DNA of 34,399 nt from Microcaldota archaeon (lineage in GTDB: Archaea > Micrarchaeota > Micrarchaeia > Anstonellales > J096): contig JAUQPY010000002.1 in NCBI GenBank assembly GCA_030550115.1, positions 1 to 34,399 on the forward strand. The letters are read 5' to 3'. A program made the position numbers and the translations under genes. Of this stretch, positions 1-34,399 are shown piece by piece. The notes under the pieces are model-generated. The model did no database searches and was not told the origin of the DNA. It saw only the letters and a list, made by a program, of their open reading frames with translations. The stretch's first letter is position 1, and every line of letters starts with the position of its first letter.

Positions 1-2
1 AC

Positions 3-455
3 CCAGGGCAGATATGGAGAATATTCTATACTATTCCTAACTGTGCACCTGGGGAGAGAGTGAGAGTAGAGATAAATGTGGATCCAATGAATAGTATCAT
101 AGAGTCTGATGAAACAAATAATAGAATTGAATACGACCTGGTATGTGGTTATACTTGTGATCTGAATCCAGCCACATCTCAAATGAATAAAATATTAAAC
201 CAAGAGGTTCAGACATCAATTAAATGTGGTGCTGAAAATTGTGTGTCAATCCAGATAAGTTCTTTACCAGCATATTTACAATTTATCAATCAGAATCCAT
301 CTCTAAGGTTTAGATTGATCGATATCAGCAATCTACCAAACACATTGAACGTAGATATCTCTGCAATTGGAAATGATGGGAAGAGTTACAATTGTAAGTA
401 TAGGATAGATTTTCAAGGCTCTAATAACATGGATCCTTGTAGAGAGAGAATATAA
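3..455 (+). CDS. C-terminal fragment of a secreted/extracytoplasmic protein with a CARDB-like domain (open to window edge)
   Basis: The frame is open from nt 3 (PGQIWRIFYTIPNCAPGERVRVEINVDPMNSIIESDETNN...). The 'V.VD....I.ESDETNN' pattern is typical of CARDB/adhesion-type beta domains. Cys-rich C-terminal part. The provided ORF start (GTG at 60) is probably not the true start. Confidence 0.6.
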   Translation, partial: PGQIWRIFYTIPNCAPGERVRVEINVDPMNSIIESDETNNRIEYDLVCGYTCDLNPATSQMNKILNQEVQTSIKCGAENCVSIQISSLPAYLQFINQNPSLRFRLIDISNLPNTLNVDISAIGNDGKSYNCKYRIDFQGSNNMDPCRERI

Positions 456-456
456 A

Positions 457-462
457 TTTAAA
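457..462 (+). promoter_or_regulatory. TATA box TTTAAA of tRNA-His
   Basis: ATTTAAAT about 29 bp upstream of tRNA nucleotide G1; same box and spacing as other genes in the window. Confidence 0.55.
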
Positions 463-488
463 TCCTTCATCTACATAAACTAAATACA

Positions 489-559
489 GCCGAGGTGGTG
501 TAACGGCAGCATGAGAGGCTGTGGCCCTCTAGGTCCGGGTTCAAATCCCGGCCTCGGCC
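489..559 (+). tRNA. tRNA-His (GTG)
   Basis: Hand-folded cloverleaf: acceptor GCCGAGG/CCTCGGC, T8, A14, anticodon stem AGAGG/CCTCT with loop CTGTGGC, T arm CCGGG-TTCAAAT-CCCGG, discriminator C. Confidence 0.93.
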
Positions 560-591
560 TTTTGATCACTAGTCCTTAGCATAGATAGCTT

Positions 592-597
592 TTTAAA
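592..597 (+). promoter_or_regulatory. TATA box TTTAAA, 26.5 bp (centre) upstream of ATG 621
   Basis: TTTTTAAAAAT; spacing consistent with leaderless transcription. Confidence 0.55.
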
Positions 598-620
598 AAT
601 ACATTTACAAAAATAGTAAT

Positions 621-1406
621 ATGCACAGAACTATAAATTATATATTTCTAGGAGTTATATTATCTATACTATTAATATACGGCTTGGATGCGAATAAAAA
701 ACCTGTAAGAGATCCTGATATAATCTGTCCAGCAGTCTACCAACCAGTTTGCGGAGAGGATGGAAATACATATTCAAACAGCTGTGAAGCCTATGCCCAT
801 GGTGTTAAAGTATTATATAAAGGAGAGTGCGGGGATAGAGATCCTGAGAATTCCACTCCTCCTTCTATGCTAAATAATCTTCCTTCTATGCTAAATAACT
901 TAGCTCTAGCAGTCTATTTAAAGGATAATATTGTTGTAGAACTGGATGTATTAAACCTTAGAAAACAGGAATGTATATACGGTAATATTGCAGATAAGGT
1001 GAATATAATACAATTGCATAGGGAAATTAGAGTTTTAGAGTTAAAGGATAGTGCATGTTATATATATCCAACTATGGAAGTAGTTGATTGTAATAGTTGT
1101 AGTGGTGAATTGGGTATTATGAAGATATTGAAACATGTGGAGATATATAAAGATACCCCTATGGCACAGAAACAGACTGTAAATCAAAAACAGATTACAG
1201 ATGATGACATAGATATGAATTATATAAAGAACAGAGCTAAAGAGATAGCCGCAGAGAACAAAGCTAAGATAAAAAGAGTAGAGATAGACGAGGAAGGAAA
1301 TGCCTACGTGGTTGTAGATAGACCTATGAAGTTGATATTCATAGAACTTCCAATTAAAGAGGAAGTTAGAGTGGTGATAAAAAAGAAATCTTACCCATAT
1401 AACTAA
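621..1406 (+). CDS. Secreted/membrane-anchored protein with an N-terminal hydrophobic segment and a Kazal-like domain
   Basis: N-term INYIFLGVILSILLIYG followed by CPAVYQPVCGEDGNTYSNSCEAYAHGVKVLYKGEC (Kazal signature, four Cys); then a duplicated PSMLNNL and a lysine-rich C-terminus. Confidence 0.75.
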   Translation: MHRTINYIFLGVILSILLIYGLDANKKPVRDPDIICPAVYQPVCGEDGNTYSNSCEAYAHGVKVLYKGECGDRDPENSTPPSMLNNLPSMLNNLALAVYLKDNIVVELDVLNLRKQECIYGNIADKVNIIQLHREIRVLELKDSACYIYPTMEVVDCNSCSGELGIMKILKHVEIYKDTPMAQKQTVNQKQITDDDIDMNYIKNRAKEIAAENKAKIKRVEIDEEGNAYVVVDRPMKLIFIELPIKEEVRVVIKKKSYPYN

Positions 1407-1441
1407 TAAATTTCTTTTTTATTTCTTTTTGTATATATTTT
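1407..1441 (+). terminator. T-rich tract, possible archaeal terminator
   Basis: aaatttcttttttatttctttttgtatatatttt directly after the Kazal ORF stop. Confidence 0.35.
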
Positions 1442-1445
1442 ACTG

Positions 1446-2579
1446 ATGATAGAGATTGGTGTTGTTGGCAAACCTTCTGTGGGTAAATCCACTTTTTTCT
1501 CCGCAGCGACGATGATAGATGTAGCTATAGATCCCCGTCCTTTTACCACTATAGAACCTAATACTGGTATCGGATTTGTTAGAGTTGAGGATATAGGTTT
1601 TGAGCTTGGTGTGGTCTCCCAACCTAGAAATGGATTTATACTAGGAAAATATAGATTTGTTGGTGTAAAAATGATAGATGTTGCAGGTTTAGTTCCTGGT
1701 GCGCATCAGGGACGTGGTCTTGGGAATAGATTCTTAAATGATCTAAATCAAGCGGAGGGATTAATCCATATTATTGATATGTCTGGATCTACTGATGAGG
1801 AAGGTAGGTTTATCGGTATTGGAGCTAGAGATCCCGAGGATGATATCAAGTTTTTAGAATATGAACTTGATATGTGGTATAGAGATATATTGGAGAGAAA
1901 CAGAGATAGAATACAGCGAGAGATTAGAGCTGGAAAGGAACCATGGGAAGCTCTTTATAATGTGTTCTCATCCCTAAGATTGAATAGGCAGGATGCTGAA
2001 ATTGCTATGAAAAATTACGATCTCAATTCTGAAGAACTTCCCAGATTTCTGAGAGAGAGAAGTAAGAAAATAGTTATAGCTGGTAATAAAATGGATGTGG
2101 GGAAAGCTATGGAGAATTATGATAGGCTTAAGAAGAACTATGATATCATACCTGTATCTGCTGAGGCAGAATTAGCATTGAAAAGAGCTTCAAAACACGG
2201 CATTATAAGATATATTTATGGGGAAAAGGATTTTGAAATAATAGGTGAGTTAAGTGATCAGCAAAGGATAGCGTTAGAGAAAATTAGAAAGATTTTACCT
2301 ACAGGAGTTCAACAGGTAATTGAACATCTGGTCTTTGATGTTCTGAACTATATTGCTGTGTTTCCAGCAGGAAGTAAATTAGTAGATAAACAAGGTAGAG
2401 TACTACCTGACTGTTTTCTATTAAAAAGAGGTTCTAATCTAGAAGACTTTGCTTCAGCCATACATACAGATCTAGCTAAACATTTGCTATATGGGATAGA
2501 TGTTAGAACTAAACGCAGATTAGGTAAGGAATATATTTTACAACACAGAGATGGTATAGAGATAGTTGCTGCAAAATGA
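1446..2579 (+). CDS. ychF: YchF/OBG-family translation-associated GTPase with C-terminal TGS domain
   Basis: G1 GKPSVGKST, PFTTIEPNTGIGFV, DVAGLVPGAHQGRGLGNRFLNDL, GNKMD; TGS-like end IAVFPAGSKLVDKQGRVLPDCFLLKRGSNLEDFASAIH. Confidence 0.93.
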   Translation: MIEIGVVGKPSVGKSTFFSAATMIDVAIDPRPFTTIEPNTGIGFVRVEDIGFELGVVSQPRNGFILGKYRFVGVKMIDVAGLVPGAHQGRGLGNRFLNDLNQAEGLIHIIDMSGSTDEEGRFIGIGARDPEDDIKFLEYELDMWYRDILERNRDRIQREIRAGKEPWEALYNVFSSLRLNRQDAEIAMKNYDLNSEELPRFLRERSKKIVIAGNKMDVGKAMENYDRLKKNYDIIPVSAEAELALKRASKHGIIRYIYGEKDFEIIGELSDQQRIALEKIRKILPTGVQQVIEHLVFDVLNYIAVFPAGSKLVDKQGRVLPDCFLLKRGSNLEDFASAIHTDLAKHLLYGIDVRTKRRLGKEYILQHRDGIEIVAAK

Positions 2580-3409
2580 ACTACGAACAGTTATTTCAGA
2601 ATGAGCTAAATAGAGTATTAATAGATCTATCTAGAGTTGATCTTTATAAATACAGGGCCTATAGACAGCTTAGATTGGAAGGATTCTATCCGGAATCTGG
2701 TATATCTAATATAGAGATTAAAGAATTGGCTATTGGAGAATGTCCAAAGATAAGACCTTTTGCCTATACTTTGATAGGTGATATGATTATTAGCTTATCT
2801 CGAGAGGCGTATAGGATATATAATGAATATTGGCTAGGAACAAAAGGGGCTTACAAAAAAGAAGAATTCAGCCCATATGTTATATTTGATAGATATGAGA
2901 GCGAGTATATTCTATATAAGTTAGGTAAGATAAACCAATTGAGAGAAGATTCGGAGATCTTTACACTATTTAGAGATTCTGGTTATATAGTAAAGACTGG
3001 TTACAAGTATGGAGGGATATTTAGGATATATGGTTTGAACTATAAGAGAGATAATAGAGAACATTCAAAGTATATTTTTAATATAAATAGAGTACTGAAT
3101 TCCATAGAATTGCAGAGAATAGTAAGAGTCACAGAAGGAGTAAATAAGATTCCAATTTTTCCATATAGAAAAACTAATAAGAGATATAGAGAGCAATTTA
3201 CAATGAGAAAGAATGATTACTATGGAATATACGTTTTTAGAGAGAATAGTAAAATAGATCTATCTATGGTTATAGATTCTGCAATTCTAAACAGACGTAA
3301 ACCACTAGTTACAATAGTAGATCAGGAAGGAGATATTCTTAGATTAGATATGGAATTATTGAAATTAAGAGATAAATATTTTATAGCTATTTATAGAAAT
3401 AGATCATAG
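2576..3409 (+). CDS. Hypothetical protein (277 aa)
   Basis: Long ORF with the AGA/AUA-rich composition of its neighbours; ATGA overlap with ychF stop (ATG 2576, TGA 2577-2579). No family recognised. Confidence 0.75.
   Translation: MNYEQLFQNELNRVLIDLSRVDLYKYRAYRQLRLEGFYPESGISNIEIKELAIGECPKIRPFAYTLIGDMIISLSREAYRIYNEYWLGTKGAYKKEEFSPYVIFDRYESEYILYKLGKINQLREDSEIFTLFRDSGYIVKTGYKYGGIFRIYGLNYKRDNREHSKYIFNINRVLNSIELQRIVRVTEGVNKIPIFPYRKTNKRYREQFTMRKNDYYGIYVFRENSKIDLSMVIDSAILNRRKPLVTIVDQEGDILRLDMELLKLRDKYFIAIYRNRS
3380..3385 (+). promoter_or_regulatory. Possible TATA element (TTTATA) of tRNA-Ser(CGA), inside upstream CDS
   Basis: TTTATA centred about 26.5 bp upstream of tRNA nt 1, within the 3' end of the 277-aa ORF. 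Confidence 0.3.
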
Positions 3410-3492
3410 CCGGGATGGCAGAGCGGTCGATTGCGCTGGACTCGAGATCCAGTGCCCGAAAGGGTTCGGGGGTTCGAATCCCTCTCCCGGCG
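3409..3492 (+). tRNA. tRNA-Ser (CGA)
   Basis: Acceptor GCCGGGA/TCCCGGC + G73, long variable arm (class II), anticodon stem CTGGA/TCCAG, loop CTCGAGA, T arm GGGGG-TTCGAAT-CCCTC. Confidence 0.94.
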
Positions 3493-3494
3493 AT

Positions 3495-4010
3495 CTATAT
3501 AAAATAGTTCTTGTAATTAAGCTTTATCTGTGCATTTGGTCTTATCATGGTAGATAGATAATTTCCATTCATATAAACCTTTAGTTGGAGAGACGATTTA
3601 TCATAAATTGGATTTTTTAAGAAAAGGGGTCTACCATAGGGATTGGGAGAAAACTCAAATATCACATCATTCACTCTAAATACGATATCTGTATAGTAAT
3701 TACCTTTATTATTTATTTGATTCATATATCCATATCCTAAGTATAAGATTCTTGGATTTTCAAAGACCAGTATAAGTCTTAATAGGATATCCAATAGCTG
3801 TACAGCGCCAAACTCTGCATCTGTATTTTCAAGCAGTTTCCTATGCTCATGCGGAATAGATTTAATTATAATTCCTTTTAAGAACTTGTGAGTATTTAAG
3901 ATCAGTTTTTCTTCATTTTTAGTATTCGTAAGTTTTCTTGCCAGACTCAATTCGCCATGTATCTCATCTACACTATGGATTATCTCAGCAAATCTTTTAG
4001 CCTGAACCAT
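3495..4010 (-). CDS. Hypothetical protein (about 171 aa from ATG 4010; ORF extends to GTG 4043)
   Basis: The GTG start at 4043 would place the TTTAAA box inside the CDS; the ATG at 4010 is 27.5 bp from the box centre. No family recognised. Confidence 0.65.
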   Translation of the reverse strand: MVQAKRFAEIIHSVDEIHGELSLARKLTNTKNEEKLILNTHKFLKGIIIKSIPHEHRKLLENTDAEFGAVQLLDILLRLILVFENPRILYLGYGYMNQINNKGNYYTDIVFRVNDVIFEFSPNPYGRPLFLKNPIYDKSSLQLKVYMNGNYLSTMIRPNAQIKLNYKNYFI

Positions 4011-4034
4011 ATTATATTTTTTACATATTAAATT

Positions 4035-4040
4035 TTTAAA
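4035..4040. promoter_or_regulatory. Shared (bidirectional) TATA box TTTAAA
   Basis: Centre 24.5 bp from + ATG 4062 and 27.5 bp from - ATG 4010. Confidence 0.6.
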
Positions 4041-4061
4041 CACTTTATATGATATTAAGAT

Positions 4062-4481
4062 ATGATTCTAAAAGATCTAATCACACAATACAGTGAGACA
4101 AGATCGTCTAGGGCTATAGCCTCTATTATAGGAGCAAGGAGAATAGATGAAATAAAAGAGAATTTGATAGAGGCTAAACTTAAGTCTTATGAGATCTGGA
4201 AATTGAATGATATCTTAAACAACGATTTAGAAATATACAGATCTATGATAAATCCTTATGATGCAAGAGAGGTTAGATCCATGATAAAAAAATATTTAGA
4301 ACTTATAAAAGAGATAAATATAATAGAGCAAGTAGCTAGAAAAATACATTTATGGATGAAACTAGATTCTACTATTAAGAATTTTGAGAATATCGATCAG
4401 CAAACAGCAATAGAGTTGATGAATTATCTCTCAGGAGCTTTAGATAGTTTAAAGAATGTTAATTCCAGGTCAGGTCCGTAG
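4062..4481 (+). CDS. Hypothetical helical protein (139 aa)
   Basis: ORF with correctly spaced TATA; mostly alpha-helical, charged composition; 3' end overlaps the convergent ORF by 58 bp. Confidence 0.6.
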   Translation: MILKDLITQYSETRSSRAIASIIGARRIDEIKENLIEAKLKSYEIWKLNDILNNDLEIYRSMINPYDAREVRSMIKKYLELIKEINIIEQVARKIHLWMKLDSTIKNFENIDQQTAIELMNYLSGALDSLKNVNSRSGP

Positions 4482-5314
4482 AAATCATCAGCCAAATAAC
4501 CAGTTTTAAGATCGTTAAATGTAATCATATTCTGAGCAGAGTTATATCCCGCAGAAGGAAATATCACATGATATTTTAGATATTTCTCAGAGGTAACTGG
4601 ATAATAATAGCTTGCTACGCTATTAATATTTATTTCTTCAGTATTGAAATACACTTGAAACAATTCTGGTAAGGTTTTTGAATCATATTTGTTTCTTTTC
4701 CTAGCATTTCTATAGAGATGAACATTGGATTTGGGATCCTGTAACATAAATTCAAAATCTTTTAATTCTCTGAGGGTTTCAGCTAACAATTTTACCTCAA
4801 CTTCCCATACAGGAGAAATGTCTCCATTCAGATGAAATCCTTGTACAGTATGAATAAGAATTTTATTTTCATGTAATATAGAGATAGGAATTCTATATAA
4901 CTTTGATATTCGTATGTCAGAAACTATTCTATACATCACTAGATCCAGCATGCCCTCCCAATGAGGAAATGCAAAACTTACATTTCTTTTAATTCCAATT
5001 CTATTTACATAATTTGGTCTTTTACTCAAATATCTCTGTAATTTGTTATTGAAATGATATTCTATACCCTGTCTTAACCTATCCATGTTTTTCAATATAT
5101 TTACATAACCATCAAAATTATAGCCAAGGTATTTTGCCCAGGCTGCAAGTATTACACTGTAATTATCTCTAAAATACATCTCAATCTGTAATTCACCTCT
5201 TAAAAACCTTGTTTTTGAACTTATATCAAATTTCTCCATTTCCTTCCAGATATTCTCTGGAGTGATTATGAACGGTTCTCTAGGCCTAACTCTAGCATAT
5301 ATAGTATCATTCAT
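4424..5314 (-). CDS. Hypothetical protein (296 aa)
   Basis: Long ORF; TTTAAA at 5340-5345 about 28.5 bp upstream of ATG. No recognised domain. Confidence 0.75.
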   Translation of the reverse strand: MNDTIYARVRPREPFIITPENIWKEMEKFDISSKTRFLRGELQIEMYFRDNYSVILAAWAKYLGYNFDGYVNILKNMDRLRQGIEYHFNNKLQRYLSKRPNYVNRIGIKRNVSFAFPHWEGMLDLVMYRIVSDIRISKLYRIPISILHENKILIHTVQGFHLNGDISPVWEVEVKLLAETLRELKDFEFMLQDPKSNVHLYRNARKRNKYDSKTLPELFQVYFNTEEININSVASYYYPVTSEKYLKYHVIFPSAGYNSAQNMITFNDLKTGYLADDFYGPDLELTFFKLSKAPER

Positions 5315-5362
5315 GTTCTAATTTTTCCAAAAAATACTTTTTAAATCAAAACTATTATTAAT

Positions 5363-7087
5363 TTACTTTTTTGCTATCTTAGATCCTAGGTTTTTAAGTA
5401 GTTCTCTACCAATCTCCTCCTCTTTACCCTCCAATTCTTTAAATATTTTTTCCAACTGATCTCTAGCCTTATTTATAACAATTCTATAATCTTGCTCTCC
5501 TTCTTGTACTTTTTCCAATTCTTCCTCTAATGCCCTAGTAAAACTTTCACTGAATAGATCAGGAACATAGTTATATAGAACATTCTTAATAACTCTACCT
5601 AACTCCGTAACATAGATTTTTCCCTTTTCCTGGTATATGTAACCTCTGCTAAAAAGAGTCTGAATAATTGCTGCTCTAGTAGCTTTAGTGCCTAACTTTA
5701 GCTCTTCTAATTTGGATAGTATTGATACTTGATTATATCTGGAAGGCGGTTTAGTTTTTGATTTTCTAATTCTATAGTTTACTTCATATAAACCCGGATC
5801 AATAGATACTTCTTGGGTATCTATTTTAGTATAAGGAAAAATTTCAAGATATCCTTGATCTTTTATAACTATTGATTTTGTTGTAAATATATCTCCTACA
5901 TCCAATCTATATTCACGTATTTCTAAAATCATAGGATCAGATAGGGTTGCTAAGAAAGTCCTAACTATTATATCGTATATTTTAGCCTCATCGGTAGTGA
6001 TTTCAGCAGATATTCCTGTAGGATATATTGCAGGATGTGCAGGATCTGTTTTCTTACCTGAAGTTGGGATAAGTTTATCTTTTGATATGATTTTTTGGAT
6101 ATAGCTTTTATGAATATTCAAAGATTCTAGTATTTTACGTATATTAAGATCTGGTGGGTATCTTTGAGATGAGGTTCTAGGATAGCTTATCATCCCTTTC
6201 TCATACAGAGACTGGGCCAAGGACAATGTTTTATTAGGGGGTATTTTATATATATAATAAGCTCTTTCCTGTAGCGTCATTAGATCTGGAGGATAGATAT
6301 ATCTTCTCTCTTCATTTATAATAAGTTCAACATTTCCCTTGCTACTGAGATTAGAGATATACCTATCTGCATCATCTTTAGAATCAAATCGCCTATCATT
6401 ACTGAACTCCACATCATCAACTATAGCAATCACACTGAATATATCCTTAGGGATAAATCTGTTTATATCATCATCTCTCTGAATTAATAGGTTTAAAGAA
6501 GGGGCCTGCACTCTGCCAATACTCAATATATCCAAACCAGTATTCTTTACTGCTCTTAGACTTGCCATCAGAAATCTAGACAGATTAATTCCATAATACC
6601 AATCTACGATATGTCTTGCCTCTCCTGCATAGGCATTTTGATAGTCAAAATCAATCAGATTATTCCAGGATCTATTAAGTTCAGAGTAAGTTATTGATGA
6701 GAACTTCATTCTTAAAATATCTCTATCTCTTCCTAGGGCATATCTAGCGATGTTGTATCCAATTAAACTTCCTTCTATATCGAAATCTGTAGCCACTATT
6801 ATTCTATTTGCATTCTCTCTTAGCATCTCCGCTAACTCTATGTATGGTTTAGTATGGATAAGGTCTCTATCAACTTGATAAGCAGGTTTCCATGATATAT
6901 TAAAAACAGGATACCTCCAGTTTCTATCAATCTGATCTAGTTGATAAACATGTCCTACTCCAGAGATAACTGCGATATTGTCCGATCTAAAATATCCTAT
7001 GTTCTTATATTTAATATACTTAATATTCTTGAATATTGATGCAATTTTCCTAGCAACGTTAGGCTTTTCAGCGATTATAATATCCAC
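5363..7087 (-). CDS. topA: Type IA DNA topoisomerase (GTG start)
   Basis: MDIIIAEKPNVARKIA (Toprim start), ATDFDIEGSLIGYNI, LSIGRVQAPSLNLLIQRD, and active-site segment GMISYPRTSSQRYP. No C-terminal zinc fingers seen. Confidence 0.93.
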   Translation of the reverse strand: MDIIIAEKPNVARKIASIFKNIKYIKYKNIGYFRSDNIAVISGVGHVYQLDQIDRNWRYPVFNISWKPAYQVDRDLIHTKPYIELAEMLRENANRIIVATDFDIEGSLIGYNIARYALGRDRDILRMKFSSITYSELNRSWNNLIDFDYQNAYAGEARHIVDWYYGINLSRFLMASLRAVKNTGLDILSIGRVQAPSLNLLIQRDDDINRFIPKDIFSVIAIVDDVEFSNDRRFDSKDDADRYISNLSSKGNVELIINEERRYIYPPDLMTLQERAYYIYKIPPNKTLSLAQSLYEKGMISYPRTSSQRYPPDLNIRKILESLNIHKSYIQKIISKDKLIPTSGKKTDPAHPAIYPTGISAEITTDEAKIYDIIVRTFLATLSDPMILEIREYRLDVGDIFTTKSIVIKDQGYLEIFPYTKIDTQEVSIDPGLYEVNYRIRKSKTKPPSRYNQVSILSKLEELKLGTKATRAAIIQTLFSRGYIYQEKGKIYVTELGRVIKNVLYNYVPDLFSESFTRALEEELEKVQEGEQDYRIVINKARDQLEKIFKELEGKEEEIGRELLKNLGSKIAKK

Positions 7088-7109
7088 AACCTATTATAGA
7101 ATCAAATCG

Positions 7110-7115
7110 TTTAAA
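7110..7115. promoter_or_regulatory. Shared TATA box TTTAAA between topA and cmk
   Basis: Centre 25.5 bp from - GTG 7087 and 24.5 bp from + ATG 7137. Confidence 0.6.
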
Positions 7116-7136
7116 AATCTATGGATATATTAAAAC

Positions 7137-7682
7137 ATGAAAATAGCTATATCTGGATATGTTGGTGTTGGTAAGACTACATTAGCATATGAATTAAGTA
7201 AGTATATGCTAAATAGATATGGTATCAAGATAGAGCTGATAATACCATCATTCAAAGACATAGCTGCCTCTATAGGGGTTACTCTTGAGCAGTTTCAGGA
7301 GATGGCTAAGAACAATCCTAATATAGATAAGGAGTTTGACAGATATATAAAGGAGGAGGTAAAAAAACACGAGCATGCTATAATTGCAACATGGCTTGCA
7401 GTATGGACTATCCAGGATGCAGATCTGAAGATATTCTTAACAACTGATTTTGAAGAGAGGGTTAGAAGAATTATGAATAGAGATAATATGGATTATGAAA
7501 CTGCTAAGAGGCATATCCTATTAAGAGATAGACAGAACTATGAAAGGTACTTAGATGTGTATGGAATCGATATCAGTAGACCTTTTGATGTAGCCCATCT
7601 CATAATAAATACAACTCATTTTAGTGTTGATGATGAAATAGCTATTATAGAAACAGCTTTGAGAAGAAAAGGTCTGTTGTAA
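7137..7682 (+). CDS. cmk: (d)CMP kinase, archaeal type
   Basis: P-loop ISGYVGVGKTTLAYELSKYM; ATWLAVW...DADLKIFLTTDFEERVRRIMNRDNMDYETAKRHILLRDRQNYERYLDVYGID typical of archaeal cytidylate kinases. Confidence 0.85.
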   Translation: MKIAISGYVGVGKTTLAYELSKYMLNRYGIKIELIIPSFKDIAASIGVTLEQFQEMAKNNPNIDKEFDRYIKEEVKKHEHAIIATWLAVWTIQDADLKIFLTTDFEERVRRIMNRDNMDYETAKRHILLRDRQNYERYLDVYGIDISRPFDVAHLIINTTHFSVDDEIAIIETALRRKGLL

Positions 7683-8398
7683 TGGATGGGTTTATAATAG
7701 TTGACAAACCAACCAATATACTATCACACGATCTGACTGCTAAGATTGGAAGATTATATAATAGTAGAGCTGGACACTCTGGCACTCTGGATCCAAATGT
7801 CGGAGGTCTGATGATTATAGGCTTAGGTAGATATACCAGATTGCTAAGATTTTTTACCAGACTTGATAAGACATATGTATGTTTAGCAAAATTTAGAAAG
7901 CCGGTAGATGAGAGAGTTGTTGAAGAGTTGATGTCAAAACTGGGTAAGAATCTTCAGATCCCACCTTTACAGAGTGCTGTTGCTAAACGACCTAGATACA
8001 GGAATGTTTATGAATTAAACATTCTAGAAATCTTTGGAAATAGAATTCTGTTCAGAGCTAGAGTTGAATCCGGATTCTATATGAGAGTACTATGTGAACA
8101 GATAGGGGCGGAGATGGAGGATTTAAGAAGGATTGCAATAGGTAGAATTTATGAGAATTATGCGATGAATACTTATAGATTATTCAGATCTCCAGAGAGT
8201 GCTAGAATTTACAGTATCGAAGAATTGTTTCCGTATCTCAATATGGATAGATTGGATGTTGATATAAATATTTATAATAAGATAAAGAATGGAGCTCGAA
8301 TAGATATTAAGCTCAAGAATTACACAGGTATGTTCTTTGAAAATAGATTGGTAGCTATAATGAACAGAGAATCAAAATATGAGATTGTTCTACACTAA
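7682..8398 (+). CDS. cbf5: Cbf5/TruB-family pseudouridine synthase, short form
   Basis: GFIIVDKPTNILSHDLTAKI, AGHSGTLDPNVGGLMIIGLGRYTRL (catalytic Asp), ESGFYMRVLCEQIG. 238 aa, with only a rudimentary PUA-like tail. Confidence 0.87.
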   Translation: MDGFIIVDKPTNILSHDLTAKIGRLYNSRAGHSGTLDPNVGGLMIIGLGRYTRLLRFFTRLDKTYVCLAKFRKPVDERVVEELMSKLGKNLQIPPLQSAVAKRPRYRNVYELNILEIFGNRILFRARVESGFYMRVLCEQIGAEMEDLRRIAIGRIYENYAMNTYRLFRSPESARIYSIEELFPYLNMDRLDVDINIYNKIKNGARIDIKLKNYTGMFFENRLVAIMNRESKYEIVLH

Positions 8399-8770
8399 TT
8401 ATTTCTTATTCTTGTTAGAAGGTGTATGTGTAGGTTGCACTGATCCGCTTTCAACAACAATGGCATTTACCTGAACTATATCATTAGTGTACACATTTCC
8501 TCTGAATAATTTTCTAGCTTTTTCCCCTTTTCTCTTAGCTCTATACCCAACACCTCCTGATACCAATAGGTATTTCTTAACAGGACCTTCAAGATCAGGT
8601 CTCATAGGTACTCCTGAAACATCTGAACCCCCGGTTAGCTTGATCTTATAGCCTGGTAAGATTGGAGATATATCTATAATATCCCCTATTCTCTTGTTAA
8701 GGAATAGATATTCTTTACCATCTACTACTATTCTATAACTCTTACCTGCATTGCTCAGATTTAGTATCAT
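8399..8770 (-). CDS. rps6e: 30S ribosomal protein S6e
   Basis: GKSYRIVV...GDIIDISPILPGYKIKLTGGSDVSGVPMRPDLEGPVKKYLLVSGGVGYRAKRKGEKARKLFRGNVYTNDIVQVNAIVVE. Confidence 0.95.
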   Translation of the reverse strand: MILNLSNAGKSYRIVVDGKEYLFLNKRIGDIIDISPILPGYKIKLTGGSDVSGVPMRPDLEGPVKKYLLVSGGVGYRAKRKGEKARKLFRGNVYTNDIVQVNAIVVESGSVQPTHTPSNKNKK

Positions 8771-8794
8771 GGTTTATTTTATATATTGCAAACA

Positions 8795-8800
8795 TTTAAA
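8795..8800 (-). promoter_or_regulatory. TATA box TTTAAA of rps6e overlapping the aIF2-gamma stop codon
   Basis: Centre about 27.5 bp upstream of rps6e ATG 8770; contains the TAA stop (8796-8798, minus strand) of the upstream gene. Confidence 0.5.
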
Positions 8801-9959
8801 TAATCTTCCCCATACCAGCAAATCTCCATCTATTCTGTAGCTTTCTGAAAATTGCAAAATTATCATCTATTGGAGTAATTGGTTTCTTCAGAATTATTGT
8901 TACCACTTTCTTAGATATGTTCTTTACAATTGCCTGAGTTGATATTGATAAGCTATTGATGATTATATTCTCCCCTATTATTAGAGGGGGATTGTTTATA
9001 TCATGTCTTGGGATTAAGTCTATCTTGGCTTTTATCTCTCGAATTGGTTGGGAGAGCTGACCTGGTTTAGATATTATGTTTCCAGCGAGCAAATCTTCTC
9101 TAGTTATGGAAGGATCCAAAGCTGTACCAAAAGCTACCAAACCACTATTCCTATCAGCTACCTCTAGACTCTCATTCTCCCTGTGTATACTGGTAATTTT
9201 TGTAATTATTGGTTTATAATTTTGTAATTTTTCTATATACCTTCCGGGCGAAATCTCTATAGTATCTCCAACTCTGAATACACCATCTAGAACTGCTCCT
9301 CCAATCACACCTCCATGCATATTCTGAACATCAGTTCCAGGCCTGTTCACATCAAAACTCCTCACAGCTAAAGCTAAATCCTTAACTCTAAAAGATCTAG
9401 ATCGCTGTGGAATCTTAACTAATTCCTCAAGCAAATATTCTAAATTTAATTTATAGGTAGATGATATGGGAATGATAGGGGCGTTCTCAGCCACAGTACC
9501 TTTAACAAATTCTTTTATTTCCTGATAATTCTTCAGTGCCTGTTCTTTGCTTACTGTGTCAACTTTGGTCTGAACTATCACTATATTTTTCATACCTAAA
9601 TAATTTAACATGTACAAATGCTCTCTAGTCTGAGGCTGTGGGCAAGGTTCATTTGCTGCGATAACAAAGATAGCCCCATCTAATAGAGCTATTCCAGATA
9701 CAGCTACAGCTAATAATGATTCATGTCCAGGAGCATCAACTATAGAGATTCCTTTAATAGGTTTAGCTCCATCCACAGGAGTGTTGTAGTATTTTCCATC
9801 TTTTTCATAGATTATAAACTCTGCATGTCCTAGTCTTATGGTAATGCCTCTCTTTATTTCCTCACTATGACGATCTGTTCTCACCCCTGTTAGCGCAGTA
9901 GTTAATGTGGATTTACCATGATCAACATGTCCAAAAGTACCGATATTTATGAATTCCAT
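8796..9959 (-). CDS. eif2g: Translation initiation factor aIF2 subunit gamma
   Basis: NIGTFGHVDHGKSTLTTALTGVRTDRHSEEIKRGITIRLGHA, VDAPGHESLLAVAVSGIALLDGAIFVIAANEPCPQPQTREHLYML, QTKVD, PGTDVQNMHGGVIGGAVLDG. ATG 9959 preferred over TTG 9962. Confidence 0.95.
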   Translation of the reverse strand: MEFINIGTFGHVDHGKSTLTTALTGVRTDRHSEEIKRGITIRLGHAEFIIYEKDGKYYNTPVDGAKPIKGISIVDAPGHESLLAVAVSGIALLDGAIFVIAANEPCPQPQTREHLYMLNYLGMKNIVIVQTKVDTVSKEQALKNYQEIKEFVKGTVAENAPIIPISSTYKLNLEYLLEELVKIPQRSRSFRVKDLALAVRSFDVNRPGTDVQNMHGGVIGGAVLDGVFRVGDTIEISPGRYIEKLQNYKPIITKITSIHRENESLEVADRNSGLVAFGTALDPSITREDLLAGNIISKPGQLSQPIREIKAKIDLIPRHDINNPPLIIGENIIINSLSISTQAIVKNISKKVVTIILKKPITPIDDNFAIFRKLQNRWRFAGMGKII

Positions 9960-9981
9960 CAATTTCTTAAATAGTTATATA

Positions 9982-9987
9982 TTTAAA
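9982..9987. promoter_or_regulatory. Shared TATA box TTTAAA
   Basis: Centre 25.5 bp from - ATG 9959 and 24.5 bp from + ATG 10009. Confidence 0.6.
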
Positions 9988-10008
9988 TCAATTTCTCTGT
10001 ATCTTAAC

Positions 10009-10143
10009 ATGGCTTTAGTTCAAAAAGATAGAGATATCATAGCTATACTAAATCTGGAGATGAAGAAAATCCATAGATCAAACAGAGAGCTATCCACATT
10101 ATTTAATCTGTTTGAAAATATCAATAAGGAACAGTTTCACTAG
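10009..10143 (+). CDS. Small hypothetical protein (44 aa)
   Basis: MALVQKDRDIIAILNLEMKKIHRSNRELSTLFNLFENINKEQFH; ATG at canonical spacing from TTTAAA. The listed ORF start at 9949 lies upstream of the box. Confidence 0.45.
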   Translation: MALVQKDRDIIAILNLEMKKIHRSNRELSTLFNLFENINKEQFH

Positions 10144-10642
10144 CGATTATTTTATTATCTTTGAATAATTCGAATTTTATAAAATCCATATTTATCTCCA
10201 AGATCCCAAATGAATAGGTCATACTGAAACTACCTGGATTGAAGATCAATCTATTTGATTCGTTGATTAAAATAGGAATATGAGTGTGACCTGAGATGAA
10301 TATATTTGCATCCAGAGATTTCATCATATTAAATATTTTTTCTCTATCGCCTCTTGGCCTTATAATATCTCCATGTGTTATCAAAATTCTATTAATCCCT
10401 ATATCAACTATCACAATTCTAGGTGCAATAAATTCATCCATATTTCCTTTTACCACGATATATTCTTCTGGATTAAGTTCATCTATCACATCATCATATG
10501 AGGTAAGATCTCCTGTGAATATTATTTTGTTAGTGTTGAATTCTCTGAATGATCTTAACATGTGTTCAGGAATTCTATCAATTCTATCTGGGTAATGTAT
10601 ATCCCCTAAAACCCCTATTCTGTCGCCTGGCTGAAACCTCAT
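10121..10642 (-). CDS. YfcE/MJ0936-type metallophosphoesterase
   Basis: GVLGDIHYPDR, IIFTGDLTSYDDV, YIVVKGNMDE, ILITHGDIIRPRG, IFISGHTHIPI, IFNPGS: complete calcineurin-like metal motifs. Confidence 0.9.
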   Translation of the reverse strand: MRFQPGDRIGVLGDIHYPDRIDRIPEHMLRSFREFNTNKIIFTGDLTSYDDVIDELNPEEYIVVKGNMDEFIAPRIVIVDIGINRILITHGDIIRPRGDREKIFNMMKSLDANIFISGHTHIPILINESNRLIFNPGSFSMTYSFGILEINMDFIKFELFKDNKIIASETVPY

Positions 10643-10670
10643 ACATTTATTGTATTCAAACAGTACGATT

Positions 10671-10676
10671 TTTAAA
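10671..10676. promoter_or_regulatory. Probable shared TATA box TTTAAA
   Basis: Centre 31.5 bp from - ATG 10642 and 26.5 bp from + ATG 10700. Confidence 0.5.
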
Positions 10677-10699
10677 CATTTCTATAAAATGATAATATT

Positions 10700-11346
10700 A
10701 TGGAAAAACAAATAGATAATGAGATTAGAATAGACGAAAGTAGGATAACACAGGAGATAGCACAAGAATTAAAAAACATAAATCTTAATAACGTAGATCG
10801 TGAACTTTTAAAGAAAATTTTGAGACTTCAGATAAAAATTATTCCAGTTCTTCAAATGAAAGTCAAATAGAAATAAATGATGTAAAACCATTTCAGGATA
10901 ATAAAATTAATATTAAAGAACTATTGTACAACGAACACCTATCTAGAATAAAAGTAGGAGGAAATAGTCTATTAAATCGTATAACAAGATTTCAAGTGTT
11001 GTTTAATTCCATAAATATATCACATTCACTAATGGAGGAGGGTCTACATATCGATCATGAAGCATATAAAACAACATATCATCTTGCAAAGCGGACTTTA
11101 GAGAATTGGCAAGGATCCTTGGAGGATTTCTTCGAATTGATGTTAGGAGAGGAAATTGGAAAAATGGCCTATACTTTATACCAATTGTCACCAAAAGTTT
11201 CCATACCCCGATATATAGCTACGATTGCATTTGTTATGAGTGAAATGCTTAAAGATGCAAATTCGCCGGAGGATGTGCTAAAGAATTTGGATAGGATGAT
11301 TCAAGATCTTACGGAAGGAAAATACAAATTTGTACCTGAAATATAA
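10700..11346 (+). pseudogene. Split/frameshifted ORF pair (10700-10870 frame A; 10804-11346 frame B), candidate paralogue of 13721-14242
   Basis: Frame A: MEKQIDNEIRIDESRITQEIAQELKNINLNNVDRELLKKILRLQIKIIPVLQMKVK*. Frame B is open from 10804 with no ATG until 11032. The downstream part resembles the intact ORF at 13721. Could be a real frameshift, a sequencing indel, or two genes. Confidence 0.5.
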
Positions 11347-11350
11347 AAAA

Positions 11351-11992
11351 CTACCTACTTATAAAGGAGTTATAATTATCTAGAATCAATTCAACGACTC
11401 TATCTAGGTTTTGTCCAGATACCTCTGCAATAAATTTATAGCTCTCTATAACTCTATCGGGCGAATCTGTTACATATGGGGAATCTGTCTCGCATAGTAA
11501 ATGTGATATATTATACTTTATAGCCTGTTTTCTGACAGATGACGGTTTTGGAGGTATGGATATATACCACCCTCTGTCTATTATTGCTCTGTAGTGATTT
11601 AGATTTCCGGAAAAGAAATGGAATATTACTCTCTTAAGATTATATGAAGACATTATATTTAGAATATCCTCATATGCATCTCTGCAGTGTATTTCAACAA
11701 TTCCATTCATCTTCTCTGCAATTCTCAATTGGTGTTCAAACACTTCTCTCTGAGCTTTTCTTTCTGAATCCTCTCTGACCCAATAATAATCCAATCCGAT
11801 CTCCCCCACTCCTAATTTACCACTAATATATTGTTCTAGATCGTATTGATACTCTTTGTAATTCTGAGGAGCAATCCCAACCAGATCAGATTTATGAAAA
11901 TTATTATATGAATAGGCAACTTTGATAGTTTTCACATTTCCCTGATAATCATAATCATGGGTGTGTACATCTATTAAATCTTTCATATCCAT
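11351..11992 (-). CDS. tatD: TatD-family metal-dependent hydrolase/DNase
   Basis: DVHTHDYD, GVGEIGLDYYW, IHCRDAYEDIL, IFHFFSGN, LLCETDSPYVTDSP. Start ATG 11992 or 11986. Confidence 0.88.
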   Translation of the reverse strand: MDMKDLIDVHTHDYDYQGNVKTIKVAYSYNNFHKSDLVGIAPQNYKEYQYDLEQYISGKLGVGEIGLDYYWVREDSERKAQREVFEHQLRIAEKMNGIVEIHCRDAYEDILNIMSSYNLKRVIFHFFSGNLNHYRAIIDRGWYISIPPKPSSVRKQAIKYNISHLLCETDSPYVTDSPDRVIESYKFIAEVSGQNLDRVVELILDNYNSFISR

Positions 11993-12000
11993 ATAAATAT

Positions 12001-12714
12001 ATGAACACTATTTTAAATCTAATAACCAGGAACATTCCAAAGAACAAGGAGCTAGCAATCGCATTCTCAGGCGGAATAGATAGTTCTTTACTATCAATTC
12101 TATCCAGGATGAATGGAAATCGAGTTACACTATACACTCTAGCCTTACATCCAAACTCCACTGATCTGGAATACAGTAGAAGATTCTCCTTGGATTTAGG
12201 ATTTGATTTAGTAGAAGTAAAAGCCGATGATACAGCTATATTATTTGATAAATGGAATAGATTAATTGGTAGGGTAAAAGCCGAGGTAATGGTTGGAGCA
12301 GAAATAGTCATAAGAGCAGTTAGAGAAAAGATAATATTATTTGGTAGTGGTAGTGAAGAGATATTCGCAGGTTACGATAGACATCTCAAATCTGAAAATC
12401 TTAAGAATCTATTGAGAGAGGAATTTGAGCAGTTGGAGCATAATGAAATCAAGTACATTAGATCAGTTGCCAATCAATATGGTAAAGAGGCATTATTCCC
12501 CTTCTATGATCGGGAACTGTTTGATTATGTAATGATGAATTATTCTGAGGAAGATCTATTAAGAGATAGGATTAGGAAAAAATGGGTACTTAGAGATGCA
12601 GCTAAAGAGCTATTGCCCAATTATATATTAGACAGACCTAAAAAGGCATTGCAATATGGTAGTGGTATAAATAGAATCATTTCGAAGTATCTCTCTTCAG
12701 ATTCTCAACAATAA
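12001..12714 (+). CDS. Asparagine-synthase-like ATP-PPi amidotransferase domain protein (synthetase domain only)
   Basis: AIAFSGGIDSSLLSIL (PP-loop), ILFGSGSEEIFAGYDRH, FPFYDRELFDYVM, KWVLRDAAKELLPNYILDRPKKALQYGSG. No N-terminal glutaminase. Confidence 0.85.
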   Translation: MNTILNLITRNIPKNKELAIAFSGGIDSSLLSILSRMNGNRVTLYTLALHPNSTDLEYSRRFSLDLGFDLVEVKADDTAILFDKWNRLIGRVKAEVMVGAEIVIRAVREKIILFGSGSEEIFAGYDRHLKSENLKNLLREEFEQLEHNEIKYIRSVANQYGKEALFPFYDRELFDYVMMNYSEEDLLRDRIRKKWVLRDAAKELLPNYILDRPKKALQYGSGINRIISKYLSSDSQQ

Positions 12715-12994
12715 ACACCAATGGTTCTGGTATCTGTTCTGAATTCAAATAGTTCGCTGGATCACCTAATTTCAATAATTCTTCTCTAGTTGGATTATCT
12801 AGAGGATTCATATCATAGGCCCCACCAACATTGCAAAAAATACAACGATACCAGTAGATTTTTTTACCTCTATAGTCTATTATAGCCACTACATTCATGT
12901 CCCCATGATCTTCACAACTTAATGTATCTCTCTCTGCATTATAGTATACTTTAGTTAACAATCCGTCTCTATCGATGGGTATTCTATATAACAT
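12677..12994 (-). CDS. Hypothetical small protein with possible metal-binding Cys/His motifs (105 aa)
   Basis: SCEDHGDMNV...YWYRCIFCNVGGAYD; shared TATA with the divergent gene supports it; overlaps the convergent CDS by 38 bp. Confidence 0.65.
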   Translation of the reverse strand: MLYRIPIDRDGLLTKVYYNAERDTLSCEDHGDMNVVAIIDYRGKKIYWYRCIFCNVGGAYDMNPLDNPTREELLKLGDPANYLNSEQIPEPLVFIVENLKRDTSK

Positions 12995-13017
12995 AGGTCT
13001 AATACTTAGAAATTCTT

Positions 13018-13023
13018 TTTAAA
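13018..13023. promoter_or_regulatory. Shared TATA box TTTAAA
   Basis: Centre exactly 26.5 bp from both - ATG 12994 and + ATG 13047. Confidence 0.65.
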
Positions 13024-13046
13024 TAATTTATAGTTGTATATAAAGC

Positions 13047-13715
13047 ATGAAAATTGAGGCCGCTATTGCTATAACTAATAAGAACATATTGACCTCTTAT
13101 GCCACCTTGATATATTCAACCTTATTATTCTATATAGTCATATTCGGTATGCTGGGTACTGGGGTGATTTTGTATTCTTTTTACGGGATATTCCTGGAAA
13201 TTCCAATTCTCTTACTAGCAAGCTTTTTCATATTCTTCCCAGGCTATCTGTATTCACAATTTGATCAATTCATAAGAGTAATTAGGAGAGATAAGAGATC
13301 ATTTAATAGAATAACCGATTTATTCATCCTGGGATCCTTAAAATCTCTACCTATAACTATAATTAAGCTTCTGATCACCTCTATCTTAATGATACCTTCA
13401 ATAGTGATTTTGCTCTATCTAAATTTAGATATAATAACCATAGCTCTAATTGCTTCAAATTATTTATTTGCCTCAGCAATTACAGAACACCTATTTAGTT
13501 ATGTGTATTATTACTATCTTATAGTTGGGAGAAATCTTATCAAATCTCTGGTGGATGGATTGAAGGATTCATTATCTAATATTAACAAAATACCTGTATT
13601 TTTCCTGAATTATGTGTTGAGTCTAATTCAGCTAATTCCTGTGATAAATATGACAATACTGTTTCTGATACCTTGGATATACGTTCTATCTGTAGGGAAT
13701 ATGTTCAGGAGGTGA
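13047..13715 (+). CDS. Polytopic membrane protein, hypothetical (222 aa)
   Basis: Several hydrophobic segments (IYSTLLFYIVIFGMLGTGVILYSF, IPILLLASFFIFFPGYL, LLITSILMIPSIVILLYL, LSLIQLIPVINMTILFLIPWIYVLSVG). Confidence 0.75.
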   Translation: MKIEAAIAITNKNILTSYATLIYSTLLFYIVIFGMLGTGVILYSFYGIFLEIPILLLASFFIFFPGYLYSQFDQFIRVIRRDKRSFNRITDLFILGSLKSLPITIIKLLITSILMIPSIVILLYLNLDIITIALIASNYLFASAITEHLFSYVYYYYLIVGRNLIKSLVDGLKDSLSNINKIPVFFLNYVLSLIQLIPVINMTILFLIPWIYVLSVGNMFRR

Positions 13716-13716
13716 G
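13708..13716 (+). promoter_or_regulatory. Shine-Dalgarno-like sequence GGAGGTGAG
   Basis: 4 nt upstream of ATG 13721; overlaps the stop codon (TGA 13713-13715) of the preceding ORF. Confidence 0.7.
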
Positions 13717-13720
13717 CATA

Positions 13721-14242
13721 ATGGAAGAATTGAAGGTGAATTATGAATTGAGTGAGCTAGTGAGATCTGTTATAAGTATGGATGAGAATTCTATAAAGAA
13801 ACTGATTCAGCTATTAGTTGCTAGCAGTCCAGAGAGTAGTTTTATCCCATTATTGAAATCTTTTAGAGACATGCAGAATCTGAGTAGCTTAAATCAAGAG
13901 TTAAGATATACTGGATCTCTACTCTATCAGGCTGCATTAATTACCTCTATATTATTTGACTACAACTATATCATTCGAGATCCAAAAGTAGATGAGATTT
14001 TTGAAAAATACAAGTATGAAATCAGTAGATATTCCAAGGTTGAGGAATTCTTTCAGGAGAAGTTTGGTAAAGATGAGGGTATGCTGATGTATGGATTATA
14101 TTTAAACTTTGGAAAACGATGGAATATAGCTAGATTTTTAGCACATGTAGATTATATGATGAATTATCCAGATAAGGTGAACGAGTTAATAGATAATATA
14201 GAGAAAGGTAAGATAGATGAGATTCTGAAAAAGATGTTCTAA
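13721..14242 (+). CDS. Hypothetical helical protein (about 173 aa)
   Basis: ATG 13721 with strong SD; the listed start (13673) is upstream inside the preceding CDS. Resembles the split ORF at 10700-11346. Confidence 0.75.
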   Translation: MEELKVNYELSELVRSVISMDENSIKKLIQLLVASSPESSFIPLLKSFRDMQNLSSLNQELRYTGSLLYQAALITSILFDYNYIIRDPKVDEIFEKYKYEISRYSKVEEFFQEKFGKDEGMLMYGLYLNFGKRWNIARFLAHVDYMMNYPDKVNELIDNIEKGKIDEILKKMF

Positions 14243-14316
14243 CGCCTCTGCCGGGATTTGAACCCGGACCTTAGGCTCCGCAAGCCCACGTCCTATCCTG
14301 GTTAGACGACAGAGGC
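14243..14316 (-). tRNA. tRNA-Arg (GCG)
   Basis: Reverse complement GCCTCTG...CAGAGGC+G; anticodon stem TGGGC/GCCTA, loop TTGCGGA; T arm CCGGG-TTCAAAT-CCCGG. Confidence 0.92.
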
Positions 14317-14340
14317 AACATAAGATTTCACAAAACTGTT

Positions 14341-14346
14341 TTTAAA
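14341..14346. promoter_or_regulatory. Shared TATA box TTTAAA between tRNA-Arg (-) and ORF 14371 (+)
   Basis: Centre 27.5 bp from both the tRNA 5' end (14316) and ATG 14371. Confidence 0.65.
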
Positions 14347-14370
14347 TTTTTCAATATATGTAAATCAAAT

Positions 14371-14640
14371 ATGCGAGATGATGTTAAAAAGATTGTTGAA
14401 TATTGCGAACAGAAGCTCAAAGAGGAAAAGAGGATATATATGATAGTTGATAACCCATTTTCAGATGAATTTCCCTGGGCGTACATTTTTAGATACATAT
14501 ACATAAATCTACCTGAGGAGAAATTACCAGAACTAGCATTGGTTTATGATTCTCTGGAGAAAAAGCTCAAAGTTTATAAAGATGGTGAATATATAGATAT
14601 AGATAACTACATTGAAACTCAAGAGATCTCTTTCGATTAG
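14371..14640 (+). CDS. Hypothetical small acidic protein (89 aa)
   Basis: ORF with canonical TATA spacing; 4-bp convergent stop overlap with the next ORF. Confidence 0.6.
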   Translation: MRDDVKKIVEYCEQKLKEEKRIYMIVDNPFSDEFPWAYIFRYIYINLPEEKLPELALVYDSLEKKLKVYKDGEYIDIDNYIETQEISFD

Positions 14641-15020
14641 CGTTTACGGAGTTTCAGTTCTGGAAAGATCCTGATCAGATGTTGTGTGGTTAATAGATCA
14701 TTTCGTTTGCCAATTCTCCTACATAAATTATCTATACAGGCTGTATAGAAATGCAATATATATTTTGTCTCGGAGGTATGTTTAGAAACATTCTTCACAA
14801 ATACAGTTTTACCCTGTTGCAGTATCATTAGATTTCTACCCTCGTGCTTGTATTCCAAATCCTTGATATAACCATATTTTCTATTTATATAGTAATCAGT
14901 CTTCTGATCTGTAGTGATATTACGCAATATATTTGCAAGTTCCTGTTTGAGTAAATTACATATTTCTTCGGGATTTTCACTTCTGATACATTTGCCATCT
15001 TTTGTATATACAATCTCCAT
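14637..15020 (-). CDS. Hypothetical protein (127 aa)
   Basis: ORF; divergent from rfcL with a TTTAAA between them. Confidence 0.6.
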   Translation of the reverse strand: MEIVYTKDGKCIRSENPEEICNLLKQELANILRNITTDQKTDYYINRKYGYIKDLEYKHEGRNLMILQQGKTVFVKNVSKHTSETKYILHFYTACIDNLCRRIGKRNDLLTTQHLIRIFPELKLRKR

Positions 15021-15047
15021 ATTTTCAATTATGAGTTAGATATGTTT

Positions 15048-15053
15048 TTTAAA
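15048..15053. promoter_or_regulatory. Probable shared TATA box TTTAAA
   Basis: Centre 26.5 bp from + ATG 15077 and 30.5 bp from - ATG 15020. Confidence 0.55.
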
Positions 15054-15076
15054 CAGATATTTTTAATTCAGAATTG

Positions 15077-16108
15077 ATGTATGTTATAAAATATCACCCC
15101 AAAAATCTAGATGATTATTTTAGATACTATGGTGGAGAGGAAGTTTTTATTAGAAGTTCTATAGAAATGTGGATAAAAAATCCTGATAAACCACTACTTA
15201 TCTACTCCCCTCCAGGCACAGGAAAAACTGCTCTGGTGTATGCATTAGCCAATACCTATAACATGAATATCTATGAGATTAATTCTTTTAATGTAAAAGA
15301 TGTGGATCTGAAAACAGTTTCTAAATATGATCTCCATGGTAGACGTACGTTGATATTGATTGATGATATAGATGCAATATTGGAGACATCCAGATTTGAT
15401 GTAGATTCTATTTTAGATCTCAAGATACCGATTATAATGACGGCAAATGATATATGGAATGTTAAAATGAAGGATATAAGAGCTAAGATTCAGACAGGGG
15501 AAATACAGGCACTAGAACTCAAGATCTCTAAGATTACATACACTAATCTGATCAGATCAATAATCAGAAGGGAGAAGATAGACTTATCAGAAGATGAGCT
15601 TAGAACAATTGTTGAGCTAAATTACCCTGATATAAGAGCTGGAATCAATGATCTAGAGATAAGGATTGGTACTGGCAGAGATAGATTAACAAATATATTC
15701 CAGGTAATGAATACTATATTAACTACAAAACCTAAAATGATAGATGTGAAGAATTATCTAGATAGGAATCTTAATATAGATGATTATAGAAATTTAATAC
15801 CTTTTATAGAGTGGAACTTAACTCTTAGGTATGATGGAGAGGAACTCAAAAAAGCATATGAATATATATCTCTTGCTGATATCTTCTTTTTTCATAGTTC
15901 AATTCATAGACGATGGAATCTCTTCACATATACTAGTAGATTTATATCCTTCATAGCCACCCTAAAAAATTCCAATTCTAGGTCAAGAATAGAGCTAAAT
16001 AGAATTAGAATACCGGTTATGCAAGATAGCAACTTTCATCAGGAGCTACATATGAGTCAGAAAAAATATAAACAGTACGGTTATTTGTTTAAAAATATTT
16101 TTACGTAA
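15077..16108 (+). CDS. rfcL: Replication factor C large subunit (clamp loader AAA+ ATPase)
   Basis: YHPKNLDDYFRYYGGEE, LLIYSPPGTGKTALVYALANTYNMNIYEINS, RRTLILIDDIDAI, PIIMTANDIW, NYPDIRAGINDLE. ATG 15077 preferred over TTG 15074. Confidence 0.88.
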   Translation: MYVIKYHPKNLDDYFRYYGGEEVFIRSSIEMWIKNPDKPLLIYSPPGTGKTALVYALANTYNMNIYEINSFNVKDVDLKTVSKYDLHGRRTLILIDDIDAILETSRFDVDSILDLKIPIIMTANDIWNVKMKDIRAKIQTGEIQALELKISKITYTNLIRSIIRREKIDLSEDELRTIVELNYPDIRAGINDLEIRIGTGRDRLTNIFQVMNTILTTKPKMIDVKNYLDRNLNIDDYRNLIPFIEWNLTLRYDGEELKKAYEYISLADIFFFHSSIHRRWNLFTYTSRFISFIATLKNSNSRSRIELNRIRIPVMQDSNFHQELHMSQKKYKQYGYLFKNIFT

Positions 16109-16116
16109 ATTAATAC

Positions 16117-16671
16117 ATGAATGATCTGAAAGAGCTGAGGAGGATTGTAAAATACATAAGTGCCCTCCTCCATGAATCTCATTATCCCCATTTGCATAGA
16201 CAATTATCCAGAGACGATCTACTACAATTGAATAAACTAAGGAAAATGTTTTTTGATAAAGTAGCTACAAACAAGGATCTAATATATAAAATAAGAGAGG
16301 ATCCATCTGTATTCATGTGTATTGAAGTAATAAAATTTCTAAATGAGGGGGAACTTCCAACCAGATTCTACGAAGAGCTGTTTAAGATTATAGAGATGAT
16401 CTATGAGAATAATCAATTTGAAAATCTATCAGTTATTAGAGAGGATCTGAAAAAGCTAGATTCTGAAAAAGTGATAGAATTACTAAATTATTGGAAGTCT
16501 AGAGATGAACGATTCTTCCATGTATTAGAAGTATTCGTCGATTATGATAATCTTAATAAGATTATTGATCATATAGAGAGTCTAAAAAGAGCTGATAAAG
16601 AATATCTGAAACTATTCTTATCAAAATTAGATAAAGAGTTACTTAAGAGAATAAGTGGTGCTTATGAATAG
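16117..16671 (+). CDS. Hypothetical helical protein (184 aa)
   Basis: TTTAAA at 16088-16093 (inside the rfcL 3' end) 26.5 bp from ATG. No domain recognised. Confidence 0.7.
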   Translation: MNDLKELRRIVKYISALLHESHYPHLHRQLSRDDLLQLNKLRKMFFDKVATNKDLIYKIREDPSVFMCIEVIKFLNEGELPTRFYEELFKIIEMIYENNQFENLSVIREDLKKLDSEKVIELLNYWKSRDERFFHVLEVFVDYDNLNKIIDHIESLKRADKEYLKLFLSKLDKELLKRISGAYE

Positions 16672-17299
16672 ATTAGTTCTGAAGATAGAGCTTATAAAAT
16701 TATATAGGAGATGGATAGATGGGGATTTAAGTGTAAAAGAGAGAGCATTAGAAATAAGGGGGTTGTTGAGAGAGAAAAAATCAGAAGTTCAACTATTATC
16801 TGTAAGAGGAGAGATCAAGGGTGATGAAGTTATTGAACAGAAAGCTCTAGTTGAGGTAGATGGTGAACAGAAGATCATAGATCTCAAAGAAAGTCCAAAG
16901 GAAGAGGGTGAGAAAACGTTATTCTCAGAACTATTAGGGGAAGACCTTGTTAGAAGACAAGATCAGGAAGAATCCCAAGAAACAATATCTATACCATCTG
17001 ATGTTAAGAGAGTTGAATCATTAGATGAGTTAGTTGAGGCCTCTCCACAGGAGGAAATTATTTTAGAGACACCTAAAGACGAGAGAATTGAGACCATTAT
17101 AGAAGACAGAGAAAAGGAGGATATGATAGAGAGAATATTGAATTCTACTCCTAAGAAAGTTCCAGAGGCTCCGGAGAGAAAACCACAAAAAATGGAAATG
17201 TCTGAGGAAGATGTGAAAAGAATTCCTGAAAAACATAAGAGCAGATTTGAAACTATTATGAATCTGATCTCACAAATATTTAAAGTATTTAAAAAATGA
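16664..17299 (+). CDS. Hypothetical, acidic low-complexity linker protein (about 211 aa)
   Basis: ATG 16664 overlaps the upstream ORF by 8 nt. E/D/K-rich middle, short hydrophobic C-term FETIMNLISQIFKVFKK. Confidence 0.65.
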   Translation: MNRLVLKIELIKLYRRWIDGDLSVKERALEIRGLLREKKSEVQLLSVRGEIKGDEVIEQKALVEVDGEQKIIDLKESPKEEGEKTLFSELLGEDLVRRQDQEESQETISIPSDVKRVESLDELVEASPQEEIILETPKDERIETIIEDREKEDMIERILNSTPKKVPEAPERKPQKMEMSEEDVKRIPEKHKSRFETIMNLISQIFKVFKK

Positions 17300-17302
17300 A
17301 TA

Positions 17303-17308
17303 TTTAAA
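17303..17308 (+). promoter_or_regulatory. TATA box TTTAAA of ileS
   Basis: Centre 26.5 bp upstream of ATG 17332. Confidence 0.6.
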
Positions 17309-17331
17309 TTTTTTTATATAGAAATGTAAAC

Positions 17332-20049
17332 ATGTATGATCATAAAGAGGTAGAGGAATGGTCAGAAAGATTCTGGCAGGAGAACAATATCTATTCAAAG
17401 ATAAAAGCTAGGGGAACTAGAAGATTTGAATTTATAGATGGTCCACCATTTGTTACTGGTGAGATACATCCTGGTACTGCATGGAATAAATGTATAAAGG
17501 ATAGTATACTCAGATTTTACAGAATGAGAGGATACGATGTTAATGATACTCCTGGATTCGATACTCATGGATTACCTATAGAGGTTAAAGTAGAAAAAAA
17601 GTTAGGTATTGAAAATAAGGGAGAGATAGAATCTAGAATTGGTATAGAGAAATTTATCAAAGAATGTAAGGATTTTGCTGAGCAATATAGAAATATAATG
17701 ACTCAACAGTTGAAGAGATTTCATATCTGGATGGATTGGGATAGGCCCTACATAACATTCAAAAAAGAATACATAGAGAGATCTTGGAAAACTATAAAGA
17801 GAGCCTGGGATAAAGGATTGCTAAAAGAAGGAGATTACGTAGTTCCCTACTGTTATAGATGCCAAACTACTCTAGCAAATTATGAATTGGAATATAAAGA
17901 TCTGGAAGATCCAAGCATATACGTTATGTTTCCTACATTTGAAGATGGAAAATACTTACTGATCTGGACTACTACACCATGGACACTCGTTGCGAATCTG
18001 GCAGTTATGGTAAATCCAAATGAGATTTACTTAGAGATAGAGAGAGATGGGAAAATACTGATAGTGGCAAAGAAGAGATTTGAGAATAATAGTATTTTCA
18101 GAGATTGGCATGTGAGGAGAGAGTTTCTAGGAAAAGAATTGGAAGGATTGAAATACAAACATCCATTTGATGATTTGCTAAAGTTCAAATTCGATAGAAA
18201 AGTAGTTCTATCTGAAGAGTTTGTATCTATGGAAGATGGTACAGGATTGGTACATTCGGCTCCAGGACATGGAGAGGAAGATTTCAAAGTAGGTCAGAGA
18301 TACGGATTACCAACTTTCTCATTTGTAGATGATGAAGGTAAATATATTGACGTAGGTGACAGGTTCAAAGGTAGATTATGTAGAGATATGAACAATGAAA
18401 TAATAGAAATTCTTAAAGAGAGGGGATTACTATTTAGAAGAGAAACTATTAAGCACAGCTATCCAACATGCTGGAGATGCAAATCACCTCTTATATACAG
18501 ATCTACTCATCAATGGTTTATAACAATAACGAACTTCAGAGATAGAATGATAGAGGAGGCAAAGAGAATAAAATGGGTTCCAAACTTTGCTATGAAAAGA
18601 TTTGTAAATTTCTTGCAGAATTCACCAGATTGGTGTATATCCAGACAGAGGTACTGGGGTATTCCCCTACCTATATGGAAATGTGATAGATGTGAAAATG
18701 TTACGGTAATTGATAAGATCCCAGATGGATTGGAAGACCCACATAGACCTTATATAGATCAGATTGTGTTCAAATGTGACAAGTGTGGAGGGGAAATGCA
18801 TAGAGTTCCAGATGTACTAGATGTATGGTTTGACTCAGGAAATGCTGTATGGGCCAGTACTGGTAAAGATGTTGTGGCTGATTTTATAGTTGAAGGACAG
18901 GATCAGATTAGAGGATGGTTCTATTCCCTATTGGGATCTGGGATGATATACTATAATAAGATTCCTTACAGAGCAGTAGCTATGCATGGGTTCTTCGTTG
19001 ATGAGAAAGGAGAGAAAATGAGTAAGAGTGTAGGGAATTATGTACCAGTAGAAGAAATATTAGAAAGAGTTGGAGCAGACGCATTTAGATTGTTTGGTCT
19101 CTCAAATAACATTTGGGAGGATTTGAAATTTAACTGGAGAGATTTGGAATTAGCTAAAAGGGAGTTGTTTGTTATACTAAACATAGCTAAATACTTAGAA
19201 GATAATCACAGATCAGTTAATTATGTAGATATGAAGATATGGGATAAGTGGCTAGTGGCAAGATTAAATGAACTTAAGAAAGTATATATCGATTCCTTCC
19301 AATCATATGAATACTACATTGCAGTAAGAGCACTTAGAGAGTTTATCATTGAAGATCTGAGTAGATTCTATATGAAAATAGTCAAAACAAATCCATCTAG
19401 TCTTGGAACATTATATCATGTATTTCTTGAGGTTCTTACAATGTTAGCACCTATCACTCCAGCTACCGCAGAGTATATCTATCAAAAGTTATATCGCAAA
19501 CATCACCTAGAGGAATCCATATTCATGAGAAACATAGATGATCCGGCTGATTATGATAGTGATCTATTAAGAAACATGCAAAGAGTCAGAGGATTGATAT
19601 CAGAGATTTTGGAGTGGAGACAGCGTGAAAAGATCAATCTTAGAATGCCTATTCAGGAAGTGATCATATCTGATGTATCTATCTATCCATTCAAAGAGAT
19701 TATTGCAGACATGATAAATGCTAAAGAGATAAGTTTTAATAAACCAGAGAGCTCTGATCTGAGCTATGATGGAATAGAGGTTAGAATAATTGTTGGTAAT
19801 CTTGTAGATGAATGGCTCTATAATGAGATCTCTAGGAGAATACAGTTTTATAGGAAACAGCTAGGATTGAAGAAGGATGAAACTATTCAACTGCTCTATG
19901 ATGGATCTGATGCAATAGTAGAGGTTATAGACAAATTTAAATCTGAACTTGCTGAGAAAACAAGAGCAGAGTTGGTCAGAAATGTTGGGTTGAGTGATGG
20001 AATTCGATATTCTATTAAGGATATGGAGTTGATTCTGAAAAAGGCTTGA
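17332..20049 (+). CDS. ileS: Isoleucyl-tRNA synthetase
   Basis: FIDGPPFVTGEIHPGTAWNKCIKDSILRFYRMRGYDV (archaeal HxGT signature variant), GFDTHGLPIEVKVEKKLG, WTTTPWTLVANLAV, WCISRQRYWGIPLPIW, KMSKSVGN. Confidence 0.96.
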   Translation: MYDHKEVEEWSERFWQENNIYSKIKARGTRRFEFIDGPPFVTGEIHPGTAWNKCIKDSILRFYRMRGYDVNDTPGFDTHGLPIEVKVEKKLGIENKGEIESRIGIEKFIKECKDFAEQYRNIMTQQLKRFHIWMDWDRPYITFKKEYIERSWKTIKRAWDKGLLKEGDYVVPYCYRCQTTLANYELEYKDLEDPSIYVMFPTFEDGKYLLIWTTTPWTLVANLAVMVNPNEIYLEIERDGKILIVAKKRFENNSIFRDWHVRREFLGKELEGLKYKHPFDDLLKFKFDRKVVLSEEFVSMEDGTGLVHSAPGHGEEDFKVGQRYGLPTFSFVDDEGKYIDVGDRFKGRLCRDMNNEIIEILKERGLLFRRETIKHSYPTCWRCKSPLIYRSTHQWFITITNFRDRMIEEAKRIKWVPNFAMKRFVNFLQNSPDWCISRQRYWGIPLPIWKCDRCENVTVIDKIPDGLEDPHRPYIDQIVFKCDKCGGEMHRVPDVLDVWFDSGNAVWASTGKDVVADFIVEGQDQIRGWFYSLLGSGMIYYNKIPYRAVAMHGFFVDEKGEKMSKSVGNYVPVEEILERVGADAFRLFGLSNNIWEDLKFNWRDLELAKRELFVILNIAKYLEDNHRSVNYVDMKIWDKWLVARLNELKKVYIDSFQSYEYYIAVRALREFIIEDLSRFYMKIVKTNPSSLGTLYHVFLEVLTMLAPITPATAEYIYQKLYRKHHLEESIFMRNIDDPADYDSDLLRNMQRVRGLISEILEWRQREKINLRMPIQEVIISDVSIYPFKEIIADMINAKEISFNKPESSDLSYDGIEVRIIVGNLVDEWLYNEISRRIQFYRKQLGLKKDETIQLLYDGSDAIVEVIDKFKSELAEKTRAELVRNVGLSDGIRYSIKDMELILKKA

Positions 20050-20857
20050 AGATCTTAGCTATATAGAAGTACTCCCCTACGTCCTTCGGATGCAATCTTA
20101 CAGTTAGTTTAATGTCCTCATATTGATCTGATATTCCTGGCTCAGACTGTATTGGTAACTCTATAGACATTAGTTTTGCCGAGTAATTCTCTAATAGTGC
20201 TGATACTACATCCTCATTTTCATATCTAGTAAATGTACAGGTAGAATATACTAATATCCCTCCAGGTCTTAGAGCTCTATAGGTAGCTTCTAAGATTCTG
20301 TACTGTACACTGGAGAGGGTTCTGATTATTGAATTTGTAACTCTTTTCCATGCATATCTATGTGCACCTAGAGCACTACATGGAGCATCTACCAGAGCTC
20401 TGTTGTAAGAAAAATCTGGTATCTTTTTAGCATCTCTGCTTATTACAGCTACATTCACAACCCCTAATCGTTCTATGTTAGCTCTAAGAGAAGGTATCCT
20501 GTCTCTCTTATCATTTGCTATTATAACTCCCCTATTTTCCATTAACATTGCCATCTGAGTAGTTTTACTACCTGGTGCCGCAGTAGCATCATATACAATA
20601 TCTTTTGGACTTGGAGATAGAACATGAGGCGGAATTGCTGATGCTAGAGATTGAGAATGTACATAACCTGCTAAATACTCAATAGAATTGCCTATTTTTA
20701 TATTGGACGGTAATTCGTATATGTAAGGTAAGAATGTAGGTTTGTAACTCGGTCTTGCCCTGGTTTTCAACCAATTCACTCTAATATACTTTTTAATCTC
20801 TATAAAATCAAGTACGTCTCTATATCTACTCAGCTCTGAGTCTATATCGATTTGCAT
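20015..20857 (-). CDS. NSUN/RsmB-family RNA m5C methyltransferase
   Basis: VYDATAAPGSKTTQMAMLM, VDAPCSALGAHRYAWKR, GGILVYSTCTFTRYENEDVV: both catalytic Cys motifs. Confidence 0.9.
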   Translation of the reverse strand: MQIDIDSELSRYRDVLDFIEIKKYIRVNWLKTRARPSYKPTFLPYIYELPSNIKIGNSIEYLAGYVHSQSLASAIPPHVLSPSPKDIVYDATAAPGSKTTQMAMLMENRGVIIANDKRDRIPSLRANIERLGVVNVAVISRDAKKIPDFSYNRALVDAPCSALGAHRYAWKRVTNSIIRTLSSVQYRILEATYRALRPGGILVYSTCTFTRYENEDVVSALLENYSAKLMSIELPIQSEPGISDQYEDIKLTVRLHPKDVGEYFYIAKIFKPFSESTPYP

Positions 20858-21725
20858 AACTATTTGGATAGATAAATTCGGATAGTAATGAATACAGAGA
20901 AAATAATCCTCCTATCTGTTTCTTTGGAGTTATATCGCATATGTTATTCGGATCTACACCCAATTCATTTGCAAACTTTATCAGGAAATCTCTCTTCAAA
21001 CCTACATCATCGATCAATCCAACTTTCTTTCCCATGTTACCCGTCATGATTCTCCCATCAGTAACATTCTCAATTAATTCCTCTGAGATATATCTGGAAT
21101 CTAATAATATCTGTATAAATTGATCATATGTTTCATTTATAATATCCTGTATCATAGCTAGCTCTTCATTCGTTATGTTTCTGAATGGACTACCAATATC
21201 CTTGTATCTCCCAGATTTAACTGCTGTTATGTTTATCCCTAATTTATCTAGTAGTCCTTGGTAGTTCTCCAAATACATTATCACACCTATATTCCCAATC
21301 AGACTGTTCTGATGTGCGTATATTTTAGAGCTACCCAGAGCAATATAATACCCTCCACTAGCTCCAATCTCCTCTATGTAAGATACCTTAGGTTTGTTAA
21401 ATCTCTTCAATTCTCTATATATCACATCACTAGCTACAACGCTACCACCAGGAGAATTTATAACAACAAACAATCCTTTGATAGTTGGATTGTCTGATGC
21501 TTTTCTAATAGCTTCTGCATAGTCCTCAGCACCAGGATAGTAGGAAAAAGTGGATTCTTTAGATTTTAAATCAATTACACCCTGAATTTCCAGAACTCCT
21601 ATACAACTGCTCATAGATAGTTGAGGTTTAGATGTTAGAAATAGAACGATCACAGATATAATGGATATTATCAACAATCCTACAATTCCTAGTATAGCTA
21701 TCGCCTTCCAGATATTCTGATTCAT
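20826..21725 (-). CDS. sppA: SppA-type signal peptide peptidase (S49), membrane-anchored
   Basis: N-term TM IAILGIVGLLIISIISVIVLF; VINSPGGSVVASDVIYRELK; YIEEIGASGGYYIALGSSKIYAHQNSLIGNIGVI (Ser); VKSGRYKDIGSPFRNIT (Lys). Confidence 0.92.
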   Translation of the reverse strand: MNQNIWKAIAILGIVGLLIISIISVIVLFLTSKPQLSMSSCIGVLEIQGVIDLKSKESTFSYYPGAEDYAEAIRKASDNPTIKGLFVVINSPGGSVVASDVIYRELKRFNKPKVSYIEEIGASGGYYIALGSSKIYAHQNSLIGNIGVIMYLENYQGLLDKLGINITAVKSGRYKDIGSPFRNITNEELAMIQDIINETYDQFIQILLDSRYISEELIENVTDGRIMTGNMGKKVGLIDDVGLKRDFLIKFANELGVDPNNICDITPKKQIGGLFSLYSLLSEFIYPNSYANRYRLRAE

Positions 21726-21756
21726 ACTATCTTAATCACAGGTAACATTTTAAAAA

Positions 21757-22866
21757 TCATTTCAGAGCCTTCTCTACAACTGCATCATCAATTATAGCCT
21801 TAACGCCTAAGATCTCATTTATTGAGTTTATAATAGATGCTATTCTATTTGGTTCTCTTATATTTGTTATCTTAGCAAATTGTCGAATTGATTCATCTAC
21901 TCCAAGATCTCCCCCTAGCAGAGAGTAGAGTATCAGACCTTCCACCCCATGCTTCTTGTATATAGCATAGCTATCATATCCATAGCTAGCTCTTAACTCC
22001 TTTCGAGTAATCTTCCTAGAGTTAACAATACCATATTCTTTAGATATAAAGCTCAGCATTTCTTTGATTTTGGATAGGGGAATTTTTAAGGCTATAGCTA
22101 TATCTACTATTCTGAACTTAGGGTTTTGATCTATGTACCTATCAAATAATTTACCATCCTGACCGAATTTCAGAGACATATCTAACGGCATCTTGTATTT
22201 TATAGAATACTTCTTGACAGGATCTTTAACATTCTTATTAATTTCAAACTCTTCTATGTCTGTAAGCTCATTATCTATCTCCTCTATATCAGTAGCTATC
22301 TTAGGTGCAAATCTGTTTTGAGCTGTTTCTTCCTGTCCAGGACTGGAGTATAGATTAGCTGTTCTTATGAAATCTGTGATTTCTACGACTAGATCTATAC
22401 TGACTCCTGTTTCATCAGCTATCTGTAGAAAACTCTTCTTAGAGTCATAAACCCTCAGTACTTTTACCCCAGCCTCTCCATATTTAGAATAGATAGTTTT
22501 CTCAGCAGGAGTTAGGGAGCTTGGATCGATCTGTGGCTGTGGTTTAGGAGGTTCTGTAGATGTTACAACTGGCTCTGGCATAGGTGGCTGCTGTGGAGTT
22601 TCAACGATCTGAGTCTGTTCATGAACACTAGGGGGATTGGCTTGGTCCTCTACTTCTACTATTATACTTCTACTCTTCAAAAACTCCATCAATTTTGCAC
22701 TATCTATAGCGTATTTATTAGCTAGAAGCACAATATCACTATCAGATATACTACCTAGAGATTCTAACTCGTTGTAAAGTAATATAGAATGTTTTCCAAA
22801 CTGCTTTATCATATCTGTTTTGTCTCGATTCTTCTCTGCAAATGATTTGTTGTTTATCCTGTACAC
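21757..22866 (-). CDS. Hypothetical multi-domain protein with Pro/Gln-rich linker and repeated HTH-like helical segments (369 aa)
   Basis: Linker QANPPSVHEQTQIVETPQQPPMPEPVVTSTEPPKPQPQ; several 'Y/KFG..G' segments followed by helix-turn-helix-like stretches. GTG start. Confidence 0.7.
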   Translation of the reverse strand: MYRINNKSFAEKNRDKTDMIKQFGKHSILLYNELESLGSISDSDIVLLANKYAIDSAKLMEFLKSRSIIVEVEDQANPPSVHEQTQIVETPQQPPMPEPVVTSTEPPKPQPQIDPSSLTPAEKTIYSKYGEAGVKVLRVYDSKKSFLQIADETGVSIDLVVEITDFIRTANLYSSPGQEETAQNRFAPKIATDIEEIDNELTDIEEFEINKNVKDPVKKYSIKYKMPLDMSLKFGQDGKLFDRYIDQNPKFRIVDIAIALKIPLSKIKEMLSFISKEYGIVNSRKITRKELRASYGYDSYAIYKKHGVEGLILYSLLGGDLGVDESIRQFAKITNIREPNRIASIINSINEILGVKAIIDDAVVEKALK

Positions 22867-22887
22867 GTTTTAATAATACAAAAACTT

Positions 22888-22893
22888 TTTAAA
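22888..22893. promoter_or_regulatory. Shared TATA box TTTAAA between ORF 22866 (-) and tRNA-Ser(TGA) (+)
   Basis: Centre 24.5 bp from - GTG 22866 and 26.5 bp from tRNA nt 22917. Confidence 0.65.
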
Positions 22894-22916
22894 AATCTAT
22901 TCAGTAATCATAACTT

Positions 22917-23000
22917 GCCGGGATGGCAGAGCGGTCGATTGCGCTGGACTTGAGATCCAGTGCCCGAAAGGGTTCGGGGGTTCGAATCCCTCTCCCGGCG
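22917..23000 (+). tRNA. tRNA-Ser (TGA)
   Basis: Identical to the tRNA-Ser at 3409-3492 except T instead of C at the first anticodon base (22951 vs 3443). Confidence 0.94.
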
Positions 23001-24185
23001 CTATTTAATCAATTCTGCTATAAGAGTTTTTGTTTCTCCTGGTCCCAGTTCAACTCTGGCAAACAGTGTATTGTTGTTAATTCCCAAATCTCCTTGGGCA
23101 GTATAGTTTCCATCTAGCCATATAGATATCTCCACATTCTCTCTGTAAGGATTCAGATTCTTAAGGGATATTTCTATATTCGATCTGATGATCTCTCTGT
23201 TACAATACATATACTGATCGCACTTTCTATTCAGTAAATTTCTGTATAAAATATTATACTCTATACCCCTATTCTCCCAAATATATAGATCAACGCTACT
23301 ATCTTTTGGATAATAATCTATATCAACAACATTCAATAATCTTCCATATTCATCATAGATCTCTATGGTTCCAGATGGGATATCTGTTGGGGCTCTGAAG
23401 TTAATATACAGAGATGGATTTCCCTTCTGTGAGTATACCTCCTGATTATATAGATATCCAAATATTCTATTCACTCTATCTTCCTTCAAATTTTTAGATT
23501 CTACAGTTCTGGATATAGTAGACATAGCAGGTACAACCAAATCTTTTATGGTATATACAATTCTACTCATAGTTATCTGCTTATCCAATTCACTAGCTTC
23601 TTTCAATTGAAAAGACTGATATTTGTATAGAATTGGGGAGTATCTCCTCAGATTCGCATCCACCAATTCGACCTGATCATATCTAAATTCTCTCTTGTTA
23701 TTATTGATAATTTTAAAACCGATATCTAAAGAGGAGTTAAGAGGATCAAGTCTAAGAATAGAACTACCTTCCCATTTGAGTCTATCGATATTTACATATA
23801 CATAACCTATAGGATCAAGTAGGGTAGATGTAAGATTAGTGTCTTGAGCTACTAATGAATTTGGATCCAATCTATAGTAATATCCTTCAGGATCTTTAAC
23901 TATTACTGTATACTCATCAATCCCAACCACAGTACCTTGAATTTCTCTGTTGTTCCATATGAACTTCACCCTGGTTCCCAGATAGTTATTCATTTTCAAA
24001 AGATCATACCTACCATAGATATTCAAAACACTCAATCCATCTAGATCAATTCTATTATCAATTTTCATCAGAGCAGAATCTCTGTATATATACAGCTGGG
24101 TTGGATGTGTGGATATATTCAAGGCTGTAAGTAATAAGATTAGCAAGCCCAATATAATAGCGCCTATTGCAAAGTATCTATACAT
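23001..24185 (-). CDS. Membrane-anchored/extracytoplasmic beta-rich protein (394 aa)
   Basis: N-term TM YFAIGAIILGLLILLLTALNI, then beta-rich sequence ending VELGPGETKTLIAELIK. Confidence 0.75.
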   Translation of the reverse strand: MYRYFAIGAIILGLLILLLTALNISTHPTQLYIYRDSALMKIDNRIDLDGLSVLNIYGRYDLLKMNNYLGTRVKFIWNNREIQGTVVGIDEYTVIVKDPEGYYYRLDPNSLVAQDTNLTSTLLDPIGYVYVNIDRLKWEGSSILRLDPLNSSLDIGFKIINNNKREFRYDQVELVDANLRRYSPILYKYQSFQLKEASELDKQITMSRIVYTIKDLVVPAMSTISRTVESKNLKEDRVNRIFGYLYNQEVYSQKGNPSLYINFRAPTDIPSGTIEIYDEYGRLLNVVDIDYYPKDSSVDLYIWENRGIEYNILYRNLLNRKCDQYMYCNREIIRSNIEISLKNLNPYRENVEISIWLDGNYTAQGDLGINNNTLFARVELGPGETKTLIAELIK

Positions 24186-24208
24186 AAATAATATAAGATT
24201 ATTCTGCT

Positions 24209-25039
24209 TTAAAAGATTAGTGTTCCATCTAATGTTTTTTTAGTATGTGGAGGTAGAATAATATCTCTGAACAGTACTCCATCCTTATATTCCATCTCCC
24301 CTTCATAATCAACTACACGATAGGTATTCAATTCTAATATTATTCTAAGTTCCTGACTGATATCAGAAGTGTTTTCCAAATAAACCTGAATATTCATTAT
24401 ATTATCATTCATAGATGATTTAGTGTGTGCTTTTATTATCGGATTTTGATAGATTTTAAGATAGGTTGTAGTATCCATTGGAACACTGTCTGTTGTGGTT
24501 ATAGCAATATTCTTCTCTAACAGCCCCATAATAGTTACATTACCTCTGGGGATTGATACTTTAGGTGTAAAAACCAGAGTTTTGTAGCACAAAAGCTCAG
24601 AGCTATTTATACTATCATGGATTACATTCATCAATTCTGCCTCATATATATCCTCTCCTATTGTGAATGATCCTATACTGTTCTGCCGTAGACTTGTATT
24701 ATAGAGTTCATAGATAGAATATGTCTGATCGTAACTCTCTAGATCAATATCATTCAATCTGAAATCTGAATTATTAAAATCTATTGCCATGTGATTAAAT
24801 ATTTTTGCCCCATAATTCAATAGAATCTCCTCACCTTGATATATTATGAAATGATCCCCACTCCAATACATATCTCTGGTTAGGAAGAGCACTGGACTTA
24901 TCTTAGGGTCGACAGTTATAGTATTGTCATTCAACTCAACAAGATATCTCCCAATCAGTGAATTATAATCTATTCTATTCGGTAATTCCTTTTTGGAATC
25001 AATAGGAATATATGCCCCGTCCCTGAATACTATGTTCAT
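24209..25039 (-). CDS. Beta-rich hypothetical protein (276 aa), possible relative of the neighbouring 394-aa protein
   Basis: C-terminal region NIQVYLENTSDISQELRIILELN...FRDIILPPHTKKTLDGTLIF parallels NIEISLKNLNPYRENVEISIWLDGN...FARVELGPGETKTLIAELIK; TGA/ATG overlap with the upstream gene. Confidence 0.7.
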   Translation of the reverse strand: MNIVFRDGAYIPIDSKKELPNRIDYNSLIGRYLVELNDNTITVDPKISPVLFLTRDMYWSGDHFIIYQGEEILLNYGAKIFNHMAIDFNNSDFRLNDIDLESYDQTYSIYELYNTSLRQNSIGSFTIGEDIYEAELMNVIHDSINSSELLCYKTLVFTPKVSIPRGNVTIMGLLEKNIAITTTDSVPMDTTTYLKIYQNPIIKAHTKSSMNDNIMNIQVYLENTSDISQELRIILELNTYRVVDYEGEMEYKDGVLFRDIILPPHTKKTLDGTLIF

Positions 25040-25464
25040 TCTCTCACCCTACCATATATACGTCCATACAGTACAAATTCACTGTTTACAGGAGTATTTG
25101 GAACAATAGGTTCATAATAGATCTCTAATCGCTCTGCGTAGTTCCTATTGATTGGAATACTGACAGGAATGTTGATGGTAAAATTTTTGCCTCTATCTAA
25201 TCGGATGTTGAAGTTGTGTTCAGTATTATTCAACTTCAATCTTCTAATGATAATATCGTAATCAAAATTATTTCTCAAATTTATTATAATGTTAGACGAA
25301 TTTATAAACATGTCCTCGCATCTCAGAAAATAAGGAGTTACACACCTATCTGGAAGTGCAAAAGAACCCGAATAGTATGATATGAGTATAGCTACAAGGA
25401 ATAGTGTTATTATGATTGCTATAGAATTAGTATACAGGAACTCTAAAGATATTTGAGCTCGCAT
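25036..25464 (-). CDS. Type IV pilin-like protein with archaeal class III signal peptide
   Basis: MRAQISLEFLYTNSIAIIITLFLVAILISYYSGSF: QISLEF-type class III signal peptide motif followed by a hydrophobic helix. Confidence 0.75.
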   Translation of the reverse strand: MRAQISLEFLYTNSIAIIITLFLVAILISYYSGSFALPDRCVTPYFLRCEDMFINSSNIIINLRNNFDYDIIIRRLKLNNTEHNFNIRLDRGKNFTINIPVSIPINRNYAERLEIYYEPIVPNTPVNSEFVLYGRIYGRVRE

Positions 25465-25493
25465 AATTATATATTGCGCATATTAATTAAATA

Positions 25494-28400
25494 TTATCCT
25501 CCTCTAGAAGAACCACTCAATCTTATTCTATTAACCTCTTTTATTCTCTGTCTAAATAATTGTCTATTTCTATTATTTATTATTATATCTCTACCAGTTG
25601 CTGGAGTAAACATCATCTCTGCCTTTATGATCCCCACCAGTACCTGCTCAGATTCACTCTGACCATCCCCCTCAATTCTTCTATATCTATCAATTCCTCT
25701 GTATTTAGCGGATTGCTCTATAAACTTAGTGGTGGCTGTAGGTACCGATTCAGGAGTTAATGAATAACCTGTAGCTGCTATGATCTGATTTCTGTACTGT
25801 GCATTCTCTGAAATCACATTCCAAGGGGTAATTGATCTTTGGCTCTCCCCTATCATATCTCCTGCTAGAGCTCTGAATTCTGTGGGCGGTAGCAGAGGTT
25901 GAAACATATATGCCAAGGATTTTCTGGTAAGATTGAGCGCTCCTGATATAGATGAATAAGGCAATATATATTCCTCTATTAGAGCTTTAATCGGTGCTGT
26001 GGATGGGGAGGTTGGGATAGTCTTTAGTAATAGTGTAATTGGTGAGACAACGTATAACATAGGGAACATCATGAATGGAAGACTGTAAGAAGGTAGTTCT
26101 GTAGAATAATATGTACGCTCTTCATAATATCCAAAATACCTACTCCATCTTCGTTGATTCATGTTATATCTATCTGTAAACACGTCTTTATTCAGCAAGA
26201 TTCTTTCATTCAGGGTATTCATCACTATATTACCAGAACTCTGATCTATGTGGCCGTAACCTGGTAGATCATAATATGTACCTACAAAAGGAGATAACCA
26301 ATGGTGGAACATGTGAGAAGGTCTATATGTTAATAGTTTCTCTTCCCAATCAGATATCAAAAGACCTTCTGTAGCTCTTATCTTTGAAGCTCTGTAATCC
26401 AACCAATTCTGGAGATTCGGGATAATGTGTGGACCAAAAATCCTCTCTAGATTGTCTACTATATACCCAAAAGGCAATCCAAGAGTTCCCATTCCAATGA
26501 TAGTTGCATAGAATGATATTGGATACCAGTGAGAGTACATATTAGGAGAGAATGGTAAAGGCAGATATGCCCAAACATGTGCATATGGTAGATCGCTTAC
26601 TGGATATCTATTAAACTGTTTTGCTGATGTGAATTTGCTTATAGGAGAAAAGTTTGGATCATTTAGCATCTGAGATAGTCTATTTATATAACTGGTTGAT
26701 AGTTGAGGTGTATCTATTGTAGATGTTGTGGAGAAGGATTTGTTCAATCCTCTGTAAAGTCTAGAGAAGTATTGTAATCTAGAGAACATCGATATCATAT
26801 AATTGTGGGCAATAACATCTCTTACAAAAGCAGGGGTCAGAGGCTGTAAAAATGACTTTGCAACTAGGTGAAGAGGGAATCCTAAAACCATATTTAATCT
26901 ACCCATCCAATCCAATCCTGAATAATTCGGTGTTTGATCCAGAAGGAAAAGTCTAACTATGTTTGGTATATCATCGTAACCAGATCTGTTTGCAAAATAG
27001 TTAGCAACATGCAATCTCTGGATATTATTCATTCTTATTAGATCTGCAAGGGTAGGATCGTATTGAGGGAGTAAGTTTGTATATACTCCTTCTGTTAATC
27101 TCTTGGATCTTATCCCTCCATCATTTGCTAGAATAGAAGGTTGATCTAGGACTCTATACATTATGGCTATGTAGTAAGGCCAGAACAATCCACTTCCAGC
27201 GTAGAATGTAGCAGATATATCTGCTCCTCTGTACTCACTGATACCTGCCCACACTCCTTTAGGAGATCGCACAACCAATGCCCAAGCATTCATGTAGTAT
27301 CCTCGTTTATAGCTCAAATATGCTGTTTCAAATTCATTCAGCTCTTCAAATGCCTCGATTATAGCCTCTTCTAAATATGCCCTTCTAGCTGTATGTTCTG
27401 GATTATCTGGATCAAGAGCTCTATACTGATCCATAAACTCTATAATATTTTCCACTAATGCTCTCTCAGCTAGCTCAAACATTCTATTCACTATAGGGTA
27501 CCCATGCTGTATCATTGCTGCTGCATGACCAAAGTGCTCAACATGAACGAAATACATGTTTGCATACTCTGTAGCTGCTAGAGTTTTATTTATGAGAACT
27601 AGTGCGGTAAGATCCTTCCATGTGGCAATTAATCTATCTCTAAGATTAAAACCTATCTCACCTCTAGGTACTAACCCCTCCCACAATCTATTATTCATAC
27701 TATTTACAATCTCACGTATTCTATGACCTACATTTGGACCAGTATCTAATACCATTCCCCTTTGAATCAGATTTCTTACAGAATAATTATCTAGATTCAT
27801 TGCTCCTATCAATCCTGTAATACCCAGAACTCTCTTATCGTTAGAAACAGAATCTATTATAGCCAAAGCATCCAAATAAATAGGGATATGATTAGATATC
27901 TGATTCATCTTATTGTTCATGAACATCTGTTCTATCAATCTATAATTCTTAACATAGATGCTCACCTCTGACTCTCTAATACTGTTGATGTTGGGGAATT
28001 GCTGTGTTAGATATTGAATAACTCCGATTCTAGTATTGAATTCATCAAGCATTACATAGGCCATAAACCTGATATGAGGATTGGAATGTGATTGAGAAAT
28101 ATGCTGAAGAGCAGGTAAGATCTGTGCCAATTCGTTTATATTCTCATTCAATCTATGATATATCCTCTTTTCAGCTAAGCTGTTATTTAGTAATGATTCA
28201 AGTTGAGATCTGCTAATTTTAACACCATTATTGTTCAAATACTGATGTATAGAATCTAAAATCCCATTTCTGTATTCAGCACTTTTCTTGTACATAACTA
28301 ATCTGACGAAATCGTACATAGCTGTATGTAGAGCTAGCATCATATCTGATTTACTCATTTTTGGAGATAGGCTAAGTCCAGCATAGAACGCATTCAATGC

Positions 28401-31400
28401 CAATATTGGATCTCCAACGTATTGTACAGATAGATCAACAAAATCTTTGGATAGCCAGAATGCTGTAGCTCTCATCTTACCTATATATCTACTACCATAA
28501 TCACCAGGATCCTGATCCAAATGCACAAATCTACCATCTATTGCATCAACTATATGCACAGACGATCCAGCTGGTGCCTCAAATGATGATGATGGAATTT
28601 TGGATACTGCCTGTTGCATCTTCTCTACAGTCCCATCTAGCTGCTCATCTGTTAATCTAGATCTTCCAATTCCTCTGAATAGGGATCTATTGATGGCTCT
28701 GGTTCTACTCATCTGCCCAAAGCTCTTAGGTCTGAGCACCAATTCATCATCAGCAATAATAGTGTCTATATCATTAAATACCTCTGGCAACCATACAGTA
28801 TGTCCTCCCATACCATATATCCTCTGTTTTGAGAATACTCTTGTATTAGGATCAATATCCACGACTCTACTCCTTTCATGTCCAAACAACAACCTATTTA
28901 CAACACCAACATTCAAATCTCCTGGATCCACATTGTTCTTAACAGTCTGATAATTAGTATCTGGACCAGGTTTCCTCTGAATTACAGCATTATGTAAATT
29001 CAGATAACCAGCAGCAACCATGAAAGCTCCTAGAGTGTGTGCCAGATGACGCTTTGAATATATACTATTCTGCATTAGATGAGATGTCTGTAACAATTGT
29101 TTCTCTAACTCCTGCTGGAACCATTCTGCTTTGGTACCCTCGGGACTGTTCTGATATACTCCTTTGTTGGCTGCTAAATACCTAATAGCCTCTCCTACTC
29201 TTTCTGCAGCCATCATGTTATTCTTCTTAACAGCATATATTATAGGTATCTCTTTGATTTTTAGACCAGCCATTCTTTCATTTCTTCGTAATGAACTAAC
29301 TATTCCTGCTTCTGTAGCCATTTCTCTATTGAATTCTGCAATAGATTTAGCTGCTTCTATTAATTCTTTCCTATTTGCTATATACCAGATATCCTGGGTT
29401 TGATATATCTCTGATTTAATACTGTCCATACCCATGGCGAATAGCAATTCCTTGTAATCCCCAGATAGATATGTTAGATTAGAAGTACTATGGAATATAT
29501 CTGATGCTCTCTCCGGATCGCTCAGAGCTCTGAAAAGTTCTGTATCACTCATTTGATTAATCGGAGAGAAGAAATCATGTGAACTGAGCCTTCTGATAGT
29601 TTCAGTAAATAGCCTCTGTCTCTCATAATTATCCTCCACACCTAATCTCACTGCTGCTCTACTAGCCTCAGTAGCTTGATTATTATTCCAAATATTCTGT
29701 ACAAACTCTGATCTAATCGTGGAATTTGATCTAACCAAATGGGTAAGTTGAAATTCATCAGTAGAATTCTTCATATCCATCCAATTCCATGTAGAATTCA
29801 GATCATAATTTGCACGAATTCTAATCTGAATAGCCTCTATTACCCCATTAATTATTGATTCTGCCAATCCACGATTCCTCAATTCATCTCTAATATTCTC
29901 TACGTTCCTGGATCTCACATAATTATCTATCAATCCAACAATCTCTTTCTCACTCAGATGCTCGTTCAGCATACTATACAATTCATTCATTACAACTACA
30001 TCACTTATTATTCTTGAGGACTCAGCTATAAGTGTATCTGCATTCTGGTTTAGGTTAGTACTCAGATAGTTTCTGATATAAGAACCAACTTCTGTGTTTA
30101 CTATGCCTCCATCCCATCGTATAACTGCTTCTCGTATAGAATCTGAATTCACATTATCTAATATTGCATCAATCACAGTTCTTCTAACAGCATCATCAAT
30201 TATTTCTTCTCTAATACCTTCCTGTCTAGCTATAGCTACTGATTCAGAGATATCCCCGGTATACAACATTCTTAGATAGTGATGATTCTCCACAGTAACA
30301 TTCTCCTTACCTAGAATCTTTAACATAGTTATATCAAAACCTTCTCTAACTCCAGGCATGTATTCATAAGATATTTGCCCACTAGATCCCAATTCTGATT
30401 TAATAACCGAAGATCTATACATCTCTAGCATATTTGCTACTATCAGAGCTATCAAACCATCACCAGCATCGTTAAATATTGCTACTGATTGTTCTTGCTG
30501 ACTACCTATGGGTTTATAGATTGATGCGAATTGTAAATTGTTCAAATCCTCCGATAGGGCCAAGTATTCCCCTATCATAGCAGAATCAATCTTATCTATA
30601 AATTCAGGTCTCAGGAGATCTATATTAGCTAATCTCTCCTCACCATTACTCATCTTAACTCTGGTAAAGAACTCCTCCAATTTCTCTATTCCCTGAATTA
30701 TATTTTCTGATGAATCAACATATCTCCTCAACAGATCTTTGTATCTCTCAAAAATAGCTCTCTCAACAGGATCATTTATTACATATATTGAATAATCTTT
30801 CTCTCTCATAGCAATGATCTCCAACTTCTGTATGGCATATAACTCCTGGAGTAATCTACCCAATTCTTGATCTTCCTTTAGGCTATCTAATCTAGAACTT
30901 ATCTGTCGTATTGTATTTATATCTAAATGCAAATCTGTGTTCTCAATTAACTTTCGGATATCATTAACAAGATCCGGATATCTCTTGGATAGATAGTTAA
31001 TAAGAATTATTGTTGAGAGATTCCTACTTGCAGTCTGCAAAGATACGACGAAGGCTTCTGCTACATTATTTGGAGTGACTTTTATTAGCTCCTTATGAAC
31101 AGCAGGAGTATGATAGTATCGAACAGTTCTGTAGAAAGAGGTTCTCACGCTTGCAGCTGGCCCCACAACCAATCCAGCAACTATGGGGAATACCATTGCA
31201 TCATACATCCAATTAGGAATTACTCTTGCAATATTGTTTATCATGTTAGTTGTACTTTCTGAAAACTCTATCCCAAAAGCACCTGATATTGCAGAGGCTA
31301 CATTCTTATCGGCAAGCTTTTTTATAGATTCATCGGCCTCTTTGATTCTCTCTTCTACTCTTTCTACAATCTCCTCATCTCTAATCTGTCTTAGAGGATC

Positions 31401-32699
31401 TCTAGTGTATTTAATTAGCTTGAATGGGTAGACAAATGATAGGGCAAAAGAGATCATTCCTCTCGATGCTCTGAATGGATAGAATATATATGACATCACT
31501 GGAACGTTGACCATATGAGCAACACCCTTAAGAATTGGGTATCTGCTTAGCTTATCCTTCCATACCTGAACGAACTCTGCAAGCTTATCTAAAGGTTCTT
31601 CTCTAGTCTTCTTCACTACAGCAGCAGCTATCAACTGACCCACAGCAAAATTAACATAATATGTAATTGTCTGAGCATATCTAGGAGCTAATCCATTTGC
31701 TTCTAGTTCTTTGACAAATTCCTTGTAGCTCTGCTCAAACTTGAATCTTGTGGTAGTATCAGTAAGACGTTCTATTAATTCGAAATTACCCAAATATGGC
31801 TGAATGTTTCGATTGTAGGCATTCAGAAATGCCTGAAATATATGTTCCTGATTGGGTTTGACGTAATAAACTCCATTATCATTCATTCTAGTAACTAGAC
31901 CCAATTGCTGTGCCAACATCAGCTGAACTGCATTCAAATTCCAAGATCCACTCCCAGTTATACTTCTCACTTCTATATTGGTAGCTATCAGAGCCTCGGC
32001 ACTATCGCTTTTACTAATATCTCCTATTGCTGGAGCATAATTAATACTACCTGGCTTGTGGGAGAATACAACTTTAGGTGTTGGTAATCTAGGATATAAT
32101 AGATCAAAAATACCTGCAAACATTCCCATTCCTCTAGCATACATAGCAGCACCAAATATTCCTAAGAATAATATCATCATGATTATAGAATCAACTCCAG
32201 CTCTATCAATCCTGTCCTTTATCAATTCCCCTAGGTTCACTCCCAAAGGTGTAGTATAGGACATCACTTCAAGCTGACCTTTAGAATTCTTGAATACCGC
32301 TATTCTGATTCGATCAGTAGTGACAAAATCTATATCACCCCCTTTAATAGTATATTCAATTATATAATTTCCTTCATTTATATTCAATGGACATCTGTGA
32401 TTGGGTTGTAGATCTTTACATACAATTCTTTCAGAAACCCCACCAGCTCTCTGAAAATGGACTATTTTAACAACAGCTCTTGCATTCTTATCATAAATTC
32501 TTGCTATCTGGTCAACATTGATCACGATTATCCTACCAGGATCGACTTTATCATGTTGAGGAACTTCAGCATAAACATCATATTCGAAATATATATTGGA
32601 ACCATCTGAAGAGATAGTTGTAGGAGAGAGAATTCTAGTTAGTGTTGAAGTATCAGATGAATAGGATAGGAGTATGATAAGAACTAAAACATATTTCAT
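25494..32699 (-). CDS. Giant membrane-associated protein (2401 aa), N-terminal signal and beta domain, hydrophobic segments, long helical body
   Basis: Uninterrupted 7.2-kb ORF; signal-like MKYVLVLIILLSYSSDT; hydrophobic SIIMMILFLGIFGAAMYARGMGMFAGIF, PNWMYDAMVFPIVAGLVVGPAASV, YPISFYATIIGMGTLGLPFGYIV, SLPFMMFPMLYVVSPITLLLKTI. No family recognised. Confidence 0.85.
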   Translation of the reverse strand: MKYVLVLIILLSYSSDTSTLTRILSPTTISSDGSNIYFEYDVYAEVPQHDKVDPGRIIVINVDQIARIYDKNARAVVKIVHFQRAGGVSERIVCKDLQPNHRCPLNINEGNYIIEYTIKGGDIDFVTTDRIRIAVFKNSKGQLEVMSYTTPLGVNLGELIKDRIDRAGVDSIIMMILFLGIFGAAMYARGMGMFAGIFDLLYPRLPTPKVVFSHKPGSINYAPAIGDISKSDSAEALIATNIEVRSITGSGSWNLNAVQLMLAQQLGLVTRMNDNGVYYVKPNQEHIFQAFLNAYNRNIQPYLGNFELIERLTDTTTRFKFEQSYKEFVKELEANGLAPRYAQTITYYVNFAVGQLIAAAVVKKTREEPLDKLAEFVQVWKDKLSRYPILKGVAHMVNVPVMSYIFYPFRASRGMISFALSFVYPFKLIKYTRDPLRQIRDEEIVERVEERIKEADESIKKLADKNVASAISGAFGIEFSESTTNMINNIARVIPNWMYDAMVFPIVAGLVVGPAASVRTSFYRTVRYYHTPAVHKELIKVTPNNVAEAFVVSLQTASRNLSTIILINYLSKRYPDLVNDIRKLIENTDLHLDINTIRQISSRLDSLKEDQELGRLLQELYAIQKLEIIAMREKDYSIYVINDPVERAIFERYKDLLRRYVDSSENIIQGIEKLEEFFTRVKMSNGEERLANIDLLRPEFIDKIDSAMIGEYLALSEDLNNLQFASIYKPIGSQQEQSVAIFNDAGDGLIALIVANMLEMYRSSVIKSELGSSGQISYEYMPGVREGFDITMLKILGKENVTVENHHYLRMLYTGDISESVAIARQEGIREEIIDDAVRRTVIDAILDNVNSDSIREAVIRWDGGIVNTEVGSYIRNYLSTNLNQNADTLIAESSRIISDVVVMNELYSMLNEHLSEKEIVGLIDNYVRSRNVENIRDELRNRGLAESIINGVIEAIQIRIRANYDLNSTWNWMDMKNSTDEFQLTHLVRSNSTIRSEFVQNIWNNNQATEASRAAVRLGVEDNYERQRLFTETIRRLSSHDFFSPINQMSDTELFRALSDPERASDIFHSTSNLTYLSGDYKELLFAMGMDSIKSEIYQTQDIWYIANRKELIEAAKSIAEFNREMATEAGIVSSLRRNERMAGLKIKEIPIIYAVKKNNMMAAERVGEAIRYLAANKGVYQNSPEGTKAEWFQQELEKQLLQTSHLMQNSIYSKRHLAHTLGAFMVAAGYLNLHNAVIQRKPGPDTNYQTVKNNVDPGDLNVGVVNRLLFGHERSRVVDIDPNTRVFSKQRIYGMGGHTVWLPEVFNDIDTIIADDELVLRPKSFGQMSRTRAINRSLFRGIGRSRLTDEQLDGTVEKMQQAVSKIPSSSFEAPAGSSVHIVDAIDGRFVHLDQDPGDYGSRYIGKMRATAFWLSKDFVDLSVQYVGDPILALNAFYAGLSLSPKMSKSDMMLALHTAMYDFVRLVMYKKSAEYRNGILDSIHQYLNNNGVKISRSQLESLLNNSLAEKRIYHRLNENINELAQILPALQHISQSHSNPHIRFMAYVMLDEFNTRIGVIQYLTQQFPNINSIRESEVSIYVKNYRLIEQMFMNNKMNQISNHIPIYLDALAIIDSVSNDKRVLGITGLIGAMNLDNYSVRNLIQRGMVLDTGPNVGHRIREIVNSMNNRLWEGLVPRGEIGFNLRDRLIATWKDLTALVLINKTLAATEYANMYFVHVEHFGHAAAMIQHGYPIVNRMFELAERALVENIIEFMDQYRALDPDNPEHTARRAYLEEAIIEAFEELNEFETAYLSYKRGYYMNAWALVVRSPKGVWAGISEYRGADISATFYAGSGLFWPYYIAIMYRVLDQPSILANDGGIRSKRLTEGVYTNLLPQYDPTLADLIRMNNIQRLHVANYFANRSGYDDIPNIVRLFLLDQTPNYSGLDWMGRLNMVLGFPLHLVAKSFLQPLTPAFVRDVIAHNYMISMFSRLQYFSRLYRGLNKSFSTTSTIDTPQLSTSYINRLSQMLNDPNFSPISKFTSAKQFNRYPVSDLPYAHVWAYLPLPFSPNMYSHWYPISFYATIIGMGTLGLPFGYIVDNLERIFGPHIIPNLQNWLDYRASKIRATEGLLISDWEEKLLTYRPSHMFHHWLSPFVGTYYDLPGYGHIDQSSGNIVMNTLNERILLNKDVFTDRYNMNQRRWSRYFGYYEERTYYSTELPSYSLPFMMFPMLYVVSPITLLLKTIPTSPSTAPIKALIEEYILPYSSISGALNLTRKSLAYMFQPLLPPTEFRALAGDMIGESQRSITPWNVISENAQYRNQIIAATGYSLTPESVPTATTKFIEQSAKYRGIDRYRRIEGDGQSESEQVLVGIIKAEMMFTPATGRDIIINNRNRQLFRQRIKEVNRIRLSGSSRGG

Positions 32700-32720
32700 A
32701 ATTTATTTTTGGAAAAACTT

Positions 32721-32730
32721 TATTTAAATA
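32721..32730. promoter_or_regulatory. 10-bp perfectly palindromic shared TATA box TATTTAAATA
   Basis: Between the giant ORF (- ATG 32699, about 26 bp) and the methyltransferase (+ ATG 32748, about 22 bp). Confidence 0.65.
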
Positions 32731-32747
32731 TGACATATGATCATAAC

Positions 32748-33257
32748 ATGATATATTTGCCTGATGAAGATTCTATTTTTCTCCTTGATACAATAATAGA
32801 TATCCCTGCTAGATCAATGTTGGATATGGGGACTGGGACAGGCTACGTAGCTATAAATTACAAGCGAGCTCATCCAGATTCTAGAGTTGTAGGTGCAGAT
32901 ATATCATCAGAGGCAATAGAATTAGCTCGTGCAAATGCTAAAAGAGAGGGAGTGAATATTGAGTTTGTTGTTTCAGATCTGTTCAGTAATATAGATGAGA
33001 AATACCAGATGATAGTTTTTAATGCTCCCTATATTCCTGATGATGGTATGGATTATGATGTAACGGTAATTGATAGAGGAGTGGTAAAGAGATTTATGAC
33101 TGATGTAAGGAATTACCTGCTACCAGGAGGGATTGCATTTTTATTAGTTAATAATCTAACTGAGATAGTTAATGATGGTTCTTGGGAATTGTATAGGGTT
33201 AAACACATGTTTTTTGAAGAACTAAGAATTTACAAATACCATCAATTAAATTTTTAA
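32748..33257 (+). CDS. HemK/PrmC-like class I SAM-dependent methyltransferase
   Basis: MIYLPDEDSIFLLDTI, SMLDMGTGTGYVAI, VVGADISSEAIELARANAKREGVNIEFVVSDLF, IVFNAPYIPDDG. Start ATG 32748 (or 32730); the listed TTG 32709 is upstream of the TATA box. Confidence 0.88.
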   Translation: MIYLPDEDSIFLLDTIIDIPARSMLDMGTGTGYVAINYKRAHPDSRVVGADISSEAIELARANAKREGVNIEFVVSDLFSNIDEKYQMIVFNAPYIPDDGMDYDVTVIDRGVVKRFMTDVRNYLLPGGIAFLLVNNLTEIVNDGSWELYRVKHMFFEELRIYKYHQLNF

Positions 33258-33258
33258 A
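33253..33258 (+). promoter_or_regulatory. TATA box TTTAAA overlapping the methyltransferase stop codon
   Basis: Centre 25.5 bp upstream of ATG 33281; TAA stop is 33255-33257. Confidence 0.6.
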
Positions 33259-33280
33259 CATATTCAAACATTAATTATAT

Positions 33281-34396
33281 ATGCAAGTGCAATTAGAAGA
33301 AGGAGAAAAGATAATAGATATGAAAACAACTGAACCAACAATACCATCAGAGTTAGGAAATCAGTCGGTAGGCGGCAATAACTCTTTTTCAATAGGCAAC
33401 TCACTGCGGTCTGTCACAGGATATTCAACAAATGATAATAATTTCTCCATAGCTAATAGCATAGATCCATCATTAGGTGATCCATCTCTCTTCCCTTCTG
33501 GTAAATCATATAGAAACTTTTTTGGGGGGCACCATCAACTACCATGGGAAGACCAAAATAATAATTTCTCTATAGCTGGCTTTTATTATAATAATCACTC
33601 CGTAGCTGGCGTAGATTTATCATTGGAAGATTCATCGCCCTCATCCCCATCTACAAATTTATCAAATATTAGATTTGAAAGTATTAGATTTGCTATACAA
33701 CAATTGGCAGAGGAGATAAAAGAATTGTTAGAGGCTTGGTACAGACGAGCAGAGGAACAAGATGCAAAAAATAGTATGTGGGGGCAGGAAGAGAGTGATA
33801 GAAACAGAACTATGCAATTAGCTGAAAGAATACATCGATTAAAAGAGATATTATATGGATTTGATGCTTCTCCAAGTCTAAATAGATATGTAACACTTCA
33901 GCATGTTCTAGGAACTTTAGCTGAACAGGATCCAGAGGCTTATGGAAAATTGGCAGAGAGTTTGAACAATCTATTCAGAGAAATTCAAGAGAATGAAGAA
34001 TTTAGAGCTTGGGTAGTTGGTCAATTATTCGTGTTGGGTTTTGCAACAGCTAAAACAGGTGATGATTGGAATAATGTTAGCGGAGCAGCACAAGTATTAG
34101 GTTTAGAACCATCTCATGTGTATGAAGATATCTTTGGACAATCTCCAATCGAATCATTACCATTATCTGAGCAGGCAACAACACCGGAATTAACCGGACA
34201 AGGGGAGCAATCCTTCCAAGATTCTAATGTTAGTGTTGCTGAAACAGCTAATAAAATAGATATTAACAACTTACAAGAGCGATATAGGAGCGATCCTTAT
34301 GTGGCACACATGCTGGATGCATTTGCAGCTCTAATGATTGCTAAAGGCAAATTAGATCTTCCTCCAGAGAGTGGTAGACCTCTTTCTCTTGGCTAA
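33281..34396 (+). CDS. Hypothetical protein with low-complexity N/S-rich N-terminus carrying NNFSIA-type repeats and a helical C-terminus (371 aa)
   Basis: Leaderless-type promoter; repeats NNSFSIGNSL, NNFSIANSI, NNNFSIAGF, NHSVAGV; no recognised family. Confidence 0.75.
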   Translation: MQVQLEEGEKIIDMKTTEPTIPSELGNQSVGGNNSFSIGNSLRSVTGYSTNDNNFSIANSIDPSLGDPSLFPSGKSYRNFFGGHHQLPWEDQNNNFSIAGFYYNNHSVAGVDLSLEDSSPSSPSTNLSNIRFESIRFAIQQLAEEIKELLEAWYRRAEEQDAKNSMWGQEESDRNRTMQLAERIHRLKEILYGFDASPSLNRYVTLQHVLGTLAEQDPEAYGKLAESLNNLFREIQENEEFRAWVVGQLFVLGFATAKTGDDWNNVSGAAQVLGLEPSHVYEDIFGQSPIESLPLSEQATTPELTGQGEQSFQDSNVSVAETANKIDINNLQERYRSDPYVAHMLDAFAALMIAKGKLDLPPESGRPLSLG

Positions 34397-34399
34397 TGG

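Follow-up and report, generated by a model that had tools for sequence, protein, structure and literature searches.

Giant open reading frame and its family

The window, which is the whole stretch of 34,399 nucleotides analysed here, is one contig of a Micrarchaeota genome with 575,622 bases at 84% completeness, in agreement with the reduced genome assumed in a preliminary description of this DNA. It contains a single open frame of 2401 codons on the minus strand (25494..32699). Stop-free runs in 50 shuffles of the window reached a maximum of 171 codons versus 2401 in this frame, which is real and far longer than expected by chance. The encoded protein of 2401 aa, predicted to be bitopic and hereafter called the giant, is conserved at the protein level within its genus (G002 and G003, 42-62% identity; G001 and G004, 23-27%), which upholds the uninterrupted 7.2-kb frame reported earlier. 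Each of the other four genus members (G001-G004) has a homologue, in some cases broken at a contig end, and others occur in the family.

Searches against Pfam and NCBIfam returned no family match to the giant, only sub-threshold noise, as fits the unknown family proposed before, and homology to VirB proteins was not detected above the cut-offs of the two libraries. A scan of genome contigs with the single giant protein as query gave zero relatives, and the C-terminal alignment search retrieved two records of the same genus named as Candidatus Micrarchaeota (L067, L068). Profile A6, built from the N-terminal region of 31 giant sequences, matched in 105 of 394 archaea, comprising 103 of the 108 genomes G000-G107 (families f1-f19) and two weak cases in f20; it matched in 0 of about 92 archaea outside Micrarchaeota. 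Many of these genomes are incomplete and in pieces. Judged by these profile matches, the giant family is restricted to Micrarchaeota among the genomes searched. The search of DPANN relatives that had been proposed thus recovered giants of equal architecture throughout the phylum, and the strong selection that had been assumed is supported. Most A6-matching ORFs are 1,000-2,300 aa long. The shortest complete giants have about 950-1,080 aa (L060, L061, L062), so the window giant is a large version. The giant of G034 (L052:6797-12763) falls into two neighbouring same-strand ORFs, one of 1026 and one of 950 aa, for which a real split or a frameshift is possible.

Domain architecture and predicted topology

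All segments of the giant are given on the minus strand, and its TM helices were assigned from hydropathy alone. The protein starts with a hydrophobic segment, the predicted signal peptide (residues 1-20; 32640..32699), which is also present in aligned homologues; hydropathy places the hydrophobic N-terminus at residues 3-21. Next comes a domain predicted to lie outside the cytoplasm (residues 21-164; 32208..32639), delimited by alignment and topology signals, that carries Cys94 and Cys103. These are the only two cysteines of the protein, with none across 2,200 aa of body, and both columns are at least 90% conserved among 31 giants. Alignment and profiles define the next segment (residues 168-208; 32076..32198), a single strong TM helix (residues 168-190, KD 2.06) with the motif ARGxGxxxxxFDLLYPRLPTP. 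The long body (residues 209-1774; 27378..32075) lacks cysteine, is helix-favouring in composition and is predicted to be cytosolic from composition and topology signals. A conserved C-terminal domain, recognized by alignment, follows (residues 1775-2220, with SDWEEK and WLSPFVGTYYDLPGYGHID; 26040..27377). Further hydrophobic stretches occur at residues 344, 500, 2063 and 2207. The signal, the hydrophobic segments, the long helical body and the membrane association of the preliminary description all reappear here, the last in the form of a signal peptide and one strong TM helix. Its N-terminal beta domain was recovered as a domain of only about 145 aa, whose beta nature is suggested by the sequence pattern.

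The same plan is common to the giants: a signal peptide, a two-Cys ectodomain of about 145 aa, one TM helix with the motif, a huge body and a conserved C-terminal domain. Phylum-wide, conservation is strongest in the TM helix with the (F)D(L/I)xxPRLPxP motif. The C-terminal domain of the window giant is shared with G001 and G004 (E~1e-23) and weakly with G005, and profile comparison did not connect this domain, as found in the genus, to the C-terminal domains of other families. Many giants end in a Cys4 zinc ribbon (e.g. L011, L014-L016, L047, L051, L054-L056, L058, L059, L063, L080), which is missing in the window giant, G002 and G003.

In the 30 residues on each side of the TM helix, lysine plus arginine average 1.9 before and 4.6 after the helix, with the higher count after it in 28 of 34 giants. 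Cysteine density is 24 per 1000 residues in the ectodomains versus 2.5 in the bodies, a ten-fold enrichment ahead of the TM helix. The charge bias and the cysteine distribution, both of them statistical signals, point to an ectodomain outside the cell and a body in the cytosol, and the giant is therefore probably not a surface adhesin. The surface attachment suggested earlier is disfavoured accordingly: only the ectodomain of about 145 aa is predicted to lie outside, with lysine and arginine concentrated after the TM helix, cysteine before it, and zinc ribbons in homologues.

Gene neighbourhood in the genus

A gene for a 142-aa protein (25036..25464, minus strand) lies directly downstream of the giant in five of five genomes of the genus. 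Its class III or type IV prepilin-type signal (RAQISLEFLY) was recognized by eye, the Pfam class III signal model giving 10.1 bits at a cut-off of 23.7. It overlaps by 4 bases with the gene of a 276-aa protein (24209..25039, minus strand) that is conserved beside the giant in G002 and G003, and a 394-aa membrane-anchored protein (23001..24185, minus strand), conserved in G001-G003, is the product of the final gene in the likely operon of the giant. Two further proteins thus follow the pilin-like gene in both G002 and G003.

Several other genes of the region are recorded here as observations. The 261-aa product of 621-1406 (plus strand) looks secreted and has a domain of the Kazal-type protease inhibitors (PF00050; 32.9 bits at a cut-off of 21), unexpected in a tiny archaeon; the protein is conserved in G002 (L012:10117-10740). 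Near the giant, the product of 33281-34396 (plus strand) carries NNFSI(G/A)NS-like motif repeats in its N-terminal third, and a similar repeat protein occupies the equal position in G003 (L004:1-256). Three small proteins with the HExxH-like motifs HELAHH, HELAHF and HESGHA adjoin the giant operon of G001 (L011:1-2968).

Six-protein membrane arrays and lipoproteins

In families f5 and f11 the giants adjoin arrays of six polytopic proteins and a lipoprotein. The six array groups, A to F, are all homologous (cross-group E 1e-16 to 1e-29) and stand in the fixed order A-F; in relatives each protein has 5-9 TM helices. A lipoprotein of 490-980 aa follows the giant in many of the families examined. 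It contains an SLT domain above cut-off in L048, L052 and L055 (24.2 bits, cut-off 21.3) and an M23 domain in L064 (55.7 bits), and neither domain scored above cut-off in the remaining lipoproteins scanned. A second homologous module of six TM proteins, lipoprotein and giant was found in G013, G017 and G005 (L117-L119, L122), its lipoprotein (L119) showing homology to that of the first module (E 2.9e-23). G005 belongs to the window's own family, and its second giant copy adjoins an array (L122). The co-conserved neighbourhood anticipated for the giant was accordingly found in relatives, as a recurrent linkage to arrays and lipoproteins.

Profile A5, which represents the array TM family, matched in 265 of 302 Micrarchaeota versus 2 of about 92 other archaea, both weakly (1.4e-8 and 6e-4). 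The window's genome gave 12 A5 matches in 10 proteins, such match counts per genome overcounting proteins that give two stretches. It contains one complete six-protein array split across contigs C5 and C1, and contig C22 ends with four proteins of a second array. In L069, L070, L074 and L075 the genes immediately past the six-protein array encode SecF and/or SecD.

Array proteins matched VirB6 neither in Pfam nor among PDB sequences. An AlphaFold model of an array protein (pLDDT 79) gave nothing significant in a Foldseek search of the PDB (best E 0.44; R388 VirB6 at E 3.2), and hhalign comparisons were weak both with a VirB6-like pair from conjugative elements (probability 4.7%) and with the giant. 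The array proteins may be VirB6/CedA-like by topology, position and context alone.

VirB4/CedB-like ATPase operon

Families f20 and f21 (G123, G246, G258) have one array, and after it come genes for two proteins that combine TM helices with a VirB4-NTD-type domain. A VirB4-like ATPase of about 505 aa after the array and NTD-like genes is clear in G246 and G258 (L149, L150; L148 is the locus of G123). A second small locus (L151, L152) comprises a T4SS_pilin-like protein, one array paralogue, an NTD-like protein and the ATPase; the pilin-like gene of this locus in relatives (L152:8521-8883) matches T4SS_pilin at 1.1e-5 and 25.8 bits versus a cut-off of 26.6, and the pilin-like genes also match TrbC. 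The window's genome has the equal operon order on contig C21 (L145), with genes for an NTD-like protein, the ATPase and proteins of 135, 233 and 786 aa.

The ATPase of the window's genome (L145:8620-10176) matches PF19044 at 43.7 bits, over the cut-off. NCBIfam scores were compared because PF19044, with matches in 7 of 14 control genomes, cannot by itself tell HerA from VirB4. The ATPase scores best with CedB (2e-26), followed by VirB4 CD1110 (2.8e-25), TraC (1.7e-14) and HerA (9e-13), all under the strict NCBIfam cut-offs (CedB 92.8 bits versus 700), and its alignment spans most of the domain of VirB4 structure 4ag5. By these model scores the enzyme is predicted to be of the VirB4/CedB type, ahead of HerA.

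The 2-TM NTD-like partner (L145:10179-11003) gave no sequence match to VirB3 or VirB4 domains, and hhalign of its family with VirB4 of a conjugative element was weak. The fold comparison was prompted by the expectation of a VirB4 N-terminal domain. Every one of the top seven PDB folds for the AF2 model (pLDDT 76) belongs to the inner-membrane complex of the R388 T4SS (VirB4/TrwK entries), with a best E of 1.6e-3 and probabilities of 0.89-1.00 against R388 VirB4, yet a TM-score of only 0.29. On the modelled fold, the partner would supply the VirB3/VirB4 N-terminal domain of a type IV secretion system (T4SS). Apparent conjugative elements with VirB4, polytopic and pilin-like genes occur in two Micrarchaeota (L154:6150-11754 and L155:4720-11047); they are distinct from the core ATPase, and the VirB4 of L154 has a PrgI-like N-terminus.

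Proposed function and alternatives

Judging from its gene company, the giant may belong to a hitherto unrecognised machine related to bacterial type IV secretion and conjugation systems and built around six sister membrane proteins. We assign a probability of roughly 0.6 to the reading that the giant is a cytosol-facing bitopic subunit of a divergent, chromosomally fixed T4SS-like machine of Micrarchaeota. This reading is preferred because giants are linked to arrays (f5, f11 and the second copy in f1), arrays are linked to the VirB4-like operon (f20, f21), and all three are present in the window's genome. Of the roles suggested earlier, secretion fits best, by way of this gene linkage to a T4SS-like module, and host interaction is still an inference. 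Several findings count against it: within the genus of the window, giants lie apart from arrays and ATPase; the linkage of giants to arrays and that of arrays to the ATPase come from different families, f20 and f21 having array and ATPase without a recognisable giant; array proteins match VirB6 in neither sequence nor fold; and HerA-like ATPases occur in most archaea.

In such a machine the small ectodomain of the giant would face outwards and meet the partner lipoprotein with its wall-hydrolase-type domains. Six different homologous polytopic proteins would form the membrane complex on which the TM helix and its DxxxPRLP motif dock, and the huge cytosolic body could act as a scaffold or substrate-gathering chamber beside the VirB4/CedB-like ATPase. 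Giant, array and ATPase would then be physically associated. The cargo may be DNA, protein or metabolites, moved to or from the host.

Alternatively, the giant could be the scaffold of an unrelated envelope machine with six-protein arrays, for instance one of SecDF protein export or lipid traffic, the f20/f21 ATPase operon being a separate system adjacent by chance. The SecF and SecD genes beside several arrays and the lack of detectable VirB6 homology are consistent with this, whereas the array, VirB4-NTD-like and ATPase genes of f20 and f21 stand in one run, the second locus repeats the set of pilin-like protein, array paralogue, NTD-like protein and ATPase, and the fold of the NTD-like protein matches R388 VirB4; we regard this explanation as unlikely. 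It is improbable that the giant works on its own at the cell surface to attach to the host, in the manner of the SPEARE giants, with neighbours of little importance. Its signal peptide, its size, the symbiotic lineage, the prepilin-like gene next door and the giant surface proteins known in another DPANN phylum (PMC10266531) would agree with such a role, but Pfam finds no adhesion domain, the ectodomain has only about 145 aa, the positive-inside bias, the Cys-free body and the zinc ribbons of homologues put the bulk of the protein inside, and giants are recurrently linked to membrane arrays. Membership of the giant in a filament system of the type IV pilus kind, which would assemble the class III signal protein encoded beside it, is very improbable despite the constant position of the RAQISLEFLY-type gene in the genus: in the other families examined no pilin-like gene was observed next to the giants, and a protein with one TM helix and its bulk in the cytosol is unlike a pilus platform protein or ATPase.

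Returning to the T4SS-like machine, cryo-tomography of a Micrarchaeota co-culture has revealed host-derived nanotubes and, in the symbiont envelope, a 21-nm barrel of unassigned identity (PMC11329633). It is a rather doubtful extension that the duplicated module (six paralogues, giant, lipoprotein and a shared VirB4/CedB-like ATPase) is a Micrarchaeota apparatus of host contact and exchange, with the giant as main cytosolic scaffold, and that a related machine could be the barrel of the Microcaldus ARM-1 envelope (PMC11329633). It has long been asked how DPANN archaea and their hosts exchange material, and the proposed machine supplies named, testable candidate genes. Conserved in most of the phylum and with links to type IV secretion, it would occupy an appreciable part of genomes that can be as small as 0.5 Mb.

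Comparison with known systems

A description of the Micrarchaeota giant and array machine was not found among the open-licence papers retrieved. The nearest counterparts are compared below from portions of the cited sources. The Rickettsiales vir/rvh T4SS has tandem virB6 paralogues and a giant extended VirB6-4 (PMC7648143, PMC2653234). It resembles the Micrarchaeota loci in the succession of virB3, virB4 and tandem paralogous polytopic proteins in one operon, and in the combination of giant size and tandem-paralogue plan in a reduced, host-dependent lineage. It differs in that Micrarchaeota have six paralogues per array, usually in two arrays, with no detectable VirB6 sequence homology, and their giant is a separate one-TM protein, unlike the extended VirB6.

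The Ced/Ted DNA import system of Sulfolobales and Thermoproteales includes CedB, the best curated match of the Micrarchaeota ATPase, and likewise combines a polytopic CedA-like protein, a small pilin and a VirB4-like ATPase; CedA, however, is one protein, and a six-paralogue array, a giant and a hydrolase lipoprotein are not described in the parts of the source compared (PMC9905601). The T4SS of Patescibacteria is similarly near phylum-wide and chromosomal in tiny epibionts and has T4SS_pilin and VirB3-VirB4 genes, but it is of the bacterial MPF-FATA type, and the portion of its account compared describes neither a giant nor a six-paralogue array (PMC12102498). The SPEARE giants of Nanohaloarchaeota are also giant DPANN membrane proteins linked to a VirB4/TraG-type ATPase; they contain Ig repeats and a VirB4 domain of their own (PMC10266531), and neither Ig-like repeats nor a VirB4/TraG ATPase domain was found in the giants of the window, L011, L015 or L016. 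A bitopic giant encoded separately from six paralogues is a combination that sets the Micrarchaeota loci apart from the Ced/Ted, Patescibacteria, Rickettsiales and nanohaloarchaeal systems as described in these portions of the sources.
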